Below, in pieces: positions 1-64,000 of a DNA stretch of 64,000 bases. Position 1 is the stretch's first letter, and each line of letters opens with the position of its first letter. The notes under the pieces were generated by a model, which had not been told where the DNA came from, searched no databases, and was given only the letters and a program-made list of their open reading frames with translations. The translations under genes and the position numbers were made by a program. The stretch is from Pseudomonas silvicola (GTDB taxonomy: Bacteria > Pseudomonadota > Gammaproteobacteria > Pseudomonadales > Pseudomonadaceae): assembly GCF_026651855.1 (NCBI RefSeq), contig NZ_CP093280.1, forward strand, positions 6,222,501 through 6,286,500. The letters run 5' to 3'.

Positions 1-46
1 TGGCGAGGCGATACTTGTCGTCCAGGCGGACGTCGGCTAGGGACAT
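1..46 (-). CDS. Indolepyruvate ferredoxin oxidoreductase, N-terminal 15 codons only (runs off the window)
   Basis: The ATG lies at 46-44 on the minus strand with a good ribosome binding site (CAGGAG, 58-53). The visible start reads MSLADVRLDDKYRLA, which I recognise as the N-terminus of the fused indolepyruvate ferredoxin oxidoreductase of Pseudomonas, an enzyme that oxidatively decarboxylates arylpyruvates to aryl-acetyl-CoA. An Lrp/AsnC regulator is commonly found near this gene, and one is present at 1716. Only the first 15 residues are visible, so the assignment rests on resemblance of a short leader. Confidence 0.6.
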   Translation of the reverse strand, partial: MSLADVRLDDKYRLA

Positions 47-211
47 GCGGCACTCCTGTTATTTTTATGGGTGGCCATGACTCATCAGTCAGTGGCTAAA
101 AATATGCCTGCGGGAGTGAGGGTTTTTCTTCCTAAATAACGGCGATTCCGCTCGCGTTGTGCATGATTTTTTCGCTATCGCCGTCCTGAGCGGTGCATTC
201 ATGCAGGGCGA

Positions 212-556
212 TCAGGGGCGCGCCCCGGGTCCGGCCAGCCGCTTGAGCAGCGGGATGACGGCAGGCTTGCGACCCGGTGCCGAATAGGCCAATACCACCT
301 GCCGAGCAAACCGCTCACCCGGGTCCACGGGCAAGGCTTGGCAGGCGCCGGCCTGCAGTCCGCCCCACTGGGGCACCAGCGCGACCCCCTGCCCGCACCC
401 CACGAGAATGCTGATGGTTTCCAGGGCATCCAGGTCGCAACTGACGCGGGGCTCGATGCCCAGGTCGTCCAAGTAACGCTGGGCGATCTGCCCCCCCAGG
501 AACAGGCGTCATAGCGCAGGTAAGGCTGGGTACGCAGTTGTTCCGGGACCTCGTGC
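212..556 (-). pseudogene. LysR-type regulator remnant (C-terminal effector-binding part, frameshifted)
   Basis: The reading frame at 472-212 encodes the end of a LysR effector-binding domain, including the typical ISILVGCGQGVALVPQW and a LLKRL tail. Upstream, in another frame, EVPEQLRTQPYLRYDA is the preceding stretch of the same domain, so there is a frameshift near 490-510 in a run of C/G. No helix-turn-helix N-terminus is present between 556 and 680. It is a decayed remnant, transcribed divergently from the VOC gene it may once have regulated. Confidence 0.6.
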
Positions 557-680
557 GGTTGGGCTTTCGAGGTACCGGGTATCCATCACTTTTCCTTGTG
601 CTGAGCGCAAGCGTTGCTGCGTTTACTTGAAAGGCCGGGCCTCATAATCTGGGGCGGAACCTAGCATGGGAGCCTTTCCA

Positions 681-1550
681 ATGAGTACCCCCTTTCATAC
701 GGTTCTTCACGGAATCCTGGGGAAGTTGGTGGTGCCTTCAACGATCTGTAGTGAACAAACAAGGCGGACCAGGTGATCTCACAGGCATAACTGGCCCGAA
801 ACAGATGTGGGACCGGGCTTGCCCGGGAAGCGCCGTGCGGACGGCGCTCGGTTTCATGGGCGCAGGAAAACCCAAGACATGCATCCGGTGGCCTTGATGC
901 GATTGCAAGCCGGGGCGATAGGATGTTCATCGGAGCTCCTGGCTGGGGATTGCACCAAGGCTACCAGGCGCTAGGCGATATTGTAGTGTCGCTGTTGAGA
1001 TCGAGCGCCGTCCGCACGGCGCTTCCCGGGCAAGCCCAGTCCCACATCTGTTTCGGGCCAGTTATTCTTCGGCATCACCTGGTCCGCTCTGTTTGCTCAC
1101 TGCAGATCTGTGGTGGCACCACCATTTCCCGGGATTCCGTGAAGAACCTTTCATATTGCCTATCATGTCCGCGACCTGGACCAGGCGCGGACCTTCTACC
1201 GCGACGTGCTGGGCTGCGCCGAAGGGCGCAGCACCGACACCTGGGTCGACTTCGACTTCTTTGGCCACCAGGTTTCGCTGCACCTGGGCGAGCCGTTCAA
1301 GACCACCCGCACCGGCAAGGTCGGCGAGCACCTGGTGCTGATGCCGCACATTGGCGTGATCCTGCCCCTGGAGCGCTGGCTGGCGCTAGCGCAACGGCTG
1401 CAGCAACACGGCCTGGCCTTCGAAATTCCCCCGGTGGTGCGCTTTGCCGGCGAGCCAGGCGAACAGCGCACGATGTTTTTCCTCGATCCCAGCGGCAACC
1501 CCATTGAAATAAAAGGTTTCAAGGACATGTCCGGCGTCTTCGCCGCCTGA
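681..1550 (+). pseudogene. VOC-family (glyoxalase-fold) protein, interrupted by a MITE-like insertion
   Basis: The original start is at 681 and reads MSTPFH before the insertion; the coding sequence resumes at 1149 with ttt cat att gcc, giving FHIAYHVRDLDQARTFYRDV and continuing without stops to 1550 (DPSGNPIEIKGF near the end). Removing the insert and one copy of the duplicated TTTCATA restores a continuous frame of about 139 residues, typical for a small single-domain VOC metalloenzyme or dioxygenase-like protein. A TGA at 1140 inside the insert closes the frame upstream of the downstream piece, and the next ATG is not until 1206, inside the fold. The gene is therefore probably inactive. 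The substrate is unknown. Confidence 0.8.
701..1148. mobile_element. 448-bp MITE-like inverted-repeat element
   Basis: The ends are perfect 17-bp inverted repeats (GGTTCTTCACGGAATCC at 701-717 and its complement at 1132-1148). The inverted arms extend inward for about 150 bp each (about 701-850 and 1001-1148) with roughly nine bases in ten matching by eye, around a central stretch of about 150 bp. There is no convincing coding sequence. It is flanked by a direct repeat TTTCATA (693-699 and 1149-1155), which extends to 8 bp with one mismatch (or 9 bp if CC is included). The GG-T-TCTTC type ends and about 8-bp duplication are reminiscent of ISL3-family elements; that link is inference. The inner arms contain a REP-like motif (GGGCTTGCCCGGGAAG). 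Confidence 0.8.
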
Positions 1551-1715
1551 TTCATCACCTCACTGGAACAGACAATGACATCGACCTGAGCCTGGCCTAC
1601 CAGGCGAAGCTGGGGTTCCAGGGTTCACGGCACACTGAATGGCTTCCTGAACAAGCGCATTTATGCTGTGATGACGCATGAACGTTTCGCTAAAAACAAG
1701 AAAAGGGAATTGATC

Positions 1716-2183
1716 ATGCAGCCGAAGCTGAGCGCCATCGACCGGCGCATCCTGCGCCTGATCCAGCACGACGCCGACCTGTCCGCCGCCGATATCGCCG
1801 AGCGCGTAGAACTGTCGCAGTCGCCGTGCTGGCGGCGCATTCACCGCATGCAGGAGGAAGGCCTGATCGAGCGCAAGGTCGCCCTGCTAAACCCACGCAA
1901 ACTGGGCCTGAGCATGACGGTGTTCGTCAACGTCAAGCTGTCCGGGCATGGCCGGCGGTACCTGGCGGAATTCGAGGAGGCGATCACCGGCTACCCGGAG
2001 GTGCTGGAGTGCTACACCATGGCGGGGGGGATGGATTACATGCTCAAGGTGGTGGCTCAGGACATCGCGGCCTATGAACGTTTCCTGCGCGACCATCTGT
2101 TGCAGAAGCCGCATGTGCAGGAGGCGCATTCGAACATCGCCATGAGCGAAGTAAAGCGTACGACGGAACTGCCGCTGGACTGA
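1716..2183 (+). CDS. Lrp/AsnC-family transcriptional regulator
   Basis: A 155-residue protein with the standard Lrp layout: an N-terminal helix-turn-helix (about residues 5-50, LSAADIAERVELSQSPCWRR) and a C-terminal RAM/AsnC effector domain with the usual AGGMDYMLKVVAQD turn. The start at 1716 has AAGGGA just upstream and matches the family's usual beginning (MQPKLSAIDRRILRLIQ); an upstream ATG at 1668 would add 16 atypical residues. It sits about 1.7 kb from the indolepyruvate oxidoreductase start and probably regulates aromatic or branched amino acid catabolism there. The effector is unknown. Confidence 0.88.
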   Translation: MQPKLSAIDRRILRLIQHDADLSAADIAERVELSQSPCWRRIHRMQEEGLIERKVALLNPRKLGLSMTVFVNVKLSGHGRRYLAEFEEAITGYPEVLECYTMAGGMDYMLKVVAQDIAAYERFLRDHLLQKPHVQEAHSNIAMSEVKRTTELPLD

Positions 2184-2220
2184 GCGGAAAAAATTTTCTG
2201 CACAGGCAACACGAAATCAC

Positions 2221-2250
2221 TTGACCTGCAAATGATAACGATTATTATTG
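2221..2250 (+). promoter_or_regulatory. Fur-box-containing promoter of the PrrF-like sRNA
   Basis: TTGACC at 2221-2226 and TATTAT at 2243-2248 form a sigma-70 promoter with a 16-bp spacer. Between and over the -10 lies AATGATAACGATTATTATT (2231-2249), which matches the Fur consensus GATAATGATAATCATTATC closely. Iron-loaded Fur bound here would block transcription starting near 2254, as expected for an iron-starvation sRNA. Confidence 0.8.
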
Positions 2251-2253
2251 AGC

Positions 2254-2368
2254 CAACTGATCGCGAGATCGGTTGGGTAATCCGAAAGGCCTTAGGTCGG
2301 ACTTTCGAATTATCTCCTCATCAGGCTAATCACGGTTTTTGACCCGGCTTTTTGCCGGGTCTTTTTTT
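2254..2368 (+). ncRNA. prrF: PrrF-type iron-responsive small RNA
   Basis: Downstream of the Fur box lies a roughly 115-nt non-coding unit ending in a strong intrinsic terminator (GACCCGGC, loop TTTTT, GCCGGGTC, then eight T; 2340-2368). It contains the conserved antisense core CTCCTCATCAGGCTAATCAC (2312-2331) that I recognise from PrrF1/PrrF2, which base-pair near the starts of sodB and other iron-protein mRNAs. A 5' stem (ACTGATCGCGAGATCGGT) also fits. PrrF is the functional counterpart of RyhB in Pseudomonas. The exact 5' end is inferred from the promoter spacing. Confidence 0.85.
2340..2368 (+). terminator. Rho-independent terminator of the PrrF-like sRNA
   Basis: Perfect 8-bp stem GACCCGGC/GCCGGGTC with loop TTTTT followed by an uninterrupted T tract. 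Confidence 0.9.
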
Positions 2369-2512
2369 TGGTTTCTTCAGGCTAATGAAGACGGGTGTCG
2401 CTTGAATTCGATGGCGCGCATGATAGCAAAGGTCTATCACCAGAAGGAAGCGTCTATCGCTAATTATTGGCTAGCAAATCAGCGGTTTAGCCTGAGAAAA
2501 AGTAATTCAGCA

Positions 2513-2531
2513 CTTGAGAATCAATCTCAAG
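2513..2531. promoter_or_regulatory. Perfect 7+5+7 palindrome upstream of the DUF4880 gene, possible operator
   Basis: CTTGAGA-ATCAA-TCTCAAG lies about 100 bp upstream of the start at 2630. It resembles a regulator half-site pair, loosely Fur-like, with no T tract after it. Which protein binds is unknown. Confidence 0.3.
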
Positions 2532-2629
2532 AACACTAAGCTGCGGCAGCGTCACGGAAGACGCCCCCTTCACGGATGCCCGCGCAGCCCGCTATCGACC
2601 AGGCCCTTGGCGGCCAGGAGGACGTTTCG

Positions 2630-3139
2630 ATGACCCAACTGCTCACGCCCTTGCACAACCTTTTCCAGCACGAACCCATCGACAAGGGCCACGACGCCCT
2701 GTACCTGCGCCTCCGAAAATTGTCGCGCCGGGTGCAGCAAGTGTTCCTGCTCAGCCGCCTGGACGACCTGCCCTACCCGGCCATCGCCGAACGCCTGGAC
2801 ATCAGCGTGGCCCAGGTGGAAAAAGCCATGTTGCAGGTGCTGGAGCACTGCCGCAGCGAAACAGGCAGCCAGGCCGCCAGTGCCTGGTACGTGAAACTGC
2901 AGAACCCGCAGACCACTGCCAGCGAACGCATCGACTTCCGTCGCTGGCTGGACACCCTGCCCACGCACCTGCAGGCTTTCCACGGCACCGAACTGCGCTG
3001 GCGCCAATTGCTGCCCGCTGCCCGCCACCTGGGCCGCAGCGGCTGGTATCAGCAGCGCCGCCGCCATACCGGGGCCACCGGGTGGGCACTGGCGCTGTTG
3101 GGCGCGCTGCTGGTGGGTGGCCTGGCGGGCTGGATCTGA
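2630..3139 (+). CDS. Hybrid protein: sigma-70 region-4-like HTH plus FecR N-terminal (DUF4880) domain and one TM segment
   Basis: A 169-residue protein. About residues 20-70 read like region 4 of an ECF sigma factor (LSRRVQQVFLLSRLDDLPYPAIAERLDISVAQVEKAM), and about residues 82-130 match the DUF4880 cytoplasmic domain of FecR-type anti-sigma factors (FRRWLDTLPTHLQAFHGTELRW). A hydrophobic segment close to the C-terminus (GWALALLGALLVGGLAGW) ends the protein with almost nothing outside. Sigma region 2 and the periplasmic FecR sensor are both missing. The ATG at 2630 has GGAGG eight bases upstream. It lies beside the PrrF-like sRNA, suggesting an iron link, but the function is unknown; it could be a sigma decoy or a membrane-tethered regulator. 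Confidence 0.75.
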   Translation: MTQLLTPLHNLFQHEPIDKGHDALYLRLRKLSRRVQQVFLLSRLDDLPYPAIAERLDISVAQVEKAMLQVLEHCRSETGSQAASAWYVKLQNPQTTASERIDFRRWLDTLPTHLQAFHGTELRWRQLLPAARHLGRSGWYQQRRRHTGATGWALALLGALLVGGLAGWI

Positions 3140-3197
3140 CGCCTGGCCGCCAGGGGTGTAGAGTACGGCGGGTACACGACTCTACAAGGAAGCGACC

Positions 3198-4340
3198 ATG
3201 GCCACGGCCACCCTCACTGTCAGCGCCGACTTCGACAGCGGCAACATCCAGGTGCTCGACGCCAGCGATGCTCGCCAGGTACGCCTGGCGATCCGCCCGG
3301 ACACGCGCAGCGATCATTTCCAGTGGTTCCACTTCAAGGTCGACGGCCTTGTACCTGGCCGGTCCCATGGCTTCAGCCTGACCAATGCCGGGCAATCGTC
3401 CTATAACAATGCCTGGTCCGGTTACCACGCGGTAGCCTCCTACGACCAGAAAAACTGGTTCCGGGTACCGAGCGAGTTCGATGGCCAAGCCCTGAATTTC
3501 AGCTTCGAGCCCGAGCAGCCTCAAGCCTGGTTCGCCTATTTCGAACCCTACAGCCGCGAACGCCACGAATGGCTGATCAACGAAGCGGTCACCCACGCCG
3601 GCCTGCAACTGCTGGCCGTCGGCAAAAGCGCCGAAGGCCGTGACCTGCCGCTGCTGCGCAAGGGAGACGGCGCAGCCGGCAAGAAATGTATCTGGATAAT
3701 TGCCCAGCAACACCCGGGCGAGCACATGGCCGAATGGTTCATGGAGGGTGTGATCGACCGCGTCAAGCAGGACGATGCCGAGTTGCAAGCGCTGCTGGCC
3801 GAAGCGGACCTGTACCTGATCCCGCACATGAACCCCGACGGCTCGTTCCACGGCCACCTGCGCACCAACGCCATGGGCAAGGACCTCAACCGTGCCTGGC
3901 AGGACGCCAGCGCCGAGTTCAGTCCAGAGGTGTTCTTCGCCCTGCAGCAGATGCAGAAGTACGGCGTGGACCTGTTCATCGACGTGCACGGCGACGAGGA
4001 AATTCCCCACGTCTTCACCGCTGCCTGTGAAGGCAACCCGCAGTACACTCCGCGCATCGCCGACCTGGAGCAGCGCTTTCGGGATTTGCTCTGCGCCCAG
4101 ACCCGGGATTTCCAGCAAGTGCATGGCTACCCGCGCTCCGCACCGGGCGAGGCGAACCAGACCTTGGCCTGCAATGCGGTGGGGGCGAAGTTCGATTGCC
4201 TGTCGCTGACATTGGAAATGCCGTTCAAGGATCACGATGACAACCCGAATGCGGTAACCGGGTGGTCAGGGAAACGGTCGGCGCAGCTGGGCAAGGATGT
4301 GTTGAGTGTGGTGGCGAAGATGGTTGGCGAGTTGCGCTGA
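3198..4340 (+). CDS. M14-family cytosolic zinc carboxypeptidase
   Basis: A 380-residue protein without signal peptide. The first 130 residues form the beta-rich N-terminal domain seen in cytosolic carboxypeptidases; the rest is the M14 catalytic domain. Zinc ligands are visible as HPGEHMAEW (H-x-x-E) and DVHGDEE; substrate-binding residues appear in MNPDGSFHGHLR and KDLNRAW; the catalytic glutamate is probably in LTLEMPF. It is monocistronic, after an AAGGA site. Bacterial relatives are thought to trim peptides in the cytoplasm, but the substrate here is unknown. Confidence 0.85.
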   Translation: MATATLTVSADFDSGNIQVLDASDARQVRLAIRPDTRSDHFQWFHFKVDGLVPGRSHGFSLTNAGQSSYNNAWSGYHAVASYDQKNWFRVPSEFDGQALNFSFEPEQPQAWFAYFEPYSRERHEWLINEAVTHAGLQLLAVGKSAEGRDLPLLRKGDGAAGKKCIWIIAQQHPGEHMAEWFMEGVIDRVKQDDAELQALLAEADLYLIPHMNPDGSFHGHLRTNAMGKDLNRAWQDASAEFSPEVFFALQQMQKYGVDLFIDVHGDEEIPHVFTAACEGNPQYTPRIADLEQRFRDLLCAQTRDFQQVHGYPRSAPGEANQTLACNAVGAKFDCLSLTLEMPFKDHDDNPNAVTGWSGKRSAQLGKDVLSVVAKMVGELR

Positions 4341-4376
4341 CGCCAGGCAGCCATCGCAGAAGGAGACAGACTCCCT

Positions 4377-4463
4377 GTGGGACCGGGCGAAGCTCGGGAA
4401 GCAGGCACCGCGCATCGTCAGTGACTGCGCGGTGACTGCTTCCCGAGCTTCGCCCGGTCCCAC
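4377..4463. repeat. REP pair (REPIN-like) with perfect 28-bp inverted arms
   Basis: Arms at 4377-4404 (starting GTGGGACCGGGCGAAGCTCG) and 4436-4463 are exact inverted copies. The loop carries a further inverted pair CACCGCGCA/TGCGCGGTG, so the whole 87 bp can fold as one long hairpin. It lies between convergent genes and could act as a two-way terminator. Confidence 0.85.
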
Positions 4464-4489
4464 GGAATGCTGCGCATCTCGCCAGCGCG

Positions 4490-5038
4490 TCAGGCGTGCG
4501 GCTCCTCCCCCGACGTCATGCTCTGCAACACCCCGTCACGCCGAATCCAGCCGTGGTACAGCGCCGCCGCCAGGTGCACCAGCACTGTCAGGAACAACAG
4601 GTAAGCCAGAAACCCATGCGCCTTGCGCAACAACGCGAACGTGTGGGGCTCGGCGGGCAGGATGGCCGGCAACTGCACCGAAGCGCCCAGCATCACCGGG
4701 TCGCCCGCCGCCGAGATCATGGCCCAGCCCACCAGCGGCAGGATGAACATCAAGGCGTACAGCAACCAGTGGGACAGCTTGGCCGCCAGTTTCTGGATCG
4801 CTGGCAAGTCGGCTGGCAGGGGCGGCTGGCGGGTGAACCAGCGCACCAGCAGGCGCACGATCACCAATGCCAGAATGGCGATGCCCAGAGGCTTGTGCAG
4901 GTGCAGCAACCATTCGTGGCGTTCAGACACGGTGCTGACCATGCCCGCGCCAATGAACAGCATGGCGATCAGCAGCACGGCCATGGTCCAGTGCAACACC
5001 CGGGCAGCCGGGGCGAAGTGTTCAGGGCGTGCTTTCAT
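4490..5038 (-). CDS. Cytochrome b561 (YodB/CybB type)
   Basis: A 182-residue four-TM membrane protein. Histidines in the helices fit di-heme b ligands: HWTMAVLL in the first helix, HLHKPLG in the second, and HGF / HLAAALYH in the last two. It would carry electrons between the membrane quinone pool and a periplasmic partner. Its ATG overlaps the stop of the catalase-like gene by four bases (ATGA), so the two are translationally coupled and probably form a redox pair in which b561 feeds the periplasmic peroxidase. Confidence 0.9.
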   Translation of the reverse strand: MKARPEHFAPAARVLHWTMAVLLIAMLFIGAGMVSTVSERHEWLLHLHKPLGIAILALVIVRLLVRWFTRQPPLPADLPAIQKLAAKLSHWLLYALMFILPLVGWAMISAAGDPVMLGASVQLPAILPAEPHTFALLRKAHGFLAYLLFLTVLVHLAAALYHGWIRRDGVLQSMTSGEEPHA

Positions 5039-6114
5039 GGCTTGGTTCCCCCGGCCGGTGCGTTGGTGCTGAGCTGATCGACTTCAGCGGTGCGGCGCAG
5101 GTACGAGCTGGCGTACGCCGCCGAGCGCGCGGCCAGCAACGGATCGTTGGAGGCCTCGATGCCACTGGGCAGGATAGTGGGGTCGTAGTTGACGTCGCGG
5201 CACTGACCGGTGACCTGCGGTTGCATGCGCTCAAGCACCAAGGTACCGGCGTCCACGGTCTTGCGGCCAGCGGGCCAGGCTTTGCTGGCGTCGTCCACTG
5301 GGTCGCCGGGGTCGGCCAGGGTCATGCGCAAGGTCCAGCGCAGAGGGCCACCGGCCAAGCGCTGGGCCAGGTCGGCCTGCAGAAAGTCCGCACCGGCATC
5401 GGCACCGGCCGGGGCCGAATCGGTCGCCTCGGGCACCACGGCCCACCGCACGGCCTGGCGCTGCCCATCGGTGTTGGTCAGGTAGAAGGCGTTGATGCCG
5501 CTGTAGGTTTCGGTGGCATAGCTGGCCGACGGTTTGGCGCCCTTGACCCACGCCAGGAACGGTCCGGTCTCGGGGTGCGCGGCGAAGAAAGCTGGCATGG
5601 CGTCGGGCTTGGGCTTGCCGGTGGCCGGGTCCGGCGTGCCGGCCTGGAGCATGGCGTAAAACGCTTGCGGGGTGCCCACCGGGAACACCGGCATGCTGTT
5701 CATCCCGGTGCGCCACTGCTGGCCGTTGGCAAGGTTGAAGCGCAACGCCAGGCTGCGCAGCGGCACGCTGGTGTCCGGGGCATAGGGGTTGCCGCTGGGC
5801 AAGGCGAACCGGCCTACCACCGGGGTCCGGGTTTGGGCGAACACCCCGCTGGTCGACAGGCTCTGCAACTGCCCGTTGCCCTCGAAATAACCGATCACGC
5901 ACACGCCCTTGGCGTGGTTGCGACGGTAGCCGGGGTGCACGCCGTTGTTGGTCTGCAAGGCGTTGACCATGTCCCGAGGTTGCAGCCGCTGCGGGTCCAG
6001 GCGGCCACTGACATAGGCGAAGGCGGCCACGGCGACGGCGACCACGGCCGCGATACCCACCAGGCGCACGGCCGTGGCGAGGGGGGTCAAGGGTGGGGGC
6101 GATGGATCGAGCAT
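5035..6114 (-). CDS. SrpA-type catalase-related peroxidase, membrane anchored or exported
   Basis: A 359-residue heme protein of the small catalase family: NGVHPGYRRNHAKGVCVIGYF carries the distal histidine region, and RSLALRFNL, NSMPVFPV and the C-terminal NYDPTILPSGI segment with RSAAYASSY are typical. One N-terminal hydrophobic helix (about residues 15-37) anchors or exports it, so it probably detoxifies peroxides in the periplasm. GGAG six bases before ATG 6114 supports the start. It is transcribed from an ECF-type promoter at 6169-6144 that mirrors the one in front of the divergent sigma gene. Confidence 0.88.
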   Translation of the reverse strand: MLDPSPPPLTPLATAVRLVGIAAVVAVAVAAFAYVSGRLDPQRLQPRDMVNALQTNNGVHPGYRRNHAKGVCVIGYFEGNGQLQSLSTSGVFAQTRTPVVGRFALPSGNPYAPDTSVPLRSLALRFNLANGQQWRTGMNSMPVFPVGTPQAFYAMLQAGTPDPATGKPKPDAMPAFFAAHPETGPFLAWVKGAKPSASYATETYSGINAFYLTNTDGQRQAVRWAVVPEATDSAPAGADAGADFLQADLAQRLAGGPLRWTLRMTLADPGDPVDDASKAWPAGRKTVDAGTLVLERMQPQVTGQCRDVNYDPTILPSGIEASNDPLLAARSAAYASSYLRRTAEVDQLSTNAPAGGTKP

Positions 6115-6143
6115 GAGCGACTCCAGATCGGTGGGGTGCTATG

Positions 6144-6169
6144 AGACGAAGGCCGGCACGGTTTATTCC
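6144..6169 (-). promoter_or_regulatory. ECF sigma promoter of the catalase/cytochrome b561 operon
   Basis: Read on the minus strand: GGAATAAA, 11 bases, then TTCGTCT. The predicted start is about 25 bp before the catalase ATG. It is nearly identical to the divergent promoter at 6204-6229, including spacer bases (CG-GCCG). Confidence 0.8.
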
Positions 6170-6203
6170 CAGCCCTGGCGAATAAATTGAGCGTAGGTGC
6201 CGT

Positions 6204-6229
6204 GGAATAAAACGCGCCGTCATTCGTCT
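6204..6229 (+). promoter_or_regulatory. ECF sigma promoter of the sigma/anti-sigma operon (autoregulation)
   Basis: GGAATAAA at 6204-6211, an 11-base spacer, TTCGTCT at 6223-6229. This matches the element on the opposite strand, pointing to one ECF sigma controlling both directions. Confidence 0.8.
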
Positions 6230-6254
6230 TGCTAATCTAGACACCAGGCCCCTT

Positions 6255-6773
6255 GTGACCGCCGCCATGAACGACTTCGATGACCAATTGCGCACCTTGT
6301 TGCCACGCCTGCGGCGCTTCGCCTTGTCCCTCACCCGCGAGCCCAGCAGTGCCGATGACCTGGTGCAGGGCTGCCTGGAAAAGGCCTTGAGCCGGCGCGC
6401 CGATAAAAACGCCGAGGGTGAACTGCGCGCGTGGCTGTTCCAGATCCTCTACCGCCAGTTCATCGACAGCCACCGCCGCGCAAGACGCTACGCCCGGTTG
6501 CTGGAGTTTTTCACCGGCCGCGACGACTACCAGCCCTCCGCTGAGCGCACTGTCATGGCCCAATCGGCCTTGCAGGCATTCGACCAGTTGAACGAAGAAC
6601 AGCGCGCGCTGCTGCATGCCGTGGCGGTGGAAGGCCTGAGCTACAAGGAGGCCGCCCAGGTGTTGCAAGTACCCCTGGGCACCGTCATGTCGCGGCTGTC
6701 CCGCGCCCGCCAAGCCCTGCGCCTGCTCCATGAAGGCGAGATTCAACGCCCTGCCCTGCGGATATTGAAATGA
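6255..6773 (+). CDS. ECF-type RNA polymerase sigma factor
   Basis: 172 residues with region 2 (about 10-75: DDLVQGCLEKAL then GELRAWLFQILYRQFIDSHRR) and region 4 (about 115-160: LSYKEAAQVLQVPLGTVMSRLSRAR). The GTG at 6255 has AGG six bases upstream; an ATG at 6267 is the alternative. Its stop overlaps the start of the anti-sigma gene (ATGA). The sigma probably drives its own operon and the divergent catalase/cytochrome b561 genes through the paired GGAATAAA/TTCGTCT promoters. The inducing signal is likely an oxidant, by inference from the targets. Confidence 0.92.
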   Translation: MTAAMNDFDDQLRTLLPRLRRFALSLTREPSSADDLVQGCLEKALSRRADKNAEGELRAWLFQILYRQFIDSHRRARRYARLLEFFTGRDDYQPSAERTVMAQSALQAFDQLNEEQRALLHAVAVEGLSYKEAAQVLQVPLGTVMSRLSRARQALRLLHEGEIQRPALRILK

Positions 6774-7495
6774 TCACTCTGCCCCCCACTGAACATGACC
6801 TGCACGCCTACGTGGACCTGCGCCTGAGCCCGGCCGACCGCCAGCGCCTGGAGACCTGGCTGGCCAGCCACCCCGAGGAGGCCGCCCAGGTGAAGGGCTG
6901 GCAGAAGGATGCCCGGCTCCTGCGCTCGGTGCTGGGTGCTTCGCCCTTGCCCGACAACCCGGCACTGGACCCCAGCGCTGTGCGCCAGCGCCGCCGCCAT
7001 CGTTACCACCAATACCTGGGCCGCGCCGCCGCACTGGTGCTGGCGGTGGCCGTTGGCGCGGTGGGCGGCTGGCAGGCGCGCCCCGGCGTCGCGCCCATGA
7101 CGGACGCCTTGCAGGCTTACCGCTTGTTTGCCGAAAAGGACGTGTTGCCCGCTGACTTCAAGGTCGGCGCCGGCGACAGCGTGCAGCCCTGGCTGGACCG
7201 CTACTTCCGGGATGCCGCGCGCTTGCCCGACCTTGAGCGCGCCGGGTTCAAGGCGGTGGGGGCAAGGCTGCTGAGTACCGATCAGGGGCCCGCGGCCATG
7301 GTGTTGTACCAGGATGATCGAGGCGCGCGGCTGACCTTCTACATCCGCCCGCCGGGCCCGGGCAACAAGCTGCTGCCCCGCGGTTCGCGGCGCGAGGGGG
7401 AACTGCAGGCCGATTACTGGTCGGGGCCGGGGTACAACTATGCCGTGGTCGCGCCGGTTGAAGTGGCGATGAAGGGGCTGCAATTTCCACTGTAG
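6770..7495 (+). CDS. Anti-sigma factor, single-pass membrane protein
   Basis: 241 residues. The N-terminal about 75 residues are a cytoplasmic anti-sigma domain (HDLHAYVDLRLSPADRQRLETWL) of the kind seen in ECF partners but without a His-Cys-Cys zinc motif. One TM helix follows (AAALVLAVAVGAVGGW, about 85-101), then a periplasmic domain of about 140 residues with a conserved tail (WSGPGYNYAVVAPV). It overlaps the sigma gene by four bases and should sequester the sigma until signalled. Confidence 0.88.
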   Translation: MITLPPTEHDLHAYVDLRLSPADRQRLETWLASHPEEAAQVKGWQKDARLLRSVLGASPLPDNPALDPSAVRQRRRHRYHQYLGRAAALVLAVAVGAVGGWQARPGVAPMTDALQAYRLFAEKDVLPADFKVGAGDSVQPWLDRYFRDAARLPDLERAGFKAVGARLLSTDQGPAAMVLYQDDRGARLTFYIRPPGPGNKLLPRGSRREGELQADYWSGPGYNYAVVAPVEVAMKGLQFPL

Positions 7496-7544
7496 CGGCA
7501 GCGCTCCCCAACGCCCAGCAGCGAGTCCACACCGCGTTCGTTAT

Positions 7545-7925
7545 TTAGGCTCTGTACGAACAGAGCTGTCGTGAACACCGCATGGAGCACGCCACCGAGA
7601 CCATAGGGCCGTAGCTTTTCGCGAGAGTGTCGCAGCGCACCACGATCCGGCGGTTCTCTTTAAGCCCTCCAAACATTCGCTCGATGACATAGCGTCGTCG
7701 GTACTTGGACCGATCAAACAGTCTTGGTAAGCCAGACTTGGGGGTGCGCTTCATCGGGCGCAGCGCGATAACGGGTTGCATTCGATATGGGTCGCGGTAG
7801 CGGCGTAGCGCTTCGGCGTCTTAACCCTTGGCGGCAAGCAACCATCTACAGCGCTTACGCGGCCGGCCATGCTGGCTCGATGGAAAGCTAACCTCGCCCA
7901 ACAGCGATTGAGCGTAGCTAATGCG
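7545..7925 (-). pseudogene. IS5-family transposase, C-terminal third (decayed)
   Basis: Reading the minus strand from about 7925: RISYAQSLLGEV, GRPRKRCRWLLAAKG, then an in-frame stop, DAEALRRYRDPYRMQPV, and the catalytic-end sequence FDRSKYRRRYVIERMFGGLK ending in SYRA. The final codons lie inside the terminal inverted repeat (GGCTCTGTACGAA at 7548-7560), as is usual for the IS427-type group. The conserved DDE glutamate is in VIERMFG. The N-terminal two-thirds are absent here; matching N-terminal sequence is found in the opposite orientation at 16621-17160. Confidence 0.85.
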
Positions 7926-7930
7926 CCAAA

Positions 7931-8800
7931 CTATGAAAGCCCAGACCATTTTTTTAAATACGATCGAGCATCATGGCAAAGGGCCCCGTAACGGCTGTCG
8001 AGGAGTAGGAACCTATGAACTTTCGGCAGTACCTCTACACTCAATGCGGGGTATAGATGATGCACTAGGTGGTATCCGTCATTTCGAGGCAGAAGAACCC
8101 ACGACAACACTTTGTTACGGACCATGAAATTTCGGGTCTTAATATATTTATCAGAATTTCCAACCAATCCCCCGTGATCAATTACATCCATCAAATATTT
8201 GTGAACTTGAAACGCATAGAAATAAGGCAGAATGATGAATGCAATGAAATACCATAAATAGCAAAACGCTACCCCCACCAGCAGTCCCAGAAAAACTATC
8301 CGCACACAGCGCGCCCATACTGGAGACTTCCGATCAAACCAGCATATAGAAATTGGTAGTCGACCCCAATCAAGCGTTAAAGCCCTTTTCAGGTGTTCGA
8401 AAAAAACCTCTCGGCTAGGTTCACGACTCAATCCGTACTTTCCCAGCCCTCGAAGATCAAGATCCCTTTCTAAGTCACCTAGATATTTATGATGCGCAAA
8501 ATGCTCCTTCTGAATAGTTTTAAAACTCGACAGCTCCAAAATCGCAAACAACTCACCAAAAGTCCTATTGAGATCACGAGAATCACAAAAAGAGTAGTGA
8601 TAACACTCGTGAGATATATTATTTATAGCCCTGAAGCGAGCACCTAAAAAAAATAGCATTAAAGGATATAGAGACCAACTTACAGGGTAAGCCAGACACA
8701 AACAATAGCAAGCAACGGACGCTACGACCAGCACAAATACATTGATACAGCCTATCATCGCAGCTTGCACCGTGCTTTTTCTATACGTATACCCTTCCAT
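7931..8800 (-). CDS. Fatty acid desaturase-like membrane di-iron oxidase, last gene of the biosynthetic island operon
   Basis: About 289 residues with four or five hydrophobic segments and the three histidine boxes of membrane di-iron desaturases/hydroxylases: HECYHY, HFAHH and HLVHHLYP, plus DVIDHGG. The ATG at 8800 follows AGGAGG; an alternative ATG at 8815 overlaps the previous stop (TAATG), a pattern used elsewhere in this operon. In this context it more likely oxidises a biosynthetic intermediate than membrane lipid; the phaseolotoxin cluster also has a desaturase-like gene. AT-rich composition. Its stop codon is only a few bases from the IS5 remnant. Confidence 0.85.
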   Translation of the reverse strand: MEGYTYRKSTVQAAMIGCINVFVLVVASVACYCLCLAYPVSWSLYPLMLFFLGARFRAINNISHECYHYSFCDSRDLNRTFGELFAILELSSFKTIQKEHFAHHKYLGDLERDLDLRGLGKYGLSREPSREVFFEHLKRALTLDWGRLPISICWFDRKSPVWARCVRIVFLGLLVGVAFCYLWYFIAFIILPYFYAFQVHKYLMDVIDHGGLVGNSDKYIKTRNFMVRNKVLSWVLLPRNDGYHLVHHLYPALSVEVLPKVHRFLLLDSRYGALCHDARSYLKKWSGLS

Positions 8801-8814
8801 TTTACCTCCTCTCA

Positions 8815-9570
8815 TTATCCACCAAGACCATCAAATCGCCGAGCCAACGATCGAAACAACAGGACCGATGCACAGGCATGAACAAAAACAATGAATAAAA
8901 ACTCAAAAAAAAGTCCAACATCACCCTTGTCAAGCACGTTTGCGGAAACAGAAGCGCTAACCAAAAGAGGAAACGCATGTATCAGCAGCTTAGTGATAAT
9001 CGTGGAAAAAAACGGAACAGGCACTATCGCAAAAGCACTCAACTCGGAGTGAACATAATCAACTGGCATTTCCCGCTGCGTTAAAAACGTAAGAGAATAG
9101 AACATAATGAGAAATGACAGATTAGCAACAACACCAACAACCAATGAAAGCACCCATAGAACCAAGCCTGCCGCAGGATGAACCAATAATGCAAGATCCG
9201 CATAGACACAGACAATAATGCATACGCAAACTAGTACATAAAGATAGGAGGGCTTGCACTGTCGAAGAAGCACCAGCCACCACATCGGTACAGGCTTAAT
9301 AAGGAACGGATCCCCTAGACCACGACTAAGGTGCTGAAAAAAACTCTCAATGGAGGCAGAAAAAAAATTGACCACCAAAGAAACGACAACATAAGAAAGC
9401 AGCATTATAAACAGCCAACTCTTCGAGACGGCACCTCCCAGAAAATTAGAAACAACGTCAAAAAAAATTAGCTGGCAGCTATAGAAGACACAAAGAGCCG
9501 CAACATGCCCAGTTAAATTAGTCAAATATTTCAATTCAGACTGTAAGCAATTCCATATCCATTTAAACAT
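8815..9570 (-). CDS. ABC-2 type exporter permease, second subunit
   Basis: About 251 residues with six predicted TM segments and a short N-terminal amphipathic stretch. I chose ATG 9570, which follows GGAGGG and begins two bases after the previous stop; the upstream extension to 9651 would lie within the preceding gene. Together with the adjacent permease and ATPase it should form a heteromeric exporter similar to bacterial ABC-2 (DUF990-type) transporters. The most probable cargo is the product of the upstream enzymes. AT-rich. Confidence 0.75.
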   Translation of the reverse strand: MFKWIWNCLQSELKYLTNLTGHVAALCVFYSCQLIFFDVVSNFLGGAVSKSWLFIMLLSYVVVSLVVNFFSASIESFFQHLSRGLGDPFLIKPVPMWWLVLLRQCKPSYLYVLVCVCIIVCVYADLALLVHPAAGLVLWVLSLVVGVVANLSFLIMFYSLTFLTQREMPVDYVHSELSAFAIVPVPFFSTIITKLLIHAFPLLVSASVSANVLDKGDVGLFFEFLFIVFVHACASVLLFRSLARRFDGLGG

Positions 9571-9572
9571 TA

Positions 9573-10358
9573 CTACCCTCCAGCACCACCATATTTCACC
9601 CGAATAACCTTCGCCGCAAAAAATATCCACATCAAAAGCGTGACACCCCAAAATACATACAAGCCCAACAATTCAAGCGCAAGATTTATTGAGGGCTTCA
9701 CCAAAAACTCAGCCGGACCGCCAATTGCTAATCGGAAAGGGTTATATCTCATTGCCGGCTGCAGCCAATCCGGCCAAAATGCTACCGGAAGCAAAGTGCC
9801 GCCTGCAACACTGAACATAACTACGTTCAGGCTCAACAGGGCATCAGGCTTCACAGTCCAGTAGACAAACCCTGCCATCGCATAGCCTAATAAAAAACAT
9901 AATCCCTGACTCAGCAGCAACAAGCACAAAAAGCCAACAACCCCAACCATCTCACCCTTAAACAAAACAACAACCACCGCCACCATAATAGGCGGAAAAT
10001 AATATAGCAAACTTTCCCCAACGAACAAGGCCGCACTATAAAACATATAACTTACAGGCTTCACTTGAAAGCATTCAATCAGACCATAGCTCACATGACC
10101 CGAAATACGAGCGATCAAATCGTAAGCGTTATTCAACCTATTTAAAGCGAGCGCAGCCGCGTAATACAAATAAATCTCGGACAACGCGTACCCCCCCTGA
10201 AGCTCGTTTGCTGGAAAAACTGCACGACTCCAAATCAACAACTGAATAACAAAGGGAACGCTCGTCGCTATAAAAAAATCAACTATCAACATTGACCTAT
10301 CACAATAAACGGAAAAAAAACCCGCCTTAACAAGCGATTTTGCTGCTCTGGCATTCAT
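9573..10358 (-). CDS. ABC-2 type exporter permease, first subunit
   Basis: 261 residues, six hydrophobic segments, with a cytoplasmic leader (MNARAAKSLVKAGFFSVYCD) and the WSRAVF turn common in ABC-2/DUF990 permeases. The ATG overlaps the stop of the ATPase gene by four bases (ATGA), so it is translationally coupled to it. It is likely paired with the permease at 8815-9570 to form the transmembrane pore. Confidence 0.8.
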   Translation of the reverse strand: MNARAAKSLVKAGFFSVYCDRSMLIVDFFIATSVPFVIQLLIWSRAVFPANELQGGYALSEIYLYYAAALALNRLNNAYDLIARISGHVSYGLIECFQVKPVSYMFYSAALFVGESLLYYFPPIMVAVVVVLFKGEMVGVVGFLCLLLLSQGLCFLLGYAMAGFVYWTVKPDALLSLNVVMFSVAGGTLLPVAFWPDWLQPAMRYNPFRLAIGGPAEFLVKPSINLALELLGLYVFWGVTLLMWIFFAAKVIRVKYGGAGG

Positions 10359-11380
10359 TCGCCACCTTCCTCTTCGCCATACGTCTCGCGACCGCTTCTA
10401 ATAAAGTTCAGAAAGCTATCATCCAAAGACTTCTCAACACTACTCCAGTAATAAATTTTCTTATGCAATAAATAGCCTTCAACAAAAGATCTAGCTCGAT
10501 AACTCACTTCCAGCCGAACAACATCCTTTTCGACTCTTACATAGTTGCATCCATCAATACGGCTTAGGAGCTCCTGCAACTCTTGCAATCTGTTGTGCAC
10601 TAACACATCCCTGTTGCGCAGACCAATACAATAGACTGACATACCGCTACATCTACTAAACTCGGACAATGGACCGTCATACCCAACCCGCCCCCTATCT
10701 AACACTACCAACCTACGACAACATGCTTGTATATCTAAGGAGTCATGACTCGTCAAGATAAGCGTCGTTCCCTGTTCAGCGCTTCGATAATTTAAATAAT
10801 CTCTTATTTGAAACTTTGAAGCCACATCTAACCCAAGCGTTGGCTCATCTAACAATAAAATCTCCGGAGAATGCATTAGCGCAAGTGCAATTTCGCACTT
10901 GACCCGCTCACCCAGACTCAGATTCCTCACAGGTCTATCGAGAACAGCTTGCAGACTTAAAGCACAGAAGAGTTCGCTAATATTTTTTTCGTAAACACAT
11001 TTATTTACGGCATAAACATCGCGATAAGTATCAAAGCTTACTCTGGCGGGCAGGTCCCACCACAACGAACTTTTATGCCCGAAAACTACGCCAATTCTTC
11101 TCAGATAAGCGGGCTTCCGACGGGCTGGCTCAAACCCTAAAACCGAAACCCTTCCAGACGTAGGGCGGTGAATGCCAGAGATCATCTTTAACAAAGTGGA
11201 TTTACCTGCACCATTCGCTCCGACCAACCCGACAGTCTCGCCTTTCTCGACCACAAAGGAAGCGTCATCGATCGCAACAAACCTATCATCCGGTCTATTG
11301 AAAAAGCCAAATGAAAAACTGCTCCTCCGCACATAGACTTTGGACACATTGGAAACCACAATTGATTTATCCGTCATCAT
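10355..11380 (-). CDS. ABC exporter ATP-binding protein (ABC-2 type)
   Basis: 341 residues. Walker A GANGAGKST, signature LSLGERVK, Walker B ILLLDEPT and the switch His in ILTSHD are all intact, so it should be an active ATPase. The long region after residue 230 (GRVGYDG onwards) is typical of DrrA-like and ABC-2 exporters. I chose ATG 11380, sharing one base with the stop of the ATP-grasp gene (TAATG); a second ATG follows directly at 11377. It energises export by the two permeases downstream and may double as self-protection. Confidence 0.88.
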   Translation of the reverse strand: MMTDKSIVVSNVSKVYVRRSSFSFGFFNRPDDRFVAIDDASFVVEKGETVGLVGANGAGKSTLLKMISGIHRPTSGRVSVLGFEPARRKPAYLRRIGVVFGHKSSLWWDLPARVSFDTYRDVYAVNKCVYEKNISELFCALSLQAVLDRPVRNLSLGERVKCEIALALMHSPEILLLDEPTLGLDVASKFQIRDYLNYRSAEQGTTLILTSHDSLDIQACCRRLVVLDRGRVGYDGPLSEFSRCSGMSVYCIGLRNRDVLVHNRLQELQELLSRIDGCNYVRVEKDVVRLEVSYRARSFVEGYLLHKKIYYWSSVEKSLDDSFLNFIRSGRETYGEEEGGE

Positions 11381-12609
11381 TAAAAGACCTTGTAGCACTG
11401 TCGCTCACACAAGTTTTCGATCTCGGCAAGCACAGCGGAGCGCTCACCTTTGATAATAATGGACGCTAAGCTTCGCTCGTGACTATAAAATGAGCGACAT
11501 AACTTCGTACCCAGTGGAACGCTTTTTCGGTGCAGCACTTGTAGGTTAGCCGGCGCGTCCAAGCAGATAGCTAAAAGTCGATCACTGCTATTATCTGGCA
11601 GGAATGGGATGGAGATCCAACCATGTGCAGTGTGCTGCGAAGGATTGGAAAATGTTTGCTTTACCTCTCTGCCGATCTGAGATTGGACGTGTGCATGAAT
11701 AATATCTACACCATACTCCAGCTTGATCGACCTACAAATCTCGCCGCCGCCAGGTCGAGCCGCAACCTCCAAAACCGTCAAGTCCTGCTCACTCAACCGT
11801 ATAAACGCTTCAATGTGAAATGCTCCATCGGGGAAATCCAAAGCACTAAAAATCTGCCGTAAGTGAACCATAACGAAACCGAACTGCCGGCGGTCTTGTG
11901 AGCAAGAGCCGAAGGGTGTCCCAAATAAATACCCCAATTGGCTGTTGACATATTCACCTACACACCAAAAAGCAGGTTCCTTACCGATGCACACCCCGTC
12001 TATATGGTACAAAGTTCCCTCAACAAAGCTCTCAGCATGGTATTCTGTTTCAGACATATCGTTGAATTCGTCATAAACAAATGACTCTGGACCCAAGTGG
12101 AGCGCTTTAAAATCTTGAAATGAATCTACTCTAATGACCCCTACTGCTCCAGCTAGTGCGCGTGGTTTGATGATTAGAGGGAAGCTCAACTTGCTAGCAA
12201 CTTCTGAATACTCAAAGACTATAGGAGTCTTGACACCAGCGGCAGACAGCTTCCGTTTCATTACAACCTTATCGCGAAAAGTTCGTGCTTGCGACTGGCC
12301 CATACCACGTACATCTAAAGCCTCCCTAAAATAAGCAGCTGGCAACACACTAAACTCATCCATAGCAACAACATAGTCAAAGCTACACCCATTCAAAAAC
12401 CTTTCGACAATCCCAACAATTTCCTTTTTATTGGAAAAATCGCGCACAATCAGGACATCGTCAAGACCGGCATATTCAAGTACTGCGTCATTTAGATCTT
12501 CAATTATAAAACGCACTGCTTTACAACCACTCAAGCTCCGTGAAACGTTGAGTTTGGTAGGCATCCGCAAATCCGACGTGACGATGAGTACTGATGAATT
12601 AATCTTCAC
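11380..12609 (-). CDS. ATP-grasp ligase (carboxylate-amine ligase type)
   Basis: 409 residues. The N-terminal third is a Rossmann-like preATP-grasp domain; the core has FPLIIKPRALAGAVGVIRV (ATP-binding lysine), ESFVEGTLYHIDGV, and the metal-binding end GAFHIEAFIR...LEVAARPGGG. Such enzymes activate a carboxylate as acyl phosphate and join it to an amine. A GTG start at 12609 lies five bases after the previous stop, with GAGG upstream. In this operon it probably makes an amide or peptide bond to the aminopropyl/guanidino building block. The phaseolotoxin cluster also has ATP-grasp-type ligases; the substrate here is unknown. Confidence 0.85.
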   Translation of the reverse strand: MKINSSVLIVTSDLRMPTKLNVSRSLSGCKAVRFIIEDLNDAVLEYAGLDDVLIVRDFSNKKEIVGIVERFLNGCSFDYVVAMDEFSVLPAAYFREALDVRGMGQSQARTFRDKVVMKRKLSAAGVKTPIVFEYSEVASKLSFPLIIKPRALAGAVGVIRVDSFQDFKALHLGPESFVYDEFNDMSETEYHAESFVEGTLYHIDGVCIGKEPAFWCVGEYVNSQLGYLFGTPFGSCSQDRRQFGFVMVHLRQIFSALDFPDGAFHIEAFIRLSEQDLTVLEVAARPGGGEICRSIKLEYGVDIIHAHVQSQIGREVKQTFSNPSQHTAHGWISIPFLPDNSSDRLLAICLDAPANLQVLHRKSVPLGTKLCRSFYSHERSLASIIIKGERSAVLAEIENLCERQCYKVF

Positions 12610-12614
12610 TATTT

Positions 12615-13982
12615 TTAGACCTCACAAATGAACGTCCTGCGTTTATAGCTAGCCGATTTGGGAATCGATGGCATAGTAATATAATCAAAACTCAACACAT
12701 GGCCAAACAGGCTCACCATGATCACCTCAAACTTGTCGAAAAAACCCTGGGGAATAGTTTGAATCGGCACAAAAAGCACTTTCACCGAAGACAAGCTTGA
12801 CTGAACGACTCTAAACTCTTTTAAAAATAATGGCTCGATACAAAAACACTGCTCGACTACATCCAGAAGCACTGCACTTCTTATCGTCCTTCCGTCTTGC
12901 GCAATAAAATTCTGATCAGCCCTGCCATGCAAACTATTAAGCCGCCTATAGTAAGATCCGCAAGCGCATTTTTCGTTAGAATAACAAAACTCCGCCAAGT
13001 CGCCCTGATCATAACGAATGATGGGCATTGCTGTATTCCACAAATCGGTACCTACCACTCTGCCCCTATCATCGCTGCCGACTATCTCGACATAAACATC
13101 ATCCTCACTTACGTGGTATTCATGAAAGGGACATTCGAATGCAATAATATTTAACTCTTCACTTGAGTACTCATCCAAAACGCTTACACCCAATTCTTTT
13201 TCAAGCTCCATTCGTCCACGTGAACTAGTGAATTCCGAGTTCGTCGAAATTAGTTTCACCCCAGCATCCCGAAGGACGTCTCCACATGATCCGACAATAT
13301 CAAGATATGATCCAATGCATGAAATCAATTTAGGGCGCAGCAACTTAATATGCGCGGCGAGATCCTCGGAATTGCACTCAGGCTTTATTGACAACACGGG
13401 ATGATGCCCGCAAAAAGACGAGTACCACAATGGTACAAAGTTAATATTATAAATCCACTCGTCGGGTCTTAAAGATTCCCCTAGCTGCACCTCAAACATC
13501 CGAAGCCTGAATAACGTATCCAGGTCTGTACGCCCTTCACTAAAGACCATCTGTACTTGTTTCCCGGACGACCCAGATGTGCTCATCCATCGGAGCTTAG
13601 ATAAATCATGCTTGGACGAAACGATTCTACGAGGAAACCCCTCAATCAAATCGTCTTTTGTGATTAAGGGAAGGCATTCAAAATCTTTGATGTCCCTTAT
13701 CGCCCCGAGCTCATACCCCGCTGATGAATATAGCTCTCGATAAAATAAGCAATTTTCGAACGCCCAATCCACAACAAACTGAAGCCTACCCAGTTGAAAC
13801 TCTTCAATATTTTTCCGTTCAGCAGTATAATTGCTTGATAGCGAATTCCGTGCCAGAGTCCATTTTTTCAGCATACCTCTCTGTTTAGCTAAAGTTTCAA
13901 TCTTATGAAGTGGAGTAAGGCGCATCGCAGCAGCAATCGCCGGCCCGGCCACTACCGCAGTGCGGGTGTCAAAGATACTCAT
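12615..13982 (-). CDS. PaaK-like adenylate-forming enzyme (acyl-AMP/CoA ligase)
   Basis: 455 residues. The phosphate-binding loop MSTSGSSGKQVQM, the motif DEYSSEELNIIAFEC, the ribose-binding Asp region MPIIRYDQGDLAEF and a cysteine pair CACG followed by LHGRADQNFI match the phenylacetate-CoA ligase/coenzyme F390 synthetase-like branch. It would activate a carboxylic acid as adenylate and perhaps pass it on as thioester or amide. The ATG at 13982 shares one base with the amidinotransferase stop (TAATG); the longer frame back to 14084 lies inside that gene and is unlikely. The acid substrate is not evident. Confidence 0.83.
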   Translation of the reverse strand: MSIFDTRTAVVAGPAIAAAMRLTPLHKIETLAKQRGMLKKWTLARNSLSSNYTAERKNIEEFQLGRLQFVVDWAFENCLFYRELYSSAGYELGAIRDIKDFECLPLITKDDLIEGFPRRIVSSKHDLSKLRWMSTSGSSGKQVQMVFSEGRTDLDTLFRLRMFEVQLGESLRPDEWIYNINFVPLWYSSFCGHHPVLSIKPECNSEDLAAHIKLLRPKLISCIGSYLDIVGSCGDVLRDAGVKLISTNSEFTSSRGRMELEKELGVSVLDEYSSEELNIIAFECPFHEYHVSEDDVYVEIVGSDDRGRVVGTDLWNTAMPIIRYDQGDLAEFCYSNEKCACGSYYRRLNSLHGRADQNFIAQDGRTIRSAVLLDVVEQCFCIEPLFLKEFRVVQSSLSSVKVLFVPIQTIPQGFFDKFEVIMVSLFGHVLSFDYITMPSIPKSASYKRRTFICEV

Positions 13983-15094
13983 TATGCATCCGCTCGATAA
14001 CTGGCTAGACGGCCAGTTCGCCTGATGTCCAACGTAGCGCAGTGAAACGACCCCCCAAATGACTGAAAGTTTTGAAAGTCGCATGGAACCACCTCAAAAC
14101 CCCACTTCCTGAACGCTGCAATTAACACATGTTCTTGGCGCTCTACGATAACCGTGCGCTCATCCAAAGATAGCACATTCATATGAATCCATTTACTAGT
14201 CATATAAAGCGGGTGGTTATCCGGCATTTGACTTGGCGGCGCAACCAAAACTTCCCAGTCGCGAAAAAAATCCGGAATTTTGGACACCCATGCGGGGTTT
14301 ACCAATACTTTATCAGGCGCCAACGGCAGGATAGTCGTGTCAATGTGCATAGGCGCGTTATCATCAAAGGAATACACATGAACATTGAACCGGCTGCCCA
14401 GCTCCCGCCTGAGCCAATCAACGCCCAGTTGATTGGTAACATGACTTCTCTGTCCGATAATATCTCTACCGACCTTAATAAAATCTGCCGCATCGAAAAG
14501 TGGCTCATCATTTCCGATCACCGACTCAAAAGCATTTTTATTGAGTACTTCATCAATCCACATACTATCTTTCAGCATCGGTTTCGGTGCCGAGACTACA
14601 TGTGCACCCTGTCGAAAGTAGTCGATCAGAATACTTCGATAAGGAAAAGTTTCGAAATACCGAGACCGCCATGCCATAGGCGTCTCTATAATTTTATTGC
14701 CAATCGCCAGCATCCCATCTCTTGGCATTGCACTATAGTATCCGCCATTGCTGTTGAAAAACGGGGTAGCGAAAGCCGCAAAGTGGTCGTGCGCATCGGG
14801 CCTGCGTACTTTCACTCCCAATTTGGAGAGCAGGTCGGCCAAGCCATCCACCTCAGATCTTGCTCTTTGAACATGCGCCTCTTCGAACCGGGAACCAGCT
14901 ATACTTTTCAAGTAACTTTGATGCCGCTTAGGAATTACCGCCTCCAAACTGCGATCCCAATCCGGCATTCTGATATCATCGATAACTCCCACTATCACCT
15001 CCTCCAAAGGGTCCCACTCGTTGAAAGTGGACACTGGTGAGAGCCCGGCAACCTGCTTTACGGTTTCTGCCACCTGGCATCGAGAAATAGACAT
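13982..15094 (-). CDS. L-arginine:amine amidinotransferase (AGAT/AmtA-like)
   Basis: 370 residues of the arginine:glycine amidinotransferase fold. The catalytic residues appear intact: FDAADFIKVGRD, QRSHVTN, the His of PMHIDTTILPL and the nucleophilic Cys of GSFHCATLDIRR. The family moves the amidino group of arginine onto a primary amine, giving ornithine and a guanidino compound; AmtA does this with lysine in phaseolotoxin synthesis. The start lies three bases after the stop of the aminopropyltransferase gene. The acceptor here may be the amine made by that enzyme, as inferred from gene order. Confidence 0.9.
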   Translation of the reverse strand: MSISRCQVAETVKQVAGLSPVSTFNEWDPLEEVIVGVIDDIRMPDWDRSLEAVIPKRHQSYLKSIAGSRFEEAHVQRARSEVDGLADLLSKLGVKVRRPDAHDHFAAFATPFFNSNGGYYSAMPRDGMLAIGNKIIETPMAWRSRYFETFPYRSILIDYFRQGAHVVSAPKPMLKDSMWIDEVLNKNAFESVIGNDEPLFDAADFIKVGRDIIGQRSHVTNQLGVDWLRRELGSRFNVHVYSFDDNAPMHIDTTILPLAPDKVLVNPAWVSKIPDFFRDWEVLVAPPSQMPDNHPLYMTSKWIHMNVLSLDERTVIVERQEHVLIAAFRKWGFEVVPCDFQNFQSFGGSFHCATLDIRRTGRLASYRADA

Positions 15095-15097
15095 GCG

Positions 15098-15958
15098 TCA
15101 GAATCCTTTTCTAATAGAAATCGGCGGAATAACTGCAGACTCAATTGTCAATGCGTCTACATACTCAGGAATGTAAGTCAGTTCTTTTAATCGCTGAACC
15201 ATTTCTGAAATAGACAAAACTGACTTATCCTTGTGCCCAATCAACCATACCCAATCCTGCTCCCTTAATTCAAAGTAGGTTACTTTCGCAAATGATTGCT
15301 CCATTGCAGCTTTCACTTTTTTTAAGGCGCTGCTCCTCCATATTGCTGGATTGCCCCCCTGAGTGATAAAAACGCCTTCCTGGACCAATACCTCACATAC
15401 CTTCCGATAAAAACTAGCTGAGTACAAACCAGCATTTTTAGAAGAATAATCGGGAACATCCATCACAATCAAATCGAATCTTGTATTAGACTGAATGCAT
15501 CGATCAAGAAACTCGTCACCATCACAAAAAATTAAGGTCACCCCCCCTTCACCCCTTTTGTATCTTTCAACCTCATCTACTGAATACCCATATGGGAGTA
15601 GCTGGCTACAGGCGACTAGGCATTCTTCATCAAGATCGACGTGCACTATCTTTTCAATACCAGCCTCCTTTAAAACCTGGGAAGCAACCCCTTCAGAAGA
15701 ACCTATTACGAGAGCAGATTTAGGCAGGCAAGGCATGGAAATCAGCGCAGGAACTACTTGACCTTCGTGATAGGCCTTCTGACTTAGCTCACTACTTTGC
15801 CGCTCGCCATCACAGAATAACGCCACCCCATGAGCAGTTTCAGCTATCTGTACAAACTGGTATTTAGTGCGGCGCGACAAAATCATTCGATCAACTTTCC
15901 AGCGCCTCTCTAGCCCTTCCGAAATCGGCTCAAAAATATAGGTCGTCCCACTAGCCAT
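15098..15958 (-). CDS. Spermidine synthase-like aminopropyltransferase
   Basis: 286 residues with an N-terminal beta-strand domain (VALFCDGERQSSELSQKAYHE, the counterpart of the LDG...Q..E.DE..YHE motif) and a Rossmann methyltransferase-like core. The glycine loop reads VIGSSEGV instead of the common GGGDGG, and the following acid is intact (HVDLDEE). The catalytic-Asp segment reads MDVPDY rather than the usual D-S-T-D-P. These changes suggest an altered acceptor. The ATG at 15958 has GGAG upstream; a GTG at 15973 is an alternative. It pairs with the AdoMet decarboxylase upstream, which would supply the aminopropyl donor. Confidence 0.85.
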   Translation of the reverse strand: MASGTTYIFEPISEGLERRWKVDRMILSRRTKYQFVQIAETAHGVALFCDGERQSSELSQKAYHEGQVVPALISMPCLPKSALVIGSSEGVASQVLKEAGIEKIVHVDLDEECLVACSQLLPYGYSVDEVERYKRGEGGVTLIFCDGDEFLDRCIQSNTRFDLIVMDVPDYSSKNAGLYSASFYRKVCEVLVQEGVFITQGGNPAIWRSSALKKVKAAMEQSFAKVTYFELREQDWVWLIGHKDKSVLSISEMVQRLKELTYIPEYVDALTIESAVIPPISIRKGF

Positions 15959-16023
15959 AACCAAATACTCCACACAAATTCATCCAAGCTTCAGCAAACA
16001 TCCTTTTATTAAGCAAGATTTAT

Positions 16024-16407
16024 TTACCGACCTCTTTCGAGCACCTTCACATTTTTTGGCTCTGCACTCAGCACAGTAGCTAGGTGCTTTAAAGCTATTA
16101 GCGGCTGGCATGTTCCGCACGTAAATATGTCCAAAAACAAACATCCACTTTCGGGGTACGTATGTATCGCGGCGTGGGACTCCTCTAATAGCAGCACTAG
16201 AGTCATACCCTCTGGGTCAAACTTTTTTCCAGAAACGCCACATACGGTGGCTCCACACTTGATCACTGAATCGTGAAGGGCAGCTTGCAGCCGTTCCATG
16301 TCGTTAAGCAACTGACGCTCTACATTGACCAATTCGGCAAGCAGATGTTTGCCTTCGAATTTATGCCCAACCGCATTTGCTGCATAACCATCTGCATCAT
16401 CGAGCAT
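16024..16407 (-). CDS. speD: S-adenosylmethionine decarboxylase proenzyme (prokaryotic SpeD type), first gene of the island operon
   Basis: 127 residues. The self-cleavage site is clear in LLLEESHAAIHTYPESG, where the serine becomes the pyruvoyl cofactor, and DIFTCG provides the catalytic cysteine. This is the short bacterial form (about 120-140 residues). It makes decarboxylated AdoMet, the aminopropyl donor for the next gene. The ATG at 16407 has AGGAG five bases upstream; a GTG two codons earlier is less likely. The gene leads an operon of nine and is AT-rich like the rest. Confidence 0.92.
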   Translation of the reverse strand: MLDDADGYAANAVGHKFEGKHLLAELVNVERQLLNDMERLQAALHDSVIKCGATVCGVSGKKFDPEGMTLVLLLEESHAAIHTYPESGCLFLDIFTCGTCQPLIALKHLATVLSAEPKNVKVLERGR

Positions 16408-16490
16408 GCGCACTCCTATTGAATGTGATTTTCACCCTCGTCGTGAGCGGCGACGTCTGGGAAAATGTTAAAGAAACGCGTTAAATTCTG

Positions 16491-16525
16491 TATATAAAAA
16501 AAATCCGACAAAATCGAAAGGCTAT
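16491..16525 (-). promoter_or_regulatory. Possible promoter of the island operon
   Basis: On the minus strand a TATATA box (16496-16491) lies within a very AT-rich tract about 85 bp before the speD ATG, with a weak TTTCGA about 17 bp upstream. There is no recognisable operator. The tentative call rests mainly on the -10-like sequence. Confidence 0.35.
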
Positions 16526-16620
16526 TCCGAAGACTCTGAATGATATTTCCTACACTGAAACAGGGCGGACATCCGTCGAACACCACTAATCAAGGAAAAC
16601 ACGCTTAAAGTGCCTCACTA

Positions 16621-17160
16621 GGTTCTGTATAAATCCCCCCCACGCTCATCCGATGCCCTTCGAGAGCCCGGATGGTGTAGAATCTGCATTCATCAAAGGA
16701 ACGAAATTCTGTGGTGGCAAAGCGTTACGAAATAAGGGATTAGGCTTAGGATGTGATCGCTCATCTCTTCATCGAAACCCATGGTCCGGAGCGGCTCCGC
16801 TTGACGACCGACAGACACTCGATCGCTTTCGATGCGCTACCAAACGGCCGCGTGGAGGTGCATGCCGGAACGCTTCAGCTCCTGGTCATCGGTTTATCAG
16901 CGGTTTTGGGTCTGGCGAAATCAGCTCTCGTTCGACTAGTTGGTTGAACGCCTGCATCCGAGACTGAATGAATAGGGACTGGTTGATTCGCGCACCTGGA
17001 TGATCGCCCCATGCTTTCCGTGCAATCCGAGCCTAATCAGGCGTCAGGAAAAAGGGACAAGACGAGCCTACTGCTCACGCTTTAGACCATCGCCTTGGCC
17101 GTCTGACCACCGAGATTCATACACTCTGCGACGCAAATGGCACCCCGCTATGCAGTGCCT
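16621..17160 (+). pseudogene. IS5-family transposase, left end and N-terminal two-thirds (decayed)
   Basis: The left inverted repeat GGTTCTGTATAAA begins at 16621 and resembles GGCTCTGTACGAA at 7548. The decayed frame starts near 16709 (VAKRYEIRD, two stops), continues DVIAHLFIETHGPERLRLTTDR, later ERLHPRLNE, a stop, and after frameshifts GQDEPTAHALDHRLGRLTTEIHTLCDANGTPL (positions about 17060-17160 given here in part). These are the helix and first catalytic-Asp regions of IS427-type transposases. The C-terminal third is missing. Sequence between about 17160 and the fimbrial gene at 17220 is unassigned. Confidence 0.75.
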
Positions 17161-17219
17161 ACACTGGCGCCGTCGTATCCGCAAGAATTTGCCATGAATA
17201 TGCGGCTACCGCCTCCCCC

Positions 17220-18218
17220 TCAAAACGCCACATCCACAATCACACTGTCCATATACGTCCCCGCCGGCGGCGTGGCCTGGTCGGTGTAGACCTTGGCGTT
17301 GTAATTGAACACCTGGCTGCCCGTCCCGGTGCCATTGCCTGGGTTCACCTCGGCATCACTGCTGTTGCGCCGCCCTGCCCCGGTGCTGCCCCACCGCACC
17401 GCGCCAGCGCCTTTGAACAGGTCATACGCCAGGTAGTTGCTGCCCGACACCATGCGCCTGCGGCCCCCGGCGCTGGCAGCCTGAGCGCCGTCGCTCAGCC
17501 CCACGGTGTAGGCGCTGCCCAGGGTGCAGGAGATGCTGACGCTGCTGTTCACCGTGGCGAAGCCGATCACCAGCGGCGCGCTGCCGAACGCCAGGTCCGG
17601 GGCGGTGATCTGGCAGTCGTTGGTCACCTGTAGGGTGACGGTCAGGGTGGCGGAGCCTGAGCCGATGTCCCGGCCAAGGCAGATGGCGCCGATGCCAATC
17701 CCCGAGCAATAGTTCCAGCTCCAGGCCAGGGTCAGGTCTTCGGTATAGAGGCCCGCTGGCACGTTGCTGCCCACCATGGTGCGCAGGTACAGCGGCACGG
17801 ATTTGGGTGTGCTGCTGCCCACCAGGCCTAGCAGGTCGATCAGCGAGTTGCGGGCGAAGTCGAACGGGGTACCGCGGGTGATGGGGTAGCTGGTGCTGTT
17901 GTTGGCGTACAGGGTGTAGCCGATGACCGCCCCACTGCTGCCCACCTGCAGGCCAGTCTTGCTGGAGGTGACGGTGAGGTAGAAGTGGTCGTTGGCCCCC
18001 AGCAGGGTCAGCAGCGAGCCGGTGCAGGTCAGGGCGCCGCTGGTGGTAGAGGTGGCCTGGACGGTGGTGCGCACCAGCACTGAACTGACCTGGCCGAAGG
18101 TGGGGGATACCGGCGCGGTGACGCTGCACAGGGCGTGGGCGGTGCTCGTGCAGAGCAGAAGCCCAAGGCCCAGCCCCCACAAGCCTGCAGAGCGATGAGA
18201 GAGCCACCCGGTCCTCAT
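17220..18218 (-). CDS. csuE: Csu-like fimbrial tip adhesin with two SCPU domains
   Basis: 332 residues with signal peptide (LGLGLGLLLCTSTAHA) and two spore-coat-U (SCPU) domains: the N-terminal one about residues 30-185, the C-terminal one about 190-332 beginning VTNDCQITAPDLAFG and ending MDSVIVDVAF. This two-domain layout is that of CsuE, the tip adhesin of archaic chaperone-usher pili, in which the N-terminal domain contacts surfaces and the C-terminal one is the pilin. The ATG at 18218 overlaps the usher stop. It is the last gene of the operon, and an IS5 remnant begins just beyond it. Confidence 0.88.
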   Translation of the reverse strand: MRTGWLSHRSAGLWGLGLGLLLCTSTAHALCSVTAPVSPTFGQVSSVLVRTTVQATSTTSGALTCTGSLLTLLGANDHFYLTVTSSKTGLQVGSSGAVIGYTLYANNSTSYPITRGTPFDFARNSLIDLLGLVGSSTPKSVPLYLRTMVGSNVPAGLYTEDLTLAWSWNYCSGIGIGAICLGRDIGSGSATLTVTLQVTNDCQITAPDLAFGSAPLVIGFATVNSSVSISCTLGSAYTVGLSDGAQAASAGGRRRMVSGSNYLAYDLFKGAGAVRWGSTGAGRRNSSDAEVNPGNGTGTGSQVFNYNAKVYTDQATPPAGTYMDSVIVDVAF

Positions 18219-20578
18219 TGGCACACCAACGGCCCCAGCAACGGCACATCACCGTGCTGCGCCACGTCCAGGTCGAACTGCACACGGCACTGGCTGCCAT
18301 CGCCGCGGGTCACCAGCAGGCTGTTGTGGGCCTCGAGATTTTCCAGGTAGACCAGGCCGTCCCACCCCACCACCGTGCGGCCGCCGCTTTGCTCATGCAG
18401 CACATTGCTGCCCAGGGCCAGCTCTTGCCTGTTGGCATCGACCAGGACCAGGCTGGCCGCCACCACCCGCGTCAGTGGAAATTCCACCAGGTAGCCGCTG
18501 CCTCGGCGTACCGCCACCCGCTGTTCCACCGAGGGGCTGCGCACGTTGGCCGGCAGGTTGAGGGGGTCGATCTCGTATTTGCCGCGGTAGTAGCCACTGG
18601 TCCACGGCACCAGCAGGTGGCCGCCGCTGTCGGTGGCGCCCACGCGCTGGTTTTCGTAGTTCACCGGGATGCCCGCGTAACCGTCGGTGCTGACCAGCAC
18701 GAAGGCGTCGTCGATGCGGTTGGCGGCGTACACGCCGCCGTCCATCCACACCAGCGAGCCGCTGGCGTCAGCCCATTTGGTCGTCTGATCGCCCGTGCCG
18801 TACGCACCAGCCTGCAGTTGCACCGACTGCAGGCGCCACGTCAGGTCGGCTTGCCGGTAAGTGGGCTGGTCACCTGTCGCGTAGCCCAGGTTGTAGCCCA
18901 GGCCGCCCTCGGTAGGCACGGCATGACTGTAGTTGACCCGCTGCTGCGTCTGGCCCTGCTGGTTGCGCTCGATACCCAGGCTGAGGTTGCCGCGCAGGTC
19001 GATGGGGATCACTACCTGGGCCTGGACCGCCCAGGTGCTGGCGCCGACCTCGTGGTTGGCCGACAGGTAGAAGCTGCTGTTGCCCCACAGTGGTTTGCTC
19101 CAGGTGAGGTTGAGCAAGCGGGTGCGCGAGGCATCGCCGGCGCGCACGTCGAAATAGCCGGCGCCCAGGCTGCCATAGCGTTCCAGGTTGACGCTGAAGG
19201 TCACCTGTTCGCTGCGCTGGCTCATGCGCGTGTAGGGCGCGTCCACCAGGGTCAGGTCGGCGTAATCATCGCGCCGTTGCAGGCGCTGGTAATTGAAGCT
19301 CCAGCGCGGGCTGCTGTACTGGTAACCCAGGCTGTACTGCTGGCCGCCGAGGCCATCGTACCGGCTCTGGCTGACGGCGCTGTTCAGTACCCCAAAGGTC
19401 CCCAGGCGCAGGTTGCCCCCTACCCCGGCCAGGCTCAGCGACTGGGCCGCCTCGGCGTGGCCTTCCAGGGTGAAGGCGTCGGTGAGGCCATAGCGCACGC
19501 TGCCGGTGGTCGCCCCCGGGCCGTAGGCGAAATCGCGCAGGCCGTAGTCGCGGCGCACGCTGCCGGCCGCCACGGAGAAGTCCATCAGGCCTTTCTGCAG
19601 CAGCGTGCTGGTGACGTAGAACGGCAAGGTGGTGGAGACCTGCCGGCCCAGCGCATCGGTGGTCACCACCACCGCTTCCCCGGCGCCATTGATGTAGGGC
19701 ACGTTGGTGAGGGTGTAGGGACCCGGTTGCAGCTCCGCGCTGGTGGCCTTGTAGCCGTTGATGAACAGGTCTACCGAGGAGGGTACCGCGGCTTCACCGG
19801 CGAAGGCAGGCAGCGGGTACGTCACCAGGTCCGGGCGCACCGAGAAGTCGCGCGACAGTTGCACCCCACCCAGGCGTATCGAATTGCTCCAGGGCAGCGA
19901 ACCACTGACCAGGTCACCGGCTTCCAGGGTCAGTAGCCTGTCATCGTCGCTGTAACGCCATGTGGTGTCGTAGCGGCGAAAGCGGCTGGTGTCGGCATAG
20001 GCCGTGCCGCCCAGGTTCTGGCGGAACTGGCCGGTGGTCGACAACGTACCCCAGCCATCGAACACCCGCAGTTCGTTGTAGGCGGCCAGGTAGCGGCCCT
20101 GGTCATCGGTGTCGTTGAGGTACAGGTCATAGTTGAACAGCGCGCCAAAACTGCTCATGGCCTGGGTGCGCGGGTAGGCCTGGGTGCTGCCGATGCGCTG
20201 CGCCGGCAGCCAGTCCGGGGGTACTTGCAGCAATAGGCGCTGGCCTTGGCTGTCGTAGTCGGTGTGCAGGCCACGCACACCGTCCAGGGCAACTTCCGGG
20301 CCGGTCACGCCGGGCAGCTTCAGGCCGCTGGCCTGCAGGTCGGCCAGAGGCAGGTACAACTGCCCGGCGCGCTGCTGCACCTGTACCACGCGGCCGGTGC
20401 TCATCTGGTTGACCACCAGTTCCAGGTACAAGGGCGCATCAGCCACGGCCTCCAGGCCCGTGGGTGGTGGGGGCAGTTCGCCGGCCAGGCTGGCGAAGGG
20501 GTACAGCAACCAGCCCAGGGCCAGCCAGGGGCGCCGCAAACGGCATGACGGGTGCGCTCCTGCGCTGGGCCGGGTCAC
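18215..20578 (-). CDS. csuD: Fimbrial outer-membrane usher (CsuD/PapC family)
   Basis: 787 residues with an N-terminal hydrophobic leader (WLALGWLLYPFASLA) and the usher layout: N-terminal chaperone-binding domain, a long beta-barrel with plug (DLFINGYKATSAELQPGPYTLTN region) and C-terminal domains ending in VCQ. It translocates and polymerises the SCPU subunits. There is no good ATG; GTG 20578 is the only plausible in-frame start after a stop about 45 bases upstream, and its ribosome binding site is weak. The length is normal for the Csu-type usher. Confidence 0.88.
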   Translation of the reverse strand: MTRPSAGAHPSCRLRRPWLALGWLLYPFASLAGELPPPPTGLEAVADAPLYLELVVNQMSTGRVVQVQQRAGQLYLPLADLQASGLKLPGVTGPEVALDGVRGLHTDYDSQGQRLLLQVPPDWLPAQRIGSTQAYPRTQAMSSFGALFNYDLYLNDTDDQGRYLAAYNELRVFDGWGTLSTTGQFRQNLGGTAYADTSRFRRYDTTWRYSDDDRLLTLEAGDLVSGSLPWSNSIRLGGVQLSRDFSVRPDLVTYPLPAFAGEAAVPSSVDLFINGYKATSAELQPGPYTLTNVPYINGAGEAVVVTTDALGRQVSTTLPFYVTSTLLQKGLMDFSVAAGSVRRDYGLRDFAYGPGATTGSVRYGLTDAFTLEGHAEAAQSLSLAGVGGNLRLGTFGVLNSAVSQSRYDGLGGQQYSLGYQYSSPRWSFNYQRLQRRDDYADLTLVDAPYTRMSQRSEQVTFSVNLERYGSLGAGYFDVRAGDASRTRLLNLTWSKPLWGNSSFYLSANHEVGASTWAVQAQVVIPIDLRGNLSLGIERNQQGQTQQRVNYSHAVPTEGGLGYNLGYATGDQPTYRQADLTWRLQSVQLQAGAYGTGDQTTKWADASGSLVWMDGGVYAANRIDDAFVLVSTDGYAGIPVNYENQRVGATDSGGHLLVPWTSGYYRGKYEIDPLNLPANVRSPSVEQRVAVRRGSGYLVEFPLTRVVAASLVLVDANRQELALGSNVLHEQSGGRTVVGWDGLVYLENLEAHNSLLVTRGDGSQCRVQFDLDVAQHGDVPLLGPLVCQ

Positions 20579-20640
20579 GGCCGCTTTGGGTCCATGGATG
20601 GACGGTCTCCCTTGTCAGGCAGGGCATGTGGCGAACCGGG

Positions 20641-21408
20641 TCAATGCGCCGGCGCCAGGGGCTGGAGTGCCTCGGCGCCATTGATGCGCCCTTGCAGCAC
20701 TGAAACCTGGGCGACCGGTTCGGGTATCGGCCAGCGCATGCTGGCGCCAGGCAGCACATAGCCCAGCAAACCTTCACCCAACGGCCGATACTGGGCGCCC
20801 TCCTGGGCTACCACGTCGGTGAGGCGCGCATGTACCGGCCCCTGGTTGCGGATCTCGACGAAACGCTTCTGGCCTTCGCTCACCGTGCGCCAGGTCAACG
20901 CCGGGGCGCCTGCGGTCTGGGGGTCACGCTCGCGGCTGGGGTCGGGTTTGCTCCACAACCCCGCGCCATAGGCGAACAGCGGCACTGAATAGCGCATCTG
21001 GAAACGGATGGCCGCGGCAGTCTTGCCCTGGCCGTCCTGCCCTGGCGCCTGGGCAGCGGGAATTTCGTCGATGATGATGCGGTAGGCCAGCTCCTGGCCT
21101 GGCGGCACTTCCCGGGTGCGGGTCAGTCGCACCAATTGCTTCTGTCCCGGCTCGATGTGCGCCACCGGCGGGCTGCCGATCACGTCGCGCTGGTTCTGGT
21201 ACTGGTCGTCGAAGCCGGTCTGGTTCCAGGCGAACACACGGATTTGCAGGTTGGCGGCTTCGGTGCCGCGGTTTTCCAGCCAGAGCGCACTGGCCTGCTG
21301 ATCGGCCTCAAGCACCGGATCGATGGGCCAGATCAATACCGAACTGGCCGCCTGGGCCGTGAACGGCAACCACATTGCACATACTGCACTTGCCCAGCAA
21401 CGCCACAT
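20641..21408 (-). CDS. csuC: Periplasmic pilus assembly chaperone (CsuC-like)
   Basis: 255 residues with signal peptide (CAMWLPFTAQAA), an immunoglobulin-like N-terminal domain (SVLIWPIDPVLEADQQASALWLENRG) with the donor strand region IRFQMRYSVPLFAYG, and a second domain ending near residue 250. It holds SCPU subunits by donor-strand complementation and passes them to the usher. It lies 62 bp before the usher gene in the pilus operon. Confidence 0.88.
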   Translation of the reverse strand: MWRCWASAVCAMWLPFTAQAASSVLIWPIDPVLEADQQASALWLENRGTEAANLQIRVFAWNQTGFDDQYQNQRDVIGSPPVAHIEPGQKQLVRLTRTREVPPGQELAYRIIIDEIPAAQAPGQDGQGKTAAAIRFQMRYSVPLFAYGAGLWSKPDPSRERDPQTAGAPALTWRTVSEGQKRFVEIRNQGPVHARLTDVVAQEGAQYRPLGEGLLGYVLPGASMRWPIPEPVAQVSVLQGRINGAEALQPLAPAH

Positions 21409-21452
21409 AACCTTACCCCACCCTGCCCTGCCCCTTCGACTGCCGTCCCGGT

Positions 21453-21956
21453 CTACCAGGACAACTCCACTTGCAACACATCGCTGTAACTGCCAGCCGG
21501 CAGGTTGCCTGGCAGGCTCAACCGGCCGTAGATCGGCAGGCTGATGTTGGTTGAATCGGCATAGGCCACCGTCACGCTCTGGCTGATCCCCAGGCTCTGG
21601 CTGTAGGCCGCGTCGCGGTACAACTGGTAGGCCAGCAGCGCGCTACCGGCCTTGAGGTTGCGCGACGTGCCGGCATTCTGGCCGCCATCCACCTTCATGT
21701 TCAGGGTGACCCCGGGCGTGCACTGCAGCGTGACGCCAGTTCCCGGTACCGCTGCCGTGGCCGTGCCGGTGGCCAGCGCCGACCAGCTGCCGAAATTCAG
21801 GGTGCCGTAGTTGCTGCCCCCGCCCACCACCAGGCAGCCAGTGCTGACGGTGGCGCTCACCTGGAAACTGCTGGACGTGGCAGCGTCCAGCGGCCAGGGC
21901 GCGGCCAGGCCCGCCAGCGCCAGCCCGCCTGCGAGCACTCCCTGTGCCAGGCTCAT
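21453..21956 (-). CDS. SCPU-domain pilus subunit 4
   Basis: 167 residues: signal peptide (LAGGLALAGLAAPWPLDA), then one spore-coat-U domain with paired cysteines (STGCLVVGG; VTLQCTPG) and the ending SYSDVLQVELSW, which supplies the last strand. It starts three bases after the stop of the preceding subunit gene. It is one of four small subunits before the chaperone; Csu of Acinetobacter has three. Confidence 0.85.
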   Translation of the reverse strand: MSLAQGVLAGGLALAGLAAPWPLDAATSSSFQVSATVSTGCLVVGGGSNYGTLNFGSWSALATGTATAAVPGTGVTLQCTPGVTLNMKVDGGQNAGTSRNLKAGSALLAYQLYRDAAYSQSLGISQSVTVAYADSTNISLPIYGRLSLPGNLPAGSYSDVLQVELSW

Positions 21957-21959
21957 GGC

Positions 21960-22508
21960 TCAGAAGGTCAGCTCGACCGCGACCGTGTCGGTGTAGGTGC
22001 CCGCCGGTAGCCCGGCCACGCCGGTGGCCTTGCCGTAGAGGTTGACGGTCTGGGCCACGCCGGTGCTGGTGGCCAGGCTGATGGTCCCGTCGATGGCCAG
22101 CAGGTTGGAGAAACCGGTGTCGGTGAAGAAGTCATAGGGCACGAAATGCCCTGCGCCGTCGGCCAGTGCACGGGTACCGCCGGTGGCCTGGCCGTCATGG
22201 GTGCCTCCGCGCACCTTGATCACCGGCGCGGTGCCCGATGAGCACAGGATGGACATGGCCCCACCACCGCCGCTGAGCACCTGGCTGCTGGCCTGGGTAA
22301 ACAGGCTGCTGGTGGTGCCGAAGTTCAAGGTACCGAAATTGAGGTTGGTGCTGCCGGCCACGCCGTTGACCTGGCAACTGCTGGTCAGCACCAGGCTGGC
22401 GGTCACCTGGCCTGTGACGGTGGTAGCCGCCTGGGCGGCCGGGATCAAAACCAGCCACAAAGCCAGGGCGGGCAAGCTTGCGGCAGTACGTAGAACCTGT
22501 GCGTGCAT
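21960..22508 (-). CDS. SCPU-domain pilus subunit 3
   Basis: 182 residues with signal peptide (LPALALWLVLIPAAQA) and one SCPU domain (LTSSCQVNG; SILCSSG; ending TYTDTVAVELTF). It has a strong AAGGAG site before ATG 22508. It has the longest and most Ala/Ser-rich sequence of the four small subunits, so it is a candidate for the major pilin (CsuA/B role); this is inference. Confidence 0.85.
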   Translation of the reverse strand: MHAQVLRTAASLPALALWLVLIPAAQAATTVTGQVTASLVLTSSCQVNGVAGSTNLNFGTLNFGTTSSLFTQASSQVLSGGGGAMSILCSSGTAPVIKVRGGTHDGQATGGTRALADGAGHFVPYDFFTDTGFSNLLAIDGTISLATSTGVAQTVNLYGKATGVAGLPAGTYTDTVAVELTF

Positions 22509-22525
22509 GATTCACTCCTTGTTCG

Positions 22526-23053
22526 TTACCAGTCCAGAGTCACTCGCAGGGTGTCGCTGTAAACCCCGGCCGGCAGCGCGCTGGTGTTGGCCACCACGGC
22601 ACCGAAGATGGGGATGGGAATCTGCCCGTCGCGGTTGACGGCAAAGGTTTTCTGCTCGCCAATGGAATAGCGCTCGGTGCCGGCGGCATTCAGGTAGAGC
22701 TGATACGCAATGGTTCTGCTGCCATTGCTCAGGCGCCGGGTGGTGCCGTCGCCGTTGGTGCCACCGTCGATGGTCACGCTGAACCCGGTGACCGACGGGT
22801 TGCAGGCCACCTGCAGGGCATTGCTGCCACTGCTGACGCTGGCGCCGATGGGGGCGGTCCAGGTCGGGCCCTGGTCGCCAAAATCAAGGTTGCCCATGCT
22901 GCCGCTGGGCAAGGTGCTGCCTGCGCTACTGACCTCGCAGCCGGCGGTGATGGTCAGGCGCGCCTGGATCTGCCCGCTGAGCGCCGACACGGCGGGGTCG
23001 GCCACGGCGCTGGTGGCGATCAGGGTGGCGCTCAGCGCCAGGCGCACGCTCAC
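22526..23053 (-). CDS. SCPU-domain pilus subunit 2
   Basis: 175 residues: signal peptide (RLALSATLIATSAVA), SCPU domain with ITAGCEVSS and LQVACNPS cysteines and the ending VYSDTLRVTLDW. The GTG start at 23053 overlaps the stop of the first subunit gene (GTGA), so the two are translationally coupled; a longer open frame to 23332 lies inside that gene and is not used. Confidence 0.82.
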   Translation of the reverse strand: MSVRLALSATLIATSAVADPAVSALSGQIQARLTITAGCEVSSAGSTLPSGSMGNLDFGDQGPTWTAPIGASVSSGSNALQVACNPSVTGFSVTIDGGTNGDGTTRRLSNGSRTIAYQLYLNAAGTERYSIGEQKTFAVNRDGQIPIPIFGAVVANTSALPAGVYSDTLRVTLDW

Positions 23054-23574
23054 CACGAGACCGTCACTTTCAGCAGGTCGCTGTACTGACCGGCGCGGGG
23101 CACCTGGGCCAGCGGTTCGATGCGGGCGTACAGCGGCAATTCGAGGGTGCCGGTGGCGGGGACGCGCCCGCTCAGAGGTTGGTCCACGGCAAACGGCACA
23201 CGCCGGGCCGGGTCGCTGTACAACCGGTAGGGAATGGGCCGGGCGCCATTGGCGACCAGGTAGCGAACCTCGCCCACCCCTCCGTGCTGGCCGCCGTCCA
23301 CTTGCACCTGGTAAGCGGTATCGGGGTTGCATTCCAGGCGTGGCAAGCGGGTGGCCGGCAGTTCGGCGGACAACGGACCGCCAGGCGCATCCAGCCGAGC
23401 GGTGCTACCGAAGTCCAACACCCCCAGGCTCTGCGGCCCGGCGTCACCGGGCTGGCCCAGCAACACGCAGCCGCGCTGCACGTTGACCCGTACCTCTACC
23501 TGCAACTGCTGGCTGGCCAGGGCCGCGTCACCGAGCATCAGGCCCAGCAACGCGACAATCGTTCGTCCGTTCAC
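23050..23574 (-). CDS. SCPU-domain pilus subunit 1 (first gene of the Csu-like operon)
   Basis: 174 residues from a GTG at 23574 with AGGA eight bases upstream; a hydrophobic leader (TIVALLGLMLGDAALA) follows. One SCPU domain: VQRGCVLLG, PRLECNPDTAYQVQV and the ending QYSDLLKVTVSW. The frame stays open upstream to 23763 but the extension lacks a signal peptide. It is the least conserved of the four small subunits by eye. Confidence 0.8.
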   Translation of the reverse strand: MNGRTIVALLGLMLGDAALASQQLQVEVRVNVQRGCVLLGQPGDAGPQSLGVLDFGSTARLDAPGGPLSAELPATRLPRLECNPDTAYQVQVDGGQHGGVGEVRYLVANGARPIPYRLYSDPARRVPFAVDQPLSGRVPATGTLELPLYARIEPLAQVPRAGQYSDLLKVTVSW

Positions 23575-23900
23575 TTCCTCAATCCTTTCGAGGCGCTCAT
23601 CCGTGAAGTGCAGGCTAGCAGCCGAGACGCAAGTTGCCACCTTGGTCAGCATATTGATACCTGGCGAGACCACGCCGGGCGCGGGGTACCGCCTGGAACG
23701 CGGTGGCTTCTTGTCTATTCTGATGCGTGACCAGCCGGCCACGAGTTTCATCATAAGCAGCACGATGAATCGATTCAGCCAGCCGCTTGTCCTACCTTCG
23801 TACTGGCCCTGTCAAGTCTCGACCCGCCAGGTCGATGCAGTGGATGAGGCACGCACCTGTTCACCTTTTTTTCTCTCTGCCGCCTATAGGTCCCGACCCG
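23575..23900. other. 326-bp divergent intergenic region
   Basis: It separates the pilus operon (minus) from the FIST chemoreceptor gene (plus) and must hold both promoters. I see no clear sigma-28, sigma-54 or operator consensus and no gene. Confidence 0.5.
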
Positions 23901-25931
23901 ATGAACCCCTTCCGCTTTCTCCGTCAGGCTGCATCGGCCGCCCCCGGGACCGCCAGTGTGGTGAGTACCTTCAGCAGCCTGGCAAGCAACCTCCAGGCTG
24001 TGCACCTGACCCCGACCTTCATTGCCGGTTTCGTTTCGCCGCACCTGGACCTGGACGCTGTTGCGCGCCAGGTGCGCCAGCGTTTTCCCCAAGCCACCCT
24101 GAGCCTGTGCACCACGGCGGGCGAGCTGACCAGCGCCAATGACAGCCTGTATTGCGCCGCACAGGGCAACTGGGACCGGATCGTACTGCAACTGTTCGAC
24201 GCCAGCCTGATCGCCGCCGCCGAGCTGGTCAGCGTGCCGCTGCTCAGCGAAGACATCCGTGGCAACGGCAAGCGCCTGAACATGCGCGAGCGTATCGACA
24301 AGCTGGTGGGCGAGCTCAAGCGCACCCGCGTGAACCTGCCGCTCGACAGCCGCGACACCCTGGCCTACGTGCTGTTCGACGGGCTGTCGGCCTCCGAATC
24401 ATTCTTCATGGAAGCCTTGTACGAGTCGGGCCGGTTTCCGTGCCTGTTCGTCGGCGGCTCTGCCGGTGGCAAGGACGACTTCCAGAAAACCCTGCTGCAC
24501 GATGGCCAGCGCAGCTACCAGAACCACGCCCAGATCGTGTTCCTCAAGTGCGCGCCGCAGGTTCGGTTCGGCGTGTTCAAAAGTCAGAACTTCGAACCCA
24601 CGCCGCTATCGTTCAGCGTGCTGACGGCGTCCCTGGAAGAACGCTATATCCACCAGGTGTTCGACGCCGCGGGCAACATCAAGACCATGGTCACGGCGCT
24701 GTGCGATGCATTCAAATGCGCGCCCAACCAGCTGGAGAAATACCTGGCCGAATACTCCTTCGCCATCCGCGTGGGCGAGGAACTGTTCGTGCGCTCCATC
24801 GCCCGCATCGACTATGCGCGGGAAACCATTCACCTGTTCTGCGACGTGGCACCCGGCGAGGAACTGGTGATGGTCAAACGCACCTCGCTGCGCGATGCCA
24901 CCCAGCGGGACTTCCAGCGTTTCCTGCAAGGCAAGGGCGGCCAGCCGGTGGTGGGCCTGCTGAACGACTGCATCCTGCGCCGCGCCAACAACGCCGGCAA
25001 ACTGGGGGAAATGACCGGGGTGTTCGGCGACGTGCCCGTGGCCGGTTTCTCGACGTTCGGCGAAATCCTGGGCCTGAACCTGAACCAGACCCTCACGGCG
25101 ATCTTCTTTTTCAAGGTAGCCAAAGGCGCGACCTTCAGCGATGACTACATCGACCGTTTCGCCAGCCACTATGGCGAATTCAAGGCGTTCTTCCTGCGCC
25201 GGCAAATCCAGAAACTGGCCGGCCTGAACCGCGTGGTGGTCAAGCAGATAGAGGCCTTCAAAGCCCACCACTACAGCAGCAGCCTGGACACCCAGGGCCT
25301 GGACGCCAGCGTGCAACCGGTGTTCAGCGGCCTGGCCGACCTGGGCACTGTGCTGTCCCAGGCCACCGAACAGCAGGAAGAAATCGCCCGGCAGTTGCAG
25401 CACTACTCCGGTGAGCTGCACCTGTCCATGGACGACCTGACCAGCACCATCGACCACCAGAACAGCGTCACCGCCCAGGCCGGCAGCACCGTTGCCGGGC
25501 TGTCCAGCCACGCCGACGAGGTGGTGGGCAGCGCCCGCGACCTGGCGCAATCGAGCCTGCGCATCCAGTCCATCGTGCAGGTCATCCAGCAGATCGCCGG
25601 GCAAACCAACCTGCTGGCCCTGAACGCCGCCATCGAAGCCGCCCGCGCCGGCGAAACCGGCCGAGGCTTTGCCGTGGTCGCGGACGAGGTGCGCAAACTG
25701 GCGGAAATCACCCGCAAGAACGCCGGGGAAATCGGTGTGGACATCGATGCATTGGCGGGGGAAATTCAGAAAGTCGCCTCCCAGATCGAGGAACAGTCCA
25801 GCTCGGTAGGCACGCTGAAGCAGCTGCTGGGCGACCTGGAAAACTCCAGCCGCATGACCGAGGGAACGTCGCAGCGCACCAAGAAGATCGCCGATACACT
25901 CACGGGGTTGACGCACCTGGATGGGCGCTGA
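23901..25931 (+). CDS. Soluble chemoreceptor with FIST sensory domain
   Basis: 676 residues with no TM segment. Residues about 30-390 are FIST_N and FIST_C domains ([27 protein letters not shown]), a fold thought to bind small molecules such as amino acids. Residues about 440-676 form the methyl-accepting coiled-coil domain with the conserved hairpin tip [20 protein letters not shown] and [14 protein letters not shown], so it can dock CheA/CheW. The domain is short on the C-terminal side of the tip, giving an asymmetrical signalling hairpin with no pentapeptide tether. I chose ATG 23901; upstream ATGs extend into non-conserved sequence. Confidence 0.88.
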
Positions 25932-25976
25932 TTTCACTCGGCGCCTCATTCCAGCAGGGAAGGCAGCGCCAGCCTT

Positions 25977-26357
25977 TCAAATCCATAGATCATTTAGCGC
26001 GGTACGGTCCCCGCCTTGGTGACCGGTATTCAAGATGCCTCTGGGTTCGATCATCATCAGCTTGGCTTCGCCTTCGGCGGCGGTCCTATGCTCTGTTCCA
26101 CGAGGGACGACATACAATTCACCCGGAGCCACATACACGGGGCCATCCGGAAGGTCGATGCGCAGGGTGCCGTCCAGCACGAGAAATGCCTCGTCTGTTT
26201 CCGGATGTGAATGCCAAATAAATTCACCCTCGATACGCACGACCTTGAATTGGTAGTCGTTCATCTCTGCCACTACTCTCGGGCTCCACGGCTGATCGAT
26301 GAGCGAGGCCTTTTGCGCGAGATTGACAGGTACTGCCGGATGCTGTGACTGAGCCAT
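25977..26357 (-). CDS. Cupin-domain protein
   Basis: 126 residues, one double-stranded beta-helix. The metal-binding motif reads WHSHPETDEAFLVLDG in the first half and PRGTEHRT in the second. ATG 26357 follows AGAGGA. It lies 46 bp downstream of the AraC-type gene on the same strand, and probably forms a pair with it. The ligand or reaction is unknown. Confidence 0.85.
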   Translation of the reverse strand: MAQSQHPAVPVNLAQKASLIDQPWSPRVVAEMNDYQFKVVRIEGEFIWHSHPETDEAFLVLDGTLRIDLPDGPVYVAPGELYVVPRGTEHRTAAEGEAKLMMIEPRGILNTGHQGGDRTALNDLWI

Positions 26358-26403
26358 GACGAATCCTCTGATTAGGTGAGTCGTCAGGCTAGCGAATGAA
26401 CCA

Positions 26404-27252
26404 TTAACTGCGCTTGTACGATCCTGCAAGTTGACGATGACCGCGCAAACGCTCGAGCCATCGCAAAGGTGAAACGCCATAGCAACGGGTGAAGTGACGC
26501 GTCATATGACTCTGGTCATGGAACCCGGTGGCCAGCGCCGCATCAACCAGTGTGAATCCATCAAGGATCAGAGCGCGGAATTGATCTAATCGGCGCAGGG
26601 TCACGAACCGATAGGGGCTGGTGCCATAAAGCACCCGAAAGTCACGCGACAGGCTCCACCGTTCACGCCCGCTGGCCTGTTCGAGCATCTCAAGGGTGAT
26701 GCCTAGGTGGAGATGCTCCAGGATGAACTCCCTGGCTCGCTCGGCGGCGCGGTAATCCAGACGCTTGCGCCCACGAGGTTTGCCAGCGACCGCCCTCAGG
26801 GCCATTGCAAGATCGAACAGCGCGTCCTCCTCTTCCAGCGGGTCCAGAGAATGATCCATAGCCTGCACGAATGCTTCAGTCGCCCGATATAAGCGAAGAT
26901 CGCTCGATAGGCCGCCCGCAATGTAGGGCAAAGGTTCACCGCCAAGCACCTGCTGGATTAAAGCCGGGTCGACGTATGCCATGCGGTAGCGAAAACCTGC
27001 CTCGGTTCCTGCCATGCCGTCATGCAATTCATCCGGATGCAAGATCAAGGTGTTGCCTGGCATGCCATGACACAGGGTTCCCTTGTAGTGAAAGCTCTGC
27101 ACACCAGAAAGGGTACGTCCTATGGAATAAGTGTCGTGGCGGTGAGGATCATAGCCATGACCACCAAACCACGCTTCGATGCGCTCGATACGACCGGGTT
27201 GGAGGTTGCGTACCACCCAGTCGGAACCAGGTGGCAGTGGATCTCTATCCAT
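26404..27252 (-). CDS. AraC-family transcriptional regulator
   Basis: 282 residues. The N-terminal cupin-type sensing domain (about 20-120; HRHDTYSIGRTLSGVQSF) is followed by two helix-turn-helix motifs (about 175-270; FHDQSHMTRHFTRCYGVSPLRW). A probable activator of the cupin gene downstream; the inducer is unknown. Confidence 0.9.
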   Translation of the reverse strand: MDRDPLPPGSDWVVRNLQPGRIERIEAWFGGHGYDPHRHDTYSIGRTLSGVQSFHYKGTLCHGMPGNTLILHPDELHDGMAGTEAGFRYRMAYVDPALIQQVLGGEPLPYIAGGLSSDLRLYRATEAFVQAMDHSLDPLEEEDALFDLAMALRAVAGKPRGRKRLDYRAAERAREFILEHLHLGITLEMLEQASGRERWSLSRDFRVLYGTSPYRFVTLRRLDQFRALILDGFTLVDAALATGFHDQSHMTRHFTRCYGVSPLRWLERLRGHRQLAGSYKRS

Positions 27253-27345
27253 TAGCGCAGCCCCCGTGCGTAGTCGTTCGGGGGCAAGTTCGAACGCCGT
27301 CTTGCGATGGCTGCCTGGCCAATGAGAAAGATCGATGATGGAGCA

Positions 27346-28230
27346 TCAACGCCCTTCCGCCCAGCGGACGCTTTGCCCCATCTGGGCGGTGACCCACTCA
27401 AAGAATATTGTGCATTTGTAGCTGTCTTTGAAGTGGCGTGGCGATAGAAGGCAGTACTTTGAGCCATCGCGCCTGAAACCGAACGGAGCAATAAGCTGCC
27501 CGGATGCCAGCTCATCCTGGACCATCAGCGATGACGACATGCTGACGCCCAGCCCAGCTGCTGCCGCCTGGATGCACAGGTAGAAATGCTCATACTCCTG
27601 CTTCGTCGAATTCGGCACCGCTACGTCTGCCAGCTGTATCCAATTATCCCAAGCGAGCGGCCGGGTCTTGCTTCGCAACAATCGCATCCCATCAAGCTGT
27701 TGGCCCTCCAGCCAGAGTGAGGGACTACAGACGGGGCCGATCCATTCTTCGCAGATAGTTTCACAGTAGATCGACTTGTCCCAATAGAAGTCGTCTCGAC
27801 GCACCGCTACGTCAGCACCCGAGCGAGCAAAATCTATCGGCCCTCCGGCCGCCAACAGCTGCAATTGCACATTTGGGTGCGCAGCGTGGAAATCCGGCAG
27901 GCGCGGAATGAGCCATTTCATCGCAATGGTCGGCTCACAGGACACCACCAGCACTTCCTCGCGAGACTCGCGCTGCAGCCTGTACACGGTAGTTTCAAGT
28001 TGCTCGAAGAAGGGGCCGGTTACTTTGTACAACTGCTCGCCAGCCATGTTGAGGAATATGGCACGGTTGCGCCGCTCAAACAGCTCGATGCCAATAGCCT
28101 CCTCCAATGCCCGCACCTGGCGGCTCACGGCACCGTGCGTAACGTTCAGCAGGCGGGCCGCCTGGACGAAGCTCTGAGTCCGTGCGGCTACCGTGAAAAA
28201 ATGAAAAGCGGTCAGGGCGGGCAGTTTCAT
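27346..28230 (-). CDS. LysR-family regulator (GcvA-like branch)
   Basis: 294 residues: N-terminal winged HTH (FVQAARLLNVTHGAVSRQVRALEE) and an effector-binding domain with the GcvA-type features TIAMKWLIPRLPDF and GVDVAVR-like ADVAVRRDD. It is divergent from the LysE-type exporter gene 181 bp away, so it probably controls that gene and itself. Confidence 0.9.
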   Translation of the reverse strand: MKLPALTAFHFFTVAARTQSFVQAARLLNVTHGAVSRQVRALEEAIGIELFERRNRAIFLNMAGEQLYKVTGPFFEQLETTVYRLQRESREEVLVVSCEPTIAMKWLIPRLPDFHAAHPNVQLQLLAAGGPIDFARSGADVAVRRDDFYWDKSIYCETICEEWIGPVCSPSLWLEGQQLDGMRLLRSKTRPLAWDNWIQLADVAVPNSTKQEYEHFYLCIQAAAAGLGVSMSSSLMVQDELASGQLIAPFGFRRDGSKYCLLSPRHFKDSYKCTIFFEWVTAQMGQSVRWAEGR

Positions 28231-28411
28231 ATACGCGATGATTTCTCACAGATTTGGACAACTATAAATCGTTTTTAATGTTGCCAGCCAATGGGCAAGC
28301 TTCTCCTCGCCCGCACCCAATGGTGAGCCTGGGAATCCCGTACCCCGGCAATCGTCACGTGCTCGTCATCACCTTCCACAGACGTTGGCCCATGCCGCTC
28401 AGGAGCTTTTC

Positions 28412-29029
28412 ATGAACGAATTGATAGCGGTAGCCGCCATCACGATTCTCGCGGTGATCAGTCCAGGCCCGGACTTCGCAATGGTGACCCGCAATAGCTA
28501 TGCCTATGGACGCAGCAGCGGGCTCATGGCTGCCTTCGGAATCGCCTGCGGGGTGCAGGTGCATGTGTTTTACACCGTTCTGGGCATCGCCCTGATCATC
28601 ACACACTCCCCGATCTTGTTTGTAGCCATGAAGATCCTCGGCGCCGCTTATTTGATCTACCTGGGCTGGAAGTCCTTGACCAGCAGGTCGACTCTGCAAC
28701 TGGGCCACGCCACCGGCCAGCGACCCTCCGCCGGCAAGGCCTTCGCAATCGGCTTTCTGACCAATGCGCTCAACCCCAAGACAATGCTGTTCGTGGTTGC
28801 CACTTACAGCCAGGTGGTGCAGATCAACAACAGTCTGGCGATCAACTTCGGTTACGGCCTATTTATGTCAGCCTCACACTGGGCGTGGTTCAGCTTCGTG
28901 GCTGTGTTCTTTTCGGCCGAGGCACTGCGCCAGCGCCTGCTGGCCAAGCAGCATATCGTCGACAAGGTGATCGGTACCGCACTGATCGGATTGGGCGTCA
29001 GTCTGGCGCTGCCAGGACTGGGCCATTGA
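28412..29029 (+). CDS. LysE/RhtB-family amino acid exporter
   Basis: 205 residues, six TM segments, with the family signature ISPGPDFAMVTRNS near the N-terminus and FAIGFLTNALNPKTMLFVVATYSQ in the middle. ATG 28412 follows AGGAG. It would export an amino acid or homoserine-lactone-like compound and is probably controlled by the divergent LysR protein. Confidence 0.9.
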   Translation: MNELIAVAAITILAVISPGPDFAMVTRNSYAYGRSSGLMAAFGIACGVQVHVFYTVLGIALIITHSPILFVAMKILGAAYLIYLGWKSLTSRSTLQLGHATGQRPSAGKAFAIGFLTNALNPKTMLFVVATYSQVVQINNSLAINFGYGLFMSASHWAWFSFVAVFFSAEALRQRLLAKQHIVDKVIGTALIGLGVSLALPGLGH

Positions 29030-29235
29030 TGGGCGCTTGGCGAAACTGGCCTGCATAGCCCTGCAAGGCATGCGGGTACCCGAACGGTGACCAACGATCG
29101 CCCTGCATACAGGCCACCAATGTCCGACAACCGCCCACCCCTTCCCCACCCACGCTAGCCCGTCCCCTGCCCCATTTGCTTAAATACCCGCCACGGCCCA
29201 CCGTGGGCCTTTCCGTTTTGCATGAGGAATGCCCC

Positions 29236-30333
29236 TTGGCCGCCTTACCGCCAAAGAAATCCTGGTTCAAATCCCGCCTGGGGAACGCCCTGGGCCGTCG
29301 CCATCTGGGCCGTGGGACGCAGATTACCGAGTACTTCCAGCACAAGGCCCAGCAGCAAGGATTCACCCTCAGCCAGGGCCAGCAGCAGGTTATCGAGAGC
29401 ATGGCCGAGCGGGTCGAACCATTGTTGCAGGAAGACGCTACGCAGCCACGCAGCCTGTACCTGCATGGCGCCGTGGGGCGCGGCAAGAGCTGGCTGCTGG
29501 ACGGCTTTTTCCAGGCCATGCCCATTACCCGCAAGCGCCGGCTGCACTTCCATGATTTTTTCGCCAGGCTGCATGAAGGCATGTTCCGCAACCGCGAACA
29601 GGCCGATGCGCTGGAGACCACGCTGGATGAGTTGCTCGGCGATTGCCGGGTGCTGTGCTTCGACGAATTTCATGTGCATGACATTGGCGATGCCATGCTG
29701 CTGACCCGGCTGTTCAAGGCCCTGGATGCCCGCGGGATATTCCTGGTGGTAACGTCCAACTATGCGCCGGAAGGCCTGCTGCCCAACCCGCTGTACCACG
29801 AGCGCTTCCTGCCGGTGATCCGCCTGATGAACGCGCAGATGCAGGTGATGGAAGTGGGCGGCGCCCAGGATTACCGGGCCCTGCCCAACGCCGCCAGCGA
29901 ACAGCGTTTCACGCAGGGCCACTACGTGTGGCCGGGCACGCCCCAGCAGCGCCAGGCCCTGGACCTGCCGCCGGCCGACCTGCCGCCCTTCCCCCTGGCC
30001 GTGGGCAAGCGCCAACTGCGCGCACGCATGAGCCATGAGCGCACCATTCGCTTTGACTTCGACGACATCTGCGAACAGCCCACGGCGGTGATGGACTACC
30101 TGGACCTGAGCGGTCGTTTCGACACCTGGATCATCGACCACCTGCCATTGCTGGATGATTGCTCGATTGCCGTGCAACAGCGCTTTATCAACCTGATCGA
30201 TGTGCTTTACGATCAGGACAAGCGCTTGATGCTGATCAGCGAGCGCCCCTTGGCCGAAAGCCTCGCGGGCCAGGCCATTGACCTGGCACGTACCCGCAGC
30301 CGGCTGGGCCAGCTCAAGCAGAACCATCCCTGA
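29236..30333 (+). CDS. zapE: Cell division protein ZapE (AFG1-like ATPase)
   Basis: About 365 residues. Walker A GAVGRGKSWLLD, Walker B VLCFDEFHVHDIGDAMLL and the sensor VVTSNYAPEGLLPNPLYHERFLP match the AFG1/ZapE family, a peripheral ATPase that acts at the constricting Z-ring. A TTG at 29236 with GAGGAA six bases before it gives MAALPPKKSWFKSRLG; the frame is open back to 29176, where another TTG is a poor start. The C-terminal region ends SRLGQLKQ. Confidence 0.88.
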   Translation: MAALPPKKSWFKSRLGNALGRRHLGRGTQITEYFQHKAQQQGFTLSQGQQQVIESMAERVEPLLQEDATQPRSLYLHGAVGRGKSWLLDGFFQAMPITRKRRLHFHDFFARLHEGMFRNREQADALETTLDELLGDCRVLCFDEFHVHDIGDAMLLTRLFKALDARGIFLVVTSNYAPEGLLPNPLYHERFLPVIRLMNAQMQVMEVGGAQDYRALPNAASEQRFTQGHYVWPGTPQQRQALDLPPADLPPFPLAVGKRQLRARMSHERTIRFDFDDICEQPTAVMDYLDLSGRFDTWIIDHLPLLDDCSIAVQQRFINLIDVLYDQDKRLMLISERPLAESLAGQAIDLARTRSRLGQLKQNHP

Positions 30334-30378
30334 CGCGCCCACGGTGATGTGTGGCTTCACGACCAAGGAAGATCCGAC

Positions 30379-30855
30379 ATGGCAACCCTGCACCTGCTCT
30401 GCGGCAAGATCGCTTCCGGGAAATCGACCCTGGCCGCACGCCTGGCCGAGGCACCCAATACCGTGCGCCTGAGCGAAGACCTGTGGCTGGCGCGCTTGTA
30501 CAAGGACCAGATGCACAGCGTGGCCGACTATGTGCGCTGCGCCGCCCTGCTGCGCGAGGCCATCGGCCCGCATGTACAGGCGCTGCTGCGACTGGGCGTG
30601 AATGTGGTGCTGGACTTTCCCGCCAACACCCCGGCCAACCGCCAATGGATGCGCGGCCTGTTCGAAGCCAGCGGCGCGGCCCATGTGCTGCATGTGCTCG
30701 ATGTGTCCGACGAGACCTGCAAGGCGCGCCTGCGCCAGCGCAACGCCGCCGGCGAGCATGACTTTGCCGCCAGCGACGAACAGTTCGAGCTGATCAGCCG
30801 GTATTTCAGCGTACCGACTGCCGAAGAAGGCTTCGCCCTGTCAGTCAGCGCCTAG
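30379..30855 (+). CDS. P-loop kinase/ATPase (AAA_33 type)
   Basis: 158 residues: Walker A GKIASGKSTLAARL at the start, VVLDFPANTP as Walker B, and a lid RLRQRNAAGEHDFAAS, resembling small kinases such as gluconate or chloramphenicol kinases. ATG 30379 has AAGGAAGA upstream. It follows zapE by 45 bp, and its 3' end overlaps the convergent prpE gene by 15 bp. The substrate is unknown. Confidence 0.82.
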   Translation: MATLHLLCGKIASGKSTLAARLAEAPNTVRLSEDLWLARLYKDQMHSVADYVRCAALLREAIGPHVQALLRLGVNVVLDFPANTPANRQWMRGLFEASGAAHVLHVLDVSDETCKARLRQRNAAGEHDFAASDEQFELISRYFSVPTAEEGFALSVSA

Positions 30856-32718
30856 CGCCTGCGCGACCTCCTGCAGAATCGCCGGGTCATCCAGGGTCGA
30901 CGGCGGCGCGAAAGCCTCGCCATCGGCCAGCTTGCGCAACACTGCGCGCAAAATCTTGCCCGAGCGGGTCTTGGGCAGGCGCTTGACCACCTTTACCCGG
31001 TGGAAACAGGCCAGGGCGCCGATGTGTTCGCGCACCTTGGCCACCAGTTCGGCCTGAAGCTGCAGCGGTTCAATGGGGTCGCCATCCTTGAGCACCACCA
31101 ACGCCAGGGGCACCTGACCCTTGATGTCGTCGCGCACGCCGAACACCGCGCATTCGGCAACCTGGGGGTGCAACGCCACAAGGTCTTCCATTTCCCCGGT
31201 GGACAAGCGATGGCCAGCCACGTTGATGACGTCATCGGTGCGCCCCATGATGTAGACGAAGCCGTCTTCGTCCAGGTAGCCGCCATCACCGGTGTGGTAA
31301 TGACCTGGGTGGGCGGCCAGGTAGGCTTGCAGGTAGCGTTCATGGTCGCGCCACAGGGTCTGGCAACAACCGGGTGGCAATGGCAAGGCGATGACGATGT
31401 CGCCCTGCTGCCCTGGCGCCTGCAGGTGGCCCTCCTCGTCCATGACCCGTACCGCGTAACCGGGCACGGCGCGGTTGCTGGAGCCGGCGCGGGCCCCCGA
31501 GCCCTCAAGGTGTGCGCAAGGGGCGGTCACCGGCCAGCCGGTTTCGGTCTGCCACCAGTGGTCATGCACCGGCTTGCCCGTCACCTCTTCCAGCCAGGCA
31601 TGGGTACTGGAGTCGAGTTTTTCCCCGGCCAGGTACAGGCAACGCAGGGAGCCAAGGTCGTAGCGGGACAACAGCCGGCCCTCGGGGTCTTCCTTGCGAA
31701 TCGCGCGCATGGCCGTGGGCGCGCAGAACAGTGCGTTGACGCGGTACTGCTCGATGACGCGCCAGTAACTGCCCGCATCCGGGGTGCGCACCGGCTTGCC
31801 CTCGTAAAACACGCTGGTACAGCCGGCCATCAGGGGGCCGTAGACGATCAGTGAATGGCCGACCACCCAGCCGACGTCGGAGATGCCCCACCACACGTCC
31901 CCGGCTGCCATGCCGTAGACCTTGTCCAGGGCGAAGCGCATGGCCACGGCGTGGCCGCCGTTGTCACGGACGATGCCCTTGGGTCGGCCGGTGGTGCCGG
32001 AGGTGTACATGATGTACAGCGGGTCGCCGCTGGCCAGTTCCACCGGTGCGGCCGGTTCGGCGTGCTGCACCTCGCGCTGCCAGTCCAGGTCGCGACCGGG
32101 CACCAGGCTTGCCGTCAGCTGTGGGCGCTGCCACACGCCGATATGGCGGGGCCGGTGCCGGGCCAGTTCGAGGGCTTTGTCCAGCAGCGGCTTGTAGGCG
32201 ACCACCCGGTCGAATTCCAGCCCGCAACTGGCGGTGAGGATGAGCGTGGGCTGGGCGTCGTCGATGCGCACGGCCAGCTCGTTGGCGGCAAAGCCACCGA
32301 ACACCACCGAATGCACCGCCCCCAGGCGGGCGCAGGCCAGCATGGCCATGGCTGCCTGGGGAATCATCGGCAGATACAGCAGCACCGTGTCGCCCTTGCC
32401 TACCCCCAGCGCGCGCATCCAGCCGGCCAGCCGCGCCACCTCGTCACGCAGTTGGCGAAAGCTGAAACGCTGCTGGCTGCCAGTGACCGGCGAATCGTAC
32501 GCCAGGGCGGTCTGTTCACCACGGCCCTGCTCCACCTGGTGGTCCAGGGCCAGGAAACTGGTGTTCAGGCGCCCGTCGGCGAACCATTGGTGGGTGCCGT
32601 CGGGGCGTTCGCAAAGGGTCTGGGTGGGGGCGCGGAACCAGGCCACCTGACGCGCCTGCTCGGCCCAGAAGCCAACGGGGTCGGCGAGAGAGCGTTGATA
32701 GTCGTGCTGATAATTCAT
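30841..32718 (-). CDS. prpE: Propionyl-CoA synthetase-like acyl-CoA synthetase
   Basis: 625 residues of the acetyl/propionyl-CoA synthetase family: N-terminal ACAS domain, the AMP-binding loop YTSGTTGRPKGIVRD, VWWGISDVGWVVGHS, and the C-terminal acetylatable lysine in KTRSGKILRAVLR (about residue 588). Its length and motifs fit PrpE better than Acs. It activates propionate (or a similar short acid) in the cytoplasm. No prp methylcitrate genes lie nearby, so it acts as a stand-alone gene here. Confidence 0.88.
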   Translation of the reverse strand: MNYQHDYQRSLADPVGFWAEQARQVAWFRAPTQTLCERPDGTHQWFADGRLNTSFLALDHQVEQGRGEQTALAYDSPVTGSQQRFSFRQLRDEVARLAGWMRALGVGKGDTVLLYLPMIPQAAMAMLACARLGAVHSVVFGGFAANELAVRIDDAQPTLILTASCGLEFDRVVAYKPLLDKALELARHRPRHIGVWQRPQLTASLVPGRDLDWQREVQHAEPAAPVELASGDPLYIMYTSGTTGRPKGIVRDNGGHAVAMRFALDKVYGMAAGDVWWGISDVGWVVGHSLIVYGPLMAGCTSVFYEGKPVRTPDAGSYWRVIEQYRVNALFCAPTAMRAIRKEDPEGRLLSRYDLGSLRCLYLAGEKLDSSTHAWLEEVTGKPVHDHWWQTETGWPVTAPCAHLEGSGARAGSSNRAVPGYAVRVMDEEGHLQAPGQQGDIVIALPLPPGCCQTLWRDHERYLQAYLAAHPGHYHTGDGGYLDEDGFVYIMGRTDDVINVAGHRLSTGEMEDLVALHPQVAECAVFGVRDDIKGQVPLALVVLKDGDPIEPLQLQAELVAKVREHIGALACFHRVKVVKRLPKTRSGKILRAVLRKLADGEAFAPPSTLDDPAILQEVAQALGAD

Positions 32719-32806
32719 GAAACCTACCCTGGATTGTTTTTATGGACGGGCGAAACCAGAGTATGGCCGCTATGATGGGCATCGCGAATTTTCCAAGACG
32801 AGCCCT

Positions 32807-34093
32807 ATGGATACCCTTGCACGCCTGAAGGCCGGCCAACTGGCCGGCAGCACCCGCCTGGACCTGGCCTGCGGCCTGACCGAGTTTCCGCGCGAGATCT
32901 TCGACCTGGCCGACACCCTGGAGGTGCTCAACCTCACGGGCAATGCCCTCAGCAGCCTGCCGGATGACCTGCATCGGCTGACCCGGTTGAAGATTCTGTT
33001 CTGCTCCAGCAACCACTTCACCGAGCTGCCGGCGTGCATCGGCCAATGCCCGGACCTGAGCATGGTGGGTTTCAAATCCAACCGCATTCACCATGTGCCG
33101 GCCGCTGCCCTCGGGCCGAAACTGCGCTGGCTGATCCTCACCGACAACTGCATCGAGGCCTTGCCCGACGAAATCGGCGACTGCCACCTGATGCAGAAAT
33201 TCATGCTGGCCGGTAACCGCCTTAGCCAGTTGCCCGCCAGCATGGCCAACCTGCACAAGCTGGAGCTGCTGCGCTTGTCGGCCAACCGCCTGAGCGCCCT
33301 GCCCGGCTGGCTGCTGACCTTGCCCAGCCTGGCTTGGCTGGCCTGGGCCGGCAACCCCATGAGCACCGACTACAGCACACCCCATGACGACGACGGCATC
33401 ACCGCCGACGTGGCGTGGGCCGAGCTGCAGGTGGAACAGAAGCTGGGCGAAGGCGCTTCAGGCATCATCAGCCAGGCGCTGTGGCGCGGCGACACGCCGG
33501 TGGCCGTGAAACTGTACAAGGGCGACATCACCAGCGACGGCACGCCGCTCAATGAGATGAATGCCTGCATCGCCGCCGGCCTGCACCCCAACCTGATCCG
33601 CATCGAAGGCAAGCTCAAGGGCCACCCCCAGGGGGTGACGGGGCTGGTGATGGAGCTGGTGGGCCCTGAGTTCGGCAACCTGGCGGCCCTGCCCAGCTTC
33701 GATACCTGCAGCCGCGACGTGTACCCGGCGGAGACCCGGTTCAGTGCCGAGGTGCTGCTGGCGATGGCCCGGGGCATGGCCTCGGTGGCTGCACATTTGC
33801 ACCACCATGGCATCAACCACGGCGACCTGTATGGGCACAACACCCTGTATACCGCCCAGGGACAATGCCTGCTGGGTGACTTCGGCGCGGCTTCGTTCTA
33901 CCCGCAGGATGGTAGCCCGGCAGCCGCGGCGCTGCAGCGCATCGAGGTACGGGCGTTCGGTATCTGGCTGGGGGAACTGCTGGAACGCTGCGATGCCGTG
34001 CAACCGCAGTGGCAGGCGTTGCAGCAGGCCTGCGTGCAGCCGGATGTGCTGGCGCGCCCGGATTTTCAGGGGGTCATCGCCGCCTTGGCCTGA
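32807..34093 (+). CDS. Leucine-rich repeat protein with C-terminal protein kinase-like domain
   Basis: 428 residues. Residues about 15-205 hold seven or eight LRRs of 23 residues (LEVLNLTGNALSSLPDDL; LRWLILTDNCIEALPDEI). From about 215 on is a kinase fold: glycine loop LGEGASGIISQA, VAVKLYKG lysine, catalytic loop HGDLYGHNTLY (HGD instead of HRD) and metal-binding LGDFGAAS. The kinase appears active by these residues. There are no TM segments or secretion signal; related fusions occur widely in Pseudomonas but their role is poorly known. Confidence 0.88.
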   Translation: MDTLARLKAGQLAGSTRLDLACGLTEFPREIFDLADTLEVLNLTGNALSSLPDDLHRLTRLKILFCSSNHFTELPACIGQCPDLSMVGFKSNRIHHVPAAALGPKLRWLILTDNCIEALPDEIGDCHLMQKFMLAGNRLSQLPASMANLHKLELLRLSANRLSALPGWLLTLPSLAWLAWAGNPMSTDYSTPHDDDGITADVAWAELQVEQKLGEGASGIISQALWRGDTPVAVKLYKGDITSDGTPLNEMNACIAAGLHPNLIRIEGKLKGHPQGVTGLVMELVGPEFGNLAALPSFDTCSRDVYPAETRFSAEVLLAMARGMASVAAHLHHHGINHGDLYGHNTLYTAQGQCLLGDFGAASFYPQDGSPAAAALQRIEVRAFGIWLGELLERCDAVQPQWQALQQACVQPDVLARPDFQGVIAALA

Positions 34094-34112
34094 ACCCACA
34101 GCGGCCACGGCT

Positions 34113-34147
34113 ACTGCTGCGGGACCGAGCGAAGCTCGGCAAGGAGC
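34113..34147. repeat. Single REP-type palindrome
   Basis: GGGACCGAGCGAAGCTCGGCAAG is a diverged copy of the REP half at 4379-4402, placed between convergent genes. Confidence 0.6.
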
Positions 34148-34179
34148 CCGCCCGATCGACCGCGGTGCCCGGCACGCGG

Positions 34180-34596
34180 TCAGGTCCGCTGCTGGTGGGC
34201 GAGGTGTGGGGTGTACACGAAACACAGCTTGTTGCCTTCGGGGTCCCGGCAGTAGGCGCCGTAGTAGTCGGCCGAATACTGCGGGCGCAGCCCAGGTTCA
34301 CCTTCGTCCAACGCGCCCATGGCCAGCGCGGTAGCCCAGGCGGCGTCGACCTGCGCGGCGCTGGCGGCGGCGAAGCTGACCTGCACGCCATTGCCCCAGG
34401 TCGCGGGCAACCCGTTGAAAGGTTGCTGCACGAAGAACTGCGGCCACTGCCGCCCCGGTTGCTGCCAGCCAGCACCCGGGGGGCCGTCGTCTTCACCGTC
34501 GACCATGCGCTCCAGGCCCAGCTCAGCCAACACGGCATCATAAAACGCCACCATGCGTGGCAAGTCCCGTGCGCCCACCTGAATATGGCTGTACAT
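34180..34596 (-). CDS. VOC-family (glyoxalase-fold) protein
   Basis: 138 residues with the two beta-alpha-beta-beta-beta modules: HIQVGARDLPRMVAFYDAVL at the start and YYGAYCRDPEGNKLCFVYTP at the end. The family includes dioxygenases, glyoxalase I and antibiotic-binding proteins; no specific substrate can be assigned. A single gene, convergent with the LRR-kinase. Confidence 0.85.
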   Translation of the reverse strand: MYSHIQVGARDLPRMVAFYDAVLAELGLERMVDGEDDGPPGAGWQQPGRQWPQFFVQQPFNGLPATWGNGVQVSFAAASAAQVDAAWATALAMGALDEGEPGLRPQYSADYYGAYCRDPEGNKLCFVYTPHLAHQQRT

Positions 34597-34710
34597 GACT
34601 ATCGCTCCTTGAATGACAAAAAACTCAGACAGTCGGCCGTTACTGCCGCTGCCAACCGAGGCCGGTTTACACTCGGGTCACTTTAGCGTCTTACTCATAC
34701 GAGAGCCTAC

Positions 34711-35427
34711 ATGACTGGCACCCTGTTCCTGCGCGGCCTGTTCGTCGGCATCCTGGCCGGTTTCCTGGCGTTCAGTTTCGCCAAATACTTCGGTGAACCC
34801 CAGGTTGACCAAGCATTCGCCTTCGAGGAACACCTGGACCAGGACGCAGCACCCGAGCTGCTGGGCCGCGAATTGCAGAGCGGCGTGGGGCTGATCAGCG
34901 GCGTGCTGATCTACAGCGCCACCATGGGCGGCCTGTTCGCCCTGGCCTTCGCCCACTGCCTGGGCCGCGTTAGCGGCCTGGGACCCCGCGGGCTATCGGC
35001 GTTGCTGGCCTTGGCGGCGTTTGTCGCGGTCGTGGTGGTGCCGGGCCTGAAATACCCGGCCAACCCGCCGTCCATCGGTGACCCGGACATCATTCGCGAA
35101 CGTACCCACTTGCTGCTGTTGATGGTAGCCCTGTCGGTGGTGGCGATGGTCATCGCGATCAATTTCGCCCGCTCCCTGTTGCCGCGCCATGGCGCCTGGG
35201 CCGCTGCCCTGATCAGCATTGCCCTGTACCTGCTGGTGGTCAACCTGGGGGGCTCGGTGTTTCCGCCCGTGGTCGAAGTGCCGGATACCTTCCCCGCCGA
35301 GCATTTGTGGCATTTCCGCCTGGCCAGCCTGGGCATCCAGCTGGTGATGTGGACCGCATTGGGACTGATCTTCGGTTGGCTCACCGAGCGGGATACCCGC
35401 TTGTTGCGCGGGAGCTTAAAGCGCTGA
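34711..35427 (+). CDS. cbtA: CbtA-family probable cobalt transporter subunit
   Basis: 238 residues with five or six TM segments and the family's conserved stretches LRGLFVGILAGFLAFSFAK, PGLKYPANPPSIGDPD and LFPPVVEVPDTFP-like FPPVVEVPDTFPAEHLW. CbtA is usually preceded by the small cbtB gene under cobalamin riboswitch control; neither cbtB nor a recognisable B12 element lies in the 114 bp upstream, so this is a solitary copy. Confidence 0.85.
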   Translation: MTGTLFLRGLFVGILAGFLAFSFAKYFGEPQVDQAFAFEEHLDQDAAPELLGRELQSGVGLISGVLIYSATMGGLFALAFAHCLGRVSGLGPRGLSALLALAAFVAVVVVPGLKYPANPPSIGDPDIIRERTHLLLLMVALSVVAMVIAINFARSLLPRHGAWAAALISIALYLLVVNLGGSVFPPVVEVPDTFPAEHLWHFRLASLGIQLVMWTALGLIFGWLTERDTRLLRGSLKR

Positions 35428-35587
35428 GCTGCAAAGGCCTCACCACAAACGCCCCGGCAAATCCACCAATATATATTTCACAACGGCCCGCTCGCCCCCC
35501 TTCTCAACGCCCGGCAACTGCCTAGAATAGCGGCTCGGTAGTGGTCCTCGTCCTGAGTTCGCCGCCCGCATTGAACGCACCCCAATC

Positions 35588-35941
35588 ATGTCCAATAACA
35601 ACCCTTGCCTGAGTTGCGGCGCCTGCTGCGCGTTTTTCCGTGTGTCTTTCTATTGGGGTGAATGCGCCTCCGCCGGCGGCCTGGTACCCGATGAGTTGAC
35701 CGTGCAGGTCAACCACAGCATGGTCGCCATGATCGGCACCGACCGCAAACCGGCACGCTGCACCAGCCTGTCGGGCGAGATCGGCTGCCAGGTGGGTTGC
35801 ACCATGTATGAGCAGCGCTCCAGCACCTGCCGCGATTTCGAGGCTTCCTGGGAATATGGCGCGCACAATGAAGCCTGCGACCGCGCCCGCGCCCAACATG
35901 GCTTGCCGCCCCTGGAACCTGGCTGGGCGATGAGCGCCTGA
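35588..35941 (+). CDS. YkgJ-family cysteine-cluster protein
   Basis: 117 residues. N-terminal CLSCGACCAFF and later CTSLSGEIGCQVGCTMYEQRSSTC give the eight-cysteine pattern of the YkgJ/UPF0153 family, which probably binds an iron-sulphur cluster or zinc. The function is unknown. Followed closely by the methyltransferase gene. Confidence 0.85.
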   Translation: MSNNNPCLSCGACCAFFRVSFYWGECASAGGLVPDELTVQVNHSMVAMIGTDRKPARCTSLSGEIGCQVGCTMYEQRSSTCRDFEASWEYGAHNEACDRARAQHGLPPLEPGWAMSA

Positions 35942-36010
35942 TTGCGCGCGAACGGGTGAGTGGCCACACTGTCCTAGCGTCATGGCATACCGCCTTCCCA
36001 GGAACCCACC

Positions 36011-36595
36011 GTGGACCCCAAGACCGTAGCAGCCTACGACCAGCGCGCGCCCGATTACGCCCGCGAATGGCAACACCAGGCGCCACCCAGCGACATGTAT
36101 GCGCTGTTGCTGCGCCACTTCAGCCCCGGCCCGACCGTGGACGTGGGGTGCGGCAGCGGCCGTGACCTGGCCTGGCTCAGCGCCCAGGGGTTCGACGCGC
36201 TGGGGGTGGAGGCCAGCGCCGGGCTGTTGACCCAGGCCCGCACTCGCCACCCCGAGCAGCGCTTTGCCTTGCTGAGCCTGCCCGAACTGCCTGGCCTGGA
36301 AACCGGGCACTACCAGAACGTTCTGTGCGAAACCGTGATCATGCACCTGCCCCCCGAGCAGATCGCGCCCGCGACCCGGCGCCTGCGCGAGCTGCTGCGG
36401 CCCGGCGGCACGCTGTACCTGAGCTGGCGGGTAACCCCCGAAGTGTCCATCCGCGACGCGGCCGGGCGGCTGTACAGCACGTTCGACAAGCGGCTGGTGC
36501 GCGAAGCGCTAGGAAGCGTGGAGGTGTTGCTGGATGACGAGACCGTGAGCGTTTCGTCGGGAAAGCGCGTGCATCGCCTGATCGTGCGGGCATGA
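36011..36595 (+). CDS. Class I SAM-dependent methyltransferase
   Basis: 194 residues: motif I VDVGCGSGRDLAWLS and acidic VEAS after strand 2; the C-terminal part completes the seven-strand fold. GTG start at 36011 with AGGAA upstream. It lies 69 bp downstream of the cysteine-cluster gene. The substrate is unknown. Confidence 0.82.
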   Translation: MDPKTVAAYDQRAPDYAREWQHQAPPSDMYALLLRHFSPGPTVDVGCGSGRDLAWLSAQGFDALGVEASAGLLTQARTRHPEQRFALLSLPELPGLETGHYQNVLCETVIMHLPPEQIAPATRRLRELLRPGGTLYLSWRVTPEVSIRDAAGRLYSTFDKRLVREALGSVEVLLDDETVSVSSGKRVHRLIVRA

Positions 36596-36605
36596 CCCCG
36601 CCTGC

Positions 36606-36625
36606 AGGCGCTGGCTGGCCAGCGC
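36606..36625. terminator. Possible bidirectional terminator hairpin
   Basis: GGCGCTGGC-TG-GCCAGCGCC is a perfect 9-bp inverted repeat between convergent genes; it lacks a T tract, so termination is tentative. Confidence 0.35.
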
Positions 36626-36640
36626 CCGCAAGGTCGGGTA

Positions 36641-37414
36641 TCAGCCGAAACGACCGGTGATGTAGTCCTCGGTCTGGCTCTTGGCCGGGTTGGTGAACAG
36701 CGTGTCCGTGTCGCCGTGCTCGATCAGTTCGCCCATGAACATGAACGCCGTGTAGTCCGAGCAGCGCGCGGCCTGTTGCATGTTGTGGGTCACGATGATC
36801 ACGGTGAACTGCTCTTTGAGCTCGGTGATCAACTGCTCGATGCGCCCGGTGGAGATCGGGTCCAGCGCCGAGGTCGGTTCGTCCAGCAATAGCACCTGGG
36901 GCTTGAGCGCGATGGTGCGCGCGATGCACAGACGCTGCTGCTGGCCACCGGACAGGCTCTGGGCGCTCTGCTTGAGCTTGTCTTTCACTTCACCCCACAG
37001 CGCGGCGCCATGCAGGGCCTGTTCGACGCGATCATCCATTTCCCGGCGGCCGAGCTTTTCGTGGTGGCGCACCGCGTAGGCAATGTTGTCGTAGATCGAC
37101 ATCGGGAACGGCACCGGCTTCTGGAACACCATGCCCACATGGCTGCGCAGGCGGTTCATGGAGTAGCTGGGCGCCAGGATGTTCTCGCCGTTGAGCAGCA
37201 CTTCGCCCTTGGCCTCCTGCTTCGGGTACATGGCATAAATGCGGTTGAACACCCGCAGCAGCGTGGACTTGCCGCAGCCGGACGGGCCGATGATGGCCGT
37301 CACGCGCTTTTCGGGAATGTCCATGTCGATGGATTTCAGCGAGCGCTGCTGGTCATAGAAAAATTCAAGGTTGCGCACGCGGATCTTGGTGCGTTCCTGG
37401 GCAAGACTTGTCAT
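36641..37414 (-). CDS. pstB: Phosphate ABC transporter ATP-binding protein PstB
   Basis: 257 residues with Walker [10 protein letters not shown], signature LSGGQQQR, Walker [13 protein letters not shown] and the PstB-specific [20 protein letters not shown]. It shares its first base region with the pstA stop. It is the last gene of the operon; phoU, which usually follows, is absent. Confidence 0.95.
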
Positions 37415-38286
37415 CAGTGAGACCTATTGCGCAAAAGGATCAATCGGGAAAGCAGGCTCAGACACAGCACGAAGAGGGTCAGCACCAGGGCGCCAGCCCA
37501 GGCGATGGCGTGCCAGTCGTCGAACGGGCTCATGGCGTACTGGAAGATCACCACCGGCACGCTGGCGATCGGCTTGAGCAGGTTGCTGCTCCAGAACTGG
37601 TTGCCGAAGGCGGTGAACAGCAGCGGCGCGGTTTCGCCGGTGATGCGTGCCAAGGCCAGCAGCACACCGGTCACCACGCCGGCCTTGGCCGCGCGCAACA
37701 CGATCTGCAGGGTCAGTTTCCACTGCGGCACACCCAGGGCCAGCGCGGCTTCGCGCATGGTGGACGGTTGCAGCTGGAGCATTTCATCGGTGGTGCGCAC
37801 CACTACCGGAATCACCAGCAAGGCCAGAGCCAGGGCACCGGCGAACGCCGAAAAGCCGACCTGGTGGTTGGTCAGGTGGTTGAGCGGCAGAATCACCGCG
37901 GTGTAAATGAACAGGCCCAATACGATGGAAGGTGCCGACAACAGAATGTCGTTGATGAAGCGCACGGTGTTGCCCAACTTGGAGTGGCGGGCGAACTCGG
38001 CCAGCCAGATACCGGCCGCCAGGCCAATGGGCGTGCCGATCAGCAGGGCCAGCACCGACATCAGGGCGCTGCCATAGAAGGCGTTGGCCAGGCCACCTTC
38101 GGTGCCCGGTGGCGGCGTCATCTGGGTGAACAGGGCCAGGTTCAGGGCCTTGAAACCGTTGATGAGGGTGGTGATCAGAATCCACACCAGCCACAACAGG
38201 CCGAAGAGCGTGGCGCCGCAACTGAGCGCCATGGCAATGCGGTTTTTCAGGCGGCGAACGCGGTACAGACGCTCGTGGTCGTTCAT
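37414..38286 (-). CDS. pstA: Phosphate ABC transporter permease PstA
   Basis: 290 residues, six TM segments, with the EAA-loop sequence [27 protein letters not shown]. It overlaps pstC by four bases and pstB by one, consistent with a single operon. Confidence 0.95.
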
Positions 38287-39275
38287 AGTCCCTCTTTACG
38301 CGACAAGCGCATCAACATCAGGCGGGCGGCAGCCAGCACCACGAAAGTGACGACAAACAGCAAGAAACCCAGGGCGATCAGCGCCGAACGGTGCAGGTCG
38401 GTGTAGGCCTCGCTGAACTCGTTGGCGATCACCGAGGCGATCGAGCTGCTGGGCATCAGCAAGGAAGCGGAGAACTGATGGGCGTTGCCAAGCACGAAGG
38501 TCACCGCCATGGTTTCCCCCAGTGCGCGGCCCAGGCCCAGGAAAATGCCGCCCACTACGGCCGAACGGGTGTAGGGCAGCACGATGTCCCAGACCACCTC
38601 CCAGGTGGTGTTGCCCAGGGCATACGCCGACTCTTTCAGGGTGGTGGGCACGCTGCGGAACACCTCATGCATCACCGACGTGATGAAGGGCGTGATCATG
38701 ATCGCCAGGACGATACCCGCGGTGAGCATGCCGATGCCCAGGGGTGGCCCCTGGAACAATGCGCCCACCAGCGGCAGCGCGCCCAGGTGGTCGTTGATCC
38801 ATGGCGCCATGTGCGCGGCCATGAACGGGCCGAAGACGAACAGGCCCCACATGCCGTAGATGATCGACGGAATACCGGCCAGCAGCTCGATGGCCGAGGC
38901 AATGGGCATGCGCAGCCACATGGGGGCTACTTCGGTAAGAAAAATGGCGATGCCGAAACTCACCGGGACGGCGATCAGCAACGCCAAAAGCGAGGTCACC
39001 AGGGTACCGAAAATAGGCACCACGGCGCCGAACTGGCCATTGACCACGTCCCACTGGGTACTGGTCAGGAAGCCGAAACCAAAGGTACGAAACGCTTCGC
39101 TGCCGCCCCACAGGGTAGAGCCGGCAATGCTCAACAGCAGCACCAGCACCAGCATGCCGGCGCCCATCATGGTGCGCCTGAACCACATGTCGTGGCGGTG
39201 GTCGCGGGCCGCGCGGGCTTCGCTGGCGTCCGTTGTCGTGCTGGTTGAAGTCATGTATTGGGTGTTATCTGTCAT
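38283..39275 (-). CDS. pstC: Phosphate ABC transporter permease PstC
   Basis: 330 residues, six TM segments, with an EAA loop (LKESAYALGNTTWEVVWDIV) and the conserved GIPSIIYGMWGLFVFGP. It has a long hydrophilic N-terminus (about 35 residues), and begins 75 bp after pstS. Confidence 0.95.
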   Translation of the reverse strand: MTDNTQYMTSTSTTTDASEARAARDHRHDMWFRRTMMGAGMLVLVLLLSIAGSTLWGGSEAFRTFGFGFLTSTQWDVVNGQFGAVVPIFGTLVTSLLALLIAVPVSFGIAIFLTEVAPMWLRMPIASAIELLAGIPSIIYGMWGLFVFGPFMAAHMAPWINDHLGALPLVGALFQGPPLGIGMLTAGIVLAIMITPFITSVMHEVFRSVPTTLKESAYALGNTTWEVVWDIVLPYTRSAVVGGIFLGLGRALGETMAVTFVLGNAHQFSASLLMPSSSIASVIANEFSEAYTDLHRSALIALGFLLFVVTFVVLAAARLMLMRLSRKEGL

Positions 39276-39350
39276 GGCAATCCACTCGCAAGGCAGACGC
39301 CCCCGTCGAACCGTTCAGGGTCCGACGAGGGCGCGCCGGTTCACTTCACA

Positions 39351-40370
39351 TCAATGGGCGAAATCGGATTTCCAGTAGCCTTCGATCTTCTGCACCAGGG
39401 AGCCTGGCAGTGCTACGTAGTCCAGGGCGGCGGCCTGTTGCTGGCCGTTTTCCAGGGACCATTTGAAGAAGTCAAAGGCGGCCTTGCTCTGCTCGGCGTT
39501 CTTGGACTGCTTGTACATGATGATCCAGGTGGTGGCGGTGATCGGCCACGCGTTGTCGCCCGGGGCGTTGGTCATGATCAGGTTGAAGTCCTGGGCGCTG
39601 GCCCAGTCGGCGGTGTCCGCGGCAGCCTGGAAAGCCTTGGCGTTGGGTTCGACGAACTTGCCGGCGGCGTTCTTCAACTGCGCAGCGTTCATTTTGTTCT
39701 GCAGCGCGTAGGCGTATTCGACGTAACCGATCGAACCCTTGATCTGCTTCACGTAGGCCGCCACACCTTCGTTACCCTTGCCGCCCACGCCGACCGGCCA
39801 GGCCACGGTGGTGCCGAACTTCAGCTTGTCGTTCCAATCCGAACTGACCTTGGAAAGGTAGTTGGTGAAGTTGAACGAAGTACCCGAACCATCGGAACGG
39901 TGTACCACGGTGATAGCGGTGTCTGGCAGCTTGACGCCTGGGTTGAGGGCAACGATGGCCTTGTCGTTCCACTTGGTGATCTTGCCCTGGAAGATGTCGG
40001 CCAGGGTCTGACCATCCAGCTTCAGCTTGCCGGCTTCAACGCCTTCGACGTTGATGACAGGCACGATACCGCCAATGACGCTGGGGAACTGGCCCAGGCC
40101 GGAAGCTTTAAGGTCATCAGCGCTGAGCGGGGCGTCCGATGCGCCGAAGTCAACGGTGGCTGCCTTGATCTGAGCGATGCCGCCGCCCGAGCCGATGGAC
40201 TGGTAGTTGATGCGGTTGTCTTTCGCTTTGCTGTAGTCCTGGGACCACTTGGAAAGCACCGGGTAGACAAAGCTGGAGCCCGCTCCGGTGACATCGGTCG
40301 CCTGGGCCAGGCCAGTCAGGCACAGAGAGGCCAGCAAGAGCGACAGACGAGTTTTATTCAGCAGCGTCAC
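39351..40370 (-). CDS. pstS: Phosphate-binding periplasmic protein PstS
   Basis: 339 residues with signal peptide (LSLLLASLCLTGLAQA) and phosphate-binding residues in GAGSSFVYPV, SIGSGGGIAQI, DFGASDAPL and HRSDGSGTSFNFTNYL. Captures periplasmic phosphate for PstCAB. A Pho box lies upstream at 40462-40445. Confidence 0.95.
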   Translation of the reverse strand: MTLLNKTRLSLLLASLCLTGLAQATDVTGAGSSFVYPVLSKWSQDYSKAKDNRINYQSIGSGGGIAQIKAATVDFGASDAPLSADDLKASGLGQFPSVIGGIVPVINVEGVEAGKLKLDGQTLADIFQGKITKWNDKAIVALNPGVKLPDTAITVVHRSDGSGTSFNFTNYLSKVSSDWNDKLKFGTTVAWPVGVGGKGNEGVAAYVKQIKGSIGYVEYAYALQNKMNAAQLKNAAGKFVEPNAKAFQAAADTADWASAQDFNLIMTNAPGDNAWPITATTWIIMYKQSKNAEQSKAAFDFFKWSLENGQQQAAALDYVALPGSLVQKIEGYWKSDFAH

Positions 40371-40444
40371 GGCAACACCTCGGCAAATTGGTTTGAGTGG
40401 GTCCTACCCACTGGGTTTGGCCATGACGATTTAATGCTTTGAAT

Positions 40445-40462
40445 ATTTCGGTTTAATGACAG
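40445..40462 (-). promoter_or_regulatory. Pho box upstream of pstS
   Basis: On the minus strand CTGTCAT-TAAA-CCGAAAT; the first half is the exact PhoB consensus and the second half matches four of seven. It lies about 75 bp before the pstS ATG, at a fitting distance for PhoB activation. Confidence 0.7.
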
Positions 40463-40521
40463 TTGATCGTTGATTCAGTGAAATATTCCATTCGGCCAGC
40501 ATTTTCCGGGATCCCATCAGC

Positions 40522-40710
40522 GTGAAAAATTTCAGGAAGATCAAGGTGTTCCCATTGACCAGCGACGACGAAGCGCGTCTTGTCGCTGATTTTCTGGCGC
40601 TCTGGAGGGAGGAACAAAGGCCATTGCAGATTGTCGGCGGGTGGCCAATCATGAACTCAGCCCACGATCAGACAGGCAGACATGAGCCAAATGAATATCA
40701 TCGACGTTGA
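40522..40710 (+). CDS. Small hypothetical ORF, doubtful
   Basis: A 62-residue frame from a GTG with no clear ribosome binding site, overlapping the start of the LysR gene at its 3' end. The first part (PLTSDDEARLVADFLALWREEQ) looks protein-like, but I recognise no family. It may be chance or a leader remnant. Confidence 0.25.
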   Translation: MKNFRKIKVFPLTSDDEARLVADFLALWREEQRPLQIVGGWPIMNSAHDQTGRHEPNEYHRR

Positions 40711-41614
40711 CCTCAACCTGCTGAAAGTCTTCGAAGCCTTGCACGACGAAGGCAGCGCCAGCCGCGCCGCCGTGCGGCTGGGGGTGACCCAGTCGGCGGT
40801 AAGCGCCGCTCTGCGCCGGTTGCGCGAGGTGTATGGCGACCCGCTGTTCGCACGCACAGGCCGTGGCCTGGCGCCTACCCTGCGGGCCAACCAGCTGAAA
40901 CCGCTGATCAGCGAAGCACTGACCAAGTGCCGGCAGAGCCTGTCGTTGCTCGACCCGCAGGCCAGCGATTACAGCGGCCGGGCTGTCAGCCTGGGGCTGT
41001 CGGACGATTTCGAGATAGCCTTCGGGCGCGCGTTGATCGACGCCGTTGAGCAACGTGCGCCCGGCCTGCGGCTGATCTTCCGGCAGACCCATACCCACGT
41101 GGTCGCCCAGGCGTTGGGCGACCGCGACATTGACCTGGCGCTGACCGCTGGCGGCTTCAACGAGCGCATGCTGACCCGCCAGGTGCTGGGCGAAGGCCAT
41201 TACCTGAGTCTGCTGGACCCCGCCAGCCTGGCGCCAGGGCAGGCACGGTTGAGCCTCGAGGAGTTCATCGAACGGGACCAGGTACTGATTTCATCAGGAG
41301 GCTTCATCGGCATCATTGACGAGGCCCTGGCCAGCCAGGGCCATAGCCGGCAGGTACGGGCGTCCACGACCCACTTCGCCGCCCTGCCCTACCTGCTCAC
41401 GGGCTCGGGAGCCATCGCCACCGCGCCGGCCCACGCGGCACGGCGCATTGCCGAGGTCACGGGCCTGGTCGCCCTGCCATGCCCCCTGGACTTGCCACGC
41501 TACCCCATCGAGATGGGCTGGCGCACCCATGCACAGGCCGACCCGGCGCACCTGCGGGTGCGCGAGGCCATCAATGCCTGCGTGGGCGTGGGTTTACTTG
41601 TTGGCAGCCATTAG
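40682..41614 (+). CDS. LysR-family regulator (NodD/NahR-like branch)
   Basis: 310 residues: HTH with the branch-typical start DVDLNLLKVFEALHDEGSASRAA and FARTGRGLAPT, then an effector-binding domain. Its target is not evident: pstS lies divergently upstream and small genes lie downstream. The last 21 bp overlap the convergent gene at 41594. Confidence 0.88.
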   Translation: MSQMNIIDVDLNLLKVFEALHDEGSASRAAVRLGVTQSAVSAALRRLREVYGDPLFARTGRGLAPTLRANQLKPLISEALTKCRQSLSLLDPQASDYSGRAVSLGLSDDFEIAFGRALIDAVEQRAPGLRLIFRQTHTHVVAQALGDRDIDLALTAGGFNERMLTRQVLGEGHYLSLLDPASLAPGQARLSLEEFIERDQVLISSGGFIGIIDEALASQGHSRQVRASTTHFAALPYLLTGSGAIATAPAHAARRIAEVTGLVALPCPLDLPRYPIEMGWRTHAQADPAHLRVREAINACVGVGLLVGSH

Positions 41615-41848
41615 CCGGTTGACCTCGGCCCGCACCATGTTGGCGTATTCAGGCGGCGACATACCGTCCAATTCCGCGCGCACCCACTCCGCCCACTTGC
41701 CCTTGCGCTTGGACTTTTCGCTGATCAGGCGCGCGGCATCGGCCTTGGCCTTGCCCAGGTTCGATTGCCACAGGTCGAACAGGCGGGACTTTTCGTCCTC
41801 GATCAGCGCCCGCTCAGCGAGGGGCTTGTTGGCCAGATTGAAGCTCAT
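41594..41848 (-). CDS. Conserved small protein of unknown function
   Basis: 84 residues, charged and mostly helical (LIEDEKSRLFDLWQSNLGKAKADAARL), ending MAANK. No recognised domain; I think it is a conserved Pseudomonas hypothetical protein. A clear coding pattern, and no TM or signal peptide. Confidence 0.7.
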   Translation of the reverse strand: MSFNLANKPLAERALIEDEKSRLFDLWQSNLGKAKADAARLISEKSKRKGKWAEWVRAELDGMSPPEYANMVRAEVNRLMAANK

Positions 41849-41992
41849 CAGGGGTTCCTACCGGGTGAAAATGGCTGACATCTTACACTGTAGCGTCCAC
41901 TCACCTGTAGGCCACCGACCAAAGCCCACTGCAACTTTCAGCGCAGGGCGCAATCCATTGTTCACTGTCATCAACTATCAGGAGCACCGCAC

Positions 41993-42310
41993 ATGGCCCG
42001 TAAAACAGCCGCGCAAGCCGCCGATCAGATCAAGGATCAAGCGTTCAGTGAGCTTCAGGCACTGATCGAAGAGTCCGAAGCCCTGCTCAAGAATGGCGCC
42101 GAACTGGTCGGCGAAGAAGCAGAGACCTGGCGCGAGCAGGTCAGCCTGAAGCTCAAGCAGGCACGTGAATCCGTCACCGGTGCCCGTGAACGCGCGCAAC
42201 CGGTGGTCGAAGCCACCCAGGACTACATTGGCGGCCACCCCTGGCAGACCGTGGCCATTTCGGCCGGGTTCGGCCTGGTCGTCGGGTTGCTGCTGGGTCG
42301 TCGTTCCTGA
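41993..42310 (+). CDS. DUF883 (ElaB/YqjD-type) inner-membrane protein
   Basis: 105 residues: a long amphipathic helix (LQALIEESEALLKNGAELVGEEAETWREQVSLKLKQ, shown in part), then DYIGGHPWQTVAISAGFGLVVGLLLGRRS, the family's C-terminal membrane anchor. Family members associate with ribosomes at the membrane in stationary phase. GGAG precedes the ATG. Confidence 0.88.
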   Translation: MARKTAAQAADQIKDQAFSELQALIEESEALLKNGAELVGEEAETWREQVSLKLKQARESVTGARERAQPVVEATQDYIGGHPWQTVAISAGFGLVVGLLLGRRS

Positions 42311-42428
42311 TTGAACCGCGCTTGCGCGGCGTTATAACCACCGCTACCGCGCGCACCGGCGTCAACCCCTGCCGTGCGCGCCACCAGCATCAGGCTAACC
42401 GCATGCACGGCCGACGCCGCCAGGGCCG

Positions 42429-43466
42429 CTACACCTTCCCAGCCAAACCCTGCAGCCGCGTCAGCTCTTCACGCCCCACCAGCACCCCCTCAACCTGCGC
42501 CCGCGCCCGTTCGCGGTAACGCCGCTCGCCCGCCAGCCGGGTCACGCCGACGTCCTGCATGCGCTCTACCAGCTCACGGCTGCGGGAAGCGAAGGCGCTA
42601 CCCTGGCCTTTGTCGGGGTCTATCACGATCAGCAGCTGGCCGGTCCATGGCGTCTTCGCCCCTGGGTGCCCGCTCCAGTCGAAACCGAACGAAAAGTTGC
42701 CACCAGTGAGGGCCGCGGCCAGCAATTCGACCATCATCGACAAGGCCGAACCCTTGTGCCCGCCGAAAGGCAGCAAGGCCCCGCCTTCGAGAATGGCGGC
42801 CGGGTCGGTGGTAGGCTGCCCTTCACGGTCCACGCCACTGCCCGGCGGCACACGATGGCCCTCGCGCGCGGCTATCTGCACGTCACCGTGGGCCAGGGCG
42901 CTGGTGGCCATGTCGAAGACAATGGGAGCGCTGCCTTCGCACGGCGCCGCGAAGGCGATGGGGTTGGTGCCAAACAACGGCTTTTGTCCGCCATGGGGCA
43001 CCACGCAGGTCATGCTGTTGACCACGCTCAGGGCCACCAGCCCTTCCTGGGCAAAGGGCTCGACGTCTGGCCACAGCGCCGCGAAGTGATGCGAATTACG
43101 GATGGCCAGCACTGCGATACCCGCCGCCCGCGCCTTTTCCACCAGCAACGGGCGCGCCGCCGCCAACGCCGGCTGGGCGAAGCCGCCCCCTGCATCGACC
43201 CGCACGAAGCCGCTGGCCACGTCTTCTACCCGCGGCACCGCGGTGCCATCCACCCAGCCACTGGCCAGTGACGACAAGTACCCCGGCACGCGAAACACGC
43301 CATGGCTGTGCGCGCCGTCGCGCTGGGCGGTAGCACAGTTGTGCGCCAGCACCCGGGCCACCTCGGGCGCCACGCCATGGCGCGTGAAGATGCGTTGCAA
43401 CAGGGCCACCAGCGCCTCGAAAGGCACCCGTTCGGTGGGGCTTGTACTACCCGTGGTATCAGACAT
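42429..43466 (-). CDS. dpkA: Delta1-piperideine-2-carboxylate/pyrroline-2-carboxylate reductase (Ldh family)
   Basis: 345 residues of the malate/L-lactate dehydrogenase-like family (YlbC type). DGAHSHGVFRVPGY carries the catalytic His, SHHFAALWPDVEPFA and MTCVVPHG bind substrate, and FGTNPIAFAAP and GGHKGSALSMMVELL contact NAD(P)H. The sequence closely resembles P. putida DpkA, which reduces cyclic imines made from D-lysine and D-proline. It has no catabolic partners immediately adjacent. Confidence 0.82.
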   Translation of the reverse strand: MSDTTGSTSPTERVPFEALVALLQRIFTRHGVAPEVARVLAHNCATAQRDGAHSHGVFRVPGYLSSLASGWVDGTAVPRVEDVASGFVRVDAGGGFAQPALAAARPLLVEKARAAGIAVLAIRNSHHFAALWPDVEPFAQEGLVALSVVNSMTCVVPHGGQKPLFGTNPIAFAAPCEGSAPIVFDMATSALAHGDVQIAAREGHRVPPGSGVDREGQPTTDPAAILEGGALLPFGGHKGSALSMMVELLAAALTGGNFSFGFDWSGHPGAKTPWTGQLLIVIDPDKGQGSAFASRSRELVERMQDVGVTRLAGERRYRERARAQVEGVLVGREELTRLQGLAGKV

Positions 43467-43626
43467 GCATCGCTCCTGGCATCAAAAGGCAAGCCGCCCG
43501 ATTTACCGCCCCCCGCCCTGCCCTGTCAATACCCTGGGCACTGAGGCCCAAGGCACTAACTGGCTAACACCGGGGGGCCTGTGATGGTGGCTACCTTGCC
43601 CGGACCAATCACCGGGAGCTATTACC

Positions 43627-46600
43627 ATGCACACCAGAGCACTGCCGTTTTTCCTGCCCAAGAACCTCGAACTGCGTTACCGCCAGGATGCGCTCACCGC
43701 CCTGCAGGCCAGGGCCATCACGCCCAACGATTATGTGGGGTTGGGCGAGCTGCAATCGACCACCAGTGGCCTGCGGGTGGATATTCCCAGCCTGTCCAAC
43801 GGCACAGCCTTGTGCCCGCGGCTGGCCACCGCCCTGGTGCTCAGCCACCGCGACCAGGAGAGCCGTCAGGTGTTTCTGTGGACAATACTCGACGGCCTGC
43901 AACGCTTCGCCGACCGCGTGGCCCTGCATGACAGCCTCAACCGTTTGAGCGGGCTGAAGGGCAACGACGTCCCTGACTTCGAACTCACCCTGGTCGAACC
44001 TGCGCAAGTATTCGAACAGACCGCACAGCGTTACGTGCGGCAGCGGGCCCTGACCCTCACCCAGACCAGTGACTGGCTGGACCAGGTACCCAACCTGGAA
44101 CAGCGCTTGAGTGCCGAGGTCACCGAGCGCCTGGCGCCCCTGTTTCCCCACAAGCCCGCCACGGCGGACCACCACTGGATTCAGGTGCGGGATCAGGACA
44201 CCGAAACGGTTCACCACGCCCAGAACCTGACCCGCACCCTTGTTCAGCAATTTGCCGCCGAACCCTTGCCCGACGGCCACGAATACCACTGGCTGGACCT
44301 GGACGGCAGGCCACTGGAGGGCGAAGTCCTGACCGCCATGACCACCCTCATGCAGGAGAGCCTGACCGCCCTGGCACCTGGCTACCGGCAAGCGCTGGAA
44401 CGCCACTGGCAAGGGCAGACGCCAACCGTGGCACGGGTGCTGGAAGAAGGGTTCTACCAGAGCCTGCTGCAGGCACGGGCCAACGAAATCATCACCCAGG
44501 CGCATTTCGACTGGGTGCGTGAGGCCGTCGAACAGGTACCGGGCAAAGGCCAGTACGCCTGCTCCCTGACCCTGGTGGGCGGTGAGGGTCCGAACACCTT
44601 GAGCATTGCTGTTCACGGCTGCCTGCTGATTACTCATCCGACCTGGCCAGATCGTTTCGTTTACGACGGCAACGGCCACCTCCAGCGGTTCTTCAACGAA
44701 GAGGCTTTGTGGCAGCAGTTGCAGGCCGTGGGCAACGTGTCACCGGCCATCGCCCTCGCGGACCAGGCGCGCTGGAGCGAGCTGTCGACCCCCACCCTGG
44801 TCACCCTGCCAGTGGGCAGCACGCCGTTCCTGGCCTGCGCGAAAGCCATTCAAACCCTGCAGGCGCTCAACCTCGCCCACAGCCTGGCGCACCCACCCAG
44901 TGCCAGTGCGGCAACAGCGATCGTGAAGGTCGACCAGGCGCTGGATATCCGCGCCAACCTCGATATCCGTCTGGACAAATGTGGCCAGCAACAGCGCTGG
45001 AACAATCACCCAACGCAGATCCCGACGCCCTCGCCCAATACCCTCGACAACTCAAGCACTGCGCAGGCACTACGGCAAGCCGAAGCACTTGGCCGGGAAC
45101 TGGAAGCCGTGCATCAGCGGCAGCCCGGCCTGAACACCTGCGTGCAAACCTTGCTCAACCCATCGCTGGTCGTCTTCGAGCCACACCTGGACGCCAATTC
45201 CGTGTACGTATCCCTCGTCGCTGCCCAACCGAACCTGGAGGCATTCGAGCGCAAGGTCTCCCTGGGCCAGTTACTGCCCGAATGGCTGAGCCTGCCCATG
45301 GGCGCGCTACCGGATGACCGGTCACGGGTGGTGGACAAGGACGGCGGTACGTTTCATGGCCTGCCCTGGAGCGTGCTGACCACCGTACTGAGCGATGCCG
45401 CCCCGAGGCTGTTGGCCCATCATCGACGCATGCTGGAAAGCCAGAACGGTTGGCGTAGCGCCAGCCAGTGGCAATCCCCGCAGCCCGCCATCGTCGAGAT
45501 CCAGGACCGCGCCCTGCGTCTGGAGTGGACCCTGGAGCAGGAGAGCTCGCTGCTCGACGCCACACTGCTCGCCAAGCTCAAGCAAGCGCTGAACATGCCC
45601 GTGGCGCGTCAACGCTACAGTCAGGGCCCGGCCCACGCCGTGGTCCATGGCCTGACCGTGAAGATCGTCAAAAACCGCGCCGCCGCACGGCTCAGCAATG
45701 TGATCGTCGTGCACGCCGCCAACCAGCCAAATGGCAAAGTGTTGTTGTGGTCCACCGTCTACGGGTTGCAGGTGTTTCCCAACCTCGCCAGCCTGACCCA
45801 CTGGGTCGTGAGCAACCTGATTTCACCGGCGCGCCGCGAACCCTGGCTGGCATTGCTGCCCCCCGGCGACCGCATCTTGCTGCTGCAGCAGTTGGCCCTC
45901 GAGTACCCGCCTGTGATGACCTGCAAACCTTGGCGCATCGAAGGGCATTGGCTGGAGGAAACCCAGCGCATCGAGCTTCAACGCCAACAACTGTGCGCCG
46001 ATGAAGCGCGGAAACTGGCGGTGCGTTGCCATTTTTCCGGCACCCTGTTCCAGCGTCTGGTGGATTACGCCAGCAGCTACGATACGCTGCGCTGGGGCAT
46101 GCGGGGCTTGAACATCTCGCTGGAAGTCAAGCATCTGGAGGCGACATTACCGGGCTGGATCGCCAGATCGACCCCCCTTCAACTGGCCGAGTACATGGTG
46201 TTGCTGCGGCGCTCGCTCGCCGTGGAGCAACCGTCCAATGATTACCTGTTCGGGCTTCAGGACCTGCACCTGTTTGCCAAGGTCAAGCTGCAAGCACGCC
46301 TGAAGACGCTGATCCCGGTCGACACGCCAGACCCGGACCATATCATGGTCACGCTCACCCAGTTCACCCCTGCCGTGCCTCCCACGGGCGACAACCTCCC
46401 TGTTCCCGCACTGACGGTCAATGTCAACGAGACCTTGACCCGTTGCACGGTAGACCAACTGACCACCGTGCAGACACCGGTGCTGAGCCTGACCATGACG
46501 GACGGCAGCGCGGTACCGGCGCAGCTGCGTGCCGAGGATATCCGCGGCATGATCCGAGAGCTGGACATCGCCACACAGTACCAGACGTATCTGGCCGAAC

Positions 46601-48705
46601 ACTTCAGTCGCACGGACCCGCAATACGCCGAGCGCCGGGAACGTTTCGGCAATGTCTGCGCACCACAACTGGCGCAGGTGGCCTTCCAGCAGCAGCTCGA
46701 CGGCACGTTGAGCCGGGAAGCCTGTGCGTTCGTGCGTGCGGTGGTGGAGATGCCCGACGCGTTGGCACGCCTGCAAACCCAGGGCAAGGAGGTCGTCATT
46801 CGCCCCTTGCAATTGCTGGGCAGTGAAGGTGCGCAACCGGACATCGTCGCTGGCATGCACCTGATCGGCCCTGTCGACATGAATCAAGGCCCCTTGGTGC
46901 TCTACACGGTCAATGCACCGAAGCTGACCTTTCAGGCGTTCAAGCACCGGGCCGACTTGCTGGAACAGGTACTGGCCAGCGACAGCCTGCAGGCCCAGAT
47001 CGTCGCGCGGCTGCCCGAGGAGGCACGCAGCCGATACCGCAACGGGGGGTTCGTCAACCCGCACTTCCCGATACTGGGCGGCTCGCCCTTTGATATTCCC
47101 CTGGTACGACCGTTGGCCGTCACGTTTCAGGCGCCCGCCGAGCAGGGAAATACCCTGCACTACCTGTTCGACGATGTGATCGCGCTGATGCAGTTGCTCG
47201 CCCGGGACCATACGGTGACAACATCGGAGGCGGACCGCCGTGCCTTCGTCCAGCTGCTGACCCTGGGCACCGAGCTGGGCTCGCTGTTTTTACCCAAGGC
47301 GCTGACTACGCTGGTCAACCTGTGGCAATCCAAGGACTGGCTGGTGTCGTCCCTGAGCGCCGCCGCCGGCCACCGCTGGGGCGAAGCGCTGGCGCGGCTG
47401 TCGGCGAGCCTGTTCCTGCTGCTGGGCTCGCGGTCGGCTCAGCATGCGTCTGCCGCGGGCCAGCCGGTTTCCGCACGCTGGCGGGGCGCACCCGAGAGAG
47501 CCGGGGTTCCCGGCACCCGGGAGAGCGAGGTCGCCACGCACCTGGTGAGCTATGAAGTCCCCGGCCTGGAGCTGCGCAGCATGACCAAGGACCCTGCGCG
47601 CCACCTGTTCCTCAAGGATGCGCGCTGCTTTGCGATCATGCACGGCCGTGTCTACGAGGTAGAGCCTTTCGAGGGCGCGTGGCGCATCATCGAGGGCGAA
47701 CGCAAAGGGCCGCGCATTCATTGGAGCGACAAACTCCAATGGCAGCCCAGCGGCGGCGAAAACATGCGCATCGGCGGCAGTACCACAAGGGAAGCAGAAC
47801 TGGTATTCATCGAAGCCGACCTGGAGGGCATCCTCACCGTGGATGCCCGTGGGATGCCGAGTATCCGCGCCAAGGACACGCTGCATGCCAGCATGATCGA
47901 GGAAGCCCATCGCCAAGCCCATACGTACCTGAGCAATGCGCTGGAAAACCTCAATGCCAAGCAACAATGGCAACCCTTGCCTGCCAGGACTGAAAGCATC
48001 ATTCGGCAGTTCTTCGGCGTGTCAGCCAGCTCCACGACCTTGCTGCACAAACTGCGCACGCAACTGGAGCAGATCATTACCGAGTTGCTGGACCCCTCGC
48101 TGGCCCCCGAAACCTCGATGCGCTTCGTGGTAGGTCGTAATGCCCCCACCCGTACCGAGACCCTGGCCCTGACGTTTCCCAATGATCCCCAGCACGACAT
48201 CTACCTTACCGAAACCTTTTTTACCATTGACCCCGACCTCATCCGGCAAACAGACCCAGGCAAAGGCTTCAATCTGTATAGCCACTATCAGGCCAGCACC
48301 CTCATTCACGAGTTGGCACACATTGCCAACAAAGCCAAGGATATCGCCTATCTGGCGGCCTATCGTCCTTTCGAGGATGTCTATTACAACCGCAACCCAG
48401 TTGACGAGGCCGCCATCAAAGCCCTGGTGGCCCCCCGCTCTGGCCTTTCTCTTCGTGCCCAACGCAGTGAACTGTTCACCGTCGTCGACCCGGTGACCTC
48501 CACCGTCCGCGACCTTGGCAAAGACGAGCCCGAAGCCCTGAAAAAAGTGCTGAGCCTGAGCAAGACCAAGCGGCTGGACACGGCACGCGACATTTTCCTG
48601 ACCGACCCCGAAGTTCGCGCCAACATCATTCTGGCCAACGCCGACTCGATAGCCCTGCTGGTCACCCTGCTGGGCCGTGAACGGTTCGAAGCCCCCGCGG
48701 GCTGA
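43627..48705 (+). CDS. Giant toxin-like protein (dermonecrotic toxin/DUF6543 type) with C-terminal zinc-protease motif
   Basis: 1692 residues with no signal peptide. The bulk resembles the large DUF6543/dermonecrotic-toxin-domain proteins of Pseudomonas; tell-tale parts are GPVDMNQGPLVLYTV, RLPEEARSRYRNGGF and the repeated module ending in FVYDGNGHLQRFF and LLWSTVYGLQVFPN. A weakly hydrophobic stretch lies near residues 1220-1280. Near the C-terminus a zinc-protease signature ASTLIHELAHIA places H1561, E1562 and H1565. The ATG follows GGGAG and the gene stands alone, with a terminator after it. It is probably a contact-dependent or secreted effector; I see no immunity gene directly after it. 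Confidence 0.78.
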   Translation: MHTRALPFFLPKNLELRYRQDALTALQARAITPNDYVGLGELQSTTSGLRVDIPSLSNGTALCPRLATALVLSHRDQESRQVFLWTILDGLQRFADRVALHDSLNRLSGLKGNDVPDFELTLVEPAQVFEQTAQRYVRQRALTLTQTSDWLDQVPNLEQRLSAEVTERLAPLFPHKPATADHHWIQVRDQDTETVHHAQNLTRTLVQQFAAEPLPDGHEYHWLDLDGRPLEGEVLTAMTTLMQESLTALAPGYRQALERHWQGQTPTVARVLEEGFYQSLLQARANEIITQAHFDWVREAVEQVPGKGQYACSLTLVGGEGPNTLSIAVHGCLLITHPTWPDRFVYDGNGHLQRFFNEEALWQQLQAVGNVSPAIALADQARWSELSTPTLVTLPVGSTPFLACAKAIQTLQALNLAHSLAHPPSASAATAIVKVDQALDIRANLDIRLDKCGQQQRWNNHPTQIPTPSPNTLDNSSTAQALRQAEALGRELEAVHQRQPGLNTCVQTLLNPSLVVFEPHLDANSVYVSLVAAQPNLEAFERKVSLGQLLPEWLSLPMGALPDDRSRVVDKDGGTFHGLPWSVLTTVLSDAAPRLLAHHRRMLESQNGWRSASQWQSPQPAIVEIQDRALRLEWTLEQESSLLDATLLAKLKQALNMPVARQRYSQGPAHAVVHGLTVKIVKNRAAARLSNVIVVHAANQPNGKVLLWSTVYGLQVFPNLASLTHWVVSNLISPARREPWLALLPPGDRILLLQQLALEYPPVMTCKPWRIEGHWLEETQRIELQRQQLCADEARKLAVRCHFSGTLFQRLVDYASSYDTLRWGMRGLNISLEVKHLEATLPGWIARSTPLQLAEYMVLLRRSLAVEQPSNDYLFGLQDLHLFAKVKLQARLKTLIPVDTPDPDHIMVTLTQFTPAVPPTGDNLPVPALTVNVNETLTRCTVDQLTTVQTPVLSLTMTDGSAVPAQLRAEDIRGMIRELDIATQYQTYLAEHFSRTDPQYAERRERFGNVCAPQLAQVAFQQQLDGTLSREACAFVRAVVEMPDALARLQTQGKEVVIRPLQLLGSEGAQPDIVAGMHLIGPVDMNQGPLVLYTVNAPKLTFQAFKHRADLLEQVLASDSLQAQIVARLPEEARSRYRNGGFVNPHFPILGGSPFDIPLVRPLAVTFQAPAEQGNTLHYLFDDVIALMQLLARDHTVTTSEADRRAFVQLLTLGTELGSLFLPKALTTLVNLWQSKDWLVSSLSAAAGHRWGEALARLSASLFLLLGSRSAQHASAAGQPVSARWRGAPERAGVPGTRESEVATHLVSYEVPGLELRSMTKDPARHLFLKDARCFAIMHGRVYEVEPFEGAWRIIEGERKGPRIHWSDKLQWQPSGGENMRIGGSTTREAELVFIEADLEGILTVDARGMPSIRAKDTLHASMIEEAHRQAHTYLSNALENLNAKQQWQPLPARTESIIRQFFGVSASSTTLLHKLRTQLEQIITELLDPSLAPETSMRFVVGRNAPTRTETLALTFPNDPQHDIYLTETFFTIDPDLIRQTDPGKGFNLYSHYQASTLIHELAHIANKAKDIAYLAAYRPFEDVYYNRNPVDEAAIKALVAPRSGLSLRAQRSELFTVVDPVTSTVRDLGKDEPEALKKVLSLSKTKRLDTARDIFLTDPEVRANIILANADSIALLVTLLGRERFEAPAG

Positions 48706-48712
48706 GCAAACG

Positions 48713-48753
48713 CCCGTCCCGCCCGACGACCGGGGCGGGCGCTTTTGGCCCCT
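48713..48753 (+). terminator. Terminator after the giant toxin gene
   Basis: GCCCGTCCCGCCC, loop, GGGGCGGGCGC followed by TTTT (48713-48750). A strong GC stem with a short T run. Confidence 0.7.
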
Positions 48754-48871
48754 TCACGGGAAAATCACGAATTTTCCACAGCCGGGAGTTCAAGATTGGG
48801 GCGGTCCGTTCGTCCTATACCTATGAGCGACGAAAAAAATCCAGGACCAGCTCTGCGACAGGAGTTTTTAC

Positions 48872-49240
48872 ATGCATGACTCGTCAATGCCTTCATCGCC
48901 CCAAGGTACCGCCAGCACGCGGCCCGAGGCGCCACCGCGCGGTGAACGCTGCGCCAACAGCCAGATCAAGGTGCTGCTCAAGAGTTTTGGCCTGCGCACC
49001 AGCCTCATTCGCCTCAAGGTCATCGACACCTTGCTGGAGGCCGAGCACGCGGGGCGCACCGCTGGGGTGCGCACGGTGCACACCCATTTGCAGGAGCTGG
49101 ACATTCCGCTGTCGTTTCTCAGCGTGCGCGAGGTGCTCAAGCGCCTGTGCAGCGAAGGCGTCATCGAGCTGCAGGCGGACAAGACCTATGCCCTGAGCCA
49201 GCAGGCGCTGGCAATGCTGCACCCCTACCGGCTGTCCTGA
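48872..49240 (+). CDS. Minimal Fur-like winged-helix protein
   Basis: 122 residues. Residues about 25-118 resemble the Fur DNA-binding domain (LKSFGLRTSLIRLKVIDTLLEAE then LSFLSVREVLKRLCSEGVIEL), but the His/Cys-rich metal-binding and dimerisation domain is absent. It resembles the PA2384-type proteins annotated as Fe/Zn uptake regulators. GGAG precedes the ATG at 48872. Regulatory target unknown. Confidence 0.72.
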   Translation: MHDSSMPSSPQGTASTRPEAPPRGERCANSQIKVLLKSFGLRTSLIRLKVIDTLLEAEHAGRTAGVRTVHTHLQELDIPLSFLSVREVLKRLCSEGVIELQADKTYALSQQALAMLHPYRLS

Positions 49241-49250
49241 ACCATTGGAT

Positions 49251-49312
49251 GCCACGCGGCCTCGCGGCCACTGCTACACGGTTTTTGCAGCAGCGGCCCC
49301 GTGGCCGCTGCC
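49251..49312. repeat. REP pair between convergent genes
   Basis: Two GC-rich hairpins, GCGGCCTCGCGGCC and GCGGCCCCGTGGCCGC, in inverted orientation flank a short A/T-containing spacer; probably a two-way terminator. Confidence 0.6.
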
Positions 49313-49315
49313 TGC

Positions 49316-49504
49316 CTACGGCTTGACCTTGCGGCGCATGATGCCGTTGAGCACGACCACCACCACCGCCACGCCGATGGCGATGTACTGGAACGGCTTC
49401 TCGCCGAGCATGCCGCCCTTCTGCATCCATGACAGGCCCAGCATGATGGCCAGTACGACAAGGGAAATGATCACGGAATAGATAAGGCGTTGCTTCTGGG
49501 TCAT
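49316..49504 (-). CDS. Small two-TM membrane protein
   Basis: 62 residues: TM1 YSVIISLVVLAIMLGLSW, a short loop (MQKGGMLGEKPF), TM2 IAIGVAVVVVVLNGIM, and a basic tail RRKVKP. ATG 49504 follows AGGA at seven bases; longer starts at 49522 and 49558 have poorer sites. The function is unknown. Confidence 0.7.
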   Translation of the reverse strand: MTQKQRLIYSVIISLVVLAIMLGLSWMQKGGMLGEKPFQYIAIGVAVVVVVLNGIMRRKVKP

Positions 49505-49655
49505 GGGGCTGTCCTGGTTCATTTGTATCGGTTCGGTGTCCTGCGGCACACCAAGCACATACCCGATCGCGGGGATGCGCCGGGGTTTTCAGAGTCTCAT
49601 AGTACAGTGCCCATCCTGCTTTGTGGACGGGTGCTTCACTTATGAGGATTTACCC

Positions 49656-49823
49656 ATGCTTCGTCGAATCACTCTGCTGATTCCCCTTCTCATGACCGTC
49701 TCGCTGAGCGGTTGCTGGATGTTCATGCCACCCGGCGGTGGTGGTGGTGGCCACGGCGGTGGCGGTGGCGGCGGTTTCGGTGGCGGCCACGGCGGCGGCC
49801 CCGGCTTCATGCAAGGACGCTGA
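49656..49823 (+). CDS. Small glycine-rich lipoprotein
   Basis: 55 residues: lipoprotein signal LLIPLLMTVSLSGC with lipobox LSGC, then a Gly/His-rich mature part (PPGGGGGGHGGGGGGGFG) ending in GFMQGR. AGGA precedes the ATG. The mature part is unstructured and may bind metals through its histidines; this is only a guess. A terminator follows at once. Confidence 0.75.
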   Translation: MLRRITLLIPLLMTVSLSGCWMFMPPGGGGGGHGGGGGGGFGGGHGGGPGFMQGR

Positions 49824-49827
49824 TTTC

Positions 49828-49857
49828 GGAAGCGAGCCCCCGGGCTCGCTTTTTTCA
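49828..49857 (+). terminator. Terminator after the Gly-rich lipoprotein gene
   Basis: AAGCGAGCCC/GGGCTCGCTT stem followed by TTTTT. Confidence 0.85.
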
Positions 49858-50162
49858 TGAGCGCTGCAAGGGCGCACGCCATAAAAGTAATCCCTGCCAA
49901 AGGGGCGTAACTATCCATCGCCCCCTCGGTTCCCCTACTCATCTCCCCCTACCCATGGCCTAGTAGCCATCAGCCACTCTTGCAGGTTTTGCGGCCTGCA
50001 GCGCCGCACAGGCGATTCCCACTACAACACAACGCCCATTTTCCTACTCCCCCTATCACCGTTGCCGCCTGTGGCGCCGGGAAATACCACATAGAATCTG
50101 CCTCAGTACCAGGCAACGGTCTGGTACGACGCCAACCCTATCTCCATCACAAGGACGTCAAC
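49858..50162. other. 305-bp intergenic region
   Basis: C-rich sequence with no gene recognised. It must hold the promoter of the Mor-like gene; I see no clear consensus. Confidence 0.4.
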
Positions 50163-50549
50163 ATGGATATCAATGACCTCAAGCAAGTCGACATCAGCCA
50201 ACTGCCACATTCGCTGCAACGCCTGATCGAGTGTGTCGGCGTGGAGCATGCCTATCGCCTCACCTGCCTGTACGGTGGTCGCCCCAAGTACATTCCCAAG
50301 CACCCGCAACGCACGGCACTGGCGAAAAACCTGCCACCCGAGGCACTGGCACGGTTGATCGAGCGGTTCGCGGGCCTGGCGCTGGAAATTCCCAAGGCAG
50401 ATCATTTCTGCCGGCAGTTGCGCAACCGGCAGATTCACCAGGAAAGCTCCAACGGCAGTTCGCGCAGTGAACTGGCCGACAAATACGGCTTGAGCCTGCG
50501 CCAGATCGGCAACATCCGGCGCCAGGAGAACCTGGCCCATGACGCCTGA
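50163..50549 (+). CDS. Mor/Middle-operon-regulator-type transcription factor
   Basis: 128 residues from ATG 50163 after AAGGA. The fold is that of phage Mu Mor/C activators: dimerisation helices (LPHSLQRLIECVGVEHAYRLT), the YGGRPKYIPKHP motif, and a C-terminal HTH (SRSELADKYGLSLRQIGNIRR). There are no phage structural genes nearby, so it appears to be a stand-alone chromosomal homologue. Confidence 0.85.
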   Translation: MDINDLKQVDISQLPHSLQRLIECVGVEHAYRLTCLYGGRPKYIPKHPQRTALAKNLPPEALARLIERFAGLALEIPKADHFCRQLRNRQIHQESSNGSSRSELADKYGLSLRQIGNIRRQENLAHDA

Positions 50550-50591
50550 GCCAGGTTGCCGGTATCGGGAAGGCGGGCGCTGCCCCGCCGG

Positions 50592-53500
50592 TCAGAAATC
50601 GCGCTTGTAGAATATGTCCAGGGAGCTGGCCACACCGCTGGCCACCTCCACATACACCTTCTTGCTCAGCTTGTAGCGCAAGGCGATGGTGTTGGCGGGT
50701 TCGAACACCCCCACGCCGTAGCGCAGGCTGAGCTTCTCCGACAAGTTACCGCTGGCCACCACGCTGGTGGTATTGCCACTGCCTTGGGTATCAAGCTGGA
50801 AGTCCTTGATGCCAAGGTCCTTGGCCAGGCTTTCCGTCACCCCGGAGCTACCCGCGAGCCCCAGGCCCAGTGCCGCCTGCGCCAGCATGTTGTTGTCCTC
50901 GCCGGTGGTGCTCAACGGCCGGCCCAGCACCAGGTAGGACAACGCCTGCTCCTGGCTCATGGTGGGTTCCGAGAAGACCTCCGTGGTGGGCTGTTCGGCA
51001 CTGCCGCTCAGGCGAATCCCCGCGATCACATCATCGGTCTGGCGAATGGCTTCGATGTCCAGGTAGGGCTGGTCGATCGGCCCGGCGAAGAGCAACCGCG
51101 CGCGGCGGATGGTCAGGCGCTGGCCGTAGGCACGGTAACGGCCATCGTTGAGGTTCAGTTCGCCGCGGGTGTCCAGGTTGTCACCGATGTGCACGTGCCC
51201 GGCCAGGTTGGCGGTCAGGCCGAAGCCATTGAAGGTCAGCTTGTCCTGGCCTACCTCGACATTGATGTCCATGGCCATCGCCATCGGCGCCTGGGCGGGC
51301 GGCGCCTGGTGGCCCACGATGACCGTGTCATCGGAGAGTTTGACTGTCGATGGCGGCAACTCCCGCACGGTGATCGCCCCGCTGGGGATCAGCACCTTGC
51401 CGGTCACTGCCAGCCGGTCATTGGCCAACTGGACATGCAGGTCGGGGGCGGCCTCGAGTTCGGCATAAGGCTCGACCGTTACCGGCAGGCGATCGCCCTT
51501 CAGGGTGATATCGGCGGCCAGGGCCTGGCCCCACTGCACATGACCACCCAGGCTACCCTGCCCGGCCTTGCCACTTTTCCAGTTGCCCTGCAGGGCCAGG
51601 CTTTCACCTTCGATGCGTGCCTGCACCTGCAATGCCTCCAGGCTGACCGGCAGTTGCGCGCCCGCCACCTCACCGTTGCTCAACGTCAAGTTGCCATTGA
51701 CCTGCGGCGCCACCAGGGTGCCGGCCAACTGGCCGCTGCCGTCCAGGTGACCGGCGAGTTTTTCCACCATGGGCGCGAATGGTCGGCCAATGCCCAGGTC
51801 CAGGCCTTGCAAGCGAAAATCCCCCGACAATGGCTTGTTGCGGGCCAGCGGGTCGATTCGGGCGTTGACCTGCAACTGCCCCAGGCGCTCGCCCTGGAAC
51901 TGCAGTTGGGTGTCGATGCGGCGTGGCGCCAGGCTACTGGTCAGGCGCAGGGTCTGATAGGGGAAGTCCAGCCACTGGCCCTTCTCTTTCAGGCGCAAGG
52001 TGCCGCCACTGGCGTCCACCACCACCTGGCCCTTGGGCCCGCTGGCAGGAAGGTCCAGCTGCAGGTCGGCGTTGAGCAGGCCCTGCCAGGCGAAATCCCT
52101 GGGCAGCCACTGGGCCAGGCTCTGCAGCGGGAACTGCTTGAGGTGGTAGCGAATCTTCGGTTCCGGCATCAGCCGCTGGTCATCACCACACAGGCTGGCA
52201 TTGCCCGACTGAAAGCAATGGGCGCCCAGGTTCAGGGTACCGTTGGCCAGACGCTCCAGCTTGGCCGGGGTGTTCAGGCGCCAGTCCTGGCCGCCAGCCT
52301 GAACGTCGGCGCTGGCCAGGCGGCCGCGCCAGTTGCCTTTGTCGAGGCTGCCGTCGAGGCCGAGGGCCAGCACCAGTTGCGGCCCTTTCAGGTTCAGTTG
52401 CAGTTGCTGCTTGCGCAGGTCGCCGGCACCTTTGGCGGTGAGGGTACCCAGCGTCGTGTCCCCGGCGCGAATGTTCGCCGCTTCCAGGCTCAGGTCCGCG
52501 CGCTGGGCCTTGTCCAGGGTGGCGGTGAGCTTGAGACTCTGCAACCGCTTATCGTCCAGGGCCAGGCCCTGGCCTTGAAGGTTGAGGTCGCCCTGGGGCG
52601 CCTGCAGGGTGCCGGCGGCGTCGAGCCGGCCCTTGACCTGGCCCTGCAATTGCGGCCATAGCTGGCCCAGGCGTGGCAAGTCAAGGTCGATACGCCCGGC
52701 CAGGCGCTGGTTCAGGCTGCCGCTGCCATTGATATGGTTGTCGCCCAGGCGAATATCGAGGCTGTCCAACGTCCATTGCTGGTCGGCTCCCTGGGCCTTG
52801 ACCTGCAGCACCGCAGGCTGACCGCGCAAGCGGCCCTTGAGGTCGAGGTTGGCGTCCAGGCGCAGCACGCCGTTGGCCAGTTCACCTTTGCTGCGCAAGG
52901 GCCCGGCCAGGTTGCCCGGCAGTTGCGCTACCCAGAACGCGGGGTCCAGGTTGCTCAGGTCAAGCGACGCGTCCCAGCGCACGGCATCGGCAAACTGCAA
53001 TTTCAGGCTGCCACTGGCCTTGCCCTTCCCCGCCGCCACTTCAAGCTGGGGCAGGAACACATGGCCCAGGTCGCCGGCAAACGGGCTGATCAGGCTGAAA
53101 GGCCCGGCCGGGCCGGTGAAGTCGCCATTGAAATAGCCGATGTAATTGCCGTTGTGGTACGACACCTCGGTGGTCAAACGGTGGACAGCCACCTGGGGTT
53201 CGGCGATTTCCGGGTAGAGGGTGTGCCAGGGGAAATCCAGCCAATCGAGCTTGGCCTCGGCACTCAAACCCTCTTGCCAGCCAACCTTGCCGGTGAGTCT
53301 GACCCGCTGCTGGTCGCTGGCACCCAGTTGCAGCCCCTGCACCTGGGCACCCTTGGCGTCGGCAACGCCGGTGAGCGCCAGATCCATGGGCTGCCCCTCG
53401 GCCGGTACTTGCGCCTTGCCGACGATCTGGTAGCCCGCCTTGAGGTCACCTGTGGCCCGCAGGTCCACCTGGTTGAGCTGCAGGGTATCCGGCAAGCTGG

Positions 53501-54278
53501 GCGCTGCCTTGAATGCCGGGGACACGATGTGCAACTGCGCGGGCAGGTTATCGGCCAACGGTTGCAGTTCGCCGTCCACGGTAGCCGGAAGGTAACCGCT
53601 GCTCTGGCCCTGAAGCCTGAGGGTATCAAGCAGGTCGCCATCGATGTCCAGGGCCAACTGCCAGGGCTGCTCGCCGATCTTCGGCAATTGCACCTGAGCC
53701 TGGGCCTTCAACGGCCAACGTCCGCCAGGCGCCACGGTTCCGCTGAGGTCCAGGCTGAGGTCGTCGCGCTGGGCGTGCAGCGTGTCGATGCGCAAGCCAT
53801 CGGCGGTCCACTGGGCCGCGAGCTTGAGCTTCTGCACCTGCTCGTTGCCATCGATCTGCAGGCTGCCCAGGTACACCTCGCCCAGTTGCAAGGTGATGGG
53901 CAGCTTGAGGTCCGGCAGTCGCAGGGGCTCACTGCTGCTGGAAGGCGCGCTGGGGGGCAGGGTCAGGCTGATCTGCTCCACCTCCAGGCGTTCGATGCAC
54001 AGGGTCAGGTGCAGCAGGCACGAGGGTGACCACTCCATCAGCGGGGTCTGCAATTGCAGGCGCGTGCCGCCCTGCTCCCAGGTGACCTGGTCGGCGCGCC
54101 AGTGCCCGCCCAGGTGGCCTTGGAAATTGTCCACGACCAAGCCTGGGACCCGCGCCAGCACCCAACGGCTGCCGGCGGTGGTTTCCAGCACCAGCCCGGT
54201 GCCCAGCACCGCCAGCCCCACGACGGCGACCACGCCGCCACCGGCCCACGACAGGCCGCGTTTCAACAGCCGATTCAA
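50592..54278 (-). CDS. tamB: Translocation and assembly module subunit TamB
   Basis: 1228 residues. One N-terminal TM anchor (GGVVAVVGLAVLGTGLVL) is followed by a very long beta-rich AsmA/TamB repeat region, ending in the conserved DUF490 domain (YLVLGRPLSTTGEDNNMLAQAALGLGLAG; KLSLRYGVGVFEPANTIALRYKLSKKVYVE, cited in part) and FYKRDF. TamB spans the periplasm and works with TamA in outer-membrane protein or lipid transport. Its ATG overlaps the tamA stop by four bases. Confidence 0.93.
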   Translation of the reverse strand: MNRLLKRGLSWAGGGVVAVVGLAVLGTGLVLETTAGSRWVLARVPGLVVDNFQGHLGGHWRADQVTWEQGGTRLQLQTPLMEWSPSCLLHLTLCIERLEVEQISLTLPPSAPSSSSEPLRLPDLKLPITLQLGEVYLGSLQIDGNEQVQKLKLAAQWTADGLRIDTLHAQRDDLSLDLSGTVAPGGRWPLKAQAQVQLPKIGEQPWQLALDIDGDLLDTLRLQGQSSGYLPATVDGELQPLADNLPAQLHIVSPAFKAAPSLPDTLQLNQVDLRATGDLKAGYQIVGKAQVPAEGQPMDLALTGVADAKGAQVQGLQLGASDQQRVRLTGKVGWQEGLSAEAKLDWLDFPWHTLYPEIAEPQVAVHRLTTEVSYHNGNYIGYFNGDFTGPAGPFSLISPFAGDLGHVFLPQLEVAAGKGKASGSLKLQFADAVRWDASLDLSNLDPAFWVAQLPGNLAGPLRSKGELANGVLRLDANLDLKGRLRGQPAVLQVKAQGADQQWTLDSLDIRLGDNHINGSGSLNQRLAGRIDLDLPRLGQLWPQLQGQVKGRLDAAGTLQAPQGDLNLQGQGLALDDKRLQSLKLTATLDKAQRADLSLEAANIRAGDTTLGTLTAKGAGDLRKQQLQLNLKGPQLVLALGLDGSLDKGNWRGRLASADVQAGGQDWRLNTPAKLERLANGTLNLGAHCFQSGNASLCGDDQRLMPEPKIRYHLKQFPLQSLAQWLPRDFAWQGLLNADLQLDLPASGPKGQVVVDASGGTLRLKEKGQWLDFPYQTLRLTSSLAPRRIDTQLQFQGERLGQLQVNARIDPLARNKPLSGDFRLQGLDLGIGRPFAPMVEKLAGHLDGSGQLAGTLVAPQVNGNLTLSNGEVAGAQLPVSLEALQVQARIEGESLALQGNWKSGKAGQGSLGGHVQWGQALAADITLKGDRLPVTVEPYAELEAAPDLHVQLANDRLAVTGKVLIPSGAITVRELPPSTVKLSDDTVIVGHQAPPAQAPMAMAMDINVEVGQDKLTFNGFGLTANLAGHVHIGDNLDTRGELNLNDGRYRAYGQRLTIRRARLLFAGPIDQPYLDIEAIRQTDDVIAGIRLSGSAEQPTTEVFSEPTMSQEQALSYLVLGRPLSTTGEDNNMLAQAALGLGLAGSSGVTESLAKDLGIKDFQLDTQGSGNTTSVVASGNLSEKLSLRYGVGVFEPANTIALRYKLSKKVYVEVASGVASSLDIFYKRDF

Positions 54279-56002
54279 AGCTCAGGCCCTATGGAAAAGT
54301 GAATGCGGAAACCGCCCGGGTCTTCCAGGGCGTGTGCCAGGTCGACACGGATCGGGCCTACCGGCGATACCCAGCGAATACCCACGCCGACACCAGTCTT
54401 GAGGCTGGGCAGTTCAAGGTTGTTGAACGAATTGCCCTGGTCGACGAACGTGGCGATGCGCCATTTCTCGGCGATGGAGTATTGGTACTCGACGCTACCC
54501 GCCATCAGGTAGCGGCCGCCGATCCGGTCGCCGTCGGAGTTTTCCGGAGACAGAGTCTGGTAGTCGTAGCCACGTACACTCTGATCGCCACCGGCGAAAA
54601 AGCGCAGCGACGGTGGAATCGACTGGTAGCCATTGGTGGCGCTGCCGCCGAACTGCACGCGGCCCAACAGGCGATGGTTCTCGCCCAGGGTCGTGAGCCC
54701 CTTGACCAGCACGTTGCCGTGGATCAGGTTGGCGTCCGAACCCAGTCCCTCCTTGGCCACCTGGGCATCGAACTGCAGGCGGTAGCCATTGTGGGGGTCC
54801 ACCTTGTTGTCGCTCTTGAGGTAGGAATAGCTGATACCGGGCATCAACAAGGTGCTCAGGCCGCTGTCGTTGCCCAGGCGGTACTCCTCGCGCTGCCACT
54901 TGAGCGAAATGACCCGTTGCCAACCGCTGGGCAGCTTGCTGTGCCACTCGGGGCCTACCGTGAGCAGCTTGCTGAGGCTGTCGGTATCGGCGATTTCCTC
55001 GTACTGGTAGCCGGCGGCCCAGCGCAGTTTGTCGGTCAGGGGCGGGTCCAGCGGGGTGTCGTACCACAGTCCGATATTTTGCCGCGGGGCCGATATTTCC
55101 GCCTCGGCCCCGTAGCTGTCGCCGTGGGAATTGACCCAGTGGCGCGTCCAGTTGGCCTTCACACGCGGGCCGACGTCAGTGGAATAGCCGGGGCCGATGC
55201 CCACGGTGCGTGGCTTGCGGGTCTTGAGCTGGACCTCCACGGGAATGACCTGAGCCTGGGCATTGGTGGGTGTGGCGTCAACCCGCAGGCTTTCGAAATA
55301 ACCGCTGGACTGCAACGCCTGGTTGAGTTCGGCCACCAGTTGCGAGTCATACGGGGTACCGGCCTTGAACGGTACCATGCGCTGCAACAGGTCATCGTCG
55401 AATGGCGTGTCACCCTCGAAGTGCACGGCGCCCAGGCTGTAGCGCGGACCGCTGTCGTACACCAGTTCGATATCGGCGACGCCGGCCACCGGGTCCACGG
55501 CCAGCGTCTGGCGGGTGAAGTGACCCTTGAAATAGCCGTAGCGTGACGCCTGGTTCTGGATCAGGTGCTTGGCGTCTTCGTAATGGCCGTGGTTGAGCAC
55601 GGCCCCCGTGCGCAGGTCGGGGCTGTCCGGCAGCCGAAATTGCTTGAACTGGCTGGCCGGCCCTTCGACACGAATGCTGACAGTGCGCAGGTGGATGGGC
55701 TCGCCCGGTTCGATGCTCAGCACCAGTTGCGGGTTCTTGCCATCCTTCACCTGGCTGGCGATGTGTGCCTGGTAGTAGCCCAGGGCCTGGGCGGCCTTGA
55801 GCGCCTGTTCTTCGGCACCGTGGCTGAACCGCTCAAGGGCCTCGGCGTCGCGATCGCCGAGGCTACCGATGTAACCTTCGACGTTGGCCTTGAGCCCGGA
55901 ATTGGCTGGCTTGACCTGCACCACCAGCTCGCTCTGCGCATGGGCAGCGAAACTCGTGAACAGCAATACCAGACCGCGGGTAAATCGTCCTGAAAACTTC
56001 AT
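54275..56002 (-). CDS. tamA: Outer-membrane translocation and assembly module subunit TamA
   Basis: About 575 residues: signal peptide (GLVLLFTSFAAHAQ), three POTRA domains (about 25-265) and a 16-strand Omp85 barrel with the VRGY signature (GDQSVRGYDYQTLSP) and terminal strand IHFSIGPEL. ATG 56002 gives a standard signal peptide; an upstream ATG at 56032 would add ten residues. Confidence 0.93.
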   Translation of the reverse strand: MKFSGRFTRGLVLLFTSFAAHAQSELVVQVKPANSGLKANVEGYIGSLGDRDAEALERFSHGAEEQALKAAQALGYYQAHIASQVKDGKNPQLVLSIEPGEPIHLRTVSIRVEGPASQFKQFRLPDSPDLRTGAVLNHGHYEDAKHLIQNQASRYGYFKGHFTRQTLAVDPVAGVADIELVYDSGPRYSLGAVHFEGDTPFDDDLLQRMVPFKAGTPYDSQLVAELNQALQSSGYFESLRVDATPTNAQAQVIPVEVQLKTRKPRTVGIGPGYSTDVGPRVKANWTRHWVNSHGDSYGAEAEISAPRQNIGLWYDTPLDPPLTDKLRWAAGYQYEEIADTDSLSKLLTVGPEWHSKLPSGWQRVISLKWQREEYRLGNDSGLSTLLMPGISYSYLKSDNKVDPHNGYRLQFDAQVAKEGLGSDANLIHGNVLVKGLTTLGENHRLLGRVQFGGSATNGYQSIPPSLRFFAGGDQSVRGYDYQTLSPENSDGDRIGGRYLMAGSVEYQYSIAEKWRIATFVDQGNSFNNLELPSLKTGVGVGIRWVSPVGPIRVDLAHALEDPGGFRIHFSIGPEL

Positions 56003-56067
56003 GGGGCGGATGCTATCACGGTAAAGCGCCATTTTAAGAGGGTAGCGGGCCTCGTAAGAAATTGATT

Positions 56068-56718
56068 CTAGGCGGGAATATGTACCAAATGTTGCGGGTT
56101 GGCATGAAAGAACACATGTTCGCGTACCGGGCCCACGGCGATCTCGCCAATTTCCTCGTAGCCCTGGCGCTCATAGAAAGCCAGGTAGCGCGGGTTGCCC
56201 GTGTCCAGTACCACACCCTGGGAATGTTCATCCTCGGCACACCAGTTATGCACGGCGGTCAGCAATTGCTCACCGAAATGATGGCCCTGGAACTCCGGGT
56301 GAACGGCCAGCAACGGCAGTACATGCACGGCATCGCTGGGCAGGCACGCGAGCACGGACTGGTAGTACTCCAGGTAGCGGCGGGTGCAGCGCACGCCAGT
56401 ACTGAGCAGCATGCGCAGGCGCCAGGCCCAGCTTTCGGTGATGCCCAGGCGCCGTTGCGGCGGTGCGATAAGCGCCACGCCCACCAGGCGGTCCTGGTGC
56501 AGCAGGCCAATGCCAGGCAGGTCCTGGAGGAAGTGCTGCTTGACCAGTTCGCGCACCGTGGCCCGTACCCGTTGCTCATAACCGGGGCGCTGGGCATCGA
56601 ACACGTAGGCGAAGGTGGGCTCATGGCGGTAGGCATGGTAGAGCAGCGAACGCGCTTCGCTGGCGTAGCCACTGTCCAACAACACGATCTGGGCGGGTTC
56701 GCTGACGATTTCGGTCAT
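56068..56718 (-). CDS. GNAT-family N-acetyltransferase
   Basis: 216 residues. The acetyl-CoA loop region reads LLAVHPEFQGHHFGEQLL and the C-terminal half has VVLDTGNPRYLAFYERQGYEEIG, both diagnostic. The substrate is unknown. It lies upstream of tamA on the same strand, with a gap of 65 bp. Confidence 0.87.
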   Translation of the reverse strand: MTEIVSEPAQIVLLDSGYASEARSLLYHAYRHEPTFAYVFDAQRPGYEQRVRATVRELVKQHFLQDLPGIGLLHQDRLVGVALIAPPQRRLGITESWAWRLRMLLSTGVRCTRRYLEYYQSVLACLPSDAVHVLPLLAVHPEFQGHHFGEQLLTAVHNWCAEDEHSQGVVLDTGNPRYLAFYERQGYEEIGEIAVGPVREHVFFHANPQHLVHIPA

Positions 56719-56889
56719 GCATTACTCCTTGCAGCACGGCCCTGCTGGAGTGCGGGGCGTTGTTGTATTGGGGTGCCGGCGTGGGCCAAGGTTCCCTGAT
56801 TCCCAGCCTGGGGCTCGGTGCATGCTTCAATGCCAATACTAACGGCATAGGCGCTAAAAACTCATAAGCAGAGCAAAAACCGCCGACTC

Positions 56890-57276
56890 TTAAAATCCCC
56901 CATACCAAAAAACATTTCCATCATCGTCTAGCTGAACCGCATAAGACGGCATATCCTCAAAAATTGGGGCAACAACGAGCGGTCGTAAGTCACCTACCAA
57001 TAGCGAAGCACGAAAAAAACTTAAAATATCTTTTCCAGACGCTATAAAAACACGACCTTTGAAAACTTTCTTCTTCCCCTTTGAAAATACGATGTTATGA
57101 CCCACGAAATAGCGTTCATCTTGAAATTTTTCATCAAGAAATCGAATAGATTCCGTCACGACTGCATGTTGATGATTACAAATAAATTCGAGAATTCTGA
57201 AAAAAACGCTCGCTTCACTTTCAATATCGGAAAGTGAATTTTTAACCAAGCCTTCGAAACAAAAGAGATTTTTCAT
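56890..57276 (-). CDS. Putative immunity protein of the displaced RHS tip cassette
   Basis: 128 residues, AT-rich gene, no recognised domain (starts MKNLFCFEGLVKNSLSDIE, ends NVFWYGGF). It begins six bases after the orphan RHS toxin tip and is on the same strand, the usual place for the cognate immunity gene. It is small, has no signal peptide and no TM segment, so it should be cytoplasmic. The function is inferred from position. Confidence 0.6.
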   Translation of the reverse strand: MKNLFCFEGLVKNSLSDIESEASVFFRILEFICNHQHAVVTESIRFLDEKFQDERYFVGHNIVFSKGKKKVFKGRVFIASGKDILSFFRASLLVGDLRPLVVAPIFEDMPSYAVQLDDDGNVFWYGGF

Positions 57277-57282
57277 AACACC

Positions 57283-58023
57283 TCAATTTGGCACATCATA
57301 AAATATATATCCATCCACACCTATATTATACCATTTAATATGAAGCCTATCTCCAAACCCACCTTCGGGAGCTATGTGCTGCTCAAACCCCTTAGGGTAC
57401 TTCGCAACTCCATCAGCCCGGGCACTTTGCGTATGCGCCTTATACCGATTCATACCACCATGACCCTCTTGCAAGAAAGCCTTAGCGTCGCTACTCGTCT
57501 TCACCTTGACCTGATATTTTTCCCCACTAGCCATCGCAGTCCGCATTTCAGAAATCGCTTGCGCCCACAGCTTAGACCCTCGCTCTATAGCTTTCATCTC
57601 TGAAGCTTTTTTGCTTAACTTACCTTTATAAGCACTATCGCAACTCAACCCAAACGGATCTACCCAGCCGACGGGATTCAACGCATATCGATATAGATTG
57701 GTCCCCCCAGCAACCCAATCGGATCTGGCGAAGCAAATCTTCCCACATCCGGATCATAAAACCGAAACGTGTTGTAGTGCAGCCCCGTCTCCCGGTCCAG
57801 GTACTGCCCCTGAAACCGCAGGTTCTGCTCTTAAATGTAGTACGGCTCGCGCACCTCCTCGACCGTATTGCCCCACACCTGATACTTCGCCCGCCACACG
57901 GTATGACCGTCCGCTTCGGTCAACTGCTCGGGCAGCCCGTTGAGATCATTGTGGTAATAACGAATTCTCGCCTCAGGCCCCGTGCCGTCCACGCGCGCCA
58001 GCGGGTCGTAGCTGCCTTCGCTG
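57283..58023 (-). pseudogene. Displaced RHS C-terminal cassette: core remnant plus intact toxin tip
   Basis: This minus-strand piece begins with the last part of the RHS core (SEGSYDPLARVDG onwards), nearly identical to the full-length RHS gene, then hits an in-frame TAA at 57833-57831 where the full gene has GAA. Beyond it the frame stays open: core end [12 protein letters not shown], then a tip of about 120 residues unlike the tip of the main gene, ending HIKWYNIGVDGYIFYDVPN. A TTG within ALNPVGW (57681) is the first start-like codon. It has no N-terminus and probably serves as a donor for tip replacement. The toxin's activity is unknown. Confidence 0.72.
57711..58023 (-). repeat. 313-bp direct repeat, displaced copy of the RHS core end
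   Basis: Nearly identical to 58920-59232 at a constant offset of 1209 bp. The match ends abruptly at 58023 next to the immunity gene end. Confidence 0.9.
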
Positions 58024-58048
58024 AAAGAAAAGTTCTCCGCATCAGTTG

Positions 58049-58480
58049 TTAAATACCAGAACAGCCACCCCGAGACCCTGAACTTTCTATTGTTATTTCC
58101 AAGCCACTCTCGCCTTCTGTAACCAACCACACGGAGCCCGACGAAGAAACAAAAGCTATCGTCTTACCTCGCTGTTGAACATTGACAAAAGGATCTGAGT
58201 CCAACGACATAAGCGCCCATTTCAAAGCACCTCCCACCCATTTGCTAAAATAACCACATGAACCATGTGCCGCCGCCTCCCCCCCCGCATACACTGCGCC
58301 ACCAATTGATAATGCGAAGGATTCAAATATATCGGTGGTATCGTTAGGATCGACGCACAACCCGTTATCCAGAACAAGTTTTCTATCGATCAAATGATAA
58401 CCAAAAACGCCCATCCCAGTAATTGCTATACAGTCTGCGAAAAAAAACTCCCCTTTTCGCATCAGGTTAACCACATCCAA
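58049..58480 (-). CDS. Putative immunity protein for the full-length RHS effector
   Basis: About 143 residues from a TTG at 58480 with AGGAG eight bases upstream, overlapping the RHS stop by 12 bases; ATG 58462 and an upstream ATG 58516 are alternatives. Sequence: MDVVNLMRKGEFFFADC, FGYHLIDRKLVLDNG, C-terminal ESSGSRGGCSGI. No recognised domain. Its place directly after the toxin tip and AT-rich composition fit a cognate immunity role. Confidence 0.62.
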   Translation of the reverse strand: MDVVNLMRKGEFFFADCIAITGMGVFGYHLIDRKLVLDNGLCVDPNDTTDIFESFALSIGGAVYAGGEAAAHGSCGYFSKWVGGALKWALMSLDSDPFVNVQQRGKTIAFVSSSGSVWLVTEGESGLEITIESSGSRGGCSGI

Positions 58481-61400
58481 TTCTACCACTCCTATTTTTT
58501 GCAATTCTGGCGGCACCATCGATTTTGCCAATTGCCGGCCTTTCGATGGTACCTTGGGAGCCAAGCCCGTTACGCCTCAAACGTTCGTCAAAAGCGTGAC
58601 CCCAGGTTTTTCCATTTGGGGAGTTAGGATATTGCTCACCTTCCGAAACAAATACGACCGGCACACCCTTTAGATCCAGAGACAAAGCAGCATCCAATCT
58701 TCGATTATCAAAGCTTATCAGACGACCATCTCGATTAATGACGTTAAGCGGAGGGCCAATCCAGCCTTTTTCCCGCATTACGCTAGCGTAGTCGTTGGCA
58801 CTCACCCATGACTGACTAAAATGCAGGTTTTTTGGGTCTACGACGATTGCCGAAAGGCCGAGTGGATCAATCCAGCTGGTCGCATTCGACCCATATTGAT
58901 AAAAATTGATCCCGCCGTTCAACCCAATCGGATCCGGCGAAACAAACCTTCCCACATCCGGATCATAAAACCGAAACGTGTTGTAGTGCAGCCCCGTCTC
59001 CCGGTCCAGGTACTGCCCCTGAAACCGCAGGTTCTGCTCTTCAATGTAGTACGGCTCGCGCACCTCCTCGACCGTATTGCCCCACACCTGATACTTCGCC
59101 CGCCACACGGTATGACCGTCCGCTTCGGTCAACTGCTCGGGCAGCCCGTTGAGGTCATTGTGGTAATAACGAATCCTCGCCTCAGTCCCCGTGCCGTCCA
59201 CACGCGCTAGCGGGTCGTAGCTGCCTTCGCTGGAGTAGAGGTAGAGGCTGGTGTGGCCATGCCGATGCTCCTGCAACAGCCGCAACCCATCCCAATCAAA
59301 CCGCGTCTCGCCCAGCGGAAAGCCCCTGCCGTCATGCTCGCTCTTGCCAATCCGCCGCCCAAGCGGGTCGTACGCCATGCGCAGCACCGTCTCGCGATGA
59401 CCATCCTGGGTGCGGATTTCCCTGATGCGGTGCTCGGCGTCATAGCTGAAGCGCTGCACCACATGGCTACCCTTTCGCTTCTCGATCAGCCGCCCGAAAC
59501 CGTCGTAGCGGTAGCGTTTGTCCTGGTAGGTCAGCAGTTTGTTGTGCACCACCAGCCCAGCGCCGGCCGCAGGGCCATCGAGCAGGTTGGCGGCGGCGTC
59601 GTAGGCGAAGGTTTCGGTACGGGCGCCTGACTGGGCCGCCATGATCCGGCCGGTGGCGTCGTAGTGCAGCAGGTCCTGGCGGCGCTCATCCTGTTGCTGG
59701 TCGAAGCGCCCAATCAGGTTGTCGCTGGGGTCGTACTCGTAGCGCTTTTGCCCCGGTGCCGGCAGCACGGCTGGCTGGGTGCTGAAACGGCGCATGCGGC
59801 TGCGCAGGCGGCCGCTGCGGTCGTAGTCGCTGCGGGTGTTGAGCAGGCCTTGGGTACGCAGTACTTCGCGGTGCAAGCGGTCGCGCTCGAAGTCGCTGAT
59901 CACGCGGCCGTCGAGGTTGAGTTGGTGCAGGTGGCCGCTGCCGTAGTACAGACGGTTCAGCCAGCGGCCGTCCGGCAATTGGGTCTGGATCAGGTTGCCG
60001 AGTTCGTCGTAACGGTGCTGCAAGGTGCCAGCGGCACTGGTGTCTTGCAGCAATTGGCCGAGGGCATCGTAGGCGAAGCTCAAGGCCTGTTCGCTACCGT
60101 CCCAGCCAGTGAAACCAATCTCGGTGAGCTGGCCGACAGGATCGTAGGTATAGGCAGTACGGCCATCGTCGGTCAGCTTGGCTCGCAACTGGCCGATGGC
60201 GTCTCGCTCCAGCCAATGCAATATCGGCGCGCCATCCTCTACCACAGCCAATCCGGTGCCATGGGGCGCCGGGCGGTATTGCACGGCAACCACGCTGTTC
60301 ATCGCATCGTAACCATAGCGACGGGCGCTGCCATCCAGGTCCTGCTGTTCGACCAGGCGATCGCCAGCGTCCCAGGTAAACCGGTAACTCTCGCCGTTTT
60401 CGTTGGTCAGCGCCTGCAACCTCCCATAGGGGTCGTAGCTGAACTGCACCTGGCGGTTCATGGGGTCGAGGCGTTGGCGCACTTGCCCGCGGCGGTCGCG
60501 CTGGTAACGGGTGGTGTGCCCGGCGGGGTCGGTGTAGGCCAGCAGTTGCCCGCTGGCATCGCGCAAGAATTGTTCGCTGCGCCCGTCCGGCAGTTCGCTG
60601 CGGGTCAGGCGGCCCAGGGCATCATGGTGGTACAGGGAGCTTTCGCCCAAGGCGTCGGTCACCGCTTCAAGGTGCCCGCGCTTGTCGTAGGAAAACGCCG
60701 TTGGGTACCCAGAGCAATCCACATGCTGGATGACCTGCCCGGCATCATTCCAGCGCAGTTTCTTCGACTTGCCGGTGGCATCGATGATCTCCACCACTTG
60801 CCCGCGGCGGTCATGCCGGTAGCGGGTGACGTGGCCCAGCGGGTCGATTTCCTCGATCAGGTTGCCGCGTGGGTCATAGCGGTAGCGCCAACTGTTGCCG
60901 GCCGCATCGGTTTCAGCCAGGGGCAATGACCAGATCTCCAGCCATGCCGTGCTCTGGGTCTGGCCCAGCGCATCGGTGGACGCCACGAGGTTGCCGCTGT
61001 CGTCGTAGGCGAAGCGCCAGGTTCCACCTTTGGGGTCGACGGCGCCCAGCAACTGGCGCTCGTCGTTCCAGTCGAAATGCCAGGTCTGGCCCAGGTTGTC
61101 AGTGCTGCGGATGATCTGGAACTGAGCGTTCCACTGGCGCGTGCTGCTGCGGCCCAAGCCGTCGGTGATGCGCGTCAGGCCGAGGTCAAGGTCGTAGTCG
61201 AACTGGTACTGCTCGCCATCGTCGGTCCAGCTGCGTACTACCCGCCAATCGCCATCGGCGAACGGCGCCCATTCGTAGAAGCTGCGCAGGCCCGCGGGCA
61301 GTTGGTGCTCGACCATGCGGCGCCCGGTGTCGTAGGCGAAATGGCGAACTTGGCGTTTTTCAGCATCGATGACACCCGCCAGATCGCCCACATGATCGTA

Positions 61401-62864
61401 GCGATAATCCGCCAAACGCTCGCGGCGCTGGTCTGGATAGACCCGATCAATAGCCGCCACACGACGCGGCCAATGCGCGTCGTAGAGCAGTTCGGCCTGC
61501 ACCACCTCAAGGTCATCGTGGATACGCGCCAGCCGGCCAAGGTCGTCGTAGCTCAGGTACAGGCGGTTGTCGTTGCGATCGCCCAGTTGCGATAACCGCA
61601 GCAAGGAAGAGCTCACAGGGTCAAATAACCGGTACAGGCCGTCCACGCTTTCGATCAGCAGTTGGCCATTGGCATGACGCCGTACGCTCAGCCCTTCCCC
61701 TGCGCTGAACACCGCAGTGCCCAAGGGAATCGAGCCCATCTCGATCCGCCGCCCCTGCTCGTCGGTGTAGACCAGTTGATCACCACCGTCGGGGTGCGCC
61801 AACACGTCGACCTGTACCTCGAAAGCCACGCTCCAGCCTGCGCCAAACAGACCCTCACGACGCACGTCGGCACTGCTGTAGAAGCGTCGCCATTCCAGCG
61901 GCATGATCCCTGGCAAGACAAAATCGGTGTCGTCATCCCCATTGAGCACCTTGGCACCGGTGGCCGCATGCACTGGGTGCGGCGAACCGATGACCGCGTT
62001 GGCGGCGGCGCCGATGGCTTGATCGACCATGAAACCACGTACGAACCCCAACGCCATGCATGGCAGGCGGCTGAAGAACTTGCCCTTGCCGCCGCGCAGC
62101 GCCATGAGCACGCTGATGGCCAACCCCACACCCGGGGTCTTGCCGCTGCGAATGTCGCGCACCACCACCGGGCCACCGCCGATGCGCACGTTGGAAGAGA
62201 TCAGCCCCGAGCTCACCACGGTCGCTTCGCAGGTGCTGCGGTCGCCGCTGCGCACCGCCGGCTGGCCGTTGATGCTGACCTTGCTGGAACCCTCGGCAAG
62301 AAACTGCGGCGCACCGGGCGGGTGCTTCATGCAGGTGATAACGTCCTCCTGGCACGGGACGGCCAGGGGTGAGGCCATGGCCACCGTCGGTTGCCAAAGC
62401 TGCGAGAAGAACCCCTTGGCCATGTCCAGGAAGCTGCCTTCCTCGGGCTCTGGCGGGGGAATATCGGTGCCGGCAGCTTCGGCCGGGCTGCCCAGCTTGC
62501 CGGCGGCGCGTGCAGCAGGCAGGCCGTTGATGAAGGTGTTGCCTGAACCGGTGAGGATGTTGGCCTGCACCACCGGCGGGAATACGGCGTTGGCAATACC
62601 CTCGCAGACAGTCGTCAGCCCGTGGTCCAGGCCCGTGGCGCTCATGCCCATGCCGACGGCCACCCCCATCACCGCGCCGAATACGCAGGCGCCCAGCCCT
62701 CCGGTGGCGACGGTGATCCCGGTAGCAGCCACCACTGCCGCCGTGGCCAAGGCGCCGATGGCCGCATAGGCGGCCACTTCCAGCACCCCGCCGAGAATGT
62801 CGGCCATCATCGACGAGTGCATCAGGGCGTCGCCCTGGCGGGCGGCCCAAAATCCGTCAGCCAT
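58467..62864 (-). CDS. RHS-repeat effector with N-terminal TM pair and PAAR domain, C-terminal ParB-like toxin tip
   Basis: 1465 residues. Residues about 25-75 are two hydrophobic helices, typical of T6SS effectors that use EagR chaperones. A PAAR-like region follows (ANILTGSGNTFINGLPA; SINGQPAVRSGDRSTC). From about 310 to 1325 run RHS/YD repeats ([34 protein letters not shown]), ending at the core mark SWIDPLGL. The remaining 128 residues are the tip: HFSQSWVSANDYASVM and GRLISFDNRRLDAAL resemble a ParB/sulfiredoxin-like nuclease fold. Start ATG 62864. No other T6SS gene is in view. Confidence 0.88.
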   Translation of the reverse strand: MADGFWAARQGDALMHSSMMADILGGVLEVAAYAAIGALATAAVVAATGITVATGGLGACVFGAVMGVAVGMGMSATGLDHGLTTVCEGIANAVFPPVVQANILTGSGNTFINGLPAARAAGKLGSPAEAAGTDIPPPEPEEGSFLDMAKGFFSQLWQPTVAMASPLAVPCQEDVITCMKHPPGAPQFLAEGSSKVSINGQPAVRSGDRSTCEATVVSSGLISSNVRIGGGPVVVRDIRSGKTPGVGLAISVLMALRGGKGKFFSRLPCMALGFVRGFMVDQAIGAAANAVIGSPHPVHAATGAKVLNGDDDTDFVLPGIMPLEWRRFYSSADVRREGLFGAGWSVAFEVQVDVLAHPDGGDQLVYTDEQGRRIEMGSIPLGTAVFSAGEGLSVRRHANGQLLIESVDGLYRLFDPVSSSLLRLSQLGDRNDNRLYLSYDDLGRLARIHDDLEVVQAELLYDAHWPRRVAAIDRVYPDQRRERLADYRYDHVGDLAGVIDAEKRQVRHFAYDTGRRMVEHQLPAGLRSFYEWAPFADGDWRVVRSWTDDGEQYQFDYDLDLGLTRITDGLGRSSTRQWNAQFQIIRSTDNLGQTWHFDWNDERQLLGAVDPKGGTWRFAYDDSGNLVASTDALGQTQSTAWLEIWSLPLAETDAAGNSWRYRYDPRGNLIEEIDPLGHVTRYRHDRRGQVVEIIDATGKSKKLRWNDAGQVIQHVDCSGYPTAFSYDKRGHLEAVTDALGESSLYHHDALGRLTRSELPDGRSEQFLRDASGQLLAYTDPAGHTTRYQRDRRGQVRQRLDPMNRQVQFSYDPYGRLQALTNENGESYRFTWDAGDRLVEQQDLDGSARRYGYDAMNSVVAVQYRPAPHGTGLAVVEDGAPILHWLERDAIGQLRAKLTDDGRTAYTYDPVGQLTEIGFTGWDGSEQALSFAYDALGQLLQDTSAAGTLQHRYDELGNLIQTQLPDGRWLNRLYYGSGHLHQLNLDGRVISDFERDRLHREVLRTQGLLNTRSDYDRSGRLRSRMRRFSTQPAVLPAPGQKRYEYDPSDNLIGRFDQQQDERRQDLLHYDATGRIMAAQSGARTETFAYDAAANLLDGPAAGAGLVVHNKLLTYQDKRYRYDGFGRLIEKRKGSHVVQRFSYDAEHRIREIRTQDGHRETVLRMAYDPLGRRIGKSEHDGRGFPLGETRFDWDGLRLLQEHRHGHTSLYLYSSEGSYDPLARVDGTGTEARIRYYHNDLNGLPEQLTEADGHTVWRAKYQVWGNTVEEVREPYYIEEQNLRFQGQYLDRETGLHYNTFRFYDPDVGRFVSPDPIGLNGGINFYQYGSNATSWIDPLGLSAIVVDPKNLHFSQSWVSANDYASVMREKGWIGPPLNVINRDGRLISFDNRRLDAALSLDLKGVPVVFVSEGEQYPNSPNGKTWGHAFDERLRRNGLGSQGTIERPAIGKIDGAARIAKNRSGRIGCG
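58920..59232 (-). repeat. 313-bp direct repeat within the full-length RHS core
   Basis: Main copy of the segment displaced at 57711-58023. The main copy keeps GAA at the place where the displaced copy has TAA. Confidence 0.9.
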
Positions 62865-63082
62865 GAAGTAGTAACGGACTTATCGAAGCATGACAACGCA
62901 TCGTGGCATCCTGCCTGACTCAAAATAAACGCGAAGCTTACTCATTAACCCAGGGACAACGCCAGTGGACCTGGGACAAAATGTAACCTCGTAATCCGGC
63001 AAACCATCCATTGACCTCCCGCCGCTGGCCCTCCCCCGGCCCATCCGTTAGCATCCTTCTTTTGCCCAGGACCGCCGCCTCC

Positions 63083-63895
63083 ATGAAGATCGTCTCATTC
63101 AACATCAACGGCCTGCGCGCCCGGCCTCATCAGCTGGCGGCGCTGATCGAGAAGCACCAGCCCGACGTCATCGGCCTGCAGGAAACCAAGGTCAGCGACG
63201 AACAGTTCCCGCTGGCGGAAGTCGAGGCACTGGGGTACCACGTGCATTTCCACGGCCAGAAAGGCCACTACGGCGTGGCCCTGCTCTCGCGCCAGGCGCC
63301 GCTGGCTCTGCACAAAGGCTTCGCCACCGACGAGGAAGACGCCCAGCGCCGGTTCATCTGGGGCACCTTCGCTGACGCCAACGGTACGCCGATCACCGTC
63401 ATGAACGGCTACTTCCCCCAGGGCGAAAGCCGCGACCACCCCACCAAGTTCCCGGCCAAGCAGCGCTTCTACGAAGACCTGCAAGCCCTGCTGGAAGGCC
63501 AGTTCACCAACGACCAACCGTTGGTGGTGATGGGTGACGTGAACATTTCCCCAGAAGACAGCGACATTGGCATCGGCCCGGATAACGCCAAGCGCTGGCT
63601 GAAAACCGGCAAATGCAGTTTCCTGCCCGAAGAACGGGAATGGATGGCGCGCCTGAAGAACTGGGGCCTGGTGGACAGCTTCCGCCACCTCAACCCTGAG
63701 GTGGCCGACCGTTTCAGCTGGTTCGACTACCGCAGCCGCGGCTTCGAGGACGAGCCCAAGCGCGGGCTGCGCATCGACCTGATCATGGCGTCCCGAGGCC
63801 TGCTGCCACGGGTGGCCGACGCCGGGGTGGATTATGAGCTTCGGGGGATGGAGAAGCCTTCGGACCACGCGCCGATCTGGTTGAAGCTCACTTGA
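63083..63895 (+). CDS. xthA: Exodeoxyribonuclease III
   Basis: 270 residues of the EEP nuclease fold: [18 protein letters not shown] (catalytic Glu), [22 protein letters not shown] and the terminal [10 protein letters not shown] all intact. It acts as AP endonuclease and 3'-5' exonuclease in base excision repair. ATG 63083 is preceded by a weak site; the frame is open to 63011 but [10 protein letters not shown] is the family start. Confidence 0.94.
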
Positions 63896-63957
63896 GGGTG
63901 CAGTACTCGGCTCGCCGATGGACGCTTAAAGGTCTGTAGCCCACAGGCAAGAACCGC

Positions 63958-64000
63958 ATTTCTAAACGTTTTGCTGCAGAAAAGTCGATTTCTAAACGTT
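63958..64000. repeat. Two copies of ATTTCTAAACGTT, 30 bp apart, at the window edge
   Basis: Copies begin at about 63958 and 63988; the second is cut by the window end. The intervening bases are TTGCTGCAGAAAAGTCG. Whether more units follow cannot be seen. Confidence 0.5.

What the first reader, a model, noticed from the sequence alone, without database searches (positions are those of the whole stretch)
7931..16407. Undescribed biosynthetic operon combining decarboxylated-AdoMet aminopropyl transfer, amidino transfer, two carboxylate-activating ligases, a desaturase and its own exporter
Nine minus-strand genes (SpeD-type decarboxylase, spermidine synthase-like enzyme, AGAT-like amidinotransferase, PaaK-like adenylating enzyme, ATP-grasp ligase, ABC ATPase, two permeases, desaturase-like oxidase) are joined by overlaps or gaps of a few bases (apart from 65 bp after speD), so they must work together. 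The AT-rich composition differs sharply from the flanks. Known families suggest the route: dcAdoMet donates an aminopropyl group to an amine or amino acid, arginine donates an amidino group, and the resulting guanidino-amine is joined to an activated acid and exported. Parts recall phaseolotoxin (amidinotransferase, ATP-grasp, desaturase-like gene) and edeine (guanylated spermidine), but I know of no cluster with this set. A toxin or antimetabolite is the most likely product; that is inference.
Basis: partly seen in the sequence, partly recalled or inferred. Interest (0 to 1): 0.93.

Follow-up and report, generated by a model that had tools for sequence, protein, structure and literature searches.

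The report
Phevamine-like polyamine operon with exporter
A Pseudomonas chromosome carries an inserted nine-gene cluster that probably makes and exports a guanidine-bearing spermidine derivative, a cousin of phevamine A (a molecule with which some plant pathogens quieten plant immunity), but with its own polyamine supply, an extra activating enzyme, an oxygenase and an exporter.

Summary
In detail: nine intact, tightly packed minus-strand genes (7931-16413; GC 42-48% against 63-69% beside it) sit between insertion-sequence-like remnants, in a site that is empty in two of five congeners examined. The amidinotransferase is sister to HsvA (57-60% identity; support 100/99); the ATP-grasp ligase groups with HsvB plus HsvC (92/91). 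The PaaK-like enzyme and three-part ABC exporter recur together in two other Pseudomonas genomes. The operon looks like a hybrid of these two modules plus an AdoMet decarboxylase (the genome's only one found), an aminopropyltransferase-like protein and a GntB-like membrane oxygenase. Best reading: make spermidine, amidinate it, acylate it, perhaps hydroxylate it, export it. Product, target and role are unknown; toxicity is inference. The nine-gene set was not found elsewhere in the samples searched (397 congeners; class and phylum samples; plasmids; a motif-limited scan of 84,980 species genomes). It is not an hsv operon: one ATP-grasp ligase instead of two, no hrp-box match in the window, no HrcV above cut-off in the genome. 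New variant of a known kind.

The parts
16024..16413 (-). speD-like: S-adenosylmethionine decarboxylase proenzyme, short (B. subtilis) type; GTG 16413 or ATG 16407 start
   Evidence: TIGR03330 over cut-off; ESH, IHTYPE and FTCG motifs retained; only PF02675 match in the genome
15098..15973 (-). speE-like: probable aminopropyltransferase
   Evidence: PF01564 60.2 bits; aligns with solved spermidine synthases, DxxD at 172-175 and GxxEG-type site at 91 kept; below speE equivalog cut-offs
13982..15094 (-). HsvA-type amidinotransferase
   Evidence: PDB 5wpi HsvA E 1.7e-147; sister to the HsvA clade 100/99; His250 and Cys352 invariant in all rows
12615..13982 (-). PaaK-like adenylating enzyme (ORF opens at 14084; likelier start 13982)
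   Evidence: Phenylacetate-CoA ligases are best PDB matches, E 8e-16; TSGSSG, DEYSS, MP..R..QGD and C-terminal SYKR motifs shared with relatives
11380..12609 (-). ATP-grasp carboxylate-amine ligase, HsvB/HsvC-type
   Evidence: ATP-grasp_4; best plasmid hits are Pantoea hsv ligases; groups with HsvB and HsvC 92/91; L-amino acid ligase 4wd3 is best PDB match
10355..11380 (-). ABC exporter ATPase (DrrA-like; ORF opens at 11398)
   Evidence: ABC_tran; 52-54% to exporter ATPases of G289 and G128
9573..10358 (-). ABC exporter permease 1
   Evidence: 49-51% to permeases of G289 and G128; no Pfam match
8815..9570 (-). ABC exporter permease 2 (ORF opens at 9651)
   Evidence: ABC2_membrane_6; 34-38% to permeases of G289 and G128
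7931..8815 (-). membrane di-iron oxygenase of the fatty acid desaturase fold family, GntB-like
   Evidence: FA_desaturase 114 bits; GntB E 2.8e-28, below cut-off; three His boxes at 69, 105 and 249
7545..7923 (.). left insertion-sequence-like remnant
   Evidence: repeated elsewhere in the genome: 85%, 84% (part) and 68% (part) copies; transposase-like ORF by eye, no Pfam match
16678..17147 (.). right repeated remnant
   Evidence: 70% copy at G000:C1:2304682-2305148, 35 bp from a copy of the left remnant

Best explanation
A horizontally acquired pathway for an exported, acylated amidino-polyamine, cousin of the phevamine A pathway. Proposed route (steps inferred unless marked): SpeD-like makes decarboxylated AdoMet; the SpeE-like enzyme moves its aminopropyl group to putrescine (or agmatine); the HsvA-type enzyme moves the amidino group of arginine to a polyamine amine, so that both orders can give an amidinospermidine; the single HsvB/C-type ATP-grasp ligase joins an amino acid to it; the PaaK-like enzyme adenylates a second acid and adds it, taking the place of the second Hsv ligase; the GntB-like membrane oxygenase hydroxylates the guanidino part or the acyl part; the three-part ABC exporter sends the product out and may protect the producer. 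Shown here: gene content and order, the insertion, the phylogenetic placements, retained motifs. Not shown: any activity, the product, its target.
For: Amidinotransferase: best PDB match HsvA 494 bits, next 312; sister to HsvA clade 100/99. HsvA is called a polyamine amidinotransferase in a cited title (reference list). ATP-grasp: nearest to hsv ligases. Phevamine A is described as a modified spermidine that needs spermidine (passages), which fits speD/speE in the operon; this SpeD is the only one found in the genome and of a type not seen in 47 congeners. PaaK-like plus exporter recur as a unit in G289 and G128. Tight gene packing, one insertion.
Against: No hsv locus held carries speD or speE relatives, and no other locus held does, so the link of aminopropyl supply to this pathway rests on this one operon. 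The ligase tree has moderate support (92/91, no starred set holds the window protein) and identity is only 28-31%. The SpeE-like protein is far below the speE equivalog cut-offs, so its acceptor is open. One paper guessed lysine, not a polyamine, as acceptor of the P. syringae HsvA homologue (passage). MboE, annotated as amidinotransferase, proved a deiminase (passage). The oxygenase's substrate is unsupported.
Confidence: 0.55

Rival explanations
1. Guanidino-acid logic (as in spergualin, recalled): the amidino group goes to an amino acid or amino-acyl acid, this guanidino acid is activated by the PaaK-like enzyme and hydroxylated by the GntB-like enzyme, and is joined to spermidine made by SpeD/SpeE. 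The product is a guanidino-acyl polyamine.
For: GntB, the nearest curated family of the oxygenase, acts on free L-arginine (NCBIfam name; passage). An older paper suggested lysine as acceptor for the HsvA homologue (passage). It gives the PaaK-like enzyme and the oxygenase a joint role.
Against: The nearest amidinotransferase relatives are HsvA, named a polyamine amidinotransferase.
Confidence: 0.2
2. The amidinotransferase-fold protein is a deiminase acting on a peptide, as MboE does in mangotoxin, and the compound is a short peptide with a polyamine tail.
For: MboE was annotated as amidinotransferase and found to be an arginine deiminase beside two ATP-grasp ligases in Pseudomonas (passage, PMC13185094).
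Against: Close kinship with HsvA rather than a deiminase; MboE itself was not compared by sequence here.
Confidence: 0.07
3. The operon mainly supplies, modifies and exports polyamines for the cell's own physiology or stress tolerance; no specialised compound is made.
For: The genome has no other SpeD, so the operon could be its spermidine source.
Against: 24 of 47 congeners live without any SpeD match; two acid-activating ligases and an HsvA-type enzyme have no role in plain polyamine supply.
Confidence: 0.06
4. Same chemistry as the best explanation, but the role is antibacterial or antifungal competition, not action on a plant or other host.
For: No HrcV over cut-off in the genome and no hrp-box match in the window, unlike hsv operons reported as HrpL-regulated (passages). 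In G289, G128 and G373 the PaaK-like gene lies with an ABC-F-type gene; ABC-F proteins often protect ribosomes from antibiotics (recalled).
Against: No ABC-F gene in this operon; no activity data of any kind.
Confidence: 0.12

Closest known systems
hsvABC, the phevamine A operon (P. syringae, Erwinia amylovora, Pantoea stewartii)
   Same: Amidinotransferase sister to HsvA; ATP-grasp ligase groups with HsvB plus HsvC; product probably a modified spermidine.
   Different: One ATP-grasp ligase instead of two; own speD/speE, PaaK-like enzyme, oxygenase and exporter; no hrp-box match in the window and no HrcV over cut-off in the genome.
PaaK-like plus ABC-F plus three-part ABC exporter clusters of Pseudomonas G289 and G128 (unnamed, product unknown)
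   Same: PaaK-like (32-34%), ATPase (52-54%), both permeases (34-52%) in the same order.
   Different: They carry an ABC-F gene, an aminotransferase and a 2-hydroxyacid dehydrogenase-like gene (by eye) and no amidinotransferase, SpeD or SpeE relative.
Mangotoxin (mbo) cluster
   Same: ATP-grasp amino acid ligases, an amidinotransferase-fold enzyme and a di-iron oxygenase in one small Pseudomonas cluster (passages).
   Different: Its oxidase is of the haem-oxygenase-like fold and its MboE is a deiminase on a peptide; no polyamine genes mentioned in the passages.
Guanitoxin pathway (GntB)
   Same: Oxygenase's nearest curated family (E 2.8e-28).
   Different: 99 bits against a cut-off of 380; the rest of the pathway is unlike.
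Phaseolotoxin and edeine clusters
   Same: Amidinotransferase and ATP-grasp ligase (phaseolotoxin) and guanidino-spermidine (edeine), both recalled.
   Different: Not compared by sequence here.

Membership tests
hsvABC / phevamine A operon | HsvA-type polyamine amidinotransferase | tested here: met
   57-60% identity to five HsvA copies, sister 100/99, PDB HsvA best match. It lies beside, not inside, the HsvA clade.
hsvABC / phevamine A operon | two adjacent ATP-grasp ligases (HsvB and HsvC) | tested here: not met
   one ATP-grasp gene only; 28-31% to HsvB/HsvC and basal to both
hsvABC / phevamine A operon | HrpL control and link to a type III secretion system | tested here: not met
   no match of GGAAC-N15-17-CCAC in the window (pattern recalled; about 2 expected by chance); HrcV model: two matches, 592 and 591 bits, cut-off 692
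hsvABC / phevamine A operon | makes phevamine A | not testable with these tools
   needs metabolite analysis
AdoMet decarboxylase, TIGR03330 | score over the curated cut-off | tested here: met
   102.3 bits, cut-off 75.65
Spermidine synthase, TIGR00417 (speE) | score over the equivalog cut-off | tested here: not met
   84.8 bits, cut-off 249.55; PF01564 is met
Guanitoxin GntB, NF041365 | score over the equivalog cut-off | tested here: not met
   99.2 bits, cut-off 380
Phenylacetate-CoA ligase PaaK, TIGR02155 | score over the equivalog cut-off | tested here: not met
   67.6 bits, cut-off 646.3
Phaseolotoxin cluster | AmtA and the rest of the pht gene set | not tested
   no pht sequence was fetched or compared

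The most novel reading that the evidence does not exclude
A new class of exported natural product: an acylated, perhaps hydroxylated amidino-spermidine, made by an operon that supplies its own aminopropyl groups and was assembled from an hsv-type core that branched off before the HsvB/HsvC duplication and an adenylation-export module of a different Pseudomonas pathway. It would be a polyamine mimic made and exported by a bacterium without a detected HrcV-type injection system.
Probability: 0.4. Interest if true: 0.75.

Novelty: new variant of a known kind. Interest (0 to 1): 0.6.

Why it matters
Phevamine A is known from plant-infecting bacteria, where its genes belong to the HrpL/type III regulon. 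A cousin pathway in a Pseudomonas without a detected HrcV, with built-in polyamine supply and an exporter, would show that polyamine-mimic compounds are wider and more modular than thought, and would explain how such a compound leaves the cell. It also gives a single small operon whose product can be sought directly, with labelled arginine and methionine.

Tried and rejected
Considered and set aside. (1) The induced-systemic-susceptibility locus with speE2 (PMC7298707; outline and passages seen): a 2,544-bp speE2 in an 11-gene locus that includes a six-gene operon known from stress and virulence studies; different make-up. (2) Archangium loci L002 and L005: amidinotransferase beside a desaturase-type gene, but beside very long NRPS-like ORFs (by eye). 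(3) Desaturase-type hits on Staphylococcus plasmids: beside a LysE-type transporter; uninformative. (4) viral-contig scan with the PaaK-like protein: no relative. (5) Phage records: amidinotransferase hits of 21-29% only in the 15 records listed. (6) Megablast of the operon against 72,556 plasmid records: no match; permease 1 by tblastn: no match. (7) Promoter and terminator scans: no more than in shuffles (10 against 14.4; 8 against 10.5). (8) Structure prediction of the oxygenase never ran, so no fold search was made.

Limits. The species-wide scan used exact 8-residue motifs of one protein; 40 stretches matched, 9 encoded relatives; a diverged operon could be missed. Of the 45 plasmid records with an amidinotransferase hit the surroundings of four were read. 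Of the 15 matches in 14 other genus genomes, wider surroundings were compared for six; the other nine, three of five class hits and six of seven phylum hits were compared only with about 1.5 kb of flank or less; no other operon gene was seen in any of these. The empty-site check used five congeners chosen from 17 with the flanking gene. The tree left out L045, the window's own copy; the 30 rows include it. The tree used ligases from three of six hsv loci held and 12 others chosen by me from hits; a fetched unannotated Vibrio stretch (L084) was not used.
Full report
Where it is. The window is G000:C1:6222501-6286500 of an 8.65-Mb genome in three contigs. The genus is Pseudomonas: congener G367 has a contig of 394,735 bases with the amidinotransferase hit, the same length as contig NZ_OLKL01000010.1 of Pseudomonas sp. 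Kh13, found with a hit at the same identity.

Observation. Nine minus-strand ORFs run from 16413 down to 7931: SpeD, SpeE-like, amidinotransferase, PaaK-like, ATP-grasp, ABC ATPase, two permeases, desaturase-like. Plausible starts give gaps of 65, 3, -1, 5, -1, -4, 2 and -1 bp. GC per gene is 0.42-0.49 and GC3 0.40-0.50, against 0.63-0.69 per kilobase at 3-8 and 17-26 kb. None of the nine is broken.

It is an insertion. Of five congeners examined around the flanking spore-coat-U gene, G029 and G016 have the window's whole flank (M14 peptidase, cytochrome b561, catalase-like, ECF sigma, anti-sigma, then spore-coat-U and usher) with the anti-sigma and spore-coat-U matches ending 48 bp apart. In G045 and G024 the sigma block is missing and the M14 peptidase lies next to spore-coat-U. 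In G002 another 8.4 kb of ordinary GC (0.649) lies there, with transporter- and oxidoreductase-like ORFs (by eye). The site is thus variable. In the window 9.7 kb lies between the two genes. Its left edge (7545-7923) has partial copies of 85%, 84% and 68% elsewhere in the genome; its right edge (16678-17147) has a 70% copy at 2.3047 Mb, 35 bp from a left-edge copy. These look like insertion-sequence remnants; the left ORF has no Pfam match.

The hsv core. HsvA (PDB 5wpi) is by far the best PDB match of the amidinotransferase (494 bits; next, SxtG, 312). It is 57-60% identical to copies in four Pseudomonas genomes and Pantoea stewartii, each of which sits with two ATP-grasp genes. I take these to be hsvABC: the published entries are 366, 418 and 414 (read as lengths in aa; passage, PMC8303149), the G383 genes are 366, 417 and 414 aa, and the operon is reported in P. 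stewartii DC283 linked to the type III system (passage, PMC3879358), as L026 shows. In a 29-row tree the window protein is sister to the HsvA clade at 100/99. His250 and Cys352 are among 38 columns invariant in all 30 aligned rows; that they are catalytic is recalled. The title of Shanker et al. 2017 calls HsvA a polyamine amidinotransferase; I saw it only in a reference list, the paper not being held. Against this, PMC3879358 supposed that the P. syringae homologue uses lysine (passage).

The ligase. Of 90 plasmid records that match the ATP-grasp protein, the three best are Pantoea hsv loci (E 3e-39 to 4e-38); the next E-values are 5e-24 and 3e-24. In a 19-row tree it groups with HsvB and HsvC together at 92/91, with HsvC nested within HsvB. 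It therefore looks like a single ligase from before that duplication, but support is moderate and the rows were my choice. Its best PDB match is an L-amino acid ligase (4wd3, E 1.1e-14).

Aminopropyl supply. The SpeD is of the short type, with ESH, IHTYPE and FTCG motifs. It is the only PF02675 match in its genome. Of 47 congeners sampled, 23 have a SpeD match, all at 55-57 bits in open frames of 277-352 aa, against 99 bits and 135 aa here; 24 have none. PF01564 finds this SpeE-like protein (60.8 bits) and two others at about the cut-off (23.6 and 22.6 bits) in the genome. The SpeE-like protein keeps the DxxD and GxxEG-type sites in alignment with solved enzymes, but is far below the speE equivalog cut-off. 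Phevamine A is described as a modified form of spermidine that needs spermidine for its synthesis (passages). An operon with its own spermidine supply, in a genome with no other SpeD, is what one would expect of a related product.

The adenylation-export module. Of 398 genus genomes (own included), four others have a relative of the PaaK-like protein at E 1e-30 or better. In two of these four, G289 and G128, an ABC-F-type gene and then relatives of the operon's ATPase (52-54%), permease 1 (49-51%) and permease 2 (34-38%) follow in the same order. In G373 the PaaK-like gene lies with ATP-grasp, desaturase-type and arginine-deiminase-type genes and an ABC-F-type gene. In G085 it lies by Rieske-like and MATE-like ORFs (by eye). 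Bartonella kosoyi plasmid pTLV-1 has an ATP-grasp/PaaK pair. The TSGSSG, DEYSS, MP..R..QGD/HGD and C-terminal S-x-KR elements are shared among these six proteins (QGD varies to HGD), so adenylation is likely. Whether CoA is used is open.

The oxygenase. The last gene has three histidine boxes and its nearest curated family is GntB (E 2.8e-28, below cut-off), a transmembrane enzyme of the guanitoxin pathway (passage). Desaturase-type genes also lie by the amidinotransferase in Archangium (27-30% to this one) and, by histidine boxes with almost no sequence similarity, in G1061; of 22 other amidinotransferase loci scanned, no more had one. Hydroxylation of a guanidino compound is the best guess, and a weak one.

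Two modules in one place. Among 26 fetched loci (tblastn E 1e-5), the amidinotransferase and the ATP-grasp relative occur together only in the six hsv loci; the PaaK-like protein, ATPase and both permeases only in L099 and L103; no locus shows SpeD or SpeE relatives. In 35 more loci, many of them short, no combination appears at all. More distant ATP-grasp genes do lie beside the Streptomyces amidinotransferase of L028 (blastp E 4e-9) and in G373 (E 4e-14). The whole set was not found in 397 congeners, in 369 class and 398 phylum genomes, own included and partly overlapping, in plasmids, or in the motif-limited scan of 84,980 species genomes; the limits are told under Tried and rejected.

Literature. 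Ten full-text searches were made. Going by the titles and abstract starts listed and the passages read, none describes speD/speE together with an HsvA-type amidinotransferase and ligases. The lists were capped, the library holds open-licence papers only, and the phevamine and HsvA papers are not in it.

Verdict. Observation confirmed. New variant of a known kind; product, target and role unknown.

Noticed in passing
58049-62864 (minus strand): A 1465-aa ORF with RHS-type repeats (by eye) whose 3' end, and the small ORF after it, fall in a GC-poor stretch (0.46-0.48 at 57-59 kb): looks like a polymorphic RHS protein with an exchanged tip and a partner gene.
   Followed up: no
L102 8383-19141 (Pseudomonas G373): A cluster with ATP-grasp, aminotransferase, PaaK-like, 2-hydroxyacid dehydrogenase, FAD oxidase, desaturase-type, arginine-deiminase-type and ABC-F genes: same functional classes as the operon, different proteins; product unknown to me.
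   Followed up: partly
L099 8532-18858 and L103 10503-18422 (Pseudomonas G128, G289): PaaK-like, ABC-F-type and three-part ABC exporter genes with an aminotransferase and a dehydrogenase-like gene: an apparently unnamed conserved cluster.
   Followed up: partly
L016-L022 and L025 (seven Pseudomonas genomes, plus a second copy in G383): A second amidinotransferase family at about 40% identity, apart from HsvA in the tree; surroundings of one of eight compared beyond 1.5 kb (L035). Function not worked out.
   Followed up: no
L027 4324-9455 (Pantoea sp. JZ29 plasmid): Near the hsv genes lies another small cluster: tRNA-ligase-related, TauD dioxygenase, ATP-grasp, MFS exporter and racemase genes.
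   Followed up: no
G000 C1:1284632-1286620 and C1:6815884-6817935 (L095, L096): Two FlhA/HrcV-family genes, both below the HrcV cut-off; by eye both look like flagellar FlhA, so the strain may have two flagellar systems.
   Followed up: partly
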